DNA of 51,462 bases, from contig CADCUI010000009.1 in the NCBI GenBank assembly GCA_902805845.1, positions 1 to 51,462 on the forward strand. The letters run 5' to 3'. The notes under the pieces were generated by a model. The model had not been told where the DNA came from and did not search any database. It worked only from the letters and a program-made list of their open reading frames with translations. The DNA is from an uncultured Nocardioidaceae bacterium (GTDB taxonomy: Bacteria > Actinomycetota > Actinomycetes > Propionibacteriales > Nocardioidaceae). Shown here one piece after another: positions 1-51,462 of the stretch (position 1 is the first letter of the stretch; each line of letters starts with the position of its first letter). Position numbers and translations under genes: made by a program.

Positions 1-921
1 GTTGGTCTTCGCCACCACGCCGAACTGCTGACCAGCCCGTTGCGGCTGGCCGAGCGCGAGGTGGAGCTCGCCCAGCTCGGTGAGGTACTCGGGCAGCGGC
101 AGCCGAAGGACCACCCGCTGCCAGAGGGTGACGGCCTCGCGAGGCTCGCCGCGGGCGACCGCCAGCCGCGCCCGGCTCGCCAGCGCGGGCACGTAGTCCA
201 TGTCGGCCCGCAGCGCCTGCCGCAGGTGCGTCGCCGCCTGGTCGAGCAGGCCACGACGCCGCTCCAGGTCGGCCAGCAGCGTGAGGGCGAAGGCGCGGTC
301 CGCGGGGGCGGTCGAGGCGCCGACGCGGGCGAGCAGGGCGGAGGCCCGGCGCAGCTGTCCGCGGAGCTCGAAGGCGTAGGAGTAGCGGGTGGTGACGGGT
401 TCGCCCGGTTGCCTGCGGTCGGCGGCCTGGAGAGCGCGGAGCTGGGCGCCGTACCGTCCCAGCTCGGTGAGGGCGTCCACCCGCACGACGAGGGCACCGG
501 CGTGGAAGGGGTCGATGGCCAGCGCCTGTCGAGCACCGGCGAGGGCAGCCGAGAAGTGGTGCTGGGCGGCGTCGACGGCCGCCTGGGCCGCCAGTGCGCC
601 GGCATTGTCGTCGGGCTGCTCCTCCAGCGAGCGGTCCACGGCTGCGGTGGCCTGCCCGTAGAGGGTGGCGTCACCGGTCACCCGGGCCTGCTCGACGTAC
701 GCCAGCGCCAGGGTCGCCCACGCAGGGGCGTCGCCCGGCACGTCTCGGAGGTGCTGCTGGAGGGCGGGGATGACCTCGGTCAGGGAGGAGCCGCGGAGGT
801 TCGCGGCACCCTCCGCCGGTACGACGACGCGGGTGCCGTCCTCGCCGCCCCGGATGAGGCCGAGCCCGCCGGAGACCGCAAGGGTCACGGCGACCGCCAC
901 GACCACGACGATGCGCGTCAT
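1..921 (-). CDS. TPR-repeat secreted or membrane-anchored protein (3' end cut by window)
   Basis: The reading frame stays open from an ATG at 921 to the window edge, giving 307 residues without a stop, so the C-terminus lies outside. A ribosome-binding site GAGGGAG sits just upstream. The first 20 or so residues are a hydrophobic signal or anchor segment (MTRIVVVVAVAVTLAVSGG). After it come helical repeats rich in Ala and Leu with TPR-like spacing, for example AWATLALAYVEQARV and AALAGARQALAIDPFHAGAL. It probably scaffolds protein contacts outside the membrane. It lies 67 bp downstream of the DUF4331 gene on the same strand, so the two are probably co-transcribed. No catalytic motif is visible. 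Confidence 0.8.
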   Translation of the reverse strand, partial: MTRIVVVVAVAVTLAVSGGLGLIRGGEDGTRVVVPAEGAANLRGSSLTEVIPALQQHLRDVPGDAPAWATLALAYVEQARVTGDATLYGQATAAVDRSLEEQPDDNAGALAAQAAVDAAQHHFSAALAGARQALAIDPFHAGALVVRVDALTELGRYGAQLRALQAADRRQPGEPVTTRYSYAFELRGQLRRASALLARVGASTAPADRAFALTLLADLERRRGLLDQAATHLRQALRADMDYVPALASRARLAVARGEPREAVTLWQRVVLRLPLPEYLTELGELHLALGQPQRAGQQFGVVAKTN

Positions 922-938
922 CTCTCCCTCTCGATGCT

Positions 939-968
939 CCCGGCCGCACGGAGGTCCGTGCGGCCGGG
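939..968 (-). terminator. Perfect hairpin between the DUF4331 and TPR genes
   Basis: Arms 939-952 and 955-968 are exactly complementary over 14 bp (CCCGGCCGCACGGA and its complement). There is no T-tract on either side. It lies after the DUF4331 stop and before the ribosome-binding site of the TPR gene, so it could partly terminate or stabilise the upstream message. Confidence 0.55.
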
Positions 969-988
969 AACGTGATGTCGAGCAGTCG

Positions 989-2500
989 TCAGGAGACGAC
1001 CTTGCGGCGGTTGCGGCCGAGCTGCGTCATGCGTGCAGCCCCACTCGCGAGTGCCAGCAAGCCGATCGCGAGGGCGGCAGCGGGTGCCACCTTCTCGGTC
1101 GCGCTGGACGTCGCCGACGAGTTGCTCGAGCTGACCATCCCCGACGGGTGCGGGTCCGGGTCGCTGCCGCTGGTCGGCAGCGCCAGGTAGGGGAAGGTCG
1201 CCTTGAACCCGTACTCGTTGCGGTTGACCGCGTCGCCGAGGTCGTTCGGACTCCCGACGAGCTCACCCTCGACCACCTGCAGCGAGATGTCGATGACGTC
1301 GTCCGCCAGGCGCCGGCCGTTCGGGTAGCCCTGGTTGTCGCCGCCGATGACGCCGAGACGGTTCGGGTTCTCCGTGACGGGCGTCGTCATGTTGAGCCGC
1401 AGCTGCTCGCTGGGCGTGACGCCCTTCGGCTGGTTGAGCCCGTCCACACCGGTGAGGAACACCGAGACCAGGTCGTTACGGGGCTCCTTCGGAGCCTTGA
1501 TCCCGTAGACAGCCTCGATGAGCTTGGGCAGCTCCGGCTTCGTCACGTAGTCCAGGAACCGGGCGTCGCCCGCGGGACGCGACCGGTTGAACCTGTTCTT
1601 GTCCTTGAGCGGGATCACGACCTCGTTCACCAGCGGGTTGCCCAGGCGGGACACCTGGTGGTACTTGCCGTCGACACCGCGGCGGCTGGTGGTCGACCAG
1701 ACTCCGACGACGGGGTTGTCGGTGACGTGACGCTGGTGCGCGATCCGGTACCTCGGCACCTGCAGCGCGACGGAGTTGACGTTGAAGCCCGCCAGGGTGT
1801 CGTCGCCGGTCTCGCTCAGGTCACCGCCGTACAGCAGGTCGAACACCCGGAGGTCGAGGAAGAACGGGTCGTCGGCCTGGCCCACGAAGGACTGCATCTT
1901 GTTCGGGCCGGTGCCGATGTCGGTGGTGGCCTGCGCGCGCAGCTTGCCGTAGCTGGGCATCGTGGCCTTGCCGACGTTGGACGGAGCGACGATCCGGTCC
2001 TTGACGAGCACCCTCGTGTTGCCGTTCTTGATCTGCACGAGCCGGTAGGTCTGGTAGAAGTTCAGGTTCTCGTCCCTGAGCGAGGTCACCGGGCCGTTGG
2101 CGTACAGGAACGTGTTCCCGTTGCGGATGTGGTTCTTGAAGGTCCACCGGAAAGTGATGTCCGGGCTGGCGTCGCCGTCGTTGTCGATGTTGACGTCGTA
2201 GCGGGCGTCGGTCGCGAACTGGTAGAAGTTCGGGCCTCCCGCCGGCTCCTCGAACGGGATCCAGTTCGCCACGAGCGTGACGGTCTTCTGCCGCTCAGGG
2301 CTCCTGAACGCGTAGACGTCGGTGTTGTCGTACTCGGGCAGGCCCGCGATGAGCGGTGCCTCGCGGTGGCTCGAGGCGTCGGCCGCGAGGGGCCCGAGAC
2401 CTGCGATGCCGGCGCCGGCAACGAGGGCGCCGGACGCCATGAGGGCGCCTGCCTTTCGCTGTGGCGACGTGCCACCCTGGAGATGCTTGCCGATGGTCAT
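989..2500 (-). CDS. DUF4331 domain-containing secreted protein
   Basis: 503 residues from the ATG at 2500, which follows GGGAAAGG at a good distance; a longer frame reaches 2599 but has no such site. Residues 1-45 form a signal sequence with a basic start and an Ala/Gly-rich hydrophobic stretch. The mature part opens with SSHREAPLIAGLPEYDNTDVY, the hallmark start of DUF4331 proteins, and continues with FRWTF and the Asp-rich DNDGDASPDITF. A second hydrophobic segment followed by Arg/Lys near the end (AAALAIGLLALASGAARM) suggests a C-terminal membrane anchor. The biochemical function of DUF4331 is not known to me. The gene is divergent from a nickel/cobalt importer across a shared 200-bp control region. 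Confidence 0.9.
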   Translation of the reverse strand: MTIGKHLQGGTSPQRKAGALMASGALVAGAGIAGLGPLAADASSHREAPLIAGLPEYDNTDVYAFRSPERQKTVTLVANWIPFEEPAGGPNFYQFATDARYDVNIDNDGDASPDITFRWTFKNHIRNGNTFLYANGPVTSLRDENLNFYQTYRLVQIKNGNTRVLVKDRIVAPSNVGKATMPSYGKLRAQATTDIGTGPNKMQSFVGQADDPFFLDLRVFDLLYGGDLSETGDDTLAGFNVNSVALQVPRYRIAHQRHVTDNPVVGVWSTTSRRGVDGKYHQVSRLGNPLVNEVVIPLKDKNRFNRSRPAGDARFLDYVTKPELPKLIEAVYGIKAPKEPRNDLVSVFLTGVDGLNQPKGVTPSEQLRLNMTTPVTENPNRLGVIGGDNQGYPNGRRLADDVIDISLQVVEGELVGSPNDLGDAVNRNEYGFKATFPYLALPTSGSDPDPHPSGMVSSSNSSATSSATEKVAPAAALAIGLLALASGAARMTQLGRNRRKVVS

Positions 2501-2637
2501 GAACGGCCTTTCCCGTGCAGCGTTCCGGTGCGTCTGGATGTGACGCCTGCCACAGGGGTTTTCGCGCAGCGCAGGTGGTCGGCTTGGTCGGTGGAGCAAG
2601 TGGTCTAGTCAGGCGCGTTGTTGTTCTGACGCTGCTC

Positions 2638-2665
2638 TTGCGAGTCGTTCGCAACAACGTACGGT
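2638..2665 (+). promoter_or_regulatory. Candidate nik/cbi promoter overlapped by a Nur-box-like palindrome
   Basis: TTGCGA (2638-2643), GTCGT, TCGCAA (2649-2654) is a perfect 6-bp inverted repeat with a 5-nt spacer. The Streptomyces nickel regulator Nur is reported to bind tTGCaa-N5-ttGCAA, which this matches at the outer four positions of each arm. The left arm also serves as a -35 (TTGCGA), with a -10 TACGGT at 2660-2665 after 16 nt. Binding there would block the promoter. The site also lies upstream of the divergent DUF4331 gene. Confidence 0.55.
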
Positions 2666-2702
2666 GGCGAACGACGCCAGCCGCCTGACCAGTGGAGGAA
2701 CC

Positions 2703-3413
2703 ATGCACGTGCCAGACGGGTTCCTCGACATCTCGACCTCGGTGGCAACCGGTGCCGTGGCCGCTGCCGGCGTCGGTCTGGCGCTGCACCGCGCCCGGCG
2801 CGAGCTCGACGACCGTGCCGTCCCGCTGCCGGGGCTGGTCGCCACGTTCGTCTTCGCCGCCCAGATGCTGAACTTCCCGGTCGGGGCGGGGACGAGCGGG
2901 CATCTCCTGGGCGGCGCGCTCGCAGCGGTGCTCGTCGGGCCCGCCACCGCCGTGCTCTGTCTCAGCGTGGTCCTGCTCGTGCAGTGCCTGCTGTTCGCCG
3001 ACGGTGGGGTGACCGCGATCGGCACGAACATCACGCTCATGGGGATGGTCGCCGTCGTGGGTGCCTCGGTGGTCTTCTGGGTGCTCCAGTCGCTGCTGCC
3101 CAAGCGCGAGGGTCTGGTCGCCCCGATCGCTGCGGTGGCCGCTTACGCGTCGGTGCTGCTCACCTCGGTCGTCTTCGTGGCGCTGTACGCGGTCGGGGGC
3201 ACCGCGCCGGTGCCGCTCGACACTCTGACCACCGCGATGCTGGGGTGGCATGCCCTCATCGGCATCGGCGAGGCCGTGATCACCGGGCTGGTGGTGGCGA
3301 GCATCGTCGCGGTCCGGCCCGACCTCGTGCACGGGGCTCGGCGGGTGCTGAAGAGTCGGCCGGTGGAGATCCGCACCCCCGGAGCACCACCGGCGCAGGA
3401 GGTGGCGGCATGA
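2703..3413 (+). CDS. cbiM: Energy-coupling factor nickel/cobalt transporter, substrate-binding membrane subunit CbiM/NikM
   Basis: 236 residues from the ATG at 2703, preceded by GAGGAA; an upstream in-frame start at 2664 is rejected because the family needs Met-His at its very N-terminus. The protein begins MHVPDGFLD, and a second invariant His falls at residue 67 within NFPVGAGTSGHLLGG. In characterised NikM proteins Met1, His2 and His67 hold the metal ion, so the binding site is complete. Several hydrophobic helices follow. It is the first gene of a tightly packed unit with the PDGLE, CbiQ and CbiO genes and overlaps the next gene by ATGA. Nickel is favoured over cobalt because of the Nur-like box upstream and the absence of any cobalamin riboswitch or corrin gene. 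Confidence 0.93.
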   Translation: MHVPDGFLDISTSVATGAVAAAGVGLALHRARRELDDRAVPLPGLVATFVFAAQMLNFPVGAGTSGHLLGGALAAVLVGPATAVLCLSVVLLVQCLLFADGGVTAIGTNITLMGMVAVVGASVVFWVLQSLLPKREGLVAPIAAVAAYASVLLTSVVFVALYAVGGTAPVPLDTLTTAMLGWHALIGIGEAVITGLVVASIVAVRPDLVHGARRVLKSRPVEIRTPGAPPAQEVAA

Positions 3414-3742
3414 GGAACGTCCCGACCCGGGTGGTCGCCGTCGTGATGCTGCTCGTGGCGCTCGCGTTCGCCGGCCTGGTCAGCAACTACGCCTCGTCGG
3501 CGCCGGACGGGCTCAACCGCGTCGCCGCCGACGAAGGCTTCTCCGACAAGGAGACCCGCAATGCCGCGGAGGACAGTCCCCTGGCCGGTTACGAGGCGGA
3601 GGGCGTCGAGGAGCCGGCAGTCGCACGCGGGGTCGCCGGTGTCGTCGGGTCGCTCGTGGTGCTGCTCGTCGCAGGTGCGGTGACCTACGGCGTACGTCGG
3701 CGTACCGCTGCCGAGCACCGCGAGACCGCGGACTCGTCCTGA
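3410..3742 (+). CDS. PDGLE-domain subunit of the nickel/cobalt importer (CbiN/NikN-like)
   Basis: 110 residues; the ATG at 3410 overlaps the cbiM stop. It has an N-terminal membrane segment (VVAVVMLLVALAFAGLV), then the signature SSAPDGLNRVAADEGF of PDGLE proteins, a short acidic extracytoplasmic loop, and a second membrane helix (VVGSLVVLLVAGAVTYGV) before a basic tail. The two-helix topology is that of CbiN-type small subunits, which assist substrate loading by CbiM. Its position between cbiM and cbiQ supports this role. Confidence 0.87.
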   Translation: MRNVPTRVVAVVMLLVALAFAGLVSNYASSAPDGLNRVAADEGFSDKETRNAAEDSPLAGYEAEGVEEPAVARGVAGVVGSLVVLLVAGAVTYGVRRRTAAEHRETADSS

Positions 3743-3743
3743 G

Positions 3744-4412
3744 GTGGGCGCGGGACACGGCCACCGGCTGCACTACCACGGGCACTCACCGATCCATCGG
3801 GCCCGACCGGAGCTGAAGCTGCTCGCCCTGCTGGGGTTCGTGCTGACCGTCGTGGCGACGCCGATCGCCTGGCGGCCGGCATTCGTCGGATACCTCGCTG
3901 CCCTGCTCGTCGTGGTCGCGCTGTCGGACGTCCCCGCGACGTACCTGCTCAAGCGCATGGTCGTCGAGGTGCCGTTCCTGGTCTTCGCCGCGCTGCTCCC
4001 GTTCGTCTCGCACGGGCCCCGCACGGACGTTCTCGGTGTCACGGTCAGTGAGCCTGGCCTGGCCGCCGCGGTCGGGCTCGCGGTGAAGGCGACCCTCGGC
4101 GTCCTGGCCAGCCTGACCCTGGCCTCCACCACCGAGCCGCGCGACCTGCTGGTCGGGCTCGAGCGGCTCAGGGTGCCGCAGCAGCTGGTGCAGATCATGA
4201 GCTTCATGGTCCGCTACCTCGACGTGGTCGGCGACGAGCTGCGGCGGATGCGCATCGCGCTGGCGTCGCGCGGCTTCACCGCCCGCGATCCCAGGCACTG
4301 GCCGGTGATCGGCCGCTCGGCCGGCGCGCTGTTCATCCGGTCCTACGAGCGTGGCGAGCGGGTGCACCTCGCGATGGTCTCCCGTGGCTACACCGGCGAG
4401 CGCCAGCCGTGA
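3744..4412 (+). CDS. cbiQ: Energy-coupling factor transmembrane protein CbiQ (EcfT)
   Basis: 222 residues from a GTG one base after the previous stop. It spans the membrane several times and couples ATP hydrolysis by CbiO to transport through CbiM. Two coupling motifs are visible near the end, in ALASRGFTARD and AMVSRGYTGER; such Ser/Ala-Arg-Gly motifs contact the ATPase. The N-terminus is unusually His-rich (GHGHRLHYHGHSPIH), with six His in the first 20 residues, which could hold or sense metal at the cytoplasmic face; that is inference. Its stop overlaps the cbiO start (GTGA). Confidence 0.92.
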   Translation: MGAGHGHRLHYHGHSPIHRARPELKLLALLGFVLTVVATPIAWRPAFVGYLAALLVVVALSDVPATYLLKRMVVEVPFLVFAALLPFVSHGPRTDVLGVTVSEPGLAAAVGLAVKATLGVLASLTLASTTEPRDLLVGLERLRVPQQLVQIMSFMVRYLDVVGDELRRMRIALASRGFTARDPRHWPVIGRSAGALFIRSYERGERVHLAMVSRGYTGERQP

Positions 4413-5170
4413 GCAGCCCGCCGGTTCTCGAGGTCCGCGGCCTGGCGCACGTCTACCCCGACGGGCACCAGGCGCTCTACGGCGTCGACCTGGTGCTCGG
4501 GGCGGGGGAGCGGGTGGCCGTCCTCGGGCCGAACGGTGCCGGCAAGACCTCCCTGGTGCTCCACCTCAACGGAGTCCTCACGCCGTCTGCGGGGTCGGTG
4601 ACCGTGTCAGGGCTGACGGTGACCAAGCCGCACCTGCAGGAGGTACGCCGGCGCGTGGGCATCGTCTTCCAGGACCCGGACGACCAGCTCTTCATGCCGA
4701 GCGTGCGTGACGACGTGGCGTTCGGCCCCCGCAACCTGGGGCTGCGCGGAGCGACCCTGGAACGACGGGTGCTGGAGGCGCTCGACCGCGTCGGGATGGC
4801 CGAGCACGCGGACCGGCCGCCGCACCACCTGTCCTTCGGGCAGCGGCGCCGCGTGGCCGTGGCGACAGTGCTGGCCATGGAGCCCGAGCTGCTCGTCCTC
4901 GACGAGCCGTCGTCCAACCTCGACCCGGCGTCGCGACGGGAGCTGGCCGACATCGTCCGTGGGCTCGACGTCACCGTGCTGATGGTGACCCACGACCTCC
5001 CCTACGCCCTCGAGCTGTGCCCACGGACCGTCGTGCTGTCGGACGGGATCGTGGTCGCCGACGGCCCGACGAGCCGGATCCTGGGCGACCGCGAGCTGAT
5101 GGCCGCGCACCGGCTGGAGCTGCCCTTCGGATTCGATCCCGAGCGGCTCCCGGTGCCCGGGGCCGGGTAA
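4409..5170 (+). CDS. cbiO: Energy-coupling factor ATPase CbiO
   Basis: 253 residues, GTG start overlapping the cbiQ stop by four bases. All ABC ATPase motifs are present: Walker A GPNGAGKT, the Q-loop FQDPDDQLF typical of EcfA/CbiO, signature LSFGQ, Walker B LLVLDEPS and the switch His in VTHD. It powers the metal importer formed with the three upstream genes. The gene ends the unit; a 64-bp gap separates it from the DUF3618 gene. A single ATPase in the operon implies a homodimer. Confidence 0.95.
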   Translation: MSSPPVLEVRGLAHVYPDGHQALYGVDLVLGAGERVAVLGPNGAGKTSLVLHLNGVLTPSAGSVTVSGLTVTKPHLQEVRRRVGIVFQDPDDQLFMPSVRDDVAFGPRNLGLRGATLERRVLEALDRVGMAEHADRPPHHLSFGQRRRVAVATVLAMEPELLVLDEPSSNLDPASRRELADIVRGLDVTVLMVTHDLPYALELCPRTVVLSDGIVVADGPTSRILGDRELMAAHRLELPFGFDPERLPVPGAG

Positions 5171-5234
5171 CGTTCGGCGGGACCGGGGGCCGGAGGCGCC
5201 CCACGGCCACTGACCCGTCGACGAGGAGCTGACC

Positions 5235-5489
5235 GTGTCCGACGCCGAGCGCCAGCCCGACGCCATCGAGCGCGATATCGAAGAAGCGCGGGAGCGGTTG
5301 GCCACCACGATCGACCAGCTGGTCTACCGCGCCAACCCCAAGACGATCATCCGCCGCGAGATCGCCACCGTGCGGGCCTACTTCGTCGACCAGCGGGGGA
5401 ACCCGCGCACCGAGAACATCCTGAAGGTCGCCGGTGGCGTGGCCGGCTTCGTCACCCTCGTGGTGGTCATCCGCCGCGTGACCCGCTGA
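5235..5489 (+). CDS. DUF3618 domain-containing small membrane protein
   Basis: 84 residues from GTG 5235, with GAGGAG at 5223-5228. The front part, IERDIEEARERLATTIDQL, is the classical DUF3618 signature; it is amphipathic and probably helical. After a basic middle there is a single hydrophobic segment near the C-terminus (VAGGVAGFVTLVVVIRRV). It is probably a cytoplasm-facing membrane protein. Such proteins are widespread in actinobacteria without a known biochemical role. The GroES-like gene follows after 5 bp, so the two are probably co-expressed. Confidence 0.85.
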   Translation: MSDAERQPDAIERDIEEARERLATTIDQLVYRANPKTIIRREIATVRAYFVDQRGNPRTENILKVAGGVAGFVTLVVVIRRVTR

Positions 5490-5494
5490 CGCGC

Positions 5495-5818
5495 GTGTCC
5501 GACAAGACGCCGATCCGGATGCTCCATGACCGGGTCCTGGTGCAGCTCGACACGGAGGCCGGCGAGCGCCGCTCCACCGGCGGCATCGTGATCCCGGCGA
5601 CCGCCGCCCCCGGCAACCACCGGCTGGCCTGGTCGCGGGTCGCTGCCATCGGACCGCACGTGCGGGCGGTGGAGGTGGGGGACCGGGTGCTCTTCGACCC
5701 CGACGACAAGGCGGAGGTCGAGGTGAACGGCGAGGACTACACCCTGCTCCGCGAGCGCGACATCCACGCGGTCGCCGCCGACCGGCTGGACGACAACGAG
5801 ACCGGCCTCTACCTGTAG
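5495..5818 (+). CDS. GroES-family co-chaperonin-like protein
   Basis: 107 residues from GTG 5495. The sequence IRMLHDRVLVQLDTEAGERRSTGGIVIP matches the start of the GroES beta-barrel, and VGDRVLFDPDDKAEVEVNGEDYTLLRERDIHAV matches its end. The central mobile loop is short. There is no groEL next to it, so this is probably an accessory GroES paralogue and not the housekeeping copy. It is paired with the DUF3618 gene. A downstream ATG (residue 9) is an alternative start but would remove part of the first strand. Confidence 0.8.
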   Translation: MSDKTPIRMLHDRVLVQLDTEAGERRSTGGIVIPATAAPGNHRLAWSRVAAIGPHVRAVEVGDRVLFDPDDKAEVEVNGEDYTLLRERDIHAVAADRLDDNETGLYL

Positions 5819-5866
5819 CGGCGTCGCGGTGGACGGGCGGGTGTGCGGCAGCGCCGACGCGGCGGG

Positions 5867-6850
5867 TCAGCGGCGGGTGTAGGAGCGGTGCGTCATGCCC
5901 GGCAGCGGCGTGCGGTTGATCGTCGCCAGCTCTGCGAGGTCCGACTCCGAGGGCTCCCACGCCGCGGCCGCCACGTTGGTGCGCACCTGCTCCGGCCGGC
6001 TCACCCCCGCGATCACGCTGCCCACAGCCGGTTGCGCCGCAAGCCCGCCGATGGCGACCGAGAGGAGGTCGAGCCCCCGCGCGTCGGCGTACCCCTGCAG
6101 CGCGGAGACCCGTCCGAAGTCGGCGCCCTCGAGCCGGTGCCGCTGTGACTCCGCGCTGAGCCGGCTGCCTTCCGGAGCCGAGCCGCCGGCGTACTTGCCG
6201 GTGAGCAGGCCGTAGGCGAGCGGGAAGTACGGCAGCAGGCTGACACCCGCGGCACGGCACGCAGGCGCGAGCTCGTCCTCGGCGACCCGGTTGTAGAGGG
6301 AGTACTCGTTCTGGGCGGTGACGAAGCCCTGCAGGTTCCGGCTCCGGGCCACCCAGTGCGCCTGGGTGACCTCCCACGCCCCGAAGTTCGAGCACCCCAG
6401 GTAGCGGACCTTGCCCTCGGTGACCAGCTCCTGCAGCGCCTCGAGCGTCTCCTCGACCGGGGTGACCAGGTCCGGCTGGTGCAGCTGGTAGAGGTCGACG
6501 TAGTCGGTGTCGAGCCGGCGCAGCGATGCCTCGACCGCCCGACGGACGTAGCGCCGCGAGGCCCGGGCACCGTGGTCGGGTCCGTTGCGGCCCGCCATGT
6601 CCATCCCGAACTTCGTGGCCACCACGACATCCTCGCGCCGGCCCTTCAGCGCCGCCCCCAGCAGCTCCTCGCTGGCGCCGAGCGAGTAGCTGTCGGCGGT
6701 GTCGAAGAAGTCGACCCCCACGTCGAGGGCGGCGTCGACGATCGCCCTCACACCGTCCGCGTCGACACGCGCCCCGAAGGCGTTGCAGCCGATGCCCACG
6801 ACCGAGACGACGAGGCCACTGGCGCCCAGAGGCCGGTGCCGAAGGGTCAT
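5867..6850 (-). CDS. Aldo/keto reductase
   Basis: 327 residues, an NADPH-dependent TIM-barrel oxidoreductase of the soluble cytoplasm. The catalytic tetrad is intact: Asp50 and Tyr55 in FFDTADSYSLG, Lys80 in VVATKFGMD, and His124 in DLYQLHQPD. The motif VRYLGCSNFGAW follows, and the NADP-binding segment is represented by IAGVSRPEQVRTN near the end. The start ATG at 6850 lies 4 bp after the stop of the lipoprotein gene, with AGGTG overlapping that stop, so the two genes form an operon. Substrate unknown. It is convergent with the GroES-like gene. Confidence 0.92.
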   Translation of the reverse strand: MTLRHRPLGASGLVVSVVGIGCNAFGARVDADGVRAIVDAALDVGVDFFDTADSYSLGASEELLGAALKGRREDVVVATKFGMDMAGRNGPDHGARASRRYVRRAVEASLRRLDTDYVDLYQLHQPDLVTPVEETLEALQELVTEGKVRYLGCSNFGAWEVTQAHWVARSRNLQGFVTAQNEYSLYNRVAEDELAPACRAAGVSLLPYFPLAYGLLTGKYAGGSAPEGSRLSAESQRHRLEGADFGRVSALQGYADARGLDLLSVAIGGLAAQPAVGSVIAGVSRPEQVRTNVAAAAWEPSESDLAELATINRTPLPGMTHRSYTRR

Positions 6851-6854
6851 GCGG

Positions 6855-7349
6855 TCACCTCACCAGCAGCCGCAGCAACAGTGTCCCGCTCTCGTGCTCC
6901 TCGACGTCGACCGTGCCGGGCTGTTCGAGGATGAGCTCCACGGTGCTCCTGCCGGCCTCGAACCCCACCTCCTGCTCCGGGGTGGAGTGCACGTGCAGCT
7001 CGCCGGCACGGTCGGCGTCGATCTCGAGCTCGACGGTGGCGCCGACGGCGACATCCATGGTCAGGGCCGTGGGCGTCACCGTGTCACCCTTCACTGTGAC
7101 GCGCACCGTCGCCGATGCCTCATCGTCGGGGGTGTCGGAGGGCGAGGGCGAGTCCGACTCGTGCCCCGGGTGCTCGGTGTCCCCCGACTCGTGGTCCGAC
7201 TCGTGATCCGACTCGTGATCTGACGGGGTGCTGGACTGGCTGCTGTCGGGGGTGCCGGTGGAGGCGGCCTCCGTGCCACCGCAGCCGCCCACGGCGAACG
7301 CGAGGATCAGCGCGACGACGGCTGAGGTTGTCGTTCGGCCGATCGTCAT
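6855..7349 (-). CDS. Cupredoxin-like lipoprotein with His/Asp/Glu/Ser repeats
   Basis: 164 residues from ATG 7349, preceded by GGGGG; a longer frame to 7457 is rejected because the signal sequence would be buried. The lipobox VGGC places the lipidated Cys at residue 23. Then comes a low-complexity linker with three consecutive DHES units and more Ser/Pro/Asp. The last 85 residues are beta-rich (MDVAVGATVELEIDADRAGELHVHS, then EAGRSTVELILEQPGTVDVEEHESG) and resemble a cupredoxin fold. The HVHS and EEHES His residues could bind copper, but a canonical type-1 site (Cys ligand) is absent. It probably stays at the outer face of the membrane. Confidence 0.75.
   Translation of the reverse strand: MTIGRTTTSAVVALILAFAVGGCGGTEAASTGTPDSSQSSTPSDHESDHESDHESGDTEHPGHESDSPSPSDTPDDEASATVRVTVKGDTVTPTALTMDVAVGATVELEIDADRAGELHVHSTPEQEVGFEAGRSTVELILEQPGTVDVEEHESGTLLLRLLVR
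7186..7221. repeat. Three in-frame 12-bp tandem units inside the lipoprotein gene
   Basis: Units at 7186-7197, 7198-7209 and 7210-7221 read GACTCGTGGTCC, GACTCGTGATCC and GACTCGTGATCT. On the coding strand they give repeated Asp-His-Glu-Ser. In-frame expansion by slippage would change the length of the linker. Confidence 0.85.
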
Positions 7350-7490
7350 GCCCCCATTGTCGGGCCGCGGCCAAGGTGCCGGACCGTCGGGTCCGGCCCC
7401 CGAGACCTGCCGGGACCGCCGCATCCCGAGCGCCGCGACGACCCGACGTTCACGCACAGTTCACCGCACTCCTCACTCCCGAAGCCCCAG

Positions 7491-8441
7491 ATGATCACCT
7501 CCGGTCGACAGCCTTCGGGCGTGACCGATCTCCTGCAGACGGCGTCCCCCTCGATCACCTCCGCACCTACGAGGAGCACCGCTCCTGGGAGGCCGTCGAC
7601 GCCGATCACGGTCGCGCACCGCGGCGCCAGCGCGGAGGCACCGGAGAACACCCTGTGCGCGCTCCGGCGGGCCGTAGAGACGGGCGCGGACATGGTCGAG
7701 ATCGACGTGCAACGGACTCGGGACGGCGCCCTGGTGCTCATGCACGACTCGACACTGCTGCGCACCACCGACGTGCGGACGCGCTTCCCGGGCCGGAGTC
7801 CGTGGCGGGTCGAGCAGCTCGACCACGACGAGATCCGGGCGCTCGACGCGGGCTCGTGGCTGTCCCCGCGCTTCGCCGGTGAGGTGGTGCCGACCGTGGC
7901 CGAAGCAATCGAGGTGCTCCGGGGGAGCGGGACAGGGCTGCTGCTGGAGCTGAAGCTGCCCGAGCACCACCCCGGGGTCGTTCCCGACCTCGTCCAGGAG
8001 CTGGAGACCATCCCCGGCTACCTCCCCGGTGCGGTCGCCTCGGGGAGCCTCGTCGTGCAGTCCTTCGACGTCGCGGCGATGAAGCAGCACAAGACCCTCG
8101 CCCCGGCAGTTCCCGTCGGCCTCCTCGGGCGCCCCCGGAGGAGCAACCTCCCCGCGCTGAGCACCTGGGCCCAGTACGTGAACCCGGCGTACCTCTGCAC
8201 CGACCAGGCCTACGTCGCGCGCGTGCAGCAGCTCGGCATGCGGTGCCTGACCTGGACCGTCGACGCCGAGCGGAGCATGCACAGGGCGGCGCGCCTGGGT
8301 GTCGACGGGATCATCACCAATCGTCCCCAGCGCCTGCACTCGGTGCTCCGGGCGACCCCGTTTGATGACCGGGCGGCCGGGTATCGGGTGCCCACGGGCA
8401 CGGCAGGAGCACGTCGGCCGACACCGTCCCGGGAGGAGTGA
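7491..8441 (+). CDS. Glycerophosphodiester phosphodiesterase (GDPD family)
   Basis: 316 residues; hydrolyses glycerophosphodiesters to glycerol-3-phosphate and an alcohol. The family motifs are in order: VAHRGASAEAPENT (catalytic His and Glu), MVEIDVQRTRDG, and VLMHDSTLLRTT with the second catalytic His. The C-terminal part contains LTWTVDAERSMHRAARLGVDGIITNRP, the usual barrel end. There is no signal peptide, so a cytoplasmic enzyme is likely. The first 40 residues are low-complexity and have no counterpart in the family, so the true start may be later (GTG 7521 or beyond). It overlaps the hemerythrin-like gene region by its stop. Confidence 0.88.
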   Translation: MITSGRQPSGVTDLLQTASPSITSAPTRSTAPGRPSTPITVAHRGASAEAPENTLCALRRAVETGADMVEIDVQRTRDGALVLMHDSTLLRTTDVRTRFPGRSPWRVEQLDHDEIRALDAGSWLSPRFAGEVVPTVAEAIEVLRGSGTGLLLELKLPEHHPGVVPDLVQELETIPGYLPGAVASGSLVVQSFDVAAMKQHKTLAPAVPVGLLGRPRRSNLPALSTWAQYVNPAYLCTDQAYVARVQQLGMRCLTWTVDAERSMHRAARLGVDGIITNRPQRLHSVLRATPFDDRAAGYRVPTGTAGARRPTPSREE

Positions 8442-8443
8442 GG

Positions 8444-9160
8444 ATGCGTTCCCTGGCCGAGCAGACCACTGCCGAGCTGGGCGGACGCTGGAGCGTCCTC
8501 ACCCGGCAGAAGCGCGATCACGTCGAGCTCGAAGGCATGCTCCAAGAGCTCGACGTCGCTGCGGTCGAGGAGCAGCCCGAGATCCTCCACCGGATCTACC
8601 GGCTCGTCTTCCCGCACGCCTTCGCGGAGGAGTCGGTCCTGTGGCCGACGATCCGGCGGGTGCTGCCCGACGGCGAGCACCTGACCGCGATCGTCGAGCA
8701 GGAGCACCAGCAGATCAACGAGCTGGTCGCGGAGCTCGAGGAGCTGTCGTTGCAGGACGCCGACCGCCCCGCGCTGCTGGCCTCCATCGTCGAGCTGCTG
8801 CGTGAGGACGTCCGTGACGAGGAGGACACCTTGCTGCCCCGGCTCCAGGAGGCTCTGCAGCCCAAGGAGCTCCGCCGCCTCGGGCTCGCCTGGGAGGCGG
8901 TACGCCGGAGCGCACCGACCAGGCCGCACCCCGTCGTCTCGCGACGGCCGCCCGGCAACGTGCTGGCAGCGCTCCCGTTGTCCGCTCTCGACCGGGCCCG
9001 CGACACCCTGGACCGCGCCGCCCTCCGGTCAGAAGGACTGCGCCCGAACCTGAGCCGGGTCAGCGCCGCCCTCTGTCGCGGCGCGGCGGTCGTGGAGCAC
9101 ATCCCCGTCATGCGCACCGGCGAGCGGGCCGGCACCCGCGACAAGTCGACGTCGCGCTGA
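8444..9160 (+). CDS. Hemerythrin HHE-domain protein
   Basis: 238 residues from ATG 8444, chosen over GTG 8438 because GGGAGGAG ends 5 nt before it. The N-terminal 150 residues form a four-helix HHE bundle that would bind a di-iron centre: HVELEGML, FPHAFAEESVLWP, and EQEHQQINEL are visible. The last iron-ligand motif, usually His-x-x-x-Glu, reads REDVRDEEDTLLP, so the expected His appears to be Asp. The C-terminal 80 residues are Arg/Pro-rich and unassigned. It is immediately downstream of the GDPD gene and probably co-transcribed. Confidence 0.85.
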   Translation: MRSLAEQTTAELGGRWSVLTRQKRDHVELEGMLQELDVAAVEEQPEILHRIYRLVFPHAFAEESVLWPTIRRVLPDGEHLTAIVEQEHQQINELVAELEELSLQDADRPALLASIVELLREDVRDEEDTLLPRLQEALQPKELRRLGLAWEAVRRSAPTRPHPVVSRRPPGNVLAALPLSALDRARDTLDRAALRSEGLRPNLSRVSAALCRGAAVVEHIPVMRTGERAGTRDKSTSR

Positions 9161-9225
9161 CGGGCTCCCGAGGTCCGGCTCAGCGACCCCGGCGCGGGTG
9201 AACCTCAGCAGGTCTGTCCTGTACC

Positions 9226-9393
9226 TCAGTAGCGGGGGCGGGAGCCTCCGGTGCCACCGGAACGACGCGCCTTCAGAGAGGCGACCGCCTGCTTGATCTT
9301 GGCCTGGTTGTGCGGCTTCCGCGACTCGTCGTACAGCTTCTTCGCCACACCGGCGAGCATGGCCGACCTCATGATCTTCATGGTCGCGTTCAT
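9226..9393 (-). CDS. Small basic protein of unknown function
   Basis: 55 residues from ATG 9393: MNATMKIMRSAMLAGVAKKL, then a Lys/Arg-rich stretch (QAKIKQAVASLKARR) and a Gly/Arg tail. It lies 31 bp downstream of the glycerophosphotransferase gene on the same strand. GAGTGGGT upstream is a weak ribosome-binding site. The amphipathic basic character would suit binding to membrane or nucleic acid, but I do not recognise the family. Confidence 0.6.
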   Translation of the reverse strand: MNATMKIMRSAMLAGVAKKLYDESRKPHNQAKIKQAVASLKARRSGGTGGSRPRY

Positions 9394-9424
9394 ACCCACT
9401 CGCCGGCGGGTCACGCGCCTCCGG

Positions 9425-10498
9425 TCAGCTGGTGCCGGCCAGACCCAGGTGGCGTAGCAGTCGATCGGTGGCCTGGCCGTCCTCGAGGTGGCAGAAGCGT
9501 CGGCGGAAAGCCGCGTAGCGCTCGGCGTACCGGTGCTCGATGGTCGTGAGCTCGGCGAGCGCCGCCGCCAACCCCGCCGTCGTGTCGGTGAGAGGCCCGG
9601 GTGCGACGTCGACGAGGTCGAAGTAGAAGCCCCGTACCTCGTCCCGGAAACGGTCGAGGTCATAGGCGAAGTACACGATCGGCCGGCCGGTGATCGCGAA
9701 GTCGAACATCGCCGACGAGTAGTCGGTCACCAGCACGTCGGCCGCGAGGTACAGGTCCGACAGGTCGGGGTGGTACGACACGTCGACCACTCCTGGCACC
9801 TGCTCCGGCGCGCTGCGGCCGGTCATCAGCGGGTGTAGCCGGACCAGCACCACGTAGTCGGGTCCGAGCAGCTCCGACAGCGAGCGGAGGTCGAGGGCCA
9901 ACGGCACCCGCGGCTCACCGGGGACGAACTTCTCGTCGTCGCGCCAGGTCGGGGCGTAGAGGACGACCGTGACGCCCTCGGCCAGTCCGAGGCCCGCGCG
10001 GGTCCGGTCGCGCACTGCACTGCTGTCCTTGCTGAGCAGGGCGTCGTTGCGGGGGTACCCGTTCTCGAGGACCTTGCCCCCGTAGCGGAACGCGCGGCAC
10101 AGCCGTGGCGTGCTCTCCGCATTCGGCGAGAGCAGCAGGTCCCACGTCGCGATGTCGCGGTCGAGCCGCGCGAGTCGGCCCTCAGGAGCCCACAGGACGT
10201 CATGGTGGACACGCTTGAGCGGCGTCCCGTGCCAGGTCTGGACGTACGTCGTCCCGCCGCTCTTGCCCCACTCCACCTCGGTGTGCGTGTTGGCGATCAC
10301 CACGTCCGACGACTCCAGGGCGCTCCCCGCCTCGGGCGACGTGATGTCGACCAACCGCGCATCGGACCGGAAGCCCGCAGCATGGTCGGGGTCGGCAAGC
10401 CACACGTGCTCCACGCCGCGGGCTCCGTCGAGGCGCTCGTAGACAGCCCGCGGGCTGTCGGAGTAGCGGCCGTGGAAGCTGTTGTAGACGACCCTCAC
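9425..10498 (-). CDS. CDP-glycerol glycerophosphotransferase-family protein
   Basis: 357 residues from GTG 10498. That start is preferred because TACGGT lies 8 nt upstream, a leaderless layout; an alternative GTG at 10531 adds 11 residues. Family motifs include TYVQTWHGTPLKRVHH, LYAPTWRDDEKF, VRLHPLMTG and VTDYSSAMFDFA, all typical of the Glyphos_transf/TagF-TagB fold that transfers glycerol-phosphate units during teichoic-acid or related wall polymer synthesis. The end has HLEDGQATDRLLRHL. There is no signal peptide; the enzyme should act at the cytoplasmic membrane face. No other wall-polymer gene is adjacent, so it is an orphan copy. Confidence 0.88.
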   Translation of the reverse strand: MRVVYNSFHGRYSDSPRAVYERLDGARGVEHVWLADPDHAAGFRSDARLVDITSPEAGSALESSDVVIANTHTEVEWGKSGGTTYVQTWHGTPLKRVHHDVLWAPEGRLARLDRDIATWDLLLSPNAESTPRLCRAFRYGGKVLENGYPRNDALLSKDSSAVRDRTRAGLGLAEGVTVVLYAPTWRDDEKFVPGEPRVPLALDLRSLSELLGPDYVVLVRLHPLMTGRSAPEQVPGVVDVSYHPDLSDLYLAADVLVTDYSSAMFDFAITGRPIVYFAYDLDRFRDEVRGFYFDLVDVAPGPLTDTTAGLAAALAELTTIEHRYAERYAAFRRRFCHLEDGQATDRLLRHLGLAGTS

Positions 10499-10506
10499 GC
10501 GGCGCG

Positions 10507-10512
10507 ACCGTA
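10507..10512 (-). promoter_or_regulatory. Leaderless -10 element of the glycerophosphotransferase gene
   Basis: On the minus strand TACGGT lies 8 nt before GTG 10498 and there is no ribosome-binding site, so the transcript probably begins at or next to the start codon. Confidence 0.4.
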
Positions 10513-10555
10513 GCCCAGCACGCCCGACCACCGTCCGCCGCGGGTGGTCGCGAGG

Positions 10556-10642
10556 TCAGACGCGACCGCGACGACCGCGCATGAAGCTGAGCAGCAGCCA
10601 GACAAGAACCGCAAGGACGATGAGCACGATGATGAACCTCAT
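10556..10642 (-). CDS. Very small single-span membrane protein
   Basis: 28 residues from ATG 10642: a hydrophobic helix (FIIVLIVLAVLVWLLLSF) followed by an Arg-rich tail (MRGRRGRV). Charge distribution predicts the tail in the cytoplasm. No good ribosome-binding site is visible, so confidence is limited, but an uninterrupted helix ending in positive residues is unlikely by chance. It lies between the phospholipase D gene and the glycerophosphotransferase gene, on the same strand as both. Confidence 0.5.
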   Translation of the reverse strand: MRFIIVLIVLAVLVWLLLSFMRGRRGRV

Positions 10643-10703
10643 ACCGGAAATCTACCCCTGACTTCCTCCACCCATGCCCGGATCCCAGGCGGCCGGGCGG
10701 CGG

Positions 10704-12311
10704 TCAGAACTGGTCGGTGTGACGGAGCGCTTTGGGCCTGCCGTCGGGATCGTGCAGAACCAGGTACGGCGCCAGGGCCAGTGCTCGCCTCACCGGGCCC
10801 AGCTCAGGCAGATGCAAGCGGCGTAGTCGTCCCGGCGGTCGTGGCCCGGCCTTCCCGGACTCCCACCAGGCGTCGAGGCGTGCCGCGCTGGCCTCGAAGG
10901 CCTCGAACATGCCGTGCGGGTCGACGCAGTCGCCGACCGTCGCCGGATCGGGGTCGGCTCCCGGGACCCGGTCGAGGTGCTCGGCGGCCAGCGTGAGGCG
11001 CAGCCGGCGCGCGTAGTCGCCTGTCCCCACGTCGATGACGGCCGCCGTGACCTCTGAGTCGTGGGTCCACGACCGCCGGTTGAAGTTGTCCGACCCGATG
11101 GTCGCCCAGGTGTCGTCGACGATGCAGGTCTTGGCGTGCACGTAGACAGGCGTGCCCGCCCGGTTCTCGATGCCGTAGACGGCTACCCGGCCAGGTGCTG
11201 CCTCGGTCATCTCCCCGATGGCCCGGCGCCGACCCAGCAGCTGCGGCGCGCGGGAGGCTCCCTCCAGGTCGGGGTGCAGCGGGATGACGGCGATGAGGCG
11301 CAGGTCTTCGTGCCGCCGCAACGCCTCGGTGAGCACGCTGCCGACATGGCTGCCCCACAGGTACTGGTCCTCGATGTAGACCAGCCGGGAGGCGCGCAGC
11401 AGTGACTTCGTGTAGCCGCGGGCGACGCTGCGCTCCCCGCCGCGCGCGAAGGGGTAGTCACGTCCGTGGCGGAGATTGGGATAGGTGCGCAACAGCTGGA
11501 CGACGTGGGTGCCGCCCTCGACCGGAGGAGGCGGCGCCGCTTGCGGCGGCAGCGGATCAGGACTCAGGTCGAGACCGAGCAGCCGGTCCTGGGTGAAGTA
11601 GAGGGGACTACGGCTCAGCCGGGTGGGGTCCTCCCAGCGCTCCCGGAAGACGGTCTCGACGTCGTGGACGGCGGGACCGCTGATGGCGGCCTGGATGTCG
11701 TGCCAGGGCGGTGTCTTGCCGTACTCGCGGGCCAGGGAGGTCAGCGCCTGCGGGTCGCCGGCATGGTCGGCGTCGTCGCGGCGGGAGTGGCACAGGTCGA
11801 TGCCACCGACGTAGGCGATGTCACGGGTGGCGTCGTCCTTGTGCCTGATCACGACGAGCTTCTGGTGGTGCGACCCACCGGTGCGCACCCGCATGTCGAG
11901 CAGGGCCTCGGCACCGCGTCGCTGGAGCTCGCGCCCCAGGCGACGGTTCTCCGAGGCAGTGAACCCGAACGCCTCCCGGTGCGAGCGCCACACCAACCCG
12001 CGGACGTCGACCCCTCGCTCGTCCGCACGGGCAAGGACGTCTGCGACCTCGCTGCCGGGGTCGCCGGTGAGCCGCTCGTCGGCGTCACCTTGCCAGTCGG
12101 TGAAGTAGATGAGGTCGCCGTCGCGGGTGGCCTCGATGCGCTCGTGCAGCTCCGCGAAGTATCGGGAACCGTGGATGAGGGGGCGCACCAGATTTCCCTC
12201 GGACCAGGCGCTGTTCCCCGGGTGCCCGTCGTCGAGCCGGGTGCTGCGGTTGCCTCGCTCGTCCTTGGTCAACAGCCACTCACCGGGGTCGACCACGGAG
12301 AAGGGCGCCAC
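10704..12311 (-). CDS. Phospholipase D-family protein
   Basis: 535 residues from GTG 12311. Two HKD-type motifs are seen. The second, YVHAKTCIVDDTWATIGSDNFNRRSW, is complete. The first, SHHQKLVVIRHKDD followed by AYVGGIDLCHSRRDD, keeps His and Lys but has Arg where the Asp of HxKx4D normally is. The rest (QYLWGSHVGSVLTEAL, VIPLHPDLEG) fits actinobacterial PLD-like enzymes that hydrolyse or transfer phospholipid head groups. No signal peptide is evident. The start is leaderless: TAGATT lies 6 nt before it. Substrate cannot be told from sequence. Confidence 0.88.
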   Translation of the reverse strand: MAPFSVVDPGEWLLTKDERGNRSTRLDDGHPGNSAWSEGNLVRPLIHGSRYFAELHERIEATRDGDLIYFTDWQGDADERLTGDPGSEVADVLARADERGVDVRGLVWRSHREAFGFTASENRRLGRELQRRGAEALLDMRVRTGGSHHQKLVVIRHKDDATRDIAYVGGIDLCHSRRDDADHAGDPQALTSLAREYGKTPPWHDIQAAISGPAVHDVETVFRERWEDPTRLSRSPLYFTQDRLLGLDLSPDPLPPQAAPPPPVEGGTHVVQLLRTYPNLRHGRDYPFARGGERSVARGYTKSLLRASRLVYIEDQYLWGSHVGSVLTEALRRHEDLRLIAVIPLHPDLEGASRAPQLLGRRRAIGEMTEAAPGRVAVYGIENRAGTPVYVHAKTCIVDDTWATIGSDNFNRRSWTHDSEVTAAVIDVGTGDYARRLRLTLAAEHLDRVPGADPDPATVGDCVDPHGMFEAFEASAARLDAWWESGKAGPRPPGRLRRLHLPELGPVRRALALAPYLVLHDPDGRPKALRHTDQF

Positions 12312-12317
12312 CTGCCC

Positions 12318-12323
12318 AATCTA
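12318..12323 (-). promoter_or_regulatory. Leaderless -10 element of the phospholipase D gene
   Basis: Minus-strand TAGATT, 6 nt before GTG 12311, with no ribosome-binding site. No convincing -35 was found. Confidence 0.4.
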
Positions 12324-12468
12324 CGCACGTGAAGGGCTGACACCGGTACGGCGGCCACCGCGGTGCACGTTTGTGCAGCAGCACGTTTTCGCGAACGACC
12401 GGACCGCGTGTCGTGGCTCGTCCTCGGGCATGGTGTCCTCGACGACCTTCTAAAAGTGGGGTAGCGGT

Positions 12469-12864
12469 ATGCATGAGGCAATGACCACTCGGGTGACCTT
12501 GCAGCGGGACCCGACGGAGGCAGGAGAGGCGCGTCGCCACGTGGCGCAGGCCTGCAGCGGCCTGGCGCGCGACGTCGTGGAGATCGCGCAGCTGCTCACC
12601 ACCGAGCTGGTGGCCAACGCCATCGACCATGGCGCCGGCGAGATCACCCTCGACATCACGCGCGCCTCTCGTGACCTCCGTGTCGACGTCATCGACGCCG
12701 CTCCCGGACGACCCCGCATCGGGCGGGCGGGGGCCTACCAGACCCACGGCCGCGGAATGCTGATCGTGGAGTCGCTCGCCTCGGCCTGGGGCGTCGAGCC
12801 TCCGTCGGGAGACCGGCAGAAGAGTGTGTGGTTCAAGCTGAGGACGGCCGGCGGCAGGGGCTGA
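12469..12864 (+). CDS. RsbW/SpoIIAB-like ATP-binding anti-sigma kinase
   Basis: 131 residues, a stand-alone GHKL ATPase domain. The N-box is ELVANAIDHGAG, and the ATP lid carries VIDAAPGRPRI and THGRGMLIVESLASAWG. Such proteins bind a sigma factor or phosphorylate an STAS anti-anti-sigma factor. No sigma factor or STAS gene is adjacent, so its partner is elsewhere. The ATG at 12469 follows GTGGGG; a second ATG at 12481 is an equally good start. It is divergent from the phospholipase D gene and convergent with the GH-like lipoprotein gene. Confidence 0.88.
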   Translation: MHEAMTTRVTLQRDPTEAGEARRHVAQACSGLARDVVEIAQLLTTELVANAIDHGAGEITLDITRASRDLRVDVIDAAPGRPRIGRAGAYQTHGRGMLIVESLASAWGVEPPSGDRQKSVWFKLRTAGGRG

Positions 12865-12877
12865 GGCCGCGGGTCGT

Positions 12878-13861
12878 TCACGGGTAGTCGTGGAACCATC
12901 GGCCCATCTCCGCTGACGTCCCGGGACAGGTGATGTCACGGGTCCGGTTGGACTCCAGCCACTGGGAGATCACCGGCTTGCCGCCCTGGAACATGCGGTC
13001 GGGGCCGCACCGCGCGAGCGCTTCGGTCAGCGACGTCTCGCCCGCCGCACGCCACTCCGGGATCCCGAGCCGCAGGTCGCCCACCACGGAGGCCCACAGC
13101 GCCTCGGTCGAGTAGGCGCCGACCCGGTACCCGGCGTCGAGATAGCCGCGGGCGGCTCCGACGACCACGGCAGCGTTGGCGACCGTGTCCGGGCTCCACT
13201 CGAAGATCGGGACCGGCTCGACGTCGAGCCACACGATGGGCGTCTGCAGGCCGGCGCTCCGCATGGTGCGGAGGTTGTAGAGCGCCTGCTGATGACCCAC
13301 GTTGCCGAGCGCCCCGAGCCGGGTGCTGCCGTCGAAGGGTCCCTCACTCCCGTACCGGGCCAGGGTGTCGCTGTCGGGATAGCTGTGGACGGCGTACGCC
13401 GCGGCCCACAGCCCACGCTCCCTGACCCATCGGGTCTGGGAGGCGAGGCAGGGGTTCGGCGTGAAGGCGGGACCGTTGGTCAGACCGAGGACGACGAACT
13501 CGGCCGAGCGGAGTGGCATCGGCAGGCCCAAGGTCGGCTTCTGCGGGATGCCCAGGCCCTTGGGGCACTGCGGCCAGCTGATGTCCCCGCCGAGGATCGG
13601 GCCGGTCGGCGTCGGAGGGAGCGTGAAGTCCGGGACGGTGATCGTCGGCGTAGGCGTGGGCAACGAGGTGGCCAGAGGCCGCGTCTTCCTCGGCCGGGGC
13701 GGCTTCGTCGCTGACGGCGTCTCGGACGCGGAGGGGAGGGGGGTATCAACGGCGGTGGGGGCCCTCACCGCGTCGGCCGGGTGCTCGGTCAGCACGCTGC
13801 CGTCGCACCCACTGACAGCCAGGACGATCAGCAGCAGTGACGCGAAGGTGGGCCTGCGCAT
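12878..13861 (-). CDS. Lipoprotein with glycoside-hydrolase-like (DUF1906/GH25-type) domain
   Basis: 327 residues from ATG 13861, with GGGAGGTGAGG upstream. The lipobox AVSGC places the lipid anchor on Cys19. A 70-residue Pro/Thr/Ser-rich linker follows, then a compact domain starting GGDISWPQCPKG, with YPDSD, VWLDVEP and VGAYSTEALW. This pattern is that of lysozyme-like TIM barrels in which acidic residues of DISW and DVEP face the active site. It may bind or cleave wall glycan at the cell surface. It ends with GRWFHDYP. It is transcribed alone, convergent with the RsbW-like gene. Confidence 0.8.
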   Translation of the reverse strand: MRRPTFASLLLIVLAVSGCDGSVLTEHPADAVRAPTAVDTPLPSASETPSATKPPRPRKTRPLATSLPTPTPTITVPDFTLPPTPTGPILGGDISWPQCPKGLGIPQKPTLGLPMPLRSAEFVVLGLTNGPAFTPNPCLASQTRWVRERGLWAAAYAVHSYPDSDTLARYGSEGPFDGSTRLGALGNVGHQQALYNLRTMRSAGLQTPIVWLDVEPVPIFEWSPDTVANAAVVVGAARGYLDAGYRVGAYSTEALWASVVGDLRLGIPEWRAAGETSLTEALARCGPDRMFQGGKPVISQWLESNRTRDITCPGTSAEMGRWFHDYP

Positions 13862-14006
13862 GCGTACCTCACCTCCCGGGTCTCCATGGTGTCACGACGG
13901 GCGTGCTGCGTAGGTTTCTCCGCTTCTGGGGCCGCCTGTTCGTGCCATGGCGGAGGGGGCGGAACCGTGCCTACCGTGTGGGAAACCCCTGTCATCGGGA
14001 GCGGCC

Positions 14007-15893
14007 ATGAACCCACTAGCCATGGGCGCAGGCACAGCCCTTCTCGCAGTCGCGGCCGGAACCGTCGTCCCCGCGTCGGAAGGCACGGTCCGCGCCGCAG
14101 CCGTCGAGACCACGATCACCGTCCATGCGGACCAGCCGCGTGGGGCGGCCTCGCAGCACCTGCTGGGGGTGAACCACCACTACGACCACAACGGCTTCGG
14201 GCTGTGGAACCAGGTGGTGGACGCACCGGAGCCGGAGGTGGTTGCGGGCGCGAGGCGGGCCGGTGTCGACTCCCTGCGCTTCCCGGGCGGGACGGTGGCC
14301 AGCCTCTACGACTGGAAGCGGGGAATCGGTGACCTGGAGGACCGGCCTTGTCAGGTCGACGGCGCCCTGAGGGGTGACGACAGGCGCCCGCCGATCAGGG
14401 ACGGGCTGGCGTTCGGGTCGGACGAGTTCATGCGCTTCGTGGACCTCATCGACGCCGAGCCGCTCATCATGGTTCCCTTCGTGAACGGCACCGCCGCTGA
14501 CGCCGCGGACTGGGTCGAGTACATGAACTCACCCGCCGATGCTCGCGGGAACCCCAACGGCGGTGTGGACTGGGCCGACCTCCGCGCCGCGAACGGGCAC
14601 CCGCGACCGTACGGCGTGCGCCGTTGGGAGATCGGCAACGAGCTGAGCCACGGGTCGCAACGTTTCTGGATGGCGGCCCGGGCGGCGACCGCGGTGCGGC
14701 AGTACGCCTTCGGCGACGACGTGACCGTCAGGGGTGAGCCGCTGGGCAAGGACTGCGACCATCCTGCCGTGGGCTCCCCGTCCGACGGGGGCGCCAGCCA
14801 GGTCTTCGAGACGTTGTACTGGCCGCTCGTAGGCCGCTCGGTCCGAGTCACCGTTGCGAGGCAGTCGTGGACCAGGGTGGCCGGCCTGGCCGCGAGAGGT
14901 CCCCGGGCCAAGGTGTTCACGGTGTCAGCCGGTGCGGGCAAGATCCGCTTCGGGGACGGGACGCACGGGGCGATTCCACCCCGTGGTGCCACCGTCCGCG
15001 CGACGTACCGCCTCGTCCACCAGGGATTCTTCGACTTCGCGCGGAAGATGAAGGCCGTCGACCCGGGCATCAAGGTCTGCTCGGCGTGGGGCACGAACGA
15101 TTTCCTCGACGCCGCCGGACGGCGCTCGTACAGCTGCCTGACGACGCACGTCATCACGTCGTTCAACGTCAAGGAGGGGGGTTGGTCCGGGCCGCTCGAG
15201 GGGCACGACGAGTTCATGGTGACGACCGCGCCACGGCGCGCCAAGGTTGCCCGGCTCCTGGAGGCGAAGCCGGCCCGGATCCCCTTGTGGCTCACGGAGT
15301 TCTCCACGATCCGCGGGGACAAGGCGGCCTTCCCGGGCTGGGCGACGTCCGCGAGCCACGCCCTGCACATGGCGACCCTGTGGGGGGACTTCCTCGAGAT
15401 GCGGCTCCCCTGGGTGATGAGCGACGACCTGCTGTGGCACACCGATCGTGCCGTGATCGGCCCCAGCCCCGACTTCGTGTTCACCGCCGACGCTGTCACC
15501 CGTCAGGCGCTGGTCCCGATGTTCACCGCCGGCGGCAAGGTGCTCGCCTCCGGAATCCAGGGCAACCCGTTGCGAGACCCGCCCGACGCCCGGGGCACCT
15601 ATCGGGGGCTCGCCGTCACCGCCACCCGTGCGCCCGACGGAGGGCTCTTCGTCATGGTCCTCAACCGGCTGCCGTCGCGTGACCTGACCGCGCGCGTGGA
15701 GCTGGACGGCTTCCGGAGCCGTGGGACGGCCGTCGTCCGGACGGTGTCCAGCGCGAGCTTCGCCGACTGGAACCGCCCGGGTAAGCCGCCGTCGGTGACG
15801 ATGAAGGTGAGGGAACAGGCCATCCAGCGCGGAGGCTTCACCCACACGTTCCCCGCCACGTCGACGACGGTGTTCCGCATCCCGGCCGCCTGA
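14007..15893 (+). CDS. Secreted GH51-like glycosidase with an inserted FGDG-type domain
   Basis: 628 residues from ATG 14007, which follows GGGAG; a longer frame from 13947 lacks a site. Residues 1-31 form a signal peptide. The barrel includes GVDSLRFPGGTVASLYDW, a WEIGNELSHG motif with probable acid/base Glu212, and PLWLTEFSTIRG with probable nucleophile Glu431. These positions match alpha-L-arabinofuranosidase-like enzymes. Between them, about residues 235-336, lies an insertion with WTRVAGLAARGPRAKVFTV and IRFGDGTHGAIPPRGATVRA. This resembles the FGDG beta domain of phage-type baseplate proteins. Its likely substrate is an arabinose-containing polymer, by inference. Confidence 0.8.
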   Translation: MNPLAMGAGTALLAVAAGTVVPASEGTVRAAAVETTITVHADQPRGAASQHLLGVNHHYDHNGFGLWNQVVDAPEPEVVAGARRAGVDSLRFPGGTVASLYDWKRGIGDLEDRPCQVDGALRGDDRRPPIRDGLAFGSDEFMRFVDLIDAEPLIMVPFVNGTAADAADWVEYMNSPADARGNPNGGVDWADLRAANGHPRPYGVRRWEIGNELSHGSQRFWMAARAATAVRQYAFGDDVTVRGEPLGKDCDHPAVGSPSDGGASQVFETLYWPLVGRSVRVTVARQSWTRVAGLAARGPRAKVFTVSAGAGKIRFGDGTHGAIPPRGATVRATYRLVHQGFFDFARKMKAVDPGIKVCSAWGTNDFLDAAGRRSYSCLTTHVITSFNVKEGGWSGPLEGHDEFMVTTAPRRAKVARLLEAKPARIPLWLTEFSTIRGDKAAFPGWATSASHALHMATLWGDFLEMRLPWVMSDDLLWHTDRAVIGPSPDFVFTADAVTRQALVPMFTAGGKVLASGIQGNPLRDPPDARGTYRGLAVTATRAPDGGLFVMVLNRLPSRDLTARVELDGFRSRGTAVVRTVSSASFADWNRPGKPPSVTMKVREQAIQRGGFTHTFPATSTTVFRIPAA

Positions 15894-15959
15894 CGACCTC
15901 GGGCCACGCGGGAGCTGTCGACGAGACGTCGCTCCGCGTCGCTCCGCCAGCCGAGGCAG

Positions 15960-15965
15960 TAGCGT
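15960..15965 (+). promoter_or_regulatory. Leaderless -10 element of the VOC gene
   Basis: TAGCGT lies 7 nt before GTG 15973, and there is no ribosome-binding site. Confidence 0.35.
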
Positions 15966-15972
15966 CCTTCCC

Positions 15973-16386
15973 GTGCAGGACGAGAGCCCGCGGCCGGAGC
16001 CGCCGCCGGACCGTTGGTCCCGGTCGGACTGGTGGGGCGTCGTGCTCGACGCACCGGACGTCGGCGTGCTTGCACGGTTCTACTCGCAGCTGCGTGGCTG
16101 GCCGATCTGGCGGGAGGACGCCGGTGGCGCAGCACTCGACCTCGGCGAGGGCGTCGCCTACCTCAGCATCCAGCACGACCCCGACTACGTGCGGCCGGTG
16201 TGGCCGGCAACCCCTGGGCGGCAGCAGATGATGCTGCACCTCGACTTCGAGGTGACCGACCTCGACGCCGCTGTCGCGCGGGCCCTGGAGCTCGGTGCCG
16301 AGCTCCCCGACCACCAGCCCCAGGACGACGTACGGGTCCTGCTCGATCCCGCGGGACACCCGTTCTGCCTCTACGCCCATCCCTGA
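15973..16386 (+). CDS. VOC-superfamily (glyoxalase/bleomycin resistance-like) protein
   Basis: 137 residues from GTG 15973. The beta-alpha-beta-beta-beta fold is visible: WWGVVLDAPDVGVLARFYSQL at the start, MLHLDFEVTDLDAAVARALELGAEL in the middle, and VLLDPAGHPFCLYAHP at the end, the usual VOC finish. The candidate metal ligands of the glyoxalase type are only partly present, so the enzyme class cannot be given. Such single-domain proteins act on small molecules in the cytoplasm. It stands alone between the glycosidase and the MMPL exporter, with which it is convergent. Confidence 0.85.
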   Translation: MQDESPRPEPPPDRWSRSDWWGVVLDAPDVGVLARFYSQLRGWPIWREDAGGAALDLGEGVAYLSIQHDPDYVRPVWPATPGRQQMMLHLDFEVTDLDAAVARALELGAELPDHQPQDDVRVLLDPAGHPFCLYAHP

Positions 16387-16420
16387 GGGTCAGCGTCCTG
16401 TCGCCTCTGGTGCGGGCGGG

Positions 16421-18532
16421 TCAGTCGTCGACCAGCGCACCTTGCCGGACCGGCTCGGCCGGAGGCGGCAGCTCCTCGTCGTCGGACTCGTGTGCCAGCT
16501 TGCTCGGCCACCAGATCACCGGGCCGAGGTCGAGGTTGAGGGCGGTCACGAGGACCGACCGCACGATGAGGGTGTCGAGCAGGATGCCGAGCGCGACCGC
16601 GATCCCGAGCTCGGCGAGGAAGACCAGCGGGATCGTCCCCAGGACGAGGAACGTCGCCGCCAGGACGAGCCCGGCCGAGGTGATGACGCCACCGGTCGTC
16701 GTCAGACCGACGAGTGCACCGGCACGGGTCCCACGCGCGATCGACTCCTCGCGCACCCGCGTCATGAGGAAGATGTTGTAGTCGATGCCGAGGGCGACGA
16801 GGAAGACGAACGCGAAGAGCGGGAACCCCGGGTCCGACCCGGCGAAGCCGAAGACGTACTCGAAGAGCAGCGCCGAGATGCCCAACGCGGCGCTGAAGGA
16901 CAGCACGACGGTGGCCAGCAGGATCAGCGGCGCGGTGAGGGCGCGGAGCAGCAGGACCAGGATGAGGAACACCATCACCAGCACGGTCGGGATGATGACG
17001 ACGTTGTCTCGTCCGGAGGCTTCCTTGGTGTCGAGGTAGATCGCCGACCAGCCACCCACCAGGGCGCCGGCTCCGTCGACCGCGTGCACCCGGTCGCGGA
17101 CGGTCTCCACCCGCTCGAACGCCGCGGGCGACGCCACGTCGCCTTCGACGGTCGCCTGGACGAAGGCGACACCTTCCTGCACGACCGGCTCCGTCGGCTC
17201 GCCCACCCCGGTGATCCCGGTCATCGCCTCGCGAACCGCGTCGGCCTGGCCGGGGTCGCTCACGACCTGGACGGTGTTGGATGCGTCGACCAGGCCGTGA
17301 GCGGCGAGCACCTGCTGACCGGTGATGGAGTCGTAGTCCTTGGTGTAGCTGTCCTCGGTCGCGAGTCCGGCCGTGTCCAGACGGAAGAGGCCCAGGGAGG
17401 CGATCGCCAGGAGCGCCGTCGTGACGACCCACACCCTGCGCGGACGGACCTTGATCCGCTGGCCGACCTTCGCCCACACCCCCGTCTGCGTCGGCTCCGG
17501 CGAGCCCAGGGTCGGACGTCTGGGCCAGAAGATCCATCGGCCGACGATGACGAGCAGGGCGGGGAGGAGGGTGACCATCACCAGGAGCGTGACCCCGACG
17601 CCGATGGCCGCCACCGGTCCGAGGCCCGCCGTCGAGTTCATCTCCGCCAGGGTCAGGCACAGCATGCCGACGATGACGGTCGCGGCGCTGGCGAGGATCG
17701 CCGGGGCCGCCCTGTGGAGGGCGAACGCCATCGCCTCGTGCCGGTCATCATGACGTCGGAGCTCTTCGCGATAGCGGGCCACCAGGAGCAACGCGTAGTC
17801 CGTGCCCGCGCCGATGACCAGGATCGTGAGGATCGCCTGACTCTGGCCGTTCACCGTGAGGTCGGCGTACTTCGCGAGGAAGTAGATCAGTCCCTGCGAC
17901 ACCGTGAGGGCGAGCCCCGCGCAGATGATCGGCAGCAGCCACAGCGTCGGGCTGCGGTAGGTGAGAAGCAGGATGATGATGACCACGCCGAGCGTGGCGA
18001 AGAGCAGGGTCCCGTCGATGCCCTCGAACACCTCCGACGAGTCCGCTGCCTGACCACCTGCGCCGCTGATGTAGACGTTCCCACCGTCCAAGGCGGCGAT
18101 GTCGCGCAGCTCGTCGGCGACCGTGGGCATCTCCATCCACCAGTTGGCGCCGAAGTTGAAGGTGACCAGTGTCTGCATGGCCTGTCCGTCCTCGGACGGC
18201 TGCGGGCCGAGCACCTCGCCCTCCACGCCGTTCAGGTCGGCGAACTCCTCGGCGTCGGCCTCTGCCGCGGCGAGGTCCGCCTCGGACAAGCCTTCCTCAC
18301 GCTCGTAGACCACCACGGTGGGGATGGCGTTGGGGTCCTGGAAGGGCGCCAGCTTCTCCAGGGCCCTGGTGGACTCCGCCGAGGCGGGGAGCCACGAGGA
18401 GGCCTCGTTGTCCTGGACGTCGATGAGCTTCTGCGAGAAGGCACTTGCGACGCCGACCACCAGGAGCCACAGGACCAGCACGACCCACTTGGTGCCGCGC
18501 CCTGTCAGCCTGCCGGCGAGCTGTCGATCCAT
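16421..18532 (-). CDS. MMPL/RND-family membrane transporter
   Basis: 703 residues, the usual length for MMPL proteins. Topology is two repeats, each with one helix, a large extracytoplasmic loop and five helices. The characteristic motifs occur twice, as GAGTDYALLLVARYREEL and ALGIDYNIFLMTRVREES; the Asp-Tyr pairs form the proton path. The large loop after helix 1 includes WLPASAESTRALEKL. These transporters export lipids or small hydrophobic molecules to the outer envelope. It lies 66 bp downstream of a VOC gene on the same strand. The C-terminus is short, with acidic residues, and lacks a cytoplasmic domain. Confidence 0.95.
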   Translation of the reverse strand: MDRQLAGRLTGRGTKWVVLVLWLLVVGVASAFSQKLIDVQDNEASSWLPASAESTRALEKLAPFQDPNAIPTVVVYEREEGLSEADLAAAEADAEEFADLNGVEGEVLGPQPSEDGQAMQTLVTFNFGANWWMEMPTVADELRDIAALDGGNVYISGAGGQAADSSEVFEGIDGTLLFATLGVVIIILLLTYRSPTLWLLPIICAGLALTVSQGLIYFLAKYADLTVNGQSQAILTILVIGAGTDYALLLVARYREELRRHDDRHEAMAFALHRAAPAILASAATVIVGMLCLTLAEMNSTAGLGPVAAIGVGVTLLVMVTLLPALLVIVGRWIFWPRRPTLGSPEPTQTGVWAKVGQRIKVRPRRVWVVTTALLAIASLGLFRLDTAGLATEDSYTKDYDSITGQQVLAAHGLVDASNTVQVVSDPGQADAVREAMTGITGVGEPTEPVVQEGVAFVQATVEGDVASPAAFERVETVRDRVHAVDGAGALVGGWSAIYLDTKEASGRDNVVIIPTVLVMVFLILVLLLRALTAPLILLATVVLSFSAALGISALLFEYVFGFAGSDPGFPLFAFVFLVALGIDYNIFLMTRVREESIARGTRAGALVGLTTTGGVITSAGLVLAATFLVLGTIPLVFLAELGIAVALGILLDTLIVRSVLVTALNLDLGPVIWWPSKLAHESDDEELPPPAEPVRQGALVDD

Positions 18533-18598
18533 GGCTGGATTCGACCACGCGGGACCGCTGCCCGCATCGGACTTTCCGCCCGAGTTCGAGCCTATTCT

Positions 18599-19009
18599 TT
18601 ACCCGGGCCGGCCGGTTCGTTGTCCGGGGAGGCCGTCGTCGATGCAGAGGACGTTGTTCTCGCTGTCCTTGAACCAGGCGGCCTTGCCCATGCCCGCCAT
18701 CGACGCGACATCGCCGTCCCAGTCGACACCGGGCAGGTCGTAGTGCTCGAAGGTCACGCCCTTGCCCTTGAGCTCGGCCACCTCGGCGTCGACGTCGTCG
18801 ACGTGCCACTGGGCGATGGTGTGGCCCGCCTGTCCCGCGTACTCGGTCTGGTAGACGGTGAACATGGAGCCGCCGGCCGTGCGGTACATCATCGCGATGC
18901 CCTCCATCTCCTGGAAGGGGGTGAGTCCCAGCTTGTCGGCGTAGAACGTCCGGGCGCGGCTGAGGTCAGCGGCCGGGATGTTGGCGGTGACGGTTCCCTT
19001 GTCGATCAT
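18599..19009 (-). CDS. VOC-superfamily protein
   Basis: 136 residues from ATG 19009, with AGGAGGG at good spacing; the open frame continues upstream to 19324 but lacks signals. The sequence VTANIPAADLSRARTFYADKLGLTP is the typical VOC start, and AWFKDSENNVLCIDDGLP is a typical end. It resembles glyoxalase-like proteins of unknown substrate in actinobacteria. It lies directly upstream of the MMPL gene and may share its transcript. The 269 bp upstream of it hold no gene that I can support. Confidence 0.9.
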   Translation of the reverse strand: MIDKGTVTANIPAADLSRARTFYADKLGLTPFQEMEGIAMMYRTAGGSMFTVYQTEYAGQAGHTIAQWHVDDVDAEVAELKGKGVTFEHYDLPGVDWDGDVASMAGMGKAAWFKDSENNVLCIDDGLPGQRTGRPG

Positions 19010-19278
19010 GAGTGATCCCTCCTGAGAAGGAGGCTGGCCAAGCCGGCACCCGGAACCGCGAGGCTGCCTCGCTGTAGTGACGATCAGCACTCTTCCGCGG
19101 TGGGGACCCCGGCTCAACCCGAGCACCGACAAAGCGACGGGCAGTCGCGTCCTCGGGACTCGGTGGCCGACACAAGTCGGGTCGGACCGGGCGAAACGAG
19201 GGCCCGGCGCTGCACCCGGACTAGTCGGGATGAGCAGGTAGGCCCGGTCTGACCGGCAGGCTGGAAGGCCATTGAGGC

Positions 19279-20766
19279 CTAGGTGGGTGGATTGCCTGAG
19301 GGTGCCAGCTCCAGCCTGACCCACTTCGCGATCGCGGGCACGCCTTGGGAGTCGAGGGCGAACAACATGTAGTACCCGGGCGGGGCCTCAAGCGGACTGG
19401 CGGGCGCGCGCAGGGTGTGCACCAGTCCGTCACTGGTGTGCGTGAGCGCGACGCCGCGCTGGTCCGGATTGACCTGGTGCGTGTCCGCGCCGGGGTGGAT
19501 CAGCACGAACTTGGTCACAGGCGTGTCGGTCGTGACTACCATCGGCTGGCCGTACCCGCTTGCGGCTGGGGCGCTGGTGATCACCGGGCGCGGACCCTTG
19601 AACAGGTAGGGCGGGGAGTAGAGCTCACCGTAGTTCCTCATCGTGCCCGTGTCGGAGCCGGCAGACAGGACTCGGCCGTCCGGGAGCAGTACCCCTGTGC
19701 CGTGATAGCCGCGCACCACCTGCTGCGAGGCCATGGTCGTCCACTTGCCGGTGACCGGGTCGAACAGCTCGGCCGCCTTGACGGGGGTGCCGTAGAGCTT
19801 GACCTGTGTGCCCCCGACCGCGAGCACCGTGTTGTCCGGCAGCAGCACTGGGACCGAGAAGTTGCGTGCCGTCGCCATGGGCCCCGTGTACTGCCACGCG
19901 GGTGTCGGAGTCGACAGGTCGAGGATCTCGGCGGTGTTCGTCGGCGCGCTGGTGCTCGTGGATCGGCCGCCGTAGGTCAGGATCTTCTTGCTGCCGAGGA
20001 GCGCCACTGTTGCGCCCTGCTGGCGCGCGCCGAATCTCATGGCGGGGCCGTTCCTCCAGGTGGCCGTGGCGTAGTTGAAGTAGATGGACGCGCGGGCGGG
20101 GCCGACCTTGATGACGCGGTTGTCGTTCAGGAGGTGCAGTCGCGGATACAGGCCGAGTGTCTTGGTTGCCGTGTTGGGCATCATCGTCATTGTGTTCGAA
20201 GCCGGGTCGTAGCGATCCATGGTCGGGCTCGGAGTGGACTTGTCCTCGCCTCCGCCCATGACGAGCGTGCAGCCGTCCGGCATTCCGACCGCGGTCGGAT
20301 ACCAGCGCTTCATGCTCAACACAGGGCCTGGCGTCCAGGCTCGGGTGAGGGGGTCGTAGATGTCGGTCTCCCTGACTCCGAAGACGCTGTTGCGGACGCC
20401 GGTGTCGTGGTCGTGCCCGCCGGAGACGAACACCCGTCCGTCTGGGAGCTGATTCATCCCGGAGCAGAACAGGTCACGGTGGTAACCGATCGACGCGTTC
20501 TGGGCGGTCCCATCCTTGAGGTCATAGGTGCGGACCGTGGACTCGTGATTGACGGTCAGGTCGCCCTCGACGTACTCGAAGAACAGCACCTGGTCGTTGA
20601 ACATGAGCTGCATGTGGATCGCAATCCCGCCCATGTCGAAGGGCGCCGACCAGGACCCGATGAGGGCCTCTTGCCCGGTGGCGGCCTCTGAAGCGCGAGG
20701 CAGCCCAGCGAGAAGCGCTCCGGTAGCACCAGCGCCCAGCAGGGTTCGGCGTGAAACGTTCACCAT
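19279..20766 (-). CDS. Secreted kelch-type probable copper radical oxidase (galactose/glyoxal oxidase-like)
   Basis: 495 residues with an N-terminal Tat-type signal (SRRTLLGAGATGALLAG). Kelch repeats build a seven-bladed propeller, followed by a C-terminal DUF1929 immunoglobulin-like domain. The residues required in copper radical oxidases are all present. Cys101 in DLFCSGMNQLPDG and Tyr156 in KRWYPTAVGMPDG would form the thioether cofactor. Tyr354 and His355 in VRGYHGTGVLLPDG and His430 in HPGADTHQVNPDQRG would ligate copper. An active oxidase making H2O2 from an alcohol or aldehyde is therefore plausible. Streptomyces GlxA, needed for wall-glycan deposition, is the best-known bacterial relative. 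No copper chaperone gene is adjacent. Confidence 0.85.
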   Translation of the reverse strand: MVNVSRRTLLGAGATGALLAGLPRASEAATGQEALIGSWSAPFDMGGIAIHMQLMFNDQVLFFEYVEGDLTVNHESTVRTYDLKDGTAQNASIGYHRDLFCSGMNQLPDGRVFVSGGHDHDTGVRNSVFGVRETDIYDPLTRAWTPGPVLSMKRWYPTAVGMPDGCTLVMGGGEDKSTPSPTMDRYDPASNTMTMMPNTATKTLGLYPRLHLLNDNRVIKVGPARASIYFNYATATWRNGPAMRFGARQQGATVALLGSKKILTYGGRSTSTSAPTNTAEILDLSTPTPAWQYTGPMATARNFSVPVLLPDNTVLAVGGTQVKLYGTPVKAAELFDPVTGKWTTMASQQVVRGYHGTGVLLPDGRVLSAGSDTGTMRNYGELYSPPYLFKGPRPVITSAPAASGYGQPMVVTTDTPVTKFVLIHPGADTHQVNPDQRGVALTHTSDGLVHTLRAPASPLEAPPGYYMLFALDSQGVPAIAKWVRLELAPSGNPPT

Positions 20767-21041
20767 GATGGTGTCCCGTCGACTCGCGCGGACCCCGATG
20801 ATCCTCGTTGTTCACATCCTCGAAGTTTCGGTGGTTGTCCGTAGAGGCAAAGGTCCTCACGCCCGGCAGCGCCGCCGATCAACCGCCTTCGTGACACTCC
20901 TCGCGCTGCGCGGAATAGGCCTTTGATGGAGATATGGCCAGAACAGGCTGCACGCGTCGGCGGCGACGCTCGAACACATGGCGGTCTTCTTGACGCGCGC
21001 GCTCGGCGCTCTGAAAGCCCCTCGACAGAATGCGAGGAGGG

Positions 21042-21057
21042 CCTCTGAACTCAGAGG
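21042..21057 (-). terminator. Short hairpin downstream of tRNA-Lys
   Basis: CCTCTGA (21042-21048) and TCAGAGG (21051-21057) are complementary and begin 9 nt beyond the tRNA 3' end. No T-run is seen, so the role is uncertain. The remaining 275 nt to the oxidase gene hold nothing I recognise. Confidence 0.35.
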
Positions 21058-21065
21058 AACATGCG

Positions 21066-21138
<73 letters not shown>

Positions 21139-21143
21139 CTGAA

Positions 21144-21172
21144 GCGGGGTCCACCCTACCAGCGGACCCCGC
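21144..21172 (-). terminator. Hairpin after the SRPBCC gene
   Basis: GCGGGGTCC (21144-21152) and GGACCCCGC (21164-21172) form a perfect 9-bp stem with an 11-nt loop. It lies just after the SRPBCC stop and before tRNA-Lys. It probably ends the arsR-SRPBCC transcript, although there is no T-tract. Confidence 0.6.
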
Positions 21173-21189
21173 CGTCCCGACACTCGAGG

Positions 21190-21639
21190 TCAGGCCGCCA
21201 GCAAGCGGTCGAGCTTGGTGAACGAGCTGCCCCAACCCTCGCGTGCTGCCCCGAGGATGTCGTCCCCGTAGGGCCCCTGGTGGAGAACCAGGCGGGTCTT
21301 CCCGCCCTCGTCGTGGAGCTCGATGCGCATGTCGATCCGGGTGGCGCCGAACATCTCGGCGGCCTCGCCCTCGAGGTCCTCGTGGAGCAGGATGAGCGAC
21401 GGCTCGACGAGCTCGTCGAAGACTCCCTCGCTCGGGCCGCCCGGAGGGAGGTCGGGGGAGTCCGCAACCATCGTGAACCGCTGGTGGCCGCCGACCCGCA
21501 GGTCGACCGACACCGACTCGCGCGGCACGTGGTAGCCGACCGGTCCGAACCACTCGGCGAGCTGGTCGGGATCCGTGAACGCCTTCCAGACGAGCTCACG
21601 GGGGGCGTCGAAGACGCGCTCGATGATGAGGTGGGCCAT
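21190..21639 (-). CDS. SRPBCC-family (AHSA1-like) protein
   Basis: 149 residues from ATG 21639, preceded by AAGGAA. The AHSA1/Bet v 1-like fold is recognised by IIERVFDAPRELVWKAFTDPDQLAEWFGP at the start and the final helix WGSSFTKLDRLLAA. These proteins form a hydrophobic ligand pocket. The gene is 11 bp downstream of an ArsR-family gene, a very common pairing in which the regulator controls the SRPBCC protein. The ligand is unknown. An upstream in-frame extension to 21822 reads through the Gln/His repeats of the regulator in another frame and is rejected. Confidence 0.93.
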   Translation of the reverse strand: MAHLIIERVFDAPRELVWKAFTDPDQLAEWFGPVGYHVPRESVSVDLRVGGHQRFTMVADSPDLPPGGPSEGVFDELVEPSLILLHEDLEGEAAEMFGATRIDMRIELHDEGGKTRLVLHQGPYGDDILGAAREGWGSSFTKLDRLLAA

Positions 21640-21650
21640 GACTGTTCCTT

Positions 21651-22019
21651 TCACTGCTGTTGGTGGTTCTGCTGATGTTGGTTCTGCTGGTGTTGGTCCT
21701 GCTGGATCCGCTTGAGGTGGGCCTCGAGCCTGTCGAAGCTCTCGTCCCAGAACTTCCGGTAGGGCTCCATCCAGTCGACGACGTCGCGCAGCGGCTCGGC
21801 GTTGATGGCGCTGCTGCGCCACTGAGCGTGTCGGCTCCGGGTGATGAGCCCGGCCTCCTCCAGCACCCTCAGGTGCCGCGAGACGGCCGGCAGGCTGATC
21901 GAGAACGGCTCCGCCAGCTCGTTGACCGTCGCCTCGCCCTCGAGGAGTCGGGAGAGGATCGCCCTCCGGGTGGGATCGGCCAGCGCCGCGAACACTGAAC
22001 TGAGCCGATCCCGCGCCAT
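21651..22019 (-). CDS. ArsR-family winged-helix repressor
   Basis: 122 residues from ATG 22019, with GAAGG upstream. The winged-helix core is FAALADPTRRAILSRLLEGEATVNELAEPF, then the recognition helix SLPAVSRHLRVLEEAGLI. No metal-binding Cys pair is present, as in the non-metal ArsR proteins that accompany SRPBCC genes. The C-terminus is unusual: a 17-residue tail made only of Gln, His, Asn and Asp (QQDQHQQNQHQQNHQQQ), encoded by 15-bp tandem repeats. It is divergent from sigK across a short AT-richer region holding a probable operator. Confidence 0.92.
   Translation of the reverse strand: MARDRLSSVFAALADPTRRAILSRLLEGEATVNELAEPFSISLPAVSRHLRVLEEAGLITRSRHAQWRSSAINAEPLRDVVDWMEPYRKFWDESFDRLEAHLKRIQQDQHQQNQHQQNHQQQ
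21667..21696. repeat. 15-bp tandem repeat encoding the Gln/His tail of the ArsR protein
   Basis: TTCTGCTGATGTTGG (21667-21681) is followed by TTCTGCTGGTGTTGG (21682-21696) and a diverged third unit starting TCCTGCTGG. The repeats are in frame and encode a five-residue Gln/His/Asn unit. The same bases are unusually T-rich on the plus strand for this genome. Confidence 0.85.
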
Positions 22020-22033
22020 GTTTAACCTTCCAT

Positions 22034-22081
22034 GCAATTAACCGATTGCTTAAGTAAGCCAGCCGGAGCGGGAGAAGTCAA
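22034..22081 (-). promoter_or_regulatory. arsR promoter with candidate operator palindromes
   Basis: On the minus strand a -35 TTGACT (22076-22081) and -10 TTACTT (22052-22057) are 18 nt apart. Two overlapping palindromes cover the -10 and downstream side: GCTTA-AG-TAAGC (22048-22059) and GCAAT-N6-ATTGC (22034-22049). This is the likely autorepression site of the ArsR protein. It is an AT-rich island compared with its surroundings. Confidence 0.6.
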
Positions 22082-22083
22082 GA

Positions 22084-22113
22084 CCAATCTTGGGAGCACC
22101 AAGGAGCGAACTA
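22084..22113 (+). promoter_or_regulatory. Candidate SigK-type (ECF) promoter of sigK-rskA
   Basis: CCAATC (22084-22089), 17 nt, then CGAACTA (22107-22113). Promoters of mycobacterial SigK are reported with a -35 like CCATCC and a -10 like CCGAATA. This match would make the operon autoregulated. The start codon is 50 nt downstream. Confidence 0.4.
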
Positions 22114-22162
22114 GAGTCGTCACGCGCGGCGGGGTTCCCGCCAACGAGGAGGAGGCGATCGC

Positions 22163-22744
22163 ATGGGGTCGGATCCTGGCCTCCGGCTCGTGCGCTCCCG
22201 GGAGCCGAACGACGTCGACGCTCTCGTCGGCAGGGTCGCGGTAGGTGACTCCGACGCCTTCTCACGGCTGTACGACGCCGTCGCCGCCTCGGTCTACGGA
22301 GTCGCACGCCGGGTGGTGCGCGACCCCGAGCGCGCCGAGGACGTGGCGCAGGACGTCTTCCTCGAGGTGTGGCGCAAAGCACCGAGCTTCAACGACGCAC
22401 GAGGATCGGCGAAGACCTGGATCCTCACGATCGCGCATCGCCGCGCCGTGGACGCCGTCCGTCGCAACGAGTCGCAGAAGAAGTACGACGGGCGGGCCTC
22501 GGTCGACGAGGTGACCCGGGAGGAACCGCTCGACGGGCTGATCGAAGCTGAGGAGCACGGCGCCGTACGGGACTGCTTGGAGACGCTCACCTCGCTGCAG
22601 CTGGAGTCCGTGCGCCTCGCCTACTTCAACGGCTACACCTATCCCGAGGTGGCCACGCTGCTCGACAAGCCACTGCCCACCATCAAGACCCGGATGCGCG
22701 ACGGTCTCATTCGTCTGCGTGACTGCCTGGAGGGCGCTCGATGA
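22163..22744 (+). CDS. sigK: ECF RNA polymerase sigma factor SigK
   Basis: 193 residues from ATG 22163, with GAGGAGGAGG at 22146-22155. Region 2 is represented by AFSRLYDAVAASVYGVARRVVRDPERAEDVAQDVFLEVW and ends in SAKTWILTIAHRRAVDAVRR. Region 4 is LTSLQLESVRLAYFNGYTYPEVATLLDKPLPTIKTRMRDGLIRL. The length and the adjoining anti-sigma gene identify the SigK (ECF19) group. The next gene overlaps by ATGA, so the two proteins are made in coupled amounts. The regulon cannot be told from this window; the Fasciclin genes controlled in mycobacteria are not here. Confidence 0.92.
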   Translation: MGSDPGLRLVRSREPNDVDALVGRVAVGDSDAFSRLYDAVAASVYGVARRVVRDPERAEDVAQDVFLEVWRKAPSFNDARGSAKTWILTIAHRRAVDAVRRNESQKKYDGRASVDEVTREEPLDGLIEAEEHGAVRDCLETLTSLQLESVRLAYFNGYTYPEVATLLDKPLPTIKTRMRDGLIRLRDCLEGAR

Positions 22745-23559
22745 GCACCGACGTCCACACCCTCGCGGGGGCCTACGCGCTGGACGCGTTGAGTCCCGAG
22801 GAGGCTGCCCAGTTCCGGCAGCACCTCGACGTGTGTGAGTCCTGCCGCATCGAGGTGCGCGAGTTCCAGAAGGCCGCCGCCCAGATGGGCGCGGCCGAGG
22901 CAGTCACCCCGCCTCCCGACCTCAAGGCCAGAGTCATGGCGCTCGCGGACCGCACCCCCCAGCTGCCGCCTCGCACGTCGGAGGGGCCCACCGCAGCACC
23001 CGCCACTGGATCCACCCCTGGACCCACCCCTGGACCCGGCGCTGGACCCGACTCTGGGCCCACGATCGCCTCGATCGAAGCCCACCGCGGGCAGCCCGCC
23101 GGCACCTCGCGACGGTGGACGACCTGGCTGGCCGTCGCCGCGGCGGCCGTCGTCCTGGTCGGCGGTGGTGCCCTTGGGGCGCGCGCGCTGCTCGACGACT
23201 CCGACGCGGGGCTCGCTGCCGCACCGGTGCAGGTGTTCGAGGCACAGGACGCCCAGACCGCCACGGTCGAGACCAGAAACGGCGGTGAGCTCACGGTCGC
23301 GGTGTCGCCCAGCCGCAAGGAGATGGCCGTGGACACCCGCGAGCTTCCGGCGCTCGACGACGAGCACGTCTACCAGATCTGGTCGGTCCAAGATGACGGG
23401 ACGACGGTGGACGTCGCGATTCTCGACGACCCCGGCTCGGGAGCGGCCATGGGACTGCCCGAGCAGGGCACCCAGGTCGCGGTCACCGTCGAGCCGAAGG
23501 GCGGGTCCGAGCAGCCGACCACCGACCCGGTCGCCCAGGTGGACCCCTACGCCGTCTGA
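22741..23559 (+). CDS. rskA: Anti-sigma-K factor RskA
   Basis: 272 residues, start overlapping the sigK stop. The N-terminal zinc-type anti-sigma domain has His28, Cys32 and Cys35 in RQHLDVCESCRIEV. Then come a Gly/Pro-rich linker made of 12-bp DNA repeats, one membrane helix at about residues 128-147 (WLAVAAAAVVLVGGGALGA), and an extracytoplasmic RskA domain (VYQIWSVQDDGTTVDVAILD). It should hold SigK at the membrane and release it when the outer part is cleaved or altered by a redox signal. It is probably a substrate of site-2 proteolysis. Confidence 0.92.
   Translation: MSTDVHTLAGAYALDALSPEEAAQFRQHLDVCESCRIEVREFQKAAAQMGAAEAVTPPPDLKARVMALADRTPQLPPRTSEGPTAAPATGSTPGPTPGPGAGPDSGPTIASIEAHRGQPAGTSRRWTTWLAVAAAAVVLVGGGALGARALLDDSDAGLAAAPVQVFEAQDAQTATVETRNGGELTVAVSPSRKEMAVDTRELPALDDEHVYQIWSVQDDGTTVDVAILDDPGSGAAMGLPEQGTQVAVTVEPKGGSEQPTTDPVAQVDPYAV
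23007..23054. repeat. 12-bp tandem repeat in the RskA linker
   Basis: Four units begin TGGAYCC at 23007, 23019, 23031 and 23043. They encode a Gly-Pro/Gly-Ser-type linker between the zinc domain and the membrane helix. Confidence 0.8.
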
Positions 23560-23700
23560 CCGATCCGAGCATCGCCAGCACGGCGTTGCGCCGATGGGAC
23601 GCTCGACGAGCAGAAGCCACGACTGGAGTTGACCAGGCGCTGTACCCCCGTTCGGACCTCGATGTCGCGAACGACTCGGCGGTTGCGGGCTGCCCCCGAG

Positions 23701-23706
23701 TACCGT
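23701..23706 (+). promoter_or_regulatory. Leaderless -10 of the GyrA-like orphan gene
   Basis: TACCGT lies 6 nt before ATG 23713. No ribosome-binding site is present. Confidence 0.4.
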
Positions 23707-23712
23707 CCAGGC

Positions 23713-24261
23713 ATGAGCAACGAGGGAGCCGGCGAGGACCTGGACACCGGGGATGCGGAGACGGCCGTGCGGACGGGGATCCGTGACCAACGGATGGTCG
23801 TGTCGGGTTGGTTCGCGAGCCATGCCGACACCGGCACCCCGGGTCCGCATGTGCACCTGAGCACCAACGACAGACAAGACCCGGTCCTCAAGACCAGCCA
23901 GATCCCAGAACTCATCGGCGCGCTGAACCTGGTGGGCGAGCGCATCGAACGTCTGTGGGAGACCGACGGCGCGGACTACCCGTTCGGCGAGCCGGACGAC
24001 AACGACCCCGCCGTCATCCGCCGGCGCCGGATCGACCATCTCGTGCTTCTCGACAACCTGCGCACCCACTTCACTGAGATCGCTGACATCCTCCTGCGGT
24101 CCCGCGACATGCACGACGCTTCGGCCGCCATTGCGCCGCTGCTCGGCATCGACGAGTCGGAAGTGACCTACCGGCTCAACAACATCAACTTGTTCGCCAT
24201 GACCCGGACCCCGAGCGAGGCGAGGACCAAGCAGCTGACGGACCTGCGTCAGGAACCCTGA
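23713..24261 (+). CDS. Orphan protein with a region resembling the GyrA/ParC coiled-coil segment
   Basis: 182 residues from ATG 23713. I do not recognise a named family. The C-terminal 75 residues, RRRRIDHLVLLDNLRTHFTE then IADILLRSRDMHDASAAIAP, followed by a segment ending RLNNINLFAMTRTPSEAR, follow the pattern of the DNA gyrase A tower. There a long helix with HI-x-x-GL-x-x-AL-x-x-I-x-x-VI-x-x-IR is followed by an L-x-x-x-F-x-LSE segment and DMRL-x-x-LT. The catalytic Tyr and the toroidal C-terminal domain of GyrA are absent. The N-terminal half contains GPHVHLSTNDRQDPVLKTSQ. It might pair with gyrase or be an independent dimeric protein; this is inference. Confidence 0.65.
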   Translation: MSNEGAGEDLDTGDAETAVRTGIRDQRMVVSGWFASHADTGTPGPHVHLSTNDRQDPVLKTSQIPELIGALNLVGERIERLWETDGADYPFGEPDDNDPAVIRRRRIDHLVLLDNLRTHFTEIADILLRSRDMHDASAAIAPLLGIDESEVTYRLNNINLFAMTRTPSEARTKQLTDLRQEP

Positions 24262-24405
24262 CGTCCGTTTCCCGGGTCTCTGTGGCCCGGCCGCGTCCGA
24301 CGACGTCGTACCGAGGCTGGACCCGAGCGCTCATGCACCTCGGGAGTATCCGGTCGACTGCTCAGCCCCGCAGTGCCACGACGAGCGCGACCAGGCCGAT
24401 CATCC

Positions 24406-24531
24406 TCAGCAGCGACCGTGGCCCCGGCGACGATGAGACCGGTTCTCTGCTCGGCCCCCATCGTCTCTGGCGTCGATCCTGACCTCGACGCCCTGCGGCG
24501 TCTCCTCGATGAGGTAGGGACAACTCGCCAT
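24406..24531 (-). pseudogene. Possible decayed or very short gene
   Basis: From ATG 24531 a 41-codon frame reads MASCPYLIEETPQGVEVRID and continues with Arg-rich residues. The same frame is open back to a stop at 24598-24600 and reads codons of normal style (AAHEIGCTRAVGDG) with no good upstream start. In a different frame the downstream DNA gives a plausible membrane-type end (SLLRMIGLVALVVALRG, stop at 24362). This looks like a gene broken by a frameshift, but a chance frame in GC-rich DNA cannot be excluded. The rest of 24262-24615 shows nothing else. Confidence 0.25.
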
Positions 24532-24615
24532 CCCGTCACCGACGGCGCGGGTGCACCCGATCTCGTGGGCGGCGCGCCAGACTGTCCAGGTGGCTCCCTA
24601 CCGTGCGTGGTCGAC

Positions 24616-24807
24616 ATGAGCGCCAGCCGCTGCACCTGCGAGGCTCATCTGGCCTGGTCGGGCGGAAGGGCCAGGCTCGTGGTGGACGAGGCCGACCCGG
24701 CGTGCCTGGCACATCGCGCACGTCCCCTGCCGGCGGCGCCCAGGTTGCCGCAGCCGCGCGGCGGACCGATGCAGGGCGGCCAGAGCAGACCTCACCCAGG
24801 GACCTAG
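24616..24807 (+). CDS. Small Cys/His-containing protein, unknown
   Basis: 63 residues from ATG 24616. The front half reads MSASRCTCEAHLAWSGGRAR and LVVDEADPACLAHRAR, with Cys-x-Cys-x3-His and Cys-x2-His groups that could hold a zinc ion. The back half is Pro/Arg/Gly-rich. Third-position GC is high. A TACCGT element lies 11 nt upstream; there is no ribosome-binding site. It sits alone between the GyrA-like gene and the desaturase. Confidence 0.45.
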   Translation: MSASRCTCEAHLAWSGGRARLVVDEADPACLAHRARPLPAAPRLPQPRGGPMQGGQSRPHPGT

Positions 24808-24826
24808 CGCCTCCCACGGGGAAGGG

Positions 24827-26044
24827 TCATGCCAGCGCGAGCTCCCTCTCCCTGACCGGTGGGACCGCCTCAGCGTCGGCGGGGCGCCGGCTGTCCGCGC
24901 GCAGGAGCTTGGCCAGCTGGTCAGGGAGGTTCGACCACGTCGTCTCCTCGAGCCAGCGGTTCGGCAGCGAGAGCCGCACCACCCTGTGCCATGCGCTCGC
25001 CACCTGCTGCGGCAGCGGCCGGGCGTTGTAGGACAGGCCGTAGCGCTGGAACAGGTCGCGCACGTCAGGGGCGATCTCGTAGTAGCGGTTGCTCGGGAGG
25101 TCGGGGAACAGGTGGTGCTCGATCTGGTGCGAGAGGTTGCCGGTCATGAGGTGCATGGCCCGGCTGCCGGAGATGTTCGCCGAACCCAGCATCTGCCGCA
25201 GGTACCACTCGCCTTTGGTCTCGTTCTCGTCGAGGGCCGGCTGCTCGAACGTCTCCACACCCTCGGGGAAGTGGCCGCACATGATGACCGAGTGGCTCCA
25301 CAGGTTGCGAAGGATGTTCGCGGTGAGGTTCGCCTTGAGGGTGCTGCGCCAGGAGCGTCCCGTCAGCGCGGGGTGAACCACGTAGTCCTTCACGACCTGC
25401 TTGCGCGCCTTGGCGAGCGTCTGCTTGACGCGTGAGCGCAGCTCGGGGGTGAACCCGCGCTTCTGGCGCAGGTGCTCGCCGAGGTCGATGTCGTACATCG
25501 CGATGCCGTACTCGAACAGGCAGGCGTTCGCGAAGTTCCACAGCGGTTGGATGAGGAAGCGAGGCTGCCACGTCTGGTCCTCGTCGACGCGCATGATGCC
25601 GTAGCCGAGGTCGTTGTCCTTGCCGAGGATGTTCGTGTAGGTGTGGTGCTGCACGTTGTGTGCGCGCTTCCACTGCTCGGGGGGCGACGGGTGGTCCCAG
25701 TCCCAGGTGGAGGAGTGGATCTTCGGGTCACGCATCCAGTCCCACTGCCCGTGCAGGACGTTGTGGCCGATCTCCATGTTGTCGAGGCTCTTGGACACAG
25801 CCAGACAGGCGGTCCCCAGCAGCCAGCCGGCACGGTGCCTGCTGCCCAGCAGCAGCACGAGGCGACCGGTGAGCTCCAGCTTGCGCTGGGCGTCGATGAC
25901 CCGCCGGATGTACGCCGCGTCGCGCTCACCCCGGCTGTCCAGCACGGAGGCACGAAGCGCATCCAGTTCTCGCCCGATGTTCTCGATGTCCTCGGAGGTG
26001 AGGTGGGCGACCTGGCTGCCCGGCTTGTTCTCGATCGCCGTCAC
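24827..26044 (-). CDS. Membrane fatty-acid desaturase (DesA3-like)
   Basis: 405 residues from GTG 26044, chosen because GGGGAGGA lies 7 nt upstream; an earlier GTG at 26077 has no site. The three di-iron His boxes are present: EIGHNVLHGQW, RAHNVQHHTYTN and NLSHQIEHHLFP. The last, HQIEHHLFP, is typical of front-end and acyl-CoA delta-9 desaturases of actinobacteria. It introduces a double bond into acyl chains at the cytoplasmic membrane, needing electrons from a ferredoxin or flavodoxin reductase that is not encoded nearby. tRNA-His lies immediately upstream. Confidence 0.93.
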   Translation of the reverse strand: MTAIENKPGSQVAHLTSEDIENIGRELDALRASVLDSRGERDAAYIRRVIDAQRKLELTGRLVLLLGSRHRAGWLLGTACLAVSKSLDNMEIGHNVLHGQWDWMRDPKIHSSTWDWDHPSPPEQWKRAHNVQHHTYTNILGKDNDLGYGIMRVDEDQTWQPRFLIQPLWNFANACLFEYGIAMYDIDLGEHLRQKRGFTPELRSRVKQTLAKARKQVVKDYVVHPALTGRSWRSTLKANLTANILRNLWSHSVIMCGHFPEGVETFEQPALDENETKGEWYLRQMLGSANISGSRAMHLMTGNLSHQIEHHLFPDLPSNRYYEIAPDVRDLFQRYGLSYNARPLPQQVASAWHRVVRLSLPNRWLEETTWSNLPDQLAKLLRADSRRPADAEAVPPVRERELALA

Positions 26045-26133
26045 TCCGGGATCCTCCCCACTTCGACCCCGAGGCACGCCTGCTTCGCGTCACCCGTGTC
26101 CCGCCCATGTCCGCTCACGCCGCTCGACGTGAG

Positions 26134-26163
26134 AGGCCCCCGCACATCGCCGTGCGGGGGCCT
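26134..26163 (-). terminator. Strong hairpin after tRNA-His
   Basis: AGGCCCCCGCAC (26134-26145) and GTGCGGGGGCCT (26152-26163) form a perfect 12-bp stem with a 6-nt loop, 17 nt beyond the tRNA 3' end. There is no T-tract, as is common in high-GC genomes. Confidence 0.75.
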
Positions 26164-26180
26164 GCCACGACCTACCTCGG

Positions 26181-26254
26181 GGTGAGTGACGGGACTTGAA
26201 CCCGCGACATCCGGGACCACAACCAGGTGCTCTACCAGCTGAGCTACACCCACC
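26181..26254 (-). tRNA. tRNA-His (anticodon GTG)
   Basis: 74 nt including the extra 5' G characteristic of tRNA-His, opposite a discriminator C. Acceptor GTGGGTG pairs with CACTCAC (one G-U). The anticodon stem CCTGG/CCCGG encloses TTGTGGT, giving GTG. T-arm GCGGG-TTCAAGT-CCCGT. CCA not encoded. Confidence 0.97.
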
Positions 26255-26304
26255 AAGGCTCCGACCGCTGGCGCGGCGAGGAGCAGCGAAAAGTGTACCC
26301 GCTG

Positions 26305-26934
26305 TCAGGGGCCGGCCTGCGCCTCGCCCAGTCCCGTCAGCGCGCCACCGTGCTGCTGGGCGAGCTCCTTGGCCTCCGACGATTCCGGACCCGGCGACGC
26401 CACGAACACGGTGGCTCGGTAGTACCGCAGCTCCTCGATGCTCTCCTGGATGTCGGCCAGCGCCCGGTGGTTCCCGCGCTTCGGGGGGGCGTTGTAGTAG
26501 GTCCGGGGGTACCAGCGACGGGCCAGCTCCTTGATGGACGAGACGTCCACGACCCGGTAGTGCAGGAACGCGTCGAGCATCGGCATGTCGCGGGCGATGA
26601 AGATCCGGTCGGTGCCCACGGTGTTTCCGGCCAGCGGCGGCCGGGCTCCGTCCGGACAGTGCTGGCGCACGTAGCCGAGCACCTGCTCCTCCGCCTCGGC
26701 GACGGTCACGCCGGAGTCGAGCTGCTCGAGCAGCCCGGAGGAGGTATGCATGTCGCGAACGAAGGAGTCCATCTGGTCGAGGGCGTCGGCCGGCGGCTTG
26801 ATGACCAGGTCGAGCCCCTCGCCCAGCACGGTCAGCTCGAAGTCGGTCACCAGCACGGCAACCTCCACGAGCGCGTCCTTGACCGGGTCGAGACCGGTCA
26901 TCTCGCAGTCGATCCACACGAGTCGGTCGTTCAT
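26305..26934 (-). CDS. orn: Oligoribonuclease
   Basis: 209 residues from ATG 26934, right after GGAGGG; an open extension upstream to 27975 is antisense to the deaminase gene and is rejected. It degrades 2-5 nt RNA and linear dinucleotides such as pGpG in the cytoplasm. DEDDh motifs are complete: LVWIDCEMTGLDP (Asp, Glu), LAGNTVGTDRIFIARDMP (Asp) and RGNHRALADIQESIEELRYY (His, Asp). The last 25 residues are an actinobacterial extension. It is divergent from the deaminase-like gene, 51 bp apart. Confidence 0.96.
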   Translation of the reverse strand: MNDRLVWIDCEMTGLDPVKDALVEVAVLVTDFELTVLGEGLDLVIKPPADALDQMDSFVRDMHTSSGLLEQLDSGVTVAEAEEQVLGYVRQHCPDGARPPLAGNTVGTDRIFIARDMPMLDAFLHYRVVDVSSIKELARRWYPRTYYNAPPKRGNHRALADIQESIEELRYYRATVFVASPGPESSEAKELAQQHGGALTGLGEAQAGP

Positions 26935-26973
26935 CCCTCCGACCTTACTCAAGGGTCGGGAGCCGCGGGCGCC

Positions 26974-26979
26974 TACATT
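26974..26979 (+). promoter_or_regulatory. Leaderless -10 of the deaminase gene
   Basis: TACATT lies 6 nt before GTG 26986; no ribosome-binding site. The same TACATT-N6 layout recurs before the PrsW gene. Confidence 0.45.
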
Positions 26980-26985
26980 GGGCCG

Positions 26986-28032
26986 GTGCACGCCGACTTC
27001 ATCGCAGGGCTGCCCAAGGCCGAGCTGCACGTCCACCACATCGGGTCGGCCTCGCCACGCATCGTCTCGGCGCTCGCCGAGCGCCACCCGGGCACGGTGC
27101 CGTCGGACCCCGACCAGCTGCGCGGCTTCTACACGTTCCGCGACTTCGCGCACTTCATCGAGGTCTACCTCGCGGTGGTCGACCTCGTCCGCGACCCCGA
27201 AGACGTACGGCTGCTGACCTACGAGATCGCCCGCGACATGGGCTCCCAGCGCATCCGGTACGCCGAGCTCACCTGCACGCCGTACACCAACGTCCGCGCG
27301 GGTGTCCCCATCGAAGCGTTCGTGGAAGCGGTCGAGGACGCGCGCACCGCCGCCGAACGGGACCACGGGGTGCGGCTGCGGTGGATCTGGGACGTGCCGG
27401 GCGAGTTCGGGGTTCCGGCCGCCGACGCGACGGTGGGGTACCTCGACGTCGCGCCCCCGACGCTGCTGGGCTTCGGGCTCGGCGGGCCCGAGGTCGGCGT
27501 ACCGCGACCGCAGTTCGCACCCCACTTCGACCAAGCGCGGGCGCTGGGGCTCCACTCGGTGCCGCACGCGGGGGAGACGACCGGCCCGGAGACCGTGTGG
27601 TCGGCGCTGCGCGACCTCGGGGCCGAGAGGATCGGACACGGCACCTCCTCGACGCGGGACCCGGCGCTGGTGGCCCATCTCGTCGAGCACCAGATCCCGC
27701 TCGAGGTGTGCCCGACGTCGAACCTCGCCACCCGTGCCGTCGCGTCGCTCGAGGAGCACCCCGTCCGGCAGCTGTACGACGCCGGGGTCGTCGTCACGGT
27801 CAACAGCGACGACCCGCCGATGTTCGGGACCAGCCTCAACAGGGAGTACGAGATCGTCGCCGACCTGCTGGACCTCGACGAGCGGGGGGTCGCAGAGCTC
27901 GCAGGCAACGCCGTGCGCGCCTCGTTCCTGCCCGATCCCGACAAGCATGACCTGCTCGGCGCGATCGACGCCCACCTCGAGGCGCCACGGGCGGTTTGGG
28001 GACCGGGGGTGGAGGGCACAGGATCGTCATGA
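26986..28032 (+). CDS. Adenosine deaminase-family amidohydrolase
   Basis: 348 residues from GTG 26986. Zinc-site motifs of the ADA family are present: ELHVHHIGSASP (His-x-His), SVPHAGETTGPETVW (His and catalytic Glu), ERIGHGTSS (His) and VTVNSDDPPMFGTSLNREY (Asp pair). In ordinary adenosine deaminases the first motif is HLHLDG or HLHLEG; here it is HVHHIGS, so the substrate may differ from adenosine. Candidates are adenine or aminodeoxyfutalosine; the sequence alone does not decide. It is cytoplasmic, and the DoxX gene overlaps its stop by ATGA, suggesting co-translation. Confidence 0.9.
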   Translation: MHADFIAGLPKAELHVHHIGSASPRIVSALAERHPGTVPSDPDQLRGFYTFRDFAHFIEVYLAVVDLVRDPEDVRLLTYEIARDMGSQRIRYAELTCTPYTNVRAGVPIEAFVEAVEDARTAAERDHGVRLRWIWDVPGEFGVPAADATVGYLDVAPPTLLGFGLGGPEVGVPRPQFAPHFDQARALGLHSVPHAGETTGPETVWSALRDLGAERIGHGTSSTRDPALVAHLVEHQIPLEVCPTSNLATRAVASLEEHPVRQLYDAGVVVTVNSDDPPMFGTSLNREYEIVADLLDLDERGVAELAGNAVRASFLPDPDKHDLLGAIDAHLEAPRAVWGPGVEGTGSS

Positions 28033-28613
28033 CTCTCGGACGATTCACTGCGCGGCTCGTCATCGGCGGCCTCTTCGTCGGACACGGCACCCAGAAGCTG
28101 TTCGGCTGGTTCGGAGGCCCCGGCATCGAGGGCACCGAGCAGATGATGGGGGCGCTGCGGATGCACCCGACCCGGCCCAACGCCATCGCCGCGGGAGTCA
28201 CCGAGACGACCGGCGGGGCTCTGCTGGTCGCCGGGGCGGCGACTCCGCTGGCGGCGGCGGGCCTGATCGGGACGATGATCACCGCGATCCGCAAGGTCCA
28301 CAAGCCGCAGGGCCCGTGGGTGGCCGAGGGCGGTTGGGAGTACAACGCCGTCCTCATCGCCGCGCTGATGTCGCTGGTCGACACAGGACCCGGCGAGCTT
28401 TCCGTCGACGCCCTGCGCGGCCGCGACGAGTGGGGACCGCTCTGGGCGCTGGGCGGCTTGGCCCTGGGCGCTGCCGCGTCCTCCGCGGTGGTGTCCCTGG
28501 GCAGCCGCAACGCTCCCGAGCCCGGCGACGCCTCGGGGGACCCCGAGGACAGCACCGTGGCCAAGGCCGTGGTCGACGACACCGCCGGCGACCCGGTCAC
28601 CGCCGAGAGCTGA
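28029..28613 (+). CDS. DoxX-family membrane protein
   Basis: 194 residues; ATG 28029 overlaps the deaminase stop. The DoxX core is clear: FTARLVIGGLFVGHGTQKLFGWFGGPG, then helices (AAGVTETTGGALLVAGAATPL, AAAGLIGTMITAI) and VAEGGWEYNAVLIAALMSL. Four membrane spans are expected. The C-terminal 45 residues are hydrophilic and acidic, probably cytoplasmic. DoxX proteins are linked to redox stress in mycobacteria, but no partner such as SodA or SseA is in view. It is convergent with the M4 protease gene, only 9 bp apart. Confidence 0.9.
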   Translation: MTLGRFTARLVIGGLFVGHGTQKLFGWFGGPGIEGTEQMMGALRMHPTRPNAIAAGVTETTGGALLVAGAATPLAAAGLIGTMITAIRKVHKPQGPWVAEGGWEYNAVLIAALMSLVDTGPGELSVDALRGRDEWGPLWALGGLALGAAASSAVVSLGSRNAPEPGDASGDPEDSTVAKAVVDDTAGDPVTAES

Positions 28614-28622
28614 CCTGGGCCT

Positions 28623-30206
28623 TCAGCAGAGCGGCTCGCCGGGCTGCCGGGGGACGCTCACCGCGTTCCAGGCCGCCCGCACGGCCTTGAGCGGCCGGCA
28701 GCTTCCCGGGTACAGCCGCTTGGCTGCGGTGATGGTCCAGAGCCGGTACTTCGGGTAGCTGGCGGCGGAGGTCTTCGTCAGCATGGCGTGGTAGAGGATC
28801 TTGCTGACCTTGATTATGCCGATGCCGCTCACCTCGGCCCTGTTGCACGTCGGGCTGGCCGGTTGACCCGTGGCCCCGGTGCTGCCCTCCGCGGCCAGGA
28901 AGAACCAGTGGTTGCCGGGGCCCGAGGCGGCGTGCATCTCCATGTTCGGCACCGACGCCGAGAAGCAGTTCGGGTCCCCGGCGAGGGAGGGCCGGTACAT
29001 GTACCGGACCGGGCCGTCACCGAAGATGTCGACCTCTTCCCCGATGACGTAGTCCGGCGGGTCGTACCGGGCTCCCTGGTCGCTGTAGAACTCGGTCATG
29101 GTGGCGAAGGCGTCGGCGACGAACTCCGTCGTACCCGCCCAGGAGATGCCGCCGGGGGTGTTGTGGTCGACCCCGTGCCCCAGCTCGTGGGCCACGACGT
29201 CGATCGAACCCAGCCAGTCGCCTGCCTCGTTGTGGCCGAGGTTGACCTTGTTGTAGTCGAAGTACGCATCGACGGCGTCGAGCCCGACCTTGATCGGATA
29301 GGAGCCGCCGGTGGCTTTCACGCCGGGCCGGCCGAACCACGCCAGGAGCATGCGCTGCTGCTCCTGCGCCGCGAACAGGGCGTCGACACACCCGGTCTCC
29401 TTGTTGGTCGCCGCGCCGTTGCCCCAGGCGTCGTCGGACCCGGTCAGGACCGTGGCGCCGCCCTGTACGCCGCAGGCGAGCCCCGGGTGGCTCGGGTCGC
29501 GCAAGGAGAAGCCGGTGAGCAGCTTGCTGGTGTCCAGCGCCACCGGGCTGGGTCCGCTGTAGCCGGGCCTGCCGGTGCCGTGCACGACGAGGTCGTCGCG
29601 GCGAAGCACCTCGCCGCTCGATGCGTCGACGTACACGCGCAGCCTGGGGCCGGCGTCGGTCGAGACGGTGCTCTCGTAGGTCAGGTGCGAGCCGCCCTGT
29701 TGCAGCACCACGAGCTCGCTTGCCGTCGTCTCGCCTGTGCGGGCCCCGAGCTGCTGGCGGGCGACCGCCGCGGCCCGTGACCTGCTCAGTGCCGGACGGG
29801 TCGTCGGCAGCCGGACCGGTCGGCGCTGGGCGACCGAGGTCCCGAGGATCGTCCCGTCGGTGTCGGCGACGACCACGAAGTCGCCGCCGACCACGCGCAC
29901 GCCGCGATAGCTGCGGAGGTAGGGGACGTAGACCAGCCCCTCCGGCGTCGCGATCGACGGCTGCTGGTGGTAGCCGTCGAACGGACCGGGGTGCAGGGCG
30001 GGCGGCCTGTCGCCGAGGAGCTCGTGGGCGGCAGCCTCGGCCAGCCCCGTGGGATCACCGGTGCCGGCCAGTCGTCGGACCTCGGCGCTCCCGCGGGGGG
30101 ACGGTCCGACGGCGGCGTCGGAGGGGGCCGTCAGGCCCACCAGGGTGAGGAGTGCCGCGACGGCGCCCGCTCCGAACGCCCGCGTTGCCCGCGAAACTTT
30201 CAACAC
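28623..30206 (-). CDS. Secreted M4-family (thermolysin-like) metalloprotease precursor
   Basis: 527 residues from GTG 30206; the longer frame to 30272 adds a basic stretch before the signal. Signal sequence VSRATRAFGAGAVAALLTL is followed by an FTP/PepSY propeptide (LRVYVDASSGEVLRRDDLVV). In the protease, zinc ligands and catalytic Glu are in DVVAHELGHGVDHNTPGG, with the third ligand Glu in TEFVADAFATMTEFYSD. The His that stabilises the transition state is probably in ASGPGNHWFFLAAEG. The C-terminal domain has several Cys residues that may pair. It degrades extracellular protein and needs calcium. It follows the Asp-rich protein gene by 125 bp on the same strand. Confidence 0.93.
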   Translation of the reverse strand: MLKVSRATRAFGAGAVAALLTLVGLTAPSDAAVGPSPRGSAEVRRLAGTGDPTGLAEAAAHELLGDRPPALHPGPFDGYHQQPSIATPEGLVYVPYLRSYRGVRVVGGDFVVVADTDGTILGTSVAQRRPVRLPTTRPALSRSRAAAVARQQLGARTGETTASELVVLQQGGSHLTYESTVSTDAGPRLRVYVDASSGEVLRRDDLVVHGTGRPGYSGPSPVALDTSKLLTGFSLRDPSHPGLACGVQGGATVLTGSDDAWGNGAATNKETGCVDALFAAQEQQRMLLAWFGRPGVKATGGSYPIKVGLDAVDAYFDYNKVNLGHNEAGDWLGSIDVVAHELGHGVDHNTPGGISWAGTTEFVADAFATMTEFYSDQGARYDPPDYVIGEEVDIFGDGPVRYMYRPSLAGDPNCFSASVPNMEMHAASGPGNHWFFLAAEGSTGATGQPASPTCNRAEVSGIGIIKVSKILYHAMLTKTSAASYPKYRLWTITAAKRLYPGSCRPLKAVRAAWNAVSVPRQPGEPLC

Positions 30207-30331
30207 ATGTGCCCCAGGTGATCTCGTTCCGATCCTACGTCTGCAACGCAGAATTCGAGGGCTCTTCGCCAACTGGGGACCTACGGCTGCGAGACCGCGA
30301 AACTAGGCCTGATTCGGGCACGACGGACGTG

Positions 30332-31195
30332 TTACGGCCGCTCGAGCTCGACCTCCTCGAGCGTGCCGTCGTCCTCCAGGTCGACCTCGATCACGACGGC
30401 GTCGGGCACCAGGTCCTCGGTCGAGCCCTCCTCACCGGAACCGTGACCTGAGCTGTCGAACTCGATCTCGGTGTCGTCGGTGACCACGAAGGTCAGCAGG
30501 CCGGAGCGGAGGCTCTTGATGACGAGGTCACCGGTCTTGGCGTCGAAAGAGACGATCGGGCCGAGGAGGTCGTCGGTGTCCTCGCTGTCGTCGGAGCAGC
30601 TGTCGTCGTCGGAGTCGTCGTCGTCCTCGTTGCTCTGTCCGTCCTCGTCGGAGTCCTCCTCGCCGTCGGGCGTGCCGTCGTCGTCATCGTCGTCGTCGCC
30701 GGCTCGGAACCCGTAGTCGTTCTCGTCCTCGTCGGAGATGTTGTCCTCGTCGCGGTCGTCGTCGTCGTCGGAACAGGACTCATCGGCGTCGTCCTCGTCC
30801 TCGTTGTCGATGTCGTCGTCGTCGGAGTCCTCGTCGCCGTCGCGGGTCCCGTCGTCGTCGGAGTCACGGTCCGAGATCTGCGTGCCCCGCGCCCCGTCGT
30901 GGACCTCGTCGCCGTCGTCGTGGCCGTCGTTGTCGGAGTCCTCGTCGCCGGGGAGCCCGGTGTGCCGGTACTCGCCGAGGTTGCTCAGTCCGTCGTCGTC
31001 CTTGTCGCCGCGGGCGTTGGCCCGGTCGGGGTTGAGGCCGTGGGTGACCTCCCACCGGTTCGGCATCCCGTCGTCGTCCCGGTCGCTCCGCGAGGCGTGA
31101 GCCGTGGAGGAGGACAGCACCGCGGACGACACGGCGAGTGCCTTCGTCGTGAGCAGGATCGCGGTGCGCGCAGTACGGCGGTGGAACACTGACAT
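30332..31195 (-). CDS. Secreted Asp-rich protein with thrombospondin-type-3-like calcium repeats
   Basis: 287 residues from ATG 31195; AGAAGG lies 9 nt upstream, better than for the ATG at 31201. A signal sequence ends near AHA. Then come calcium-loop repeats of the TSP3/OmpA-like kind (DRDDDGMPNRWEVTHGLNPD, GDKDDDGLSNLGEY, DEDSDNDGHDDGDEVHDG), running into an extremely acidic stretch of Asp, Glu and Ser. Two Cys-Ser pairs break the stretch. A folded C-terminal part (IVSFDAKTGDLVIKSLRSG, FVVTDDTEIEFDSSG) resembles small beta domains of the DUF5666 sort. It probably binds much calcium outside the cell. It is divergent from the HTH-TPR regulator and may be under its control. Confidence 0.8.
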   Translation of the reverse strand: MSVFHRRTARTAILLTTKALAVSSAVLSSSTAHASRSDRDDDGMPNRWEVTHGLNPDRANARGDKDDDGLSNLGEYRHTGLPGDEDSDNDGHDDGDEVHDGARGTQISDRDSDDDGTRDGDEDSDDDDIDNEDEDDADESCSDDDDDRDEDNISDEDENDYGFRAGDDDDDDDGTPDGEEDSDEDGQSNEDDDDSDDDSCSDDSEDTDDLLGPIVSFDAKTGDLVIKSLRSGLLTFVVTDDTEIEFDSSGHGSGEEGSTEDLVPDAVVIEVDLEDDGTLEEVELERP

Positions 31196-31215
31196 GAGCA
31201 TCTGCCTTCTCGGGG

Positions 31216-31234
31216 CACCTCGCGAGTCGAGGTG
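31216..31234 (-). promoter_or_regulatory. Hairpin in the leader of the Asp-rich protein gene
   Basis: CACCTCG (31216-31222) and CGAGGTG (31228-31234) form a 7-bp stem with a 5-nt loop, about 20 nt before the start codon. It could affect translation. Confidence 0.35.
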
Positions 31235-31366
31235 GATCAGCTCCAGCGTGAGGCTGCCCGAGGTGGTTTTGGACGTTTTGCCGCGATTGGCCGCTACCCG
31301 ATGGTCCTAGTACCTCGCGCCGGGTCCGGGGTCCTCGGCAGGCTCCTTCTGCTCCGTAGTGGGTCG

Positions 31367-31412
31367 TCTGGCAAGCCATTGGTTGACGTACTTGCCAGAT
31401 TGCTGGTGCCAT
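31367..31412 (+). promoter_or_regulatory. Promoter of the HTH-TPR regulator overlapped by inverted repeat TCTGGCAAG-N15-CTTGCCAGA
   Basis: Arms are at 31367-31375 and 31391-31399, a perfect 9-bp inverted repeat. A -35 TTGACG (31383-31388) lies inside the 15-nt spacer, and a weak -10 TGCCAT (31407-31412) is 18 nt further and 6 nt before the start codon. A protein bound to both arms would cover the -35, pointing to autoregulation. The same half-site recurs at 33059. Confidence 0.65.
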
Positions 31413-31418
31413 AGGGGG

Positions 31419-32798
31419 GTGAGCGACGACATCGCTGCGCGCCTCCGGGCCGCCGATCCCCACAAGCTCGGCCAGCGCCTGCGTCAGACGCGGCGATCCC
31501 GGGGGATGACCCAGCCTGCGGTGGCCGGCGCGGATGCCTCGGCGGCGTACCTCTCCCGTATCGAGTCCGGACAGCGACGGCCCGACGTGGCGCTGCTGCA
31601 GCGGATCGCCGACCGGCTCCAGGTTCCGGTCGACGCCCTGCTCGACGACGGGCCGCAGCACGACCCTGACGAGGTGCGCCTGACCTTGGACTACGCCGAG
31701 CTGGCGCTCGAATCCGGCGAGATCGACGAGGCGGAGACACGGTCGCGAGCGGTCCTCGCGGACGGGTCCGCTGCCTTCGCCGGGATGGACGACCGAGCGA
31801 CCTATCTCCACGGCCGCGCACTCGAGGCGCAGGGCCGGCTCGACGACGCCATCGTGGAGCTCGAACGCCTCACAGGAACGCCGACGGACCTCCAGTGGGT
31901 GAGGAGCAGGATCGCTCTCAGCCGGTGCTACCGCGAGGGCGGCGACCTCACCAAGGCGGTCGAGTGCGGTGAGGGTGTGCTTGCGGCGCTCGCCGGGAGC
32001 GGACTCGCCGGGTGCGACGAGGCGGTGCAGCTGGCGGTCACCGTCGCCGCGGCGCACTTCGAGCGGGGCGACCGCGGGGAGGCGGTGCGGATCTGCCGTC
32101 GGACCGTCGAGGAGGCGGAGGGCACCGGCTCGACGACGGCCCGTGCCTCGGCGTACTGGAACGCGAGCCTCGTCGAGGCCGAGCGCGGGTCCACCCGGGC
32201 GGCGGTGGCGTTGGCCGAGCGGGCTCTGGCCCTGTTGGGCGAGGGGTCGGACCCGCGGAACGTGGCCCGGCTGCGCACCACCCTGGGCGACCTCTACCTC
32301 ACGCTCGAAGAGCCCGAGGTCGACCTCGCCGAGAGGTTGTTGCTCCGGGCGGCCGACGAGCTGGACGGCTCCAGCGCCGGGCTCGTCGACCTGGCACGCA
32401 ACCGCCTTGCCCGGGCTCGGGCCCGGCTGCTGGCCGGGGATCCGGTCGCGGCCAGGGCGCTGGCCGAGGACGTGTGCGGCGAGATGACCGGCGTCGCGCC
32501 CCTTCTGCTCGCCGACGGCTACGCGGTCCAGGGTCAGGCCGCCGCGGCCATGGGCGACTTCACCGACGCCCGTGACCGTTACCGCCGAGCTGTGCTCGTC
32601 CTCACCGGGGTCGGCGCGGATCGGTCGGCGGCCGACCTGTGGTACGACCTGGGGTCGTTGTGGGACGACCTGGGCGAGCTGGACGCGGCCCGGGACGCCT
32701 ACCGGCGGGCGGCTGCCTCGAGCGGGCTACGCGCCCGCCGAGCCGCTCCCCAGCGGGTTCTTCAGCAGCACCAGCCGCGGTCGCGGAGCTTGGAGTAG
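31419..32798 (+). CDS. XRE-family HTH regulator with C-terminal TPR array (RRNPP-like architecture)
   Basis: 459 residues from GTG 31419, with GGGGGG upstream and a leaderless-type -10. Residues 14-75 are a lambda-repressor-type HTH (KLGQRLRQTRRSRGMTQPAV, then SAAYLSRIESGQRRPDVALL). From about residue 80 on, the chain is a run of helical pairs of TPR type (LDYAELALESGEIDEAETRS, YLHGRALEAQGRLDDAIVEL, LWYDLGSLWDDLGELDAARD). HTH plus TPR is the layout of peptide-sensing regulators such as Rgg, PlcR, NprR and AimR. The gene runs into a convergent small peptide gene, overlapping it by 37 bp. Signal and targets are unknown; operator-like repeats lie upstream of both genes. Confidence 0.85.
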   Translation: MSDDIAARLRAADPHKLGQRLRQTRRSRGMTQPAVAGADASAAYLSRIESGQRRPDVALLQRIADRLQVPVDALLDDGPQHDPDEVRLTLDYAELALESGEIDEAETRSRAVLADGSAAFAGMDDRATYLHGRALEAQGRLDDAIVELERLTGTPTDLQWVRSRIALSRCYREGGDLTKAVECGEGVLAALAGSGLAGCDEAVQLAVTVAAAHFERGDRGEAVRICRRTVEEAEGTGSTTARASAYWNASLVEAERGSTRAAVALAERALALLGEGSDPRNVARLRTTLGDLYLTLEEPEVDLAERLLLRAADELDGSSAGLVDLARNRLARARARLLAGDPVAARALAEDVCGEMTGVAPLLLADGYAVQGQAAAAMGDFTDARDRYRRAVLVLTGVGADRSAADLWYDLGSLWDDLGELDAARDAYRRAAASSGLRARRAAPQRVLQQHQPRSRSLE

Positions 32799-32917
32799 GT
32801 GAGAGCGGACTGCGAGACGGCGTCGTCCGCGCCGTGCGAGACCACGTACCCGAGACCCAGCACGGACGCGAACGTGAGCATGGTTGCCACCAGTCGGGGC
32901 ATGACGAAACGACGCAT
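32762..32917 (-). CDS. Small secreted peptide precursor, possible signal for the adjacent HTH-TPR regulator
   Basis: 51 residues from ATG 32917, with a strong GGGAGGAG 8 nt upstream. N-terminus MRRFVMPRLVATMLTFASVL is basic then hydrophobic, as for an export signal; the export region ends near VVSHGADD. The remaining chain is SQSALTYSKLRDRGWCC, closing with two adjacent Cys. A mature product could be a short C-terminal peptide, as in Phr, PapR or SHP signals, and Cys-Cys could form a vicinal disulphide. It overlaps the 3' end of the HTH-TPR gene on the opposite strand. A TGGCAAG-N5-CTTGCCA repeat lies about 145 bp upstream. No homologue is known to me. Confidence 0.7.
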   Translation of the reverse strand: MRRFVMPRLVATMLTFASVLGLGYVVSHGADDAVSQSALTYSKLRDRGWCC

Positions 32918-33058
32918 GGGGGAGCTCCTCCCAAAGCTTCCGGGGCGGTGGCGTCAGCAGATGGCCACCGCCGGTCTCATCGACCCGGACGTGTGCAAGA
33001 CGAGGAGTACGTCGACAAACAGGACGAACGGTCAGGCGCATGGTCCGATCGGGTCTGG

Positions 33059-33079
33059 TCTGGCAAGTGCCGCTTGCCA
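33059..33079. promoter_or_regulatory. Second inverted repeat TGGCAAG-N5-CTTGCCA, candidate operator
   Basis: Arms TGGCAAG (33061-33067) and CTTGCCA (33073-33079), with TC before the left arm giving the full 9-bp half-site TCTGGCAAG (33059-33067) seen at 31367. Spacer is 5 nt instead of 15, a difference of one helical turn. It lies 142-162 bp upstream of the peptide start. The 331 nt between peptide gene and tRNA-Arg hold only this, a perfect TTGACA on the plus strand at 33096-33101, and the hairpin below. Confidence 0.6.
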
Positions 33080-33152
33080 TTCTTTACACTCGCCCTTGAC
33101 AAACCCGGTCCGCTGGTAAAGGCTGTAGGCACTGGGAGGACGCCGGGGTCGG

Positions 33153-33182
33153 GAGCAGGTCAACTGGGAGGGTGACCTGCTC
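33153..33182 (-). terminator. Hairpin downstream of tRNA-Arg
   Basis: GAGCAGGTCA (33153-33162) and TGACCTGCTC (33173-33182) form a perfect 10-bp stem with a 10-nt loop, 66 nt beyond the tRNA 3' end. It could also end a short plus-strand RNA started by the TTGACA element at 33096. Confidence 0.5.
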
Positions 33183-33248
33183 ACCGCCCCCGACGCGTGA
33201 GCATCTCGGGCACAGGCACGAAGTCTCGGCTGACGGGTCTCGGCTGGG

Positions 33249-33322
33249 CGCCCCCGGCAGGACTCGAACCTGCGACCAACAGATTAGAAGTCTGTCGCTC
33301 TGTCCAGCTGAGCTACGGGGGC
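33249..33322 (-). tRNA. tRNA-Arg (anticodon TCT)
   Basis: 74 nt. Acceptor GCCCCCG pairs fully with CGGGGGC, discriminator G. Anticodon stem ACAGA/TCTGT encloses CTTCTAA, giving TCT for the rare AGA codon. T-arm GCAGG-TTCGAGT-CCTGC. CCA not encoded. Confidence 0.97.
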
Positions 33323-33476
33323 CTTGCGGGAATGCCGCCGGTCGGAGGCTATCCGACGCCACGGGACCGCACGCCTGACGCCCGGCGCCTGAGGGACGCC
33401 CGAGATCACGGAAACGGCACTGCGCTCGGACCTCTCCCGGGGAGGCGCGGATGTCCCGGACCGCCGCGTTGCGGCC

Positions 33477-33482
33477 TAGACT
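33477..33482 (+). promoter_or_regulatory. Leaderless -10 of the ANTAR-like gene
   Basis: TAGACT lies 6 nt before GTG 33489, with no ribosome-binding site. Confidence 0.4.
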
Positions 33483-33488
33483 GCCGCG

Positions 33489-33695
33489 GTGGCGGGATCA
33501 GCCGATGACGACGCGGTGGAGCAGGCGACTGCCATCGCGATGGACCGTTATGACATGAGCCAGCCTGGGGCGCTCGCGTTGCTCTCCCGACTTGCTCGCC
33601 GCGGCAAGGTCGATCTACGCGTGGTCGCACTGGCCATGATCGCGGCCGCGGTTGCGCGACGTGCCCGGCAGGAGCTGCTGCCGAGGGTGCAGTGA
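33489..33695 (+). CDS. Small ANTAR-like helical protein
   Basis: 68 residues from GTG 33489. The stretch AVEQATAIAMDRYDMSQPGA followed by LALLSRLARRGKVDLRVVAL follows the ANTAR pattern: I-x-x-A-x-G-x-L-M-x-R-x, then A-x-x-x-L-R-x-x-A-x-x, then L-x-x-V-A. ANTAR domains bind two-hexaloop RNA and block termination. Here the domain stands alone, without a GAF or receiver domain, and some conserved positions differ, so the assignment is tentative. No two-hexaloop RNA was identified. Confidence 0.55.
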   Translation: MAGSADDDAVEQATAIAMDRYDMSQPGALALLSRLARRGKVDLRVVALAMIAAAVARRARQELLPRVQ

Positions 33696-33769
33696 TTGGC
33701 CGAGGGACCTTCGGGCCTCGGACTGTCTCAGTTCACCTGGCGGCCACTCCGCACGGCGACATTGGCGCC

Positions 33770-33871
33770 ATGAGGATCCAGCTGGCACTCCTGTTCAGCC
33801 TCGCCGCCTACTTGGTGGCCGCGACCACGTTCGCCGGCGCCCTGGCCGGAGTCGTGCCCGGAGGCCCCTGA
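33770..33871 (+). CDS. Very small hydrophobic peptide
   Basis: 33 residues: MRIQLALLFSLAAYLVAATT followed by FAGALAGVVPGGP. It is one membrane-spanning or signal-like segment. GACATT lies 6 nt upstream, the same layout as other leaderless starts here. No family known. Confidence 0.35.
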   Translation: MRIQLALLFSLAAYLVAATTFAGALAGVVPGGP

Positions 33872-33913
33872 CCCGGCGCGGCCCTGCCGCGCGCGGTGCA
33901 AATCTTGAGGCGG

Positions 33914-35203
33914 TCAGGGCAGCGGCGCGTAGCGGATGCCGCGCCGGTACTTGCCGCCGAAGCGGACCCCGTCGGTCACGAACCAGACGCCTGTGGTCGT
34001 CGGCAGGATCTGATAGCCGCCCGACGAGGCAGGCATGACCGGGTTCCACGACAGCGCCAGTCCCGTGACGGGGTCGACCGCACCCCCGCCGAGCCGGTCC
34101 AGGGCCCCGGGACCCTTCGAGTCCTTGCCGTAGGGGTTGTCCAGCCACCGGTTGTGACCCTGGACGTAGACAGCCTCGCCCGTGACGGCGACCGACTTCA
34201 GCGAGTCGCCGCCGGTGTAGTTGATCCAGGTCGGCCGGGTCGGGTCGGCGACGTTGGTCTCGAACCTGGCCACCGAGTCGCACAGCTGGCGGAAGAGTCC
34301 GCCTTGCTGCGGGACGTAGCCGAACGAGGCGAGCGCGAACCAGGTGCTGTCCGGGGCGAAGTCGACGTCCTGGACGTAGGCGATCGCGTTGGCACGCGTG
34401 GAGGTGCATGACTCACTCAGCGGCTTGTAGTACCACGCGGACAGGGTGCTGGAGGTCTCACCGAGGTCGAGCATGAAGGCACGCGCCCGGGGCTGGTTGT
34501 CCACGGTGGTGAAGTTGCCGACGGCCACGAGGCGGGAGCCATCGGGGCTGATGTCGAACTTGAACACCTGGGCGGCGTCGCTGTTGGGAAGCTTGCCGGT
34601 GACGAGGTTCGGGATGTACGGCGTCGCCTTCCCGTTGTCCGGCCTGAGGGCAAGAAGCTTGCGGCCGAACGTGCCGGCGACGACGAGCCGTCCGCGGTCG
34701 AGCTCCATGTCGGTGACCCTGCCGACGTTGATCGGCGGGACGAACGAGGAGTCGAGCTGTCCGGTGGCAAGGCTGAGCTTGGCGAGGGCAGGTCGGCTGA
34801 CTCCGTTGACGGTCTTGAAGCTGCCTCCGAGGTAGACCGAGGTCCCGTCGGACAGGACGGACCACACGTCACCGTCGACCTGCGGAACAAACCTCTCGTT
34901 GATCGCCCCTGTCGTGGCGGAGAACGCCACGACGTTGCGCCGCTGCCACTGCTGCGTGCGGGCGCTGTTCTCGACGACCGAGAAGCGACCACCCACCACC
35001 ATCTGGTCCCCGGCAGTGGTGATCGACAACGCGACCGGTGCCGGTGCGCCGTTGACCGCCACCAGGTTGGGAGTCCAGGAAGCAGCGGTCTGGCTCACCA
35101 CGGTGGGGTGGCCGAACTCCGACGCCTCGACCGAAGCAGCACCCGAGAGCAGGCCGAGTCCCAACATGGTGGCGAGCGAAACGCGCACAGCGGTCTTTCT
35201 CAT
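33914..35203 (-). CDS. Secreted delta-60 repeat (DUF5122-like) beta-propeller protein
   Basis: 429 residues from ATG 35203, after GGTGGGGG; an open extension to 35296 has no signals. Signal sequence RVSLATMLGLGLLSGAASVEA. The repeat pattern of delta-60/DUF5122 is clear in MVVGGRFSVVENSAR, YLGGSFKTVNGVSRPALAKL and SLATGQLDSSFVP, and later copies are more diverged (AVGNFTTVDNQPRARAFML). The propeller is probably exported and binds protein or glycan. No catalytic signature. It is transcribed alone, divergent from the flavin reductase gene. Confidence 0.85.
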   Translation of the reverse strand: MRKTAVRVSLATMLGLGLLSGAASVEASEFGHPTVVSQTAASWTPNLVAVNGAPAPVALSITTAGDQMVVGGRFSVVENSARTQQWQRRNVVAFSATTGAINERFVPQVDGDVWSVLSDGTSVYLGGSFKTVNGVSRPALAKLSLATGQLDSSFVPPINVGRVTDMELDRGRLVVAGTFGRKLLALRPDNGKATPYIPNLVTGKLPNSDAAQVFKFDISPDGSRLVAVGNFTTVDNQPRARAFMLDLGETSSTLSAWYYKPLSESCTSTRANAIAYVQDVDFAPDSTWFALASFGYVPQQGGLFRQLCDSVARFETNVADPTRPTWINYTGGDSLKSVAVTGEAVYVQGHNRWLDNPYGKDSKGPGALDRLGGGAVDPVTGLALSWNPVMPASSGGYQILPTTTGVWFVTDGVRFGGKYRRGIRYAPLP

Positions 35204-35420
35204 GGAAACCCCCACCGATCCATCCCCTGGTAAGAAACTGCCCCACGCAGCCACAAGGACGGTAACTCGGACAACTCCGACGCGACAGAGGACCAAAGGC
35301 CTTCCGCCAAGGCAAGCCTCGCAGTCGCATGGTCAACGGGTGGTCGTCGACGCCCCTGTCACGACGTCGGCGACGGCTCGGCTTGGGTGTCGCTGCCTGC
35401 GGAATGGGAAGGTGCCTCAC

Positions 35421-36032
35421 GTGACCGATCTCAAGGCCCTGACTCTCGTGTGCACGCTCAAGCCGTCCCCGAACGACTCCAGCTCCGACCTCCTGGCCCG
35501 GGACATCCAGGGCGAGCTCAACTCCAGGGGGGTCGCAGGTGAGATCGTCCGGGTGGTCGACCACGACGTCCGCTTCGGCGTGACGACCGACGAGGGGGAC
35601 GGCGACGAGTGGCCGGTGATCAGGGCCAAGGTCATGGCCGCGGACATCCTGGTTCTCACGGTTCCGATCTGGCTGGGACAACCGTCCTCGGTGTGCAAGA
35701 TGGTGCTCGAGCGCCTCGACGCCGAGCTCGGTGAGACCGACGACCAGGGCCGGAAGTCGACCTACGGCAAGGTGGCCATCGTGGGCGTCGTCGGCAACGA
35801 GGACGGAGCGCACCACACCGTGTCAGCCTGCCTCCAGGCGCTCAACGACGTCGGGTTCTCCCTCGCGGCGAACGCAGGCACCTACTGGGTGGGCGAGGCG
35901 ATGCAGGCGGTCAACTACGACGACCACGACGAGACGCCGGAGAAGACGGCGTCGGCCACGACGATGGCGGCCTCCAACGCGGTCCACCTGGCTCGGCTGC
36001 TGCGCGCTACGCAGTACCCGGCGCCGACCTGA
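35421..36032 (+). CDS. Flavodoxin-fold NAD(P)H-dependent FMN reductase-like protein
   Basis: 203 residues from GTG 35421, with GGGAAGG eight nt upstream. It begins LKALTLVCTLKPSPNDSSSD, the FMN-phosphate-binding loop of the NADPH-dependent FMN reductase family, and has LVLTVPIWLGQPSSVCKMVLERLDAEL for the flavin ring side. Later NAGTYWVGEAMQAVNYDD fits the same group. It is cytoplasmic and probably reduces quinones or flavins. It is convergent with the Gly-rich membrane protein gene, with 2 bp between stops. Confidence 0.88.
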   Translation: MTDLKALTLVCTLKPSPNDSSSDLLARDIQGELNSRGVAGEIVRVVDHDVRFGVTTDEGDGDEWPVIRAKVMAADILVLTVPIWLGQPSSVCKMVLERLDAELGETDDQGRKSTYGKVAIVGVVGNEDGAHHTVSACLQALNDVGFSLAANAGTYWVGEAMQAVNYDDHDETPEKTASATTMAASNAVHLARLLRATQYPAPT

Positions 36033-36034
36033 CC

Positions 36035-36856
36035 TCAGAAGTCGCCGAACCCCCCGAAGTCCCCGAACCCGCCGTCACCGAAGCCGCCGCCCCCACCGCT
36101 GGCGTCGAGGTCCCCGCCGAAGTCACCACCGCCGTCGCCTCCGACGTCGGACCCGCCGGTGTCGAATCCGTCGACCATGCCGCCGTCCCAGGAGCTCGAC
36201 AGCAGGCTGCCCAGGAGGAAGCCCGGCAGCAGCCCGCCCATCGCGTACGCCGAGAAGTAGCCCATCGCCCACGGCGAGTACGCGGGGCCGGCCTGCCAGT
36301 AAGGCACGCGACCGGCGCCCATCGGCACTGTCCGGACGTCGGGCTCGGCACCCTGGGCCAGCCGGTCCGCGTCGGCGCCGCAGACCGGGATGCGGCGTGG
36401 CTGGCCACCCGGAGGGGACCAGTCGACATCGACCATGGAGGGGCCGTGCGAGGGGTTGAAGAAGCACGGTGGCCTGCGCTGGGGGAGGGGCTTGCCCTCC
36501 CGTCGGGCCCGGACGCAGGCAACGGCGTACCGGCCGTCCTCGAGTGCGGAGGTGACGTGGCGGACGTCGTCGGGCTGCTGCACCATCTCCAGGGCCCGGT
36601 TGGCCGCCTCGTAGGAGTCCAGCGCACGCTGCCAGTCCTGCAGCATCGCCTCGTCGACCGAGCCCATCTTCACGTCGAGGTCGAGCCGCTGCAGCTCCTC
36701 GCCGAAACGCGTGACGTCCTCCTCGGCGGCCCGCCGGGCGGCGTCGAGATCCGCTGCGGAGAGCTGCGGGCGGGAGCGCGTCGACGACAACCGGCGAGCA
36801 CCACCGAGCGCCATCCAGATGACGGCGAGGAAGAGAAAGACGAGCAGCAGCTCCAT
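36035..36856 (-). CDS. Membrane-anchored protein with Gly/Asp/Phe-rich tail, unknown
   Basis: 273 residues from ATG 36856; TAACAC lies 6 nt upstream. One N-terminal helix (LLLVFLFLAVIWMALGG) is followed by a helical region (DLDAARRAAEEDVTRFGEEL). A Cys-containing core (PPCFFNPSHGPSMVDVDW, then IPVCGADADRLAQG) and a second hydrophobic stretch (YFSAYAMGGLLPGFLLGSLL) come next. The last 45 residues are Gly-rich with repeated Phe-Gly-Asp. The core resembles proteins annotated as hypothetical in actinobacteria. The Gly-rich tail may be flexible or phase-separating. No function is suggested by the neighbours. Confidence 0.8.
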   Translation of the reverse strand: MELLLVFLFLAVIWMALGGARRLSSTRSRPQLSAADLDAARRAAEEDVTRFGEELQRLDLDVKMGSVDEAMLQDWQRALDSYEAANRALEMVQQPDDVRHVTSALEDGRYAVACVRARREGKPLPQRRPPCFFNPSHGPSMVDVDWSPPGGQPRRIPVCGADADRLAQGAEPDVRTVPMGAGRVPYWQAGPAYSPWAMGYFSAYAMGGLLPGFLLGSLLSSSWDGGMVDGFDTGGSDVGGDGGGDFGGDLDASGGGGGFGDGGFGDFGGFGDF

Positions 36857-36892
36857 GCCTGAGTGTTACCCCTCCGGTAGTTCTCGAGAACC

Positions 36893-38350
36893 TCAGCCCC
36901 GCAGTGAGGCCATCCACTCCTCGACGGCGCCCGGTTCACGGGGCAGGGCGGCCGAGAGGTTCCGACAGCCGTCGGCGGTGACGAGGATGTCGTCCTCGAT
37001 CCGGATGCCGATGCCGCGCAGCTCCTCGGGAACGAGCAGATCGTCCTCCTGGAAGTACAGCCCTGGCTCGACGGTCAGCACCATTCCTTCCGCGAGGTCG
37101 CCCCGGGGATAGACGTCGAGCGAAGCGCGGGCACAGTCGTGCACGTCCATGCCGAGCATGTGGCTGGTCGAGTGCAGGGTCCACCGGGCGTAGACGCGGC
37201 TGTCCGGCGCCAGCGCCTCCTCGACCGGGACCGGAAGCAGCCCCATGTCGGCCAGCCCGTGGGCGAGCACCCGCATCGCGGCCTGGTGCGGGGCGGTGAA
37301 GGCAACCCCGGGTCGCACCTCGTCGATGCCGGCCTGCTGGGCGGCGAGGACCAGCGAGTAGAGCTCACGCTGCAGGTCCGTGTAGCGGCCGCTGACCGGG
37401 ATGGTCCGGGTGACGTCGGCGGTGTAGAGGCTGGTGGCCTCCGCACCCATGTCGAGGAGCACCATCTCGCCCGGGATGACCGGCCCGGTGTTCTCGATCC
37501 AGTGCAGGGTCGTGGCGTGCCTGCCGCCGCCGACGATCGAGTCGTACCCGATGTCGTTGCCCATGGCGCGGGCACGCCGGAAGAAGGTGCCCTCGAGCCA
37601 GCGCTCGCCGAACTCGAGCACCCGGTCCCACTCGCGCACGGAGTCCTCGAAGCCCAGGGTCGTGATGTCGCACGCTTCCTGGAGCTGGGCGACCTCCCAC
37701 TCGTCCTTGACCAGGCGCAGCTCGGAGAGGACCGTCGCCAGCTCGGTGTCGCGGGCCTCGTCCTCGGGCACCAGGGCGTCGACGCGGCTGTCGACCCCGC
37801 GCAGCACACGGGTCTTGGCTCCTGCGCTCAGCGCGCCCGGGAGGTCGTCGAGGTGGCGGCACTCCACCCCCAACGACGACGACATCTCGCGCAAGGAGGG
37901 CCGCCGGCCGGCCCAGAGCTCGCCGTAGGCCCGGTCGCGGAAGAACTCGTCGGTGTCCCGCGACGAGCGGGGTCGTGCGTAGAGCACCGCCTCGCCGCCC
38001 TCGATGACGAGGACCGCGTCGGAGGTCTGGTTGCCGCTCAGATGGGTGTGGGCCGTGTCGGGCCGGAACCGGTAGTCGGTGTCGTTGGCTCGCACCTTGA
38101 AGGTGCCCGCCGGCACCACGAGCCGTTCGCCCGGGAGCAGCTCGGCGAGCCGCTCGCGCCGGGCCGCTGCCCAGGGGGTCACCGGGTGGGGCGGCAGGTC
38201 GAGCTCCCGGTCCCCCCAGCCGGTGCGCATGAAGGCGGCGTACGCCTCGGGGACGGCCTGGTCATGGGTCTCGGTCTTCTGCTCGGACCGCTCGACCTCC
38301 GCAGGGCTGCTCTCGGGGGTGGCCTCCGGGCCGACGCTCTCCTCGCTCAC
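36893..38350 (-). CDS. pepP: Xaa-Pro aminopeptidase (M24, aminopeptidase P)
   Basis: 485 residues from GTG 38350; TACAGT lies 6 nt upstream (actta complement at 38357-38362), so the start is leaderless and the longer frame to 38527 is rejected. The two-domain structure begins with a pita-bread-preceding domain (YAAFMRTGWGDRELDLPPHP). The metal ligands of M24 are present: LLDMGAEATSLYTADVTRT (two Asp), STSHMLGMDVHDC (His), VLTVEPGLYF (Glu) and IGIRIEDDILVT (Glu). It removes an N-terminal residue before Pro in the cytoplasm. The first 60 residues are acidic and variable. Confidence 0.93.
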   Translation of the reverse strand: MSEESVGPEATPESSPAEVERSEQKTETHDQAVPEAYAAFMRTGWGDRELDLPPHPVTPWAAARRERLAELLPGERLVVPAGTFKVRANDTDYRFRPDTAHTHLSGNQTSDAVLVIEGGEAVLYARPRSSRDTDEFFRDRAYGELWAGRRPSLREMSSSLGVECRHLDDLPGALSAGAKTRVLRGVDSRVDALVPEDEARDTELATVLSELRLVKDEWEVAQLQEACDITTLGFEDSVREWDRVLEFGERWLEGTFFRRARAMGNDIGYDSIVGGGRHATTLHWIENTGPVIPGEMVLLDMGAEATSLYTADVTRTIPVSGRYTDLQRELYSLVLAAQQAGIDEVRPGVAFTAPHQAAMRVLAHGLADMGLLPVPVEEALAPDSRVYARWTLHSTSHMLGMDVHDCARASLDVYPRGDLAEGMVLTVEPGLYFQEDDLLVPEELRGIGIRIEDDILVTADGCRNLSAALPREPGAVEEWMASLRG

Positions 38351-38435
38351 GCGGTCACTGTACGTCGGAGCGCGCCGGGCGGCACCGGGGTTGACGGCGG
38401 GGTCGACGGGGGTTGGCGGTGAGGTGGCTTCGGGG

Positions 38436-38462
38436 TTGACGGTGGCGGCGCCTGGATACATT
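38436..38462 (+). promoter_or_regulatory. Promoter of the prsW-dynA-dynB operon
   Basis: TTGACG (38436-38441), then TACATT (38457-38462), spacer 15 nt (short), and 6 nt to ATG 38469, with no ribosome-binding site. A leaderless start for the operon is likely. Confidence 0.4.
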
Positions 38463-38468
38463 GACGCC

Positions 38469-39707
38469 ATGACCTGGACCGCCGGAGACGGCCCCGGGCC
38501 GGTTCTCGGCGCGACACCTCCGGGCATGCCCGCCTACCCGCCGGCGCTCCCGCCCGCGCTGACGCGCAAGCACGGCGTCCGCGGCGTCCTGTTCACGGTC
38601 ATCGTCGCGGTCGCCCTCGTCGTGGGGGCAGTGATCCTCGCGCTGGTCTTCGTCGTCTCCGGGCGGCCGCAGGCGATCGCCGTCGGTTTCGTGCTGGCGC
38701 TGCTGCCGGTGGCGCCGCTGGTCCTGTGCTTCCTGTGGCTGGACCGCTACGAACCCGAACCCGTCCGACTGCTGGTCCTGTCGTTCTTCTGGGGAGCCGT
38801 CGCCGCGACGTCGGCAGCCCTTGCGCTGCAGTCGGTCGACCAGCTCGTCGGCCTCTCCGACGACATCGTGTCAGGGGCCGTGGTGGCCCCGTTCACCGAG
38901 GAGGCGACGAAGGGCGTCTTCGTGCTCCTGCTCCTGTGGTTCCGGCGCAACGTCATCAACGGCGTGCTCGACGGGCTGGTCTACGCCGGTCTTGTCGGCG
39001 TCGGATTCGCCTTCACCGAAAACATCCTTTACTTCGCCAGCGCCTACACCGGTGGTCCCGACTCCGGTCCGGGTGGGCTCGGCGCCGCCACCGGGCTCTT
39101 CGTGCTGCGCGGGATCTTCAGCCCCTTCGCGCACCCGCTCTTCACCTCCGCGATCGGCATCGGTGTCGGCCTGGCGGTCACCACGCGCCGCCCGGTGGTC
39201 CGGGTGGCGGCGCCGGCGGTCGGCTACCTCGTCGCGGTCGCCCTGCACGCGACCTGGAACGGCTCGGCTTTCCTTGCCGGTGGCCAGTTCTTCGTGCTGA
39301 CCTATCTCTTCGCGATGGTCCCCGGGTTTCTCCTGCTGGTCGGCATCGCGGTATGGGTGCGCCACCGGGAAGGTGCCACGCTGGCCCGCGCCCTGGACGA
39401 CCTCGCCTACCGCGGCTACCTCGACCCCTCCGAGGTGCCCTGGCTGGCGCGCCTCCCCGCCCGCCGTACCGCCCGGCGCAACGCCGCCCTCCGCGGCGGC
39501 CCCACCTTCGAGCGGCTGCTGCGTGAGTACCAGCAGCAGGCCATCGAGCTCGCGGCCCTCCACGACCGCGTCATGCGGGGCAACCCTCCGCAGGACTCCC
39601 ACCACCGGGGAGCGCTCATGGCGCAGCGGCTCGCCGCGCTGAGGGCGCACCTCATGCTGCCGCAGCTCCCGACCGGAGCGTCCTCGCGCCGAGGCGGGTG
39701 GGCATGA
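38469..39707 (+). CDS. PrsW-family intramembrane protease-like protein
   Basis: 412 residues from ATG 38469. Several membrane helices carry the conserved acidic and His motifs of PrsW: VAPFTEEATKGVFVLLLLW, AFTENILYF, SPFAHPLFTS and VALHATWNG. PrsW proteins are glutamic-type intramembrane peptidases; in Bacillus one cleaves the anti-sigma factor RsiW. The C-terminal 110 residues are cytoplasmic and Arg-rich (LRREYQQQ-like region). The stop overlaps the next start by ATGA, so it is translated together with the dynamin pair. That link suggests its target lies in membrane remodelling, by inference. Confidence 0.9.
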   Translation: MTWTAGDGPGPVLGATPPGMPAYPPALPPALTRKHGVRGVLFTVIVAVALVVGAVILALVFVVSGRPQAIAVGFVLALLPVAPLVLCFLWLDRYEPEPVRLLVLSFFWGAVAATSAALALQSVDQLVGLSDDIVSGAVVAPFTEEATKGVFVLLLLWFRRNVINGVLDGLVYAGLVGVGFAFTENILYFASAYTGGPDSGPGGLGAATGLFVLRGIFSPFAHPLFTSAIGIGVGLAVTTRRPVVRVAAPAVGYLVAVALHATWNGSAFLAGGQFFVLTYLFAMVPGFLLLVGIAVWVRHREGATLARALDDLAYRGYLDPSEVPWLARLPARRTARRNAALRGGPTFERLLREYQQQAIELAALHDRVMRGNPPQDSHHRGALMAQRLAALRAHLMLPQLPTGASSRRGGWA

Positions 39708-41434
39708 GCATTCCGGCCGGAGGAGCGCCGCTGCTGATCGTCGCGCTCGAGGAGCTGCGCGCCGCGCTCGGCGCCGTCGAGCTGCCGCTGGAGCTGCCCG
39801 ACGTCGCCGCGCAGCGCGCCGCCCGCCGGGAGATGCTGGGCCAGCTCGAGGACTACGTGCTGCCACGGCTGCGGCAGATCGAGGCGCCGCTGCTGGCCGT
39901 GGTGGGTGGCTCCACCGGCGCGGGCAAGTCGACGCTGGTGAACTCCGTGGTCGGCCGCAAGGTCAGCGAGCCCGGCGTGCTCCGACCCACCACCCGCTCC
40001 CCGGTGCTGGCGTTCAATCCCGCGGACGTGGGCTGGTTCGACGACGCGCGCATCCTGCCGGAGCTGGCACGCACCACCGCCGCCTCCACCGACCCCCGCT
40101 CGTTGCAGCTGGTGGCCGTCGAGGCGGTGCCCGCCGGCCTGGCCATCCTCGACGCACCGGACATCGACTCGGTCGAGGCCCGCAACCGGACACTGGCGAC
40201 CCAGCTGCTCGCCGCCGCGGACCTGTGGCTGTTCGTCACGTCCGCGGCGAGGTACGCCGACCAGGTGCCGTGGGACTTCCTGCGGTCCGCCGCCGAGCGC
40301 AGTGCAGCCGTGGCCATCGTCCTCGACCGCATCCCGCCCGGTGCGGAGCAGGAGGTCGCGGTCCATCTCCGCGAGATGCTCCAGCAGAGGGGGCTGGAGC
40401 GGTCGCCGTTGTTCACCGTCGGCGAGGGACGGGTGGACGAGGACGGCCGGCTGCCCGCCGCCGAGGTGGCCGAGGTCCGCGCCTGGCTCGAGGGGCTCGC
40501 CGCCGACGCCCACGCGCGCGCAGCCGTCGTCCGGCAGACGCTCGACGGGGCGGTCCGCTCGGTGGCACGCCGCTCGGAGGAGGTGGCGGCCGGCCACGCG
40601 GCACAGACCGACATGGTGCGGCGGCTGCGCACCGACGCGTTGCACGCCTACGACAAAGCCGTCCGCGAGGTGAGTGACGCCTCCGCCGACGGCAGCTTGC
40701 TCCGCGGTGAGGTGCTGGCCCGCTGGCAGGAGTTCGTCGGCACCGGCGAGCTGTTGCGGTCGCTGGAGTCGCGGGTCGGCTGGCTGCGGGATCGGGTCGG
40801 TGGCTGGCTGCGCGGAAAGCCGCAGCAGGTCGAGCGCGTGACGGTCGCGGTGGAGAGCGGGCTGGAGTCGCTGCTCATCGAGCACGCGGAGGCGGCCGCC
40901 GAGGACGCGCGACGCTCGTGGGCGTCGGTCGAGGCCGGCAAGCAGCTCCTCCGGGACGCCGAGGGCGACCTCGGCCGCGCGTCCCGCGACTTCCGGCGGC
41001 AGGCCGAGCGAGCCGTCCGCGACTGGCAGCAGAGCGTGCTGGAGATGGTCCGCACCGAGGGTGCCGACCGGCGTACCACCGCCCGGTTCCTGGCGTTCGG
41101 GGTCAACGGGCTGTCGGTCGCGCTCATGGTCGTGGTGTTCGCCCACACCGCCGGGGTGACCGGCGCGGAGGCCGGCATCGCCGGCGGCAGCGCGGTGCTC
41201 GGGCAGAAGCTGCTCGAGGCCGTCTTCGGCGACCAGGCCGTGCGCCGGCTCGCCGAGCTGGCGCGGAGCGACCTCGAGCAGCGGGTCGGTGAGCTGTACG
41301 GCAACGAGAGCAGTCGCTTCCTCGCCGTGCTCGACGCCCTGAGGCTCGAGGAGGACGCCACCGACCGGCTGCGCCGGGTCTCGGCGGAGGTCGACCGCGT
41401 GCGGCTGGCTCCCACGGGCGGTGACACCGCGTGA
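39704..41434 (+). CDS. Dynamin-like GTPase A (DynA-like)
   Basis: 576 residues from ATG 39704, overlapping the prsW stop. The P-loop GGSTGAGKST, switch-I Thr in LRPTTRSPV and G3 in ILDAPDID are intact. The G4 motif, normally N/T-K-x-D, reads VLDRIPPG, so base specificity is altered or lost. Helical regions follow, and two membrane spans near the C-terminus (FGVNGLSVALMVVVFAHTAG, GSAVLGQKLLEAV). It probably assembles with the next protein on membrane, as Streptomyces DynA and DynB do at sporulation septa. Confidence 0.85.
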   Translation: MSIPAGGAPLLIVALEELRAALGAVELPLELPDVAAQRAARREMLGQLEDYVLPRLRQIEAPLLAVVGGSTGAGKSTLVNSVVGRKVSEPGVLRPTTRSPVLAFNPADVGWFDDARILPELARTTAASTDPRSLQLVAVEAVPAGLAILDAPDIDSVEARNRTLATQLLAAADLWLFVTSAARYADQVPWDFLRSAAERSAAVAIVLDRIPPGAEQEVAVHLREMLQQRGLERSPLFTVGEGRVDEDGRLPAAEVAEVRAWLEGLAADAHARAAVVRQTLDGAVRSVARRSEEVAAGHAAQTDMVRRLRTDALHAYDKAVREVSDASADGSLLRGEVLARWQEFVGTGELLRSLESRVGWLRDRVGGWLRGKPQQVERVTVAVESGLESLLIEHAEAAAEDARRSWASVEAGKQLLRDAEGDLGRASRDFRRQAERAVRDWQQSVLEMVRTEGADRRTTARFLAFGVNGLSVALMVVVFAHTAGVTGAEAGIAGGSAVLGQKLLEAVFGDQAVRRLAELARSDLEQRVGELYGNESSRFLAVLDALRLEEDATDRLRRVSAEVDRVRLAPTGGDTA

Positions 41435-43068
41435 CCTCGCTGGTGGCGGGCGTCCGCAAGCTCGCCGGACGTGGCGGTCCCTCGCCGATCGCGGACCGGC
41501 TGACTGCCCTCGACGAGGCCGTCGCCGCTGGTCGGGGAAGGCTCGACGACCGCCTCCTCGAGCGCGCCGGGTCCGTCGTACGCCGCGCCGAGGGGCGGCT
41601 GGCGTTGTCAGGCGACCACACCGTCATCGCCCTCGGCGGTGCGACCGGGTCGGGCAAGTCCTCGACGTTCAACGCACTCTCGGGCGTGCCGATCGCCGCG
41701 GTGAGCGTTCGTCGCCCCACCACCTCGGCCACCACGGGAGCCGTCTGGGGGGCCGAGGACGGCGCGGAGGTCCTGGAGTGGCTGGGGGTCCAGCGTCGCC
41801 ACCGGGTCGAGACGAGTCCCGGTGAGCTCGACGGCCTGGTGCTGCTCGACCTGCCCGACCACGACTCGACCGAGGTCGCCCACCACCTCGAGGTCGACCG
41901 GCTCGTGCAGCTCGTCGACATGCTCGTCTGGGTGCTCGACCCGCAGAAGTACGCCGACGCCGCGCTGCACGAGCGCTACCTCCGGCCGCTGGCCACGCAC
42001 CGCGACGTCATGATCGTCGTCCTCAACCACATCGACGAGGTCCCTGCGGAGCGCCGGGACGAGATGGTCGCGGACCTGCGCCGCCTCCTGGAGGAGGACG
42101 GCCTCGCCGGCGTGCCGGTCCTGGCCACGTCCGCGGTGAGCGGACAGGGCATCGACGAGCTGCGTCGGCTGGTGGCCGGCCGCGTCCGGGAGAAGCGTGC
42201 CGCCGCGGCGAGGCTGGCGGCGGACGTGTCCGCGGTCGCCGCGGAGCTGCAGGAGCACAACGGCACCGCCGACCCCGGACGCCTCGAACGGGTGGAGCGA
42301 GGCGAGCTCGTCGACGCGTTCGCCGACGCGGCGGGCGTGCCCACCGTGACACGGGCGGTCGAGCGGTCGGTCGCCCGGCGGGGGAGTCAGCACACCGGCT
42401 GGCCCATCACGGCGTGGCTGGGCAAGCTCCGTCCGGACCCTTTGAAGCGGCTCCACCTCGACCTCGGCGAGTCGGGCCGGGAGCTGACCGGGCTGGGACG
42501 AGCCTCGGTCCCGGAGCCGACGCGCGTGCAGCGGGCCCGCGTCGACACCGCGGTGCGCGCAGCCGCCGATCGGGTGGGGTCCCAGCTGACGCCTGCCTGG
42601 TCCGACTCCGTGCGGCGGGCCTCGGTGTCGCAGCTCGACGACCTCAACGACGCGCTCGACCGGGCCGTGGTCGGCACCGACCTGGGCGCGTCGCGGACGC
42701 CGCTGTGGTGGCGGCTGGCCCGTCTCCTGCAGCTGCTGTTCGCGCTGGCGCTCGTGGTCGGGCTGCTGTGGCTCGGGGCTCTGGCGGTCCTGGGCTACCT
42801 GCAGATGCCGCAGCCCGCGACGCCGCAGGAGTACGGGCTGCCGCTGCCCACCCTGCTCGTCCTGGGCGGGTTGGTCGGCGGGTTGGCGCTCGCGGTGATC
42901 GGCCGCATCGTCAACGGGCTCGTCGCCCGGTCCAGGGCCCGCGCGGCCGAACGCCGGCTGCGGGGGGCGATCGGCGAGGTCGCCGACCGGCTCGTGGTGG
43001 CGCCGATCGACACCGAGATCACGGCGTACTCCGAGGTGCGCGGCTCCCTGCAGCGCGCCCTCCGCTGA
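41431..43068 (+). CDS. Dynamin-like GTPase B (DynB/YfjP-like)
   Basis: 545 residues from GTG 41431, overlapping the previous stop (GTGA). GTPase motifs are complete: P-loop GGATGSGKSS, switch-I Thr in RRPTTSATTG, G3 DLPDHDS, G4 VLNHIDEV. Then a helical domain and two membrane helices (LLFALALVVGLLWLGALAVL, VLGGLVGGLALAVIG). It is the fully canonical partner of the degenerate upstream GTPase. The stop codon lies in the first unit of a 22-bp tandem repeat. Together the pair should remodel membrane at division or envelope damage. Confidence 0.9.
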   Translation: MTSLVAGVRKLAGRGGPSPIADRLTALDEAVAAGRGRLDDRLLERAGSVVRRAEGRLALSGDHTVIALGGATGSGKSSTFNALSGVPIAAVSVRRPTTSATTGAVWGAEDGAEVLEWLGVQRRHRVETSPGELDGLVLLDLPDHDSTEVAHHLEVDRLVQLVDMLVWVLDPQKYADAALHERYLRPLATHRDVMIVVLNHIDEVPAERRDEMVADLRRLLEEDGLAGVPVLATSAVSGQGIDELRRLVAGRVREKRAAAARLAADVSAVAAELQEHNGTADPGRLERVERGELVDAFADAAGVPTVTRAVERSVARRGSQHTGWPITAWLGKLRPDPLKRLHLDLGESGRELTGLGRASVPEPTRVQRARVDTAVRAAADRVGSQLTPAWSDSVRRASVSQLDDLNDALDRAVVGTDLGASRTPLWWRLARLLQLLFALALVVGLLWLGALAVLGYLQMPQPATPQEYGLPLPTLLVLGGLVGGLALAVIGRIVNGLVARSRARAAERRLRGAIGEVADRLVVAPIDTEITAYSEVRGSLQRALR

Positions 43069-43154
43069 CCCGCCCTTCATGTCTGCCCGACCCGCCCTTC
43101 ATGTCTGCCCGACCCGCCCTCGATGTCTGGTCGACCCGCCCGTCGTGCACGTCG
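43067..43154. repeat. Four tandem 22-bp units after the dynamin operon
   Basis: Units start at 43067, 43089, 43111 and 43133, each GACCCGCCC followed by a more variable half. The first two are identical (second half TTCATGTCTGCCC); the third and fourth diverge. The repeat begins inside the dynB stop codon. No known element; not a CRISPR (no distinct spacers). The remaining gap to 43284 shows nothing else. Confidence 0.9.
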
Positions 43155-43283
43155 AACGCCGCAACCCGTCCACAGGCTGAGGCCGGTGGCGACTTCTGCA
43201 CGGCCCGGGTACGACGCCTCGCCCCCAGCGCCGCCTGGGGCGCACCTTGGTGCTCGCAGAGTCGACCGACGAATCGAGGAGCT

Positions 43284-43754
43284 ATGAACGACACCTTCGT
43301 GACCTTCCACGGCTGGGCCGGGAGCGAGGTCCGGCACCGCGTCGCCAAGGACGTCAGTGTTGCCACCGTCCGCGTCGCCGTGACGCCACGGCTCAAGCGA
43401 GACGGCGAGTGGGTGGACGGCGAGACCGCGTGGTACTCCGTGACCGCCTGGCGGACCCTGGCCGACCACCTGCGTGACTCGGTGCGCAAGGGCGACCCCG
43501 TCGTCGTCCACGGCCGGCTCCGCACCGAGACCTGGACACCTGACGAGGGGCCCTCCAGCACCACCCTGCAGGTGGAGGCGAGCCTCATCGGCCACGACCT
43601 CACGCGCGGGATCAGCCACTTCATCAAGGCGCCAAGGCCCGATCGGAGGCCCGACGACGTCGACGACCAGGCAACCGACGCGACCGAGCCCGACGACACG
43701 CGGGGCGTCGACCCACAGGCGGCCGAGGCGTCAGGTGGCCATCTGGCGGCGTGA
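43284..43754 (+). CDS. ssb: Single-stranded DNA-binding protein, SsbB-like paralogue
   Basis: 156 residues from ATG 43284, with GAGGAG nearby. The OB fold has DTFVTFHGWAGSEVRHRVAK, a basic strand, EWVDGETAWYSVTAWRTLAD and KGDPVVVHGRLRTETW. The C-terminus ends EASGGHLAA: the acidic tip (usually DDDIPF) that recruits partner proteins is missing. In Streptomyces the paralogue SsbB, needed for chromosome segregation during sporulation, also lacks that tip. Here it lies downstream of the dynamin operon. The main SSB should be elsewhere. Confidence 0.9.
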   Translation: MNDTFVTFHGWAGSEVRHRVAKDVSVATVRVAVTPRLKRDGEWVDGETAWYSVTAWRTLADHLRDSVRKGDPVVVHGRLRTETWTPDEGPSSTTLQVEASLIGHDLTRGISHFIKAPRPDRRPDDVDDQATDATEPDDTRGVDPQAAEASGGHLAA

Positions 43755-43873
43755 CGAGCCGCGGTGCCGGCCTGGTGACCGGCGTTGGTCCGCGTCGCGT
43801 CGGGCGGGCGACGTCCTTCCCAGGCGGGCCGAGAGCGCTCACGACCGATGGGGGAGATGGCCGGCCAGCCACG

Positions 43874-43879
43874 TAGGCT
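43874..43879 (+). promoter_or_regulatory. Leaderless -10 of ettA
   Basis: TAGGCT lies 8 nt before ATG 43888; no ribosome-binding site and no clear -35. Confidence 0.35.
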
Positions 43880-43887
43880 TGTCGATC

Positions 43888-45570
<1,683 letters not shown>

Positions 45571-45575
45571 CCGGA

Positions 45576-45619
45576 CGAACCGCCGCCCTCCGCGCAGCAC
45601 CTGCACGAAGGGCGGTTCG
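45576..45619. terminator. Bidirectional terminator-like hairpin between ettA and the thiolase gene
   Basis: CGAACCGCC (45576-45584) and GGCGGTTCG (45611-45619) are complementary, with inner CCCT/AGGG also able to pair around a bulge. It lies between two convergent stops. Confidence 0.6.
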
Positions 45620-45629
45620 ATGAGCAGGG

Positions 45630-46847
45630 TCAGCTCAGGCGCTCGAGCACGATGGCCATGCCCTGGCCGCCGCCGACGCACAGCGTGACGAGTCCGAACT
45701 GCTTGTCGTGGTGCTGCAGTGCGTTGACCATCGTCGCCTGCAGTCGCGCGCCGGTCATGCCGAACGGGTGACCGACCGCGATCGACCCGCCATTGATGTT
45801 GAGCCTGTCGATGTCGATCCCCAGCTCCTTGTAGGAGGGGATGACCTGGGCGGCGAACGCCTCGTTGATCTCGACGAGGTCCATGTCGTCGATTCCCATG
45901 CCGGCATGGCGCAGCGCCTGCCGGGTGGCCTCGACCGGTCCCATGCCCATGATCTCCGGTGACAGCGCGGTGAGACCCGTGGACACGATGCGGGCCAGCG
46001 GCGTCAACCCGAGCTCGGCGGCCTTGGTGTCCGACATGACGACGACGGCTGCGGCGCCGTCGTTGAGCGGACAGCAGTTGCCGGCGGTGACGATGCCATC
46101 GGGGCGGAACACCGGCTTCAGCTGCGACACCTGCTCGTAGGTCACGCCGACCCGGGGGCCGTCGTCAGCGGTCACCACTGAGCCGTCGGGAAGCGTCACC
46201 GGGGTGATCTCCTTGGCCCAGAAGCCGTTCGTGATGGCCTTCTCGGCGAGGTTCTGGCTGCGCACTCCGAACTCGTCCGCCTCCTCCCGCGTGACTCCCT
46301 TGACCTGGGCGACGTTCTCCGCGGTCTGCCCCATGGAGATGTAGATGTCAGGCAGCGTGCCGTCCTGACGCGGGTCCGCCCACGTGTGACCGCCCTGCTC
46401 GAAGGCGTCGGTGCGCTCGGAGGCTGCGGCGAACCTGGGGTTGCGGGTGTCGGGGAGGTGGTCGGAGGTGCCCTTGGCGTACCGGGAGACCGCCTCGACG
46501 CCGGCGCTGATGAAGACGTCGCCCTCACCGGCCTTGATCGCGTGGAACGCCATCCGGGAGGTCTGCACCGACGAGGAGCAGTAGCGGGTGAGCGTGGTGC
46601 CGGGCACGTGGTCGAGGCCGAGGAGCACCGCGACGACGCGACCCATGTTGTTGCCGGCCTCGCCCCCCGGAAGACCGCAGCCGAGCATCAGGTCGTTGAT
46701 GTCTCCGGTGTCGAGCGCCGGCACCTTGTCCAGTGCCGCCTGCACCATCTGCGCGGCCAGGTCGTCGGGTCGCAGGTCCTTGAGCGACCCCTTGTTGGCG
46801 CGGCCGATGGGTGAGCGTGCTGTCGAAACGATCACTGCCTCGGGCAT
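45630..46847 (-). CDS. Acetyl-CoA C-acyltransferase (thiolase)
   Basis: 405 residues from ATG 46847, with GGAGA upstream; an extension to 47486 is antisense to the thioesterase gene. The acyl-accepting Cys90 is in LTRYCSSSVQT, His360 is in AVGHPFGMTGAR and Cys390 in TLCVGGGQGMA, a complete active site. It begins EAVIVSTARSPIGRANKGSL, typical of degradative thiolases. It cleaves 3-ketoacyl-CoA in fatty-acid degradation, or condenses acetyl-CoA in the reverse direction. No beta-oxidation partner is adjacent. It is divergent from the thioesterase gene. Confidence 0.95.
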   Translation of the reverse strand: MPEAVIVSTARSPIGRANKGSLKDLRPDDLAAQMVQAALDKVPALDTGDINDLMLGCGLPGGEAGNNMGRVVAVLLGLDHVPGTTLTRYCSSSVQTSRMAFHAIKAGEGDVFISAGVEAVSRYAKGTSDHLPDTRNPRFAAASERTDAFEQGGHTWADPRQDGTLPDIYISMGQTAENVAQVKGVTREEADEFGVRSQNLAEKAITNGFWAKEITPVTLPDGSVVTADDGPRVGVTYEQVSQLKPVFRPDGIVTAGNCCPLNDGAAAVVVMSDTKAAELGLTPLARIVSTGLTALSPEIMGMGPVEATRQALRHAGMGIDDMDLVEINEAFAAQVIPSYKELGIDIDRLNINGGSIAVGHPFGMTGARLQATMVNALQHHDKQFGLVTLCVGGGQGMAIVLERLS

Positions 46848-46958
46848 CAGCTGTGGTCTCCGTTCGTACGTCGGCGACGCCTCGTGATCACCGTCGGCAC
46901 GAGGACGAGGAGTCAGCCTAGTGGGACGCGGCCCAACCCGTTCTGCGAGCATTCGCGG

Positions 46959-47840
46959 GTGACCCGACACCGCTACCAGTGCCCGCTCCGCTGGGCGGAC
47001 ATGGACCAGCTGGGTCATGTCAACAACGTCGCCTACGTCGACTACCTCCAGGAGGCCCGCGTCGACATGCTGCGTGTGCATCCTCCGACGCCGGGCGGCG
47101 AGGCACTCGCCTCGGGCGTCGTCGTGGTGCGTCAGGAGGTGCAATACCTCTCGCCGCTCGTGTTCCGCCAGGAGCCGGTCGGCATCGAGATGTGGGTGAC
47201 CGAGGTTCGCGCCGCCGCGTTCACCATGGCCTACGAGGTCTACGACGACCTGCCCGAGGGACGCCGCGTCTACGTCCGCGCCCGGTCGGTGCTCACGCCG
47301 TACGACTTCGAGCGGGAGCGTCCCCGCCGCCTGACCGCGGACGAGCGGCACGTGCTGTCCCGCTTCGTCGACCCTGCGCCGGCCCCGTTGACGCCCACCG
47401 TGGCGGTGGACGAGACGACCGCGGAGGAGCGGCAGCACCGTTACCGCTGCGCCGTGCGCTTCTCCGACGTCGACGCCTATCGCCACGTCAACAACGTGAC
47501 CTACTTCGAGTACTACCAGGAGGCGCGCATCGGGCTGCTCGCGTCCCTCGGACGGTTGGGCGGCGGGCCGGCGGACCTGTTCGGGGTGGTCGTGGCCCAG
47601 GCCGATGTCGACTACCGGCGGCCGATGTTCTTCCGTGAGGAGGCCTACGCCGTCGAGACGTGGGTGTCGCGGGTGGGTGGAGCGTCGTTCGTCGTGGACG
47701 GCCAGATCCTCGACGGCGGTGAGCTTCTCTCGCGTTCACGGATCGCCATGGTCGCCTTCGACCCGGCGACGCAGCGGCCGCGCCCGCTCACGGACCAGCA
47801 GCGCGCGTCCTTGCTCGGGGCCCCGCGTCGAGAGCCGTGA
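46959..47840 (+). CDS. Acyl-CoA thioesterase with two hotdog domains
   Basis: 293 residues from GTG 46959; an earlier GTG at 46884 adds 25 unrelated residues. The two halves repeat the same motif: RWADMDQLGHVNNVAYVDYL, then EAR, in the first and RFSDVDAYRHVNNVTYFEYY, then EAR, in the second. The Asp and His-Val-Asn-Asn residues are those of 4-hydroxybenzoyl-CoA-type thioesterases. The tandem fold replaces a dimer of single domains. It hydrolyses acyl-CoA in the cytoplasm. Next to a thiolase gene, it may belong to fatty-acid breakdown, by inference. Confidence 0.9.
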   Translation: MTRHRYQCPLRWADMDQLGHVNNVAYVDYLQEARVDMLRVHPPTPGGEALASGVVVVRQEVQYLSPLVFRQEPVGIEMWVTEVRAAAFTMAYEVYDDLPEGRRVYVRARSVLTPYDFERERPRRLTADERHVLSRFVDPAPAPLTPTVAVDETTAEERQHRYRCAVRFSDVDAYRHVNNVTYFEYYQEARIGLLASLGRLGGGPADLFGVVVAQADVDYRRPMFFREEAYAVETWVSRVGGASFVVDGQILDGGELLSRSRIAMVAFDPATQRPRPLTDQQRASLLGAPRREP

Positions 47841-47846
47841 GAAGCG

Positions 47847-47879
47847 AGCCCCCGCCCATGTCGACCATGGGCGGGGGCT
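47847..47879 (+). terminator. Strong hairpin after the thioesterase gene
   Basis: AGCCCCCGCCCATG (47847-47860) and CATGGGCGGGGGCT (47866-47879) form a perfect 14-bp stem with loop TCGAC, 7 nt after the stop. No T-tract. Confidence 0.8.
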
Positions 47880-47983
47880 GCCGGGTCCCCCACCCGTTGA
47901 GAACCGCGCGTACCCCCGAAGGCGGCTCGACCTCCGACGCTAGGCCGCCCGTCCGACAGGGTCAACGCCAGGCGGGGCACGCA

Positions 47984-48005
47984 AGGTAAAGACTTGGGCT
48001 TACCT
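47984..48005. promoter_or_regulatory. Inverted repeat AGGTAA-N10-TTACCT upstream of the SipW-type protein gene
   Basis: Arms at 47984-47989 and 48000-48005. The spacing does not fit an IdeR box (AGGT and ACCT are 14 nt apart, not 7). It may bind an unknown regulator. The 245-nt region 47880-48124 is otherwise without a gene. Confidence 0.35.
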
Positions 48006-48124
48006 GAGGAGAACCGTCGAATCTTTGCTCAGGTGCCGCCCGCGGCCGCCGATGGGTAGCCCGGTTGCTGCTCGGAGCGACCCCTCCGGCGTGGGCCGGG
48101 GCGAACCGGTGCGAGGTGAGCGGC

Positions 48125-48664
48125 GTGCGGAAGGCAACCAAGGGAGTCCTCGGGCTCGCCGTGGGTGCTGCGCTGCTCGGTGGCTCCGGGACGCTGGCCT
48201 ACTGGAGCGACAGCAGACCCATCGGGGGTGGCGCGATCACCAGCGGCCACCTCGCGATCGTCACCGACGCCACCAACACAGGTTGCGCCAGCTGGATGCT
48301 CGACACCGGGGAGGCTCCGCCGCAGACCTATGCCGTGGGCAACCGGCTCGTGCCCGGCGACGTCCTCACCCGGAGCTGCGCCTTCACCGTGGACGCCAGC
48401 GGCAACCACCTGCGGGCCACCGTGGGCATCTCCGGGGTCAGCTTCTCGGGGGCCGCCGGGAACTTCGGAGGCAAGCTCACCGCGACGGTCTCGGCGGTCC
48501 GGCTCAACGGCAGCCCCGTCACCAGCTTCACCGAGGCTGCCGACGGCGCCACGCTCTCCGCCAGCGTCACCGTCACCTTCGACTCGACCGCCGGAAACAC
48601 GACCCAGAACCTCACGACGTTCCTCGACACGCTCACCCTGACCGCCACGCAGGTGCACGCCTGA
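48125..48664 (+). CDS. Alternate-signal-peptide (SipW-type) secreted protein, TasA/camelysin-like
   Basis: 179 residues from GTG 48125, with GAGGTGAG just upstream; GTG 48116 is an alternative. The N-terminus VRKATKGVLGLAVGAALLGG, followed by GTLAYWSDS, is the signal recognised by SipW-type peptidases: a hydrophobic run ending T-x-A-Y-W-S-D. The mature domain (SGHLAIVTDATNTGCASWML, LVPGDVLTRSCAFTV) has two Cys and a beta-rich pattern like TasA fibres. SipW and TapA homologues are not in the window. It probably forms or caps surface filaments, by inference. Confidence 0.8.
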   Translation: MRKATKGVLGLAVGAALLGGSGTLAYWSDSRPIGGGAITSGHLAIVTDATNTGCASWMLDTGEAPPQTYAVGNRLVPGDVLTRSCAFTVDASGNHLRATVGISGVSFSGAAGNFGGKLTATVSAVRLNGSPVTSFTEAADGATLSASVTVTFDSTAGNTTQNLTTFLDTLTLTATQVHA

Positions 48665-48686
48665 GACAGCGTTGGGGAAATGAGAC

Positions 48687-48769
48687 GGCTGCTCGGCTTC
48701 ACAGAACGGGAGGGCGCCGCAACGTCGTCTGGGAGTGACATCGAGCGCGAATCTGGAAGCCGAGCAGCC
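48687..48769. repeat. 14-bp inverted repeat in a 337-nt gene-free stretch
   Basis: GGCTGCTCGGCTTC (48687-48700) and GAAGCCGAGCAGCC (48756-48769) are exactly complementary, with 55 nt between. It lies 22 nt after the SipW-type gene. The stretch 48665-49001 otherwise holds only a short direct repeat (CGCAACGTCGT near 48719 and 48878). It could be a structured RNA or a tiny mobile-element remnant; there is no transposase. Confidence 0.6.
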
Positions 48770-48989
48770 AACGCACGGGCCCGCAGTACGGCATCGGCAC
48801 CCACCGGGTCCCCACCCGAACCCCTGCGTCGCCCAGTGTGACGCCTCCCTTGCGATGACGGCAGGGACCAAGGCCCCGCAACGTCGTGGGTTCCCCGACC
48901 AGGTCGCCCTCGCGAGCCCGGTTCGCCGCCTGCACGCCGCGAGCAGGCGGCCGCAGACCATCCCTCGTTAGCCGGGTGGAAGGCCCGGG

Positions 48990-48995
48990 TAGCAG
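48990..48995 (+). promoter_or_regulatory. Leaderless -10 of the dehalogenase-like gene
   Basis: TAGCAG lies 6 nt before ATG 49002; no ribosome-binding site. Confidence 0.3.
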
Positions 48996-49001
48996 TGGCA
49001 C

Positions 49002-49859
49002 ATGTTCGAGGGATTCACCGATGAGCACGTGACCGTCGGTGATGTCTCGTTGCGGGTCCGGCACGGCGGTGACGGCCCTGCCGTCCTCCTCATCCATGGC
49101 CACCCTCGGACCGGAGCGACCTGGCACCGGGTGGCTCCCCGGCTGGTGTCGGCCGGCCTCAGCGTCGTGTGCCCGGACATGCGCGGCTACGGTCGGTCGA
49201 GCAAACCGGCGCTGCAGCCGGACCACCGCCAGCAGTCCAAGCGGGCAGTGGCGGCCGACCTCGTCGCGCTGATGCGCCGGCTGGGCCATGAACGGTTCGC
49301 CGTCGTGGGGCACGACCGAGGGTGTTACGTCGCCCTGCGGGCCGCGCTGGACTACCCCGCGGTGGTCACCCGCCTCGTGGTCATGGACGGGGTGCCCATC
49401 AGCGAAGCGCTGAGCCGGTGTGACGCCAGGTTCGCGCGGAGCTGGTTCCACTGGTTCTTCTTCGCCCAGCCGGAGCTGCCGGAGCGGGCCATCCTGGCCG
49501 ACCCCGACGCGTGGTACCGCGGCGACCCCGACGGCATGGGCCGGGAGAACTATGAGGAGTTCCGAGAGGCCACCCGCGACCCCGAGACCGTGCTCGCCAT
49601 GATCGAGGACTACCGGGCCGGCCTGGGCGTCGATCGGCAGCACGAGGAGGAGGACCGACGAGCGGGACGCACCGTCGCGTGTCCGACCTTGTTCCTGTGG
49701 TCCTCGAAGGACGACATGGAGGACCTGTACGGCGACCCGCTGGAGGTCTGGCGACCGTGGGCGGCGAGCATCGAGGGGGCACCCGTCGCGTCCGGTCACC
49801 ACATGGCCGAGGAGAACCCCGACGAGGTGGGTGCGGCCCTGCTCGGCTTCCTCACCTGA
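49002..49859 (+). CDS. Alpha/beta hydrolase, haloacetate dehalogenase-like
   Basis: 285 residues from ATG 49002. Nucleophile Asp105 in AVVGHDRGCYVAL, oxyanion loop HGHPRTGATW, and catalytic His266 in ASGHHMAEE are present. Motifs DMRGYGRSSKP and SWFHWFFFAQPELPE, the latter with His150-Trp151, match fluoroacetate dehalogenases, where a His-Trp pair and a Tyr hold the halide; EDYRAG may supply the Tyr. The second substrate-binding Arg after Asp-Arg (DRxxR in that family) is Tyr here, so the acid substrate may be different. Cytoplasmic. Not clustered with degradation genes. Confidence 0.85.
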   Translation: MFEGFTDEHVTVGDVSLRVRHGGDGPAVLLIHGHPRTGATWHRVAPRLVSAGLSVVCPDMRGYGRSSKPALQPDHRQQSKRAVAADLVALMRRLGHERFAVVGHDRGCYVALRAALDYPAVVTRLVVMDGVPISEALSRCDARFARSWFHWFFFAQPELPERAILADPDAWYRGDPDGMGRENYEEFREATRDPETVLAMIEDYRAGLGVDRQHEEEDRRAGRTVACPTLFLWSSKDDMEDLYGDPLEVWRPWAASIEGAPVASGHHMAEENPDEVGAALLGFLT

Positions 49860-49902
49860 GGTCCGCCGGACCGGGGATCGGGCCGCCTCTTATCGCGAGG
49901 AC

Positions 49903-50766
49903 TCAACCAGCGCCAGACCACTCGCCCGGAGGGTGGCGGGGGAGCGAGAGGTCGGCCACCACCCCGAAATGGTCACTGGGATGGAGGCCGTCATGTGCGA
50001 TGTCGAGGGCCACGCGACAGTCGACGACCTGCAGCGTCGGCCCGTGGAGCCCCGCTCGCACCAGGAGGTAGTCGATACGCCGATCGATCGCGGTGGCGAC
50101 CTGGCCTTCCCGGACCAGCGGGTTCGAACGGGCGAACGTCAGCCCCGGACCGCCTGCACCGGCCAGCTCCCAGGCGTCGGAGTAGCAGACGCTGACTCCT
50201 TCGAGGCTCCGTCGGCCGGTCCAGAACTGCACGCTGGCCGAGTCCGGTGTGGCGTCGAAGTCGCCGAGCACGAGGACGTGCCGCTCCTTCTCGGCGTACA
50301 GGTCCTCGAGGGCCGTCGCCGCGCGTACTGCCTGCTGCTCGCGCTCATGCTCCCAGCCGAACGGCCAGACCGGCTTGTGGTGCGCCGCCAGCACCCGTCC
50401 CAGCGGCGTATCGACCTCGGCGATCAGGGTGGCGCACCACGGCAGCGCCTCCCGTGTCCGCGCAGAGACGTGCTGGTCGATCTCCGCGACGATGCGCATC
50501 GGCCAGCGGCTGGCAAGGACGCCCCCGACTCCGTCGTCGGAGGGCCTCGAGAACCACGCCCGGTGGTACGTGTCACCGAGCAGGTCGTCCACGGCGTCGT
50601 ACGTGCCGGTTCGCTGCACCTCCTGCAGCGCCACCACGTCCGGCTGGAGCGCGGCGAGCCCGTCCCTCAACAGGCGCCGGCGCTCCGCCCATCGAGGGTT
50701 GGCCGGCCCGTACACGTTCAGCGTGACCACACGCATGCGCGGCGCCGAGGTCTCGTCGTCGACCAC
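49903..50766 (-). CDS. Endonuclease/exonuclease/phosphatase-family protein
   Basis: 287 residues from GTG 50766; TAGCAT lies 6 nt upstream (atgcta at 50773-50778), which fits a leaderless start. EEP motifs are in order: VVTLNVYGPANPRW (Asn), DVVALQEVQRTG (Glu), VLAAHHKPVWPFGWEHE (His), VLGDFDATPDS (Asp and Asn-like position occupied by Asp), RRIDYLLVRAG and HPSDHFGVVADL (Asp-His). It is a Mg-dependent phosphodiesterase of unknown substrate (nucleic acid, lipid or sugar phosphate). No signal peptide is seen. Confidence 0.9.
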   Translation of the reverse strand: MVDDETSAPRMRVVTLNVYGPANPRWAERRRLLRDGLAALQPDVVALQEVQRTGTYDAVDDLLGDTYHRAWFSRPSDDGVGGVLASRWPMRIVAEIDQHVSARTREALPWCATLIAEVDTPLGRVLAAHHKPVWPFGWEHEREQQAVRAATALEDLYAEKERHVLVLGDFDATPDSASVQFWTGRRSLEGVSVCYSDAWELAGAGGPGLTFARSNPLVREGQVATAIDRRIDYLLVRAGLHGPTLQVVDCRVALDIAHDGLHPSDHFGVVADLSLPRHPPGEWSGAG

Positions 50767-50845
50767 GCCGACATGCTATCGACGTCGGGGCCGACGCCCG
50801 GGCTGCGCCTCGGTAACGCAGACGAGTGGCCAGTCCTCGACCGCA

Positions 50846-51462
50846 TCAAGGCTGGATGGAGAGGAACAAGAACGCAGCCAGCAGCACCAGGTGGACAAAG
50901 CCCTGCAAGGCGTAGGCCCGCCCCTGGACGACGGTGAACAACGTCACCACCACCGTGATCGCCAACAGGATCATCTGCGTCGGCTCGAGACCCAGCTCGA
51001 GTGGACCGGTGAGCCAGATCATCGCCACCGCGATGGTCGGGATGGTCAGCCCGATCGAGGCCATCGCCGACCCGTAGGCCACGTTGAGGCTGGTCTGCAC
51101 ACGATCCCGGGCCGCGTTCCGGACAGCCGCGATGGACTCAGGAGCCAGCACCAGAAGGGCGATCACGACCCCGACGACGCCGTACGGGAGTCCAAGGTCC
51201 CCGACCACCTCCTCGATCGCCGGTGACAAGAGCTTGGCCAGTCCCACCACCGACACCAGCGCGGTCAGGAGCAACCCGAGGCTGAACCAGGCCTCCCGCT
51301 CTTCCGGGGGTTCAGCGTGTCCGTCGTCGTCGAGGTCGAGCAGGCCGGTGACCCGGCCCTGTTCGTCACTGGAGACGGGCAGGAAGAAGTCACGGTGGCG
51401 AATGGTCTGGGTGAAGACGAAGGCGCCGTACAGGGCCAGCGAAGCCACCGCGGCAAAGGCAA
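50846..51462 (-). CDS. Ca2+/H+ (CaCA-family) antiporter, C-terminal part (5' end cut by window)
   Basis: The frame is open from the stop at 50846 to the window edge, at least 204 residues, with the N-terminal half outside. The alpha-2 repeat of the CaCA family is clear: LAPESIAAVRNAARDRVQTS, then LNVAYGSAMASIGLTIPTIA, where the Glu of LAPES is the cation-binding acid. Five or six membrane helices can be seen. A hydrophilic acidic loop (LLDLDDDGHAEPPEER) marks the middle of the protein. It expels calcium in exchange for protons, ChaA-like. Confidence 0.9.
   Translation of the reverse strand, partial: AFAAVASLALYGAFVFTQTIRHRDFFLPVSSDEQGRVTGLLDLDDDGHAEPPEEREAWFSLGLLLTALVSVVGLAKLLSPAIEEVVGDLGLPYGVVGVVIALLVLAPESIAAVRNAARDRVQTSLNVAYGSAMASIGLTIPTIAVAMIWLTGPLELGLEPTQMILLAITVVVTLFTVVQGRAYALQGFVHLVLLAAFLFLSIQP

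Follow-up and report, generated by a model that had tools for sequence, protein, structure and literature searches.

A regulator gene and a small propeptide gene meet tail to tail

In the window, by which we mean the whole stretch of 51,462 nucleotides that was analysed, a gene for an HTH-TPR regulator and putative intracellular peptide receptor (31419..32798, + strand; GTG start at 31419, TAG stop, 459 aa) runs into a 51-codon gene on the opposite strand (32762..32917, − strand), and the two share the 37-bp tail-to-tail overlap (32762-32798) that a preliminary description of this DNA had pointed out. That description also read the regulator as an XRE helix-turn-helix followed by TPR helices, and both Pfam and the AlphaFold model bear this out. 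The XRE-type domain covers approximately residues 15-75 (31461..31643, +), where Pfam places HTH_31 at residues 17-72 (E = 7.5e-11) and HTH_3 at 21-73; an N-terminal HTH of this kind is carried by the transcription-factor members of the RRNPP systems. The TPR solenoid occupies residues 83-434 (31665..32720, +) and is supported by the TPR models of Pfam, several of them above their cut-offs and extending to residue 434, by matches in the PDB, by the segment correlations described below, and by an all-helical AlphaFold model (mean pLDDT 92.1) in which the helices of the TPR part span residues 83 to 434.

The small gene encodes a propeptide of 51 aa, MRRFVMPRLVATMLTFASVLGLGYVVSHGADDAVSQSALTYSKLRDRGWCC, with an export-type leader made of a basic N-terminus and a hydrophobic stretch, and with RGWCC as its last residues (32765..32779, −), the conserved end that we presume to be the core of the signal. 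The strong ribosome-binding site and the export-like start previously noted for this gene are both present, the former as a Shine-Dalgarno-like GGGAGGAG (32925..32932, −) that can be read directly, shortly before the ATG. A script of our own scored leaders for charge, for a hydrophobic core and, loosely, for an AxA-type site. The tail that follows the putative AxA-type site is about 22 residues in the window propeptide, longer than the approximately 9-15 residues of many relatives, for example APKDVQQRNVWCC.

In the excerpted text of its description, RRNPP_detector looks for a receptor of 250-500 aa with TPR repeats and for a propeptide of 10-100 aa that is adjacent at -60 to 400 bp and is either exported according to SignalP or matched by an SHP model (PMC10075063). 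The regulator has 459 aa, Pfam TPR models and a TPR fold in its predicted structure, and the propeptide has 51 aa and overlaps the regulator gene by 37 bp.

Conservation of the gene pair

At E ≤ 1e-30, relatives of the regulator were found in 119 of 341 genomes of the family, and within its own genus they were found in 2 of 5 genomes at E ≤ 1e-15, the source genome counted, so the regulator is an accessory gene in that genus. The loci of the listed E ≤ 1e-30 matches, together with three loci from named contigs, make up the set of relatives used here. Among the matches listed, at least 160 distinct regulator genes or pieces could be told apart, 146 of them full length and nearly all from the same family, one (L041) coming from a genome called Actinomycetales.

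Candidate propeptides were sought with a rule that fixes the Cys-Cys, a basic residue and a hydrophobic stretch and leaves Trp, position and strand free. The preliminary description had proposed looking for an export-like ORF with a Cys-Cys end next to the regulator, and for conservation and purifying selection of that ORF wherever relatives retain the regulator. Both were found. A convergent secreted-type ORF ending in Cys-Cys lies within 350 bp of the regulator 3' end in 98 of the 143 full-length regulators, among the matches listed, that have at least 250 bp of downstream sequence, and the pooled dN/dS of the propeptide is 0.38 over 39 nearest pairs and 0.40 over the last ten codons, which indicates that leader and tail are both under selection at the protein level. 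The same kind of ORF was never found downstream on the same strand (0/143) or inside the regulator (0/146), and it was divergent and upstream in 7 of the regulators with enough upstream DNA. Order-2 Markov simulation of the downstream stretches gave 0.08 such ORFs on average and never more than 1 in any of 50 runs, against 91 observed in 142 stretches. The convergent propeptide is present in 38 of the 40 closest relatives among the matches listed, and when regulators were clustered at 70% identity, 49 of 80 clusters held at least one copy. Further downstream, at 700-2900 bp, the rule picks up a Cys-Cys-ended ORF in 6 of 104 loci, some of which lie in regulator arrays.

A looser rule, applied without simulation and allowing residues after the Cys-Cys on either side of the regulator within 900 bp, raises the count to 110 of 143, some of the added cases being doubtful, and leaves 33 of 143 with no Cys-Cys peptide within that distance. 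L005, one of the two regulators of genome G002, belongs to the latter. A group of five in genus g20 has the peptide upstream in the regulator's own orientation, with CC(R/K) as its end. On a tree of 132 regulators the convergent layout groups by clade (22 changes vs 36.5 when shuffled), and five members of a group of six with 99% support are divergent.

The set contains 116 distinct propeptides, most of them 39-45 aa, and although Cys-Cys itself is imposed by the search rule, Trp precedes it, at position -3, in 77 of the 116. Several loci carry two or three tandem propeptide copies whose tails are the same or nearly so. At four loci (L135, L136, L077 and L140), two or three regulator genes lie close by one Cys-Cys peptide gene, an arrangement reminiscent of several receptors that share a signal or compete for it.

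A simple scan of neighbouring genes found no other gene comparably kept. The best neighbouring family occurs in just 11 of 123 loci; the scan was based on longest ORFs, some plainly in the wrong frame, and many loci offer only about 1.5 kb of flank, so that a conserved partner may lie at a greater distance. By this measure the pair is therefore the unit.

Shared upstream sites

Matching inverted repeats had been reported before both genes, and they are there. The regulator-side repeat, CTGGCAAG-N15-CTTGCCAG (31368..31398), is a presumed operator that overlaps a -35-like TTGACG at 31383-31388, a placement that would suit autoregulation; the peptide-side repeat, CTGGCAAG-N5-CTTGCCA (33060..33079), is a presumed operator 143 bp before the ATG. 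Their spacers of 15 and 5 bp are 10 bp apart, about one helical turn. Strand-wise, the TGGCAAG..CTTGCCA pattern has 3 matches in the window vs 0.01 expected, and exact matches in the whole assembly (3,279,375 bases) occur at these two places only, the reversed-pattern control giving 0 across the assembly.

Identical inverted-repeat words in both upstream stretches were considered as a general form of the site and rejected, since they occur in 8 of 99 loci against a mean of 5.6 and a maximum of 11 in a mismatched-pair control, so that the palindromic form seen in the window is not general. The half site, the hexamer TTGCCA/TGGCAA, is more general: of 99 stretches ahead of the peptide gene, 59 contain it where 2.2 would be expected, and of 99 ahead of the regulator, 30 do, with an expectation of 1.5. 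Because related loci are not independent, these counts serve as a guide and not as a probability. In many Nocardioides-group loci the half site is arranged as direct repeats ahead of the peptide gene. In g18, which we take to be Nocardioides, TTGCC repeats about 11-12 bp apart are found in many peptide promoters. In 8 of 10 g18 genomes a triple TTGCC repeat is present exactly once, and all eight places are 259-748 bp from the 3' side of a regulator match. Neither the exact palindrome in the assembly nor the triple repeat in the 10 g18 genomes marked any target beyond the pair. A second word, CACAAT/ATTGTG, precedes 53 of 99 regulator genes, typically about 12 bp ahead of the ATG, and this spacing suggests a leaderless regulator transcript.

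Regulators and peptides beyond the family

The preliminary description framed the pair within Nocardioidaceae, where it is indeed conserved; its distribution is wider than that family. A profile built from 35 regulators picked up relatives at E ≤ 1e-40 in 96 of 393 genomes sampled from the class, and secreted-type ORFs with Cys-Cys at or near the end, mostly divergent, accompany them in eight other families. These are f19 (13/14 loci, with ends such as ..WPGMCC and ..DFCC), f10 (2/2), f15 (3/4, two of the three convergent), f35 (3/5), f24 and f36 (1/1 each), f23 (4/4, one ending CC and the others CCLV, CCG and CCDAIPA), and f16, where 3 of 13 loci have the Cys-Cys type and three further loci end in WNGPW, QWPI or GWGWPG. 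The second HTH-TPR paralogue of f16 (L196, L197 and L226) has a conserved 52-aa ORF of MQVKKVLKYG type, unlike the Cys-Cys peptides, which lies upstream by about 650 bp in the same orientation. No Cys-Cys-type ORF was seen in f37 (0/1), f34 (0/2) or ten f18 loci; six of these f18 loci carry a divergent ORF of secreted type that ends in another way. Family f18 has a close regulator in 34 of 61 genomes, and in a larger sample 13 of 30 loci have a divergent secreted-type ORF whose end is not conserved.

A distant receptor branch is present in 61 of 61 sampled genomes of genus g30 (family f4), and all 30 loci examined there have a divergent secreted-type propeptide with 1-4 copies of [IV]GNWPDPM, one copy being altered now and then. 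With 87-100% identity to the query, these 30 regulators do not count as independent cases. Identical units repeated within one secreted precursor are the classic look of a processed peptide signal. Many g30 genomes also encode a second protein whose match to the receptor begins only at about residue 54-78 and so leaves out the HTH, possibly a TPR-only, Rap-like relative.

Across the phylum, the profile matches 33 of 396 sampled genomes, and 23 loci outside the class, from families f45, f51, f82, f86 and f90, were judged by eye under loose rules and without simulation, a fixed-coordinate upstream search covering 21 of them (not L298 and L321). Under these rules 14 of the 23 have a divergent ORF of approximately 22-35 aa with Trp-Pro, Phe-Pro or Tyr-Pro end words, for example ANWPHVP, AGFPWPK and GAPWPHCC, with Cys-free NWPHH also occurring; in the three f82 loci an ORF that ends near SDG follows closely downstream on the same strand, and no peptide was found in 6 of the 23.

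The peptide tail varies with the TPR domain

If the propeptide tail were a ligand read by the TPR groove, the two should change together, and in 89 peptide/regulator pairs they do. Taking positions -9 to -3 as the mature tail, its distances follow those of the TPR part when the HTH is held (partial r 0.53, p 0.001) and do not follow those of the HTH when the TPR part is held (-0.05, p 0.89). The leader tracks both, at 0.28 for the TPR part and 0.20 for the HTH. When 64 TPR columns were sampled 200 times, the tail gave a mean of 0.45 vs 0.09 and the leader 0.24 vs 0.27. The TPR segments that track the mature tail best are residues 205-254 and 325-374. This pattern lends indirect support to reading of the tail by the TPR groove, and a stronger phylogenetic signal in the TPR part may account for some of the tracking.

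Fold and relation to known systems

By profile, the best natural HTH+TPR chain in the PDB is PlcR (profile 14-250, E 5.1e-14), after engineered TPR proteins, and in Foldseek PlcR with PapR7 and DNA ranks seventh. In VIA-align, over approximately residues 80-440, the Rap of phi3T scores Z 25.2, RapI 24.1 and NprR 23.7; LGN, a TPR protein that is no pheromone receptor, reaches Z 27.5, and PlcR is not among the best 50 listed. Since LGN and other TPR proteins score as high or higher, the predicted fold agrees with RRNPP but is not specific to it. No RNPP or Rgg family appears among the Pfam and NCBIfam hits of the window regulator up to E 1, nor in the best 25 of 34 families matched by the 35 profile members. 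The RRNPP likeness that we propose is accordingly one of mode of working, in which the operational rules that can be tested agree and the named sequence models do not match.

PlcR-PapR of the Bacillus cereus group offers the same combination of an HTH + TPR regulator and a small secreted propeptide, and its signal is the C-terminal heptapeptide of that propeptide. We know of no PapR that ends in Cys-Cys or Trp-Pro, as the actinobacterial peptides do; the actinobacterial pairs are also mostly convergent or divergent, and the window regulator is longer, at 459 aa vs 293 for the PlcR chain. PapR7 is given as ADLPFEF in the excerpted text of PMC6568020.

Rap-Phr, NprR-NprX and the phage phi3T Rap share a TPR solenoid of similar length (Z 23.7-25.2 over about 340 residues), and Rap-Phr and NprR-NprX use short exported propeptides. 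The alignments with Rap and NprR have just 9-12% sequence identity, however, and nothing suggests a phosphatase role for the regulator. The NsdA family (NF053720) consists of TPR-like regulators, and at E ≤ 0.001 its model is matched by 19 of the 35 profile members, the best of them at 7e-14. The window regulator matches it weakly, over residues 15-351, with 21.1 bits against a cut-off of 75, and by that cut-off falls outside the family. To our knowledge NsdA has no peptide partner. Gamma-butyrolactone signalling in Streptomyces, with A-factor and its receptor ArpA (PMC4748050, in excerpt), is likewise actinobacterial cell-cell signalling through an intracellular receptor, although its signal is a small, diffusible, enzyme-made molecule and not a gene-encoded peptide.

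A proposed peptide-pheromone circuit and its alternatives

We consider it probable that the two genes form a peptide-pheromone system operating in the manner of Firmicutes RRNPP systems, and the linkage of the two genes together with the selection on the small ORF supports the RRNPP-like interpretation first offered for this locus. In this proposal the product of the small gene would be a propeptide that its leader directs through the Sec pathway, after which signal peptidase, and perhaps a further protease, would release a short peptide from the C-terminus, with Trp-Cys-Cys as its last residues. This peptide would accumulate outside and then re-enter through an oligopeptide permease, bind in the groove of the TPR solenoid, and so alter the HTH dimer on the TGGCAAG..CTTGCCA sites before both genes, in which case the pair would control its own expression. 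We infer each of these steps, export, maturation, re-import, peptide binding and DNA binding, and likewise the direction of control and any further targets. RRNPP peptides are re-imported by the oligopeptide permease. No oligopeptide importer is encoded in the window, as had been stated before, and the source genome encodes 5 SBP_bac_5 binding proteins of the peptide type, all above the Pfam cut-off.

Three other explanations each account for parts of the data; none accounts jointly for the Cys-free relatives, the repeats and the co-variation with the TPR domain. The peptide might be a bacteriocin or toxin, either antimicrobial or part of a toxin-antitoxin pair, that the regulator controls or neutralises. 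A small secreted-type peptide does adjoin an XRE regulator, XRE proteins can be antitoxins, and a HipB-like antitoxin model matches 29 of 35 profile members over the HTH range. No gene for export, immunity or modification is kept nearby in the scanned loci under simple ORF calling, and the GNWPDPM repeats, the very short tails and the co-variation of tail and TPR domain suit a ligand better, so we regard a toxin as improbable. A secreted Cys-Cys peptide that binds metal or acts in redox chemistry, next to a regulator that senses some other cue such as envelope stress, would make sense of the vicinal terminal cysteines and of the Trp so often found before them. Homologous receptors nevertheless stand beside Cys-free WNGPW, QWPI, GNWPDPM or NWPHH ends, so the cysteines are not needed for the basic function, and this explanation is quite improbable.

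Least of all do we favour a cysteine-sensing leader, or attenuator, in which the Cys-Cys codons would stall ribosomes and no signal would be secreted. Mycobacteria do have attenuators built from short ORFs that close with consecutive Cys codons, and upstream of some Nocardioides-group regulators lie sequences that we take to be CysN- and CysD-like, one cluster holding 5 and another 4 of the 123 loci, while a third, again of 5, looks like the first in another frame. In the window and in the 98 relatives counted above, however, the ORF runs convergently to the regulator 3' end, so there is no gene to attenuate in cis, and selection on leader and tail at the protein level and the Cys-free tails of related pairs leave this explanation very improbable.

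The best reading of the wider distribution is that an RRNPP-like pheromone-receptor pair is widespread in Actinomycetota. HTH-TPR intracellular pheromone receptors are described, in the excerpted text, mainly from Firmicutes and their mobile elements, and actinobacterial signals as typically small molecules made by enzymes (PMC10075063). Given that the pair recurs in many actinobacteria, these bacteria probably communicate by short peptides along a route known mainly from Firmicutes. We found no description of an RRNPP-like gene pair in Actinomycetota in the searchable parts of the openly licensed PMC literature. The tail words GNWPDP, NWPDPM, RNVWCC and WPGMCC are absent from the openly licensed PMC papers searched, and RTGWCC, among the matches listed, is apparently a run of primer letters. 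The pheromone model is directly testable, since the predicted peptides are short, vary from one species to another, and could be supplied to cultures in synthetic form.

A more speculative extension, which we hold to be doubtful but possible, combines two ideas: that the pairs descend from one ancient, phylum-wide peptide language whose words have diversified (WCC, WPGMCC, GNWPDPM repeats, NWPH, FPWPK and SDG), and that the large Cys-Cys branch uses a thiol-based signal. The vicinal cysteines might close, pair or become modified outside the cell and be reduced inside it. If this were so, then the receptor would sense population density and redox state together.

Genomic neighbourhood and mobile elements

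Two genes diverge from the regulator on its upstream side. A secreted thermolysin-type M4 protease (28623-30272, −; Peptidase_M4 and M4_C) and an Asp-rich protein with calcium-repeat-like stretches and no Pfam hit (30332-31201, −) lie there, and neither stood out beside the regulators of relatives in the 123 loci. NprR of Bacillus controls a thermolysin-type protease.

On the other side, a tRNA-Arg(TCT) gene (33247-33322, −) starts 168 bp beyond the peptide-side repeat. A search for RNA families over 30900-33600 returned the tRNA plus two matches below their gathering scores. Together with the patchy distribution within the genus (2/5), the tRNA gene could mark an integration site.

A phage or plasmid origin of the window pair was considered and set aside, there being no sign of a phage-borne state among the phage and plasmid matches. 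Matches in PADLOC, and likewise in PHROGs, concern the HTH end of the regulator only. The regulator matches one phage record and 19 plasmid records, 15 of the 19 from Streptomyces, with the ten listed of the 19 at 30-36% identity. The phage record, MT836207.1, is an unannotated 11.9 kb entry named 'Bacteriophage sp.' that carries 79% of a regulator at its edge (bases 2-1093, 52.7% identity), and is possibly a bacterial contig that was deposited under a phage name.
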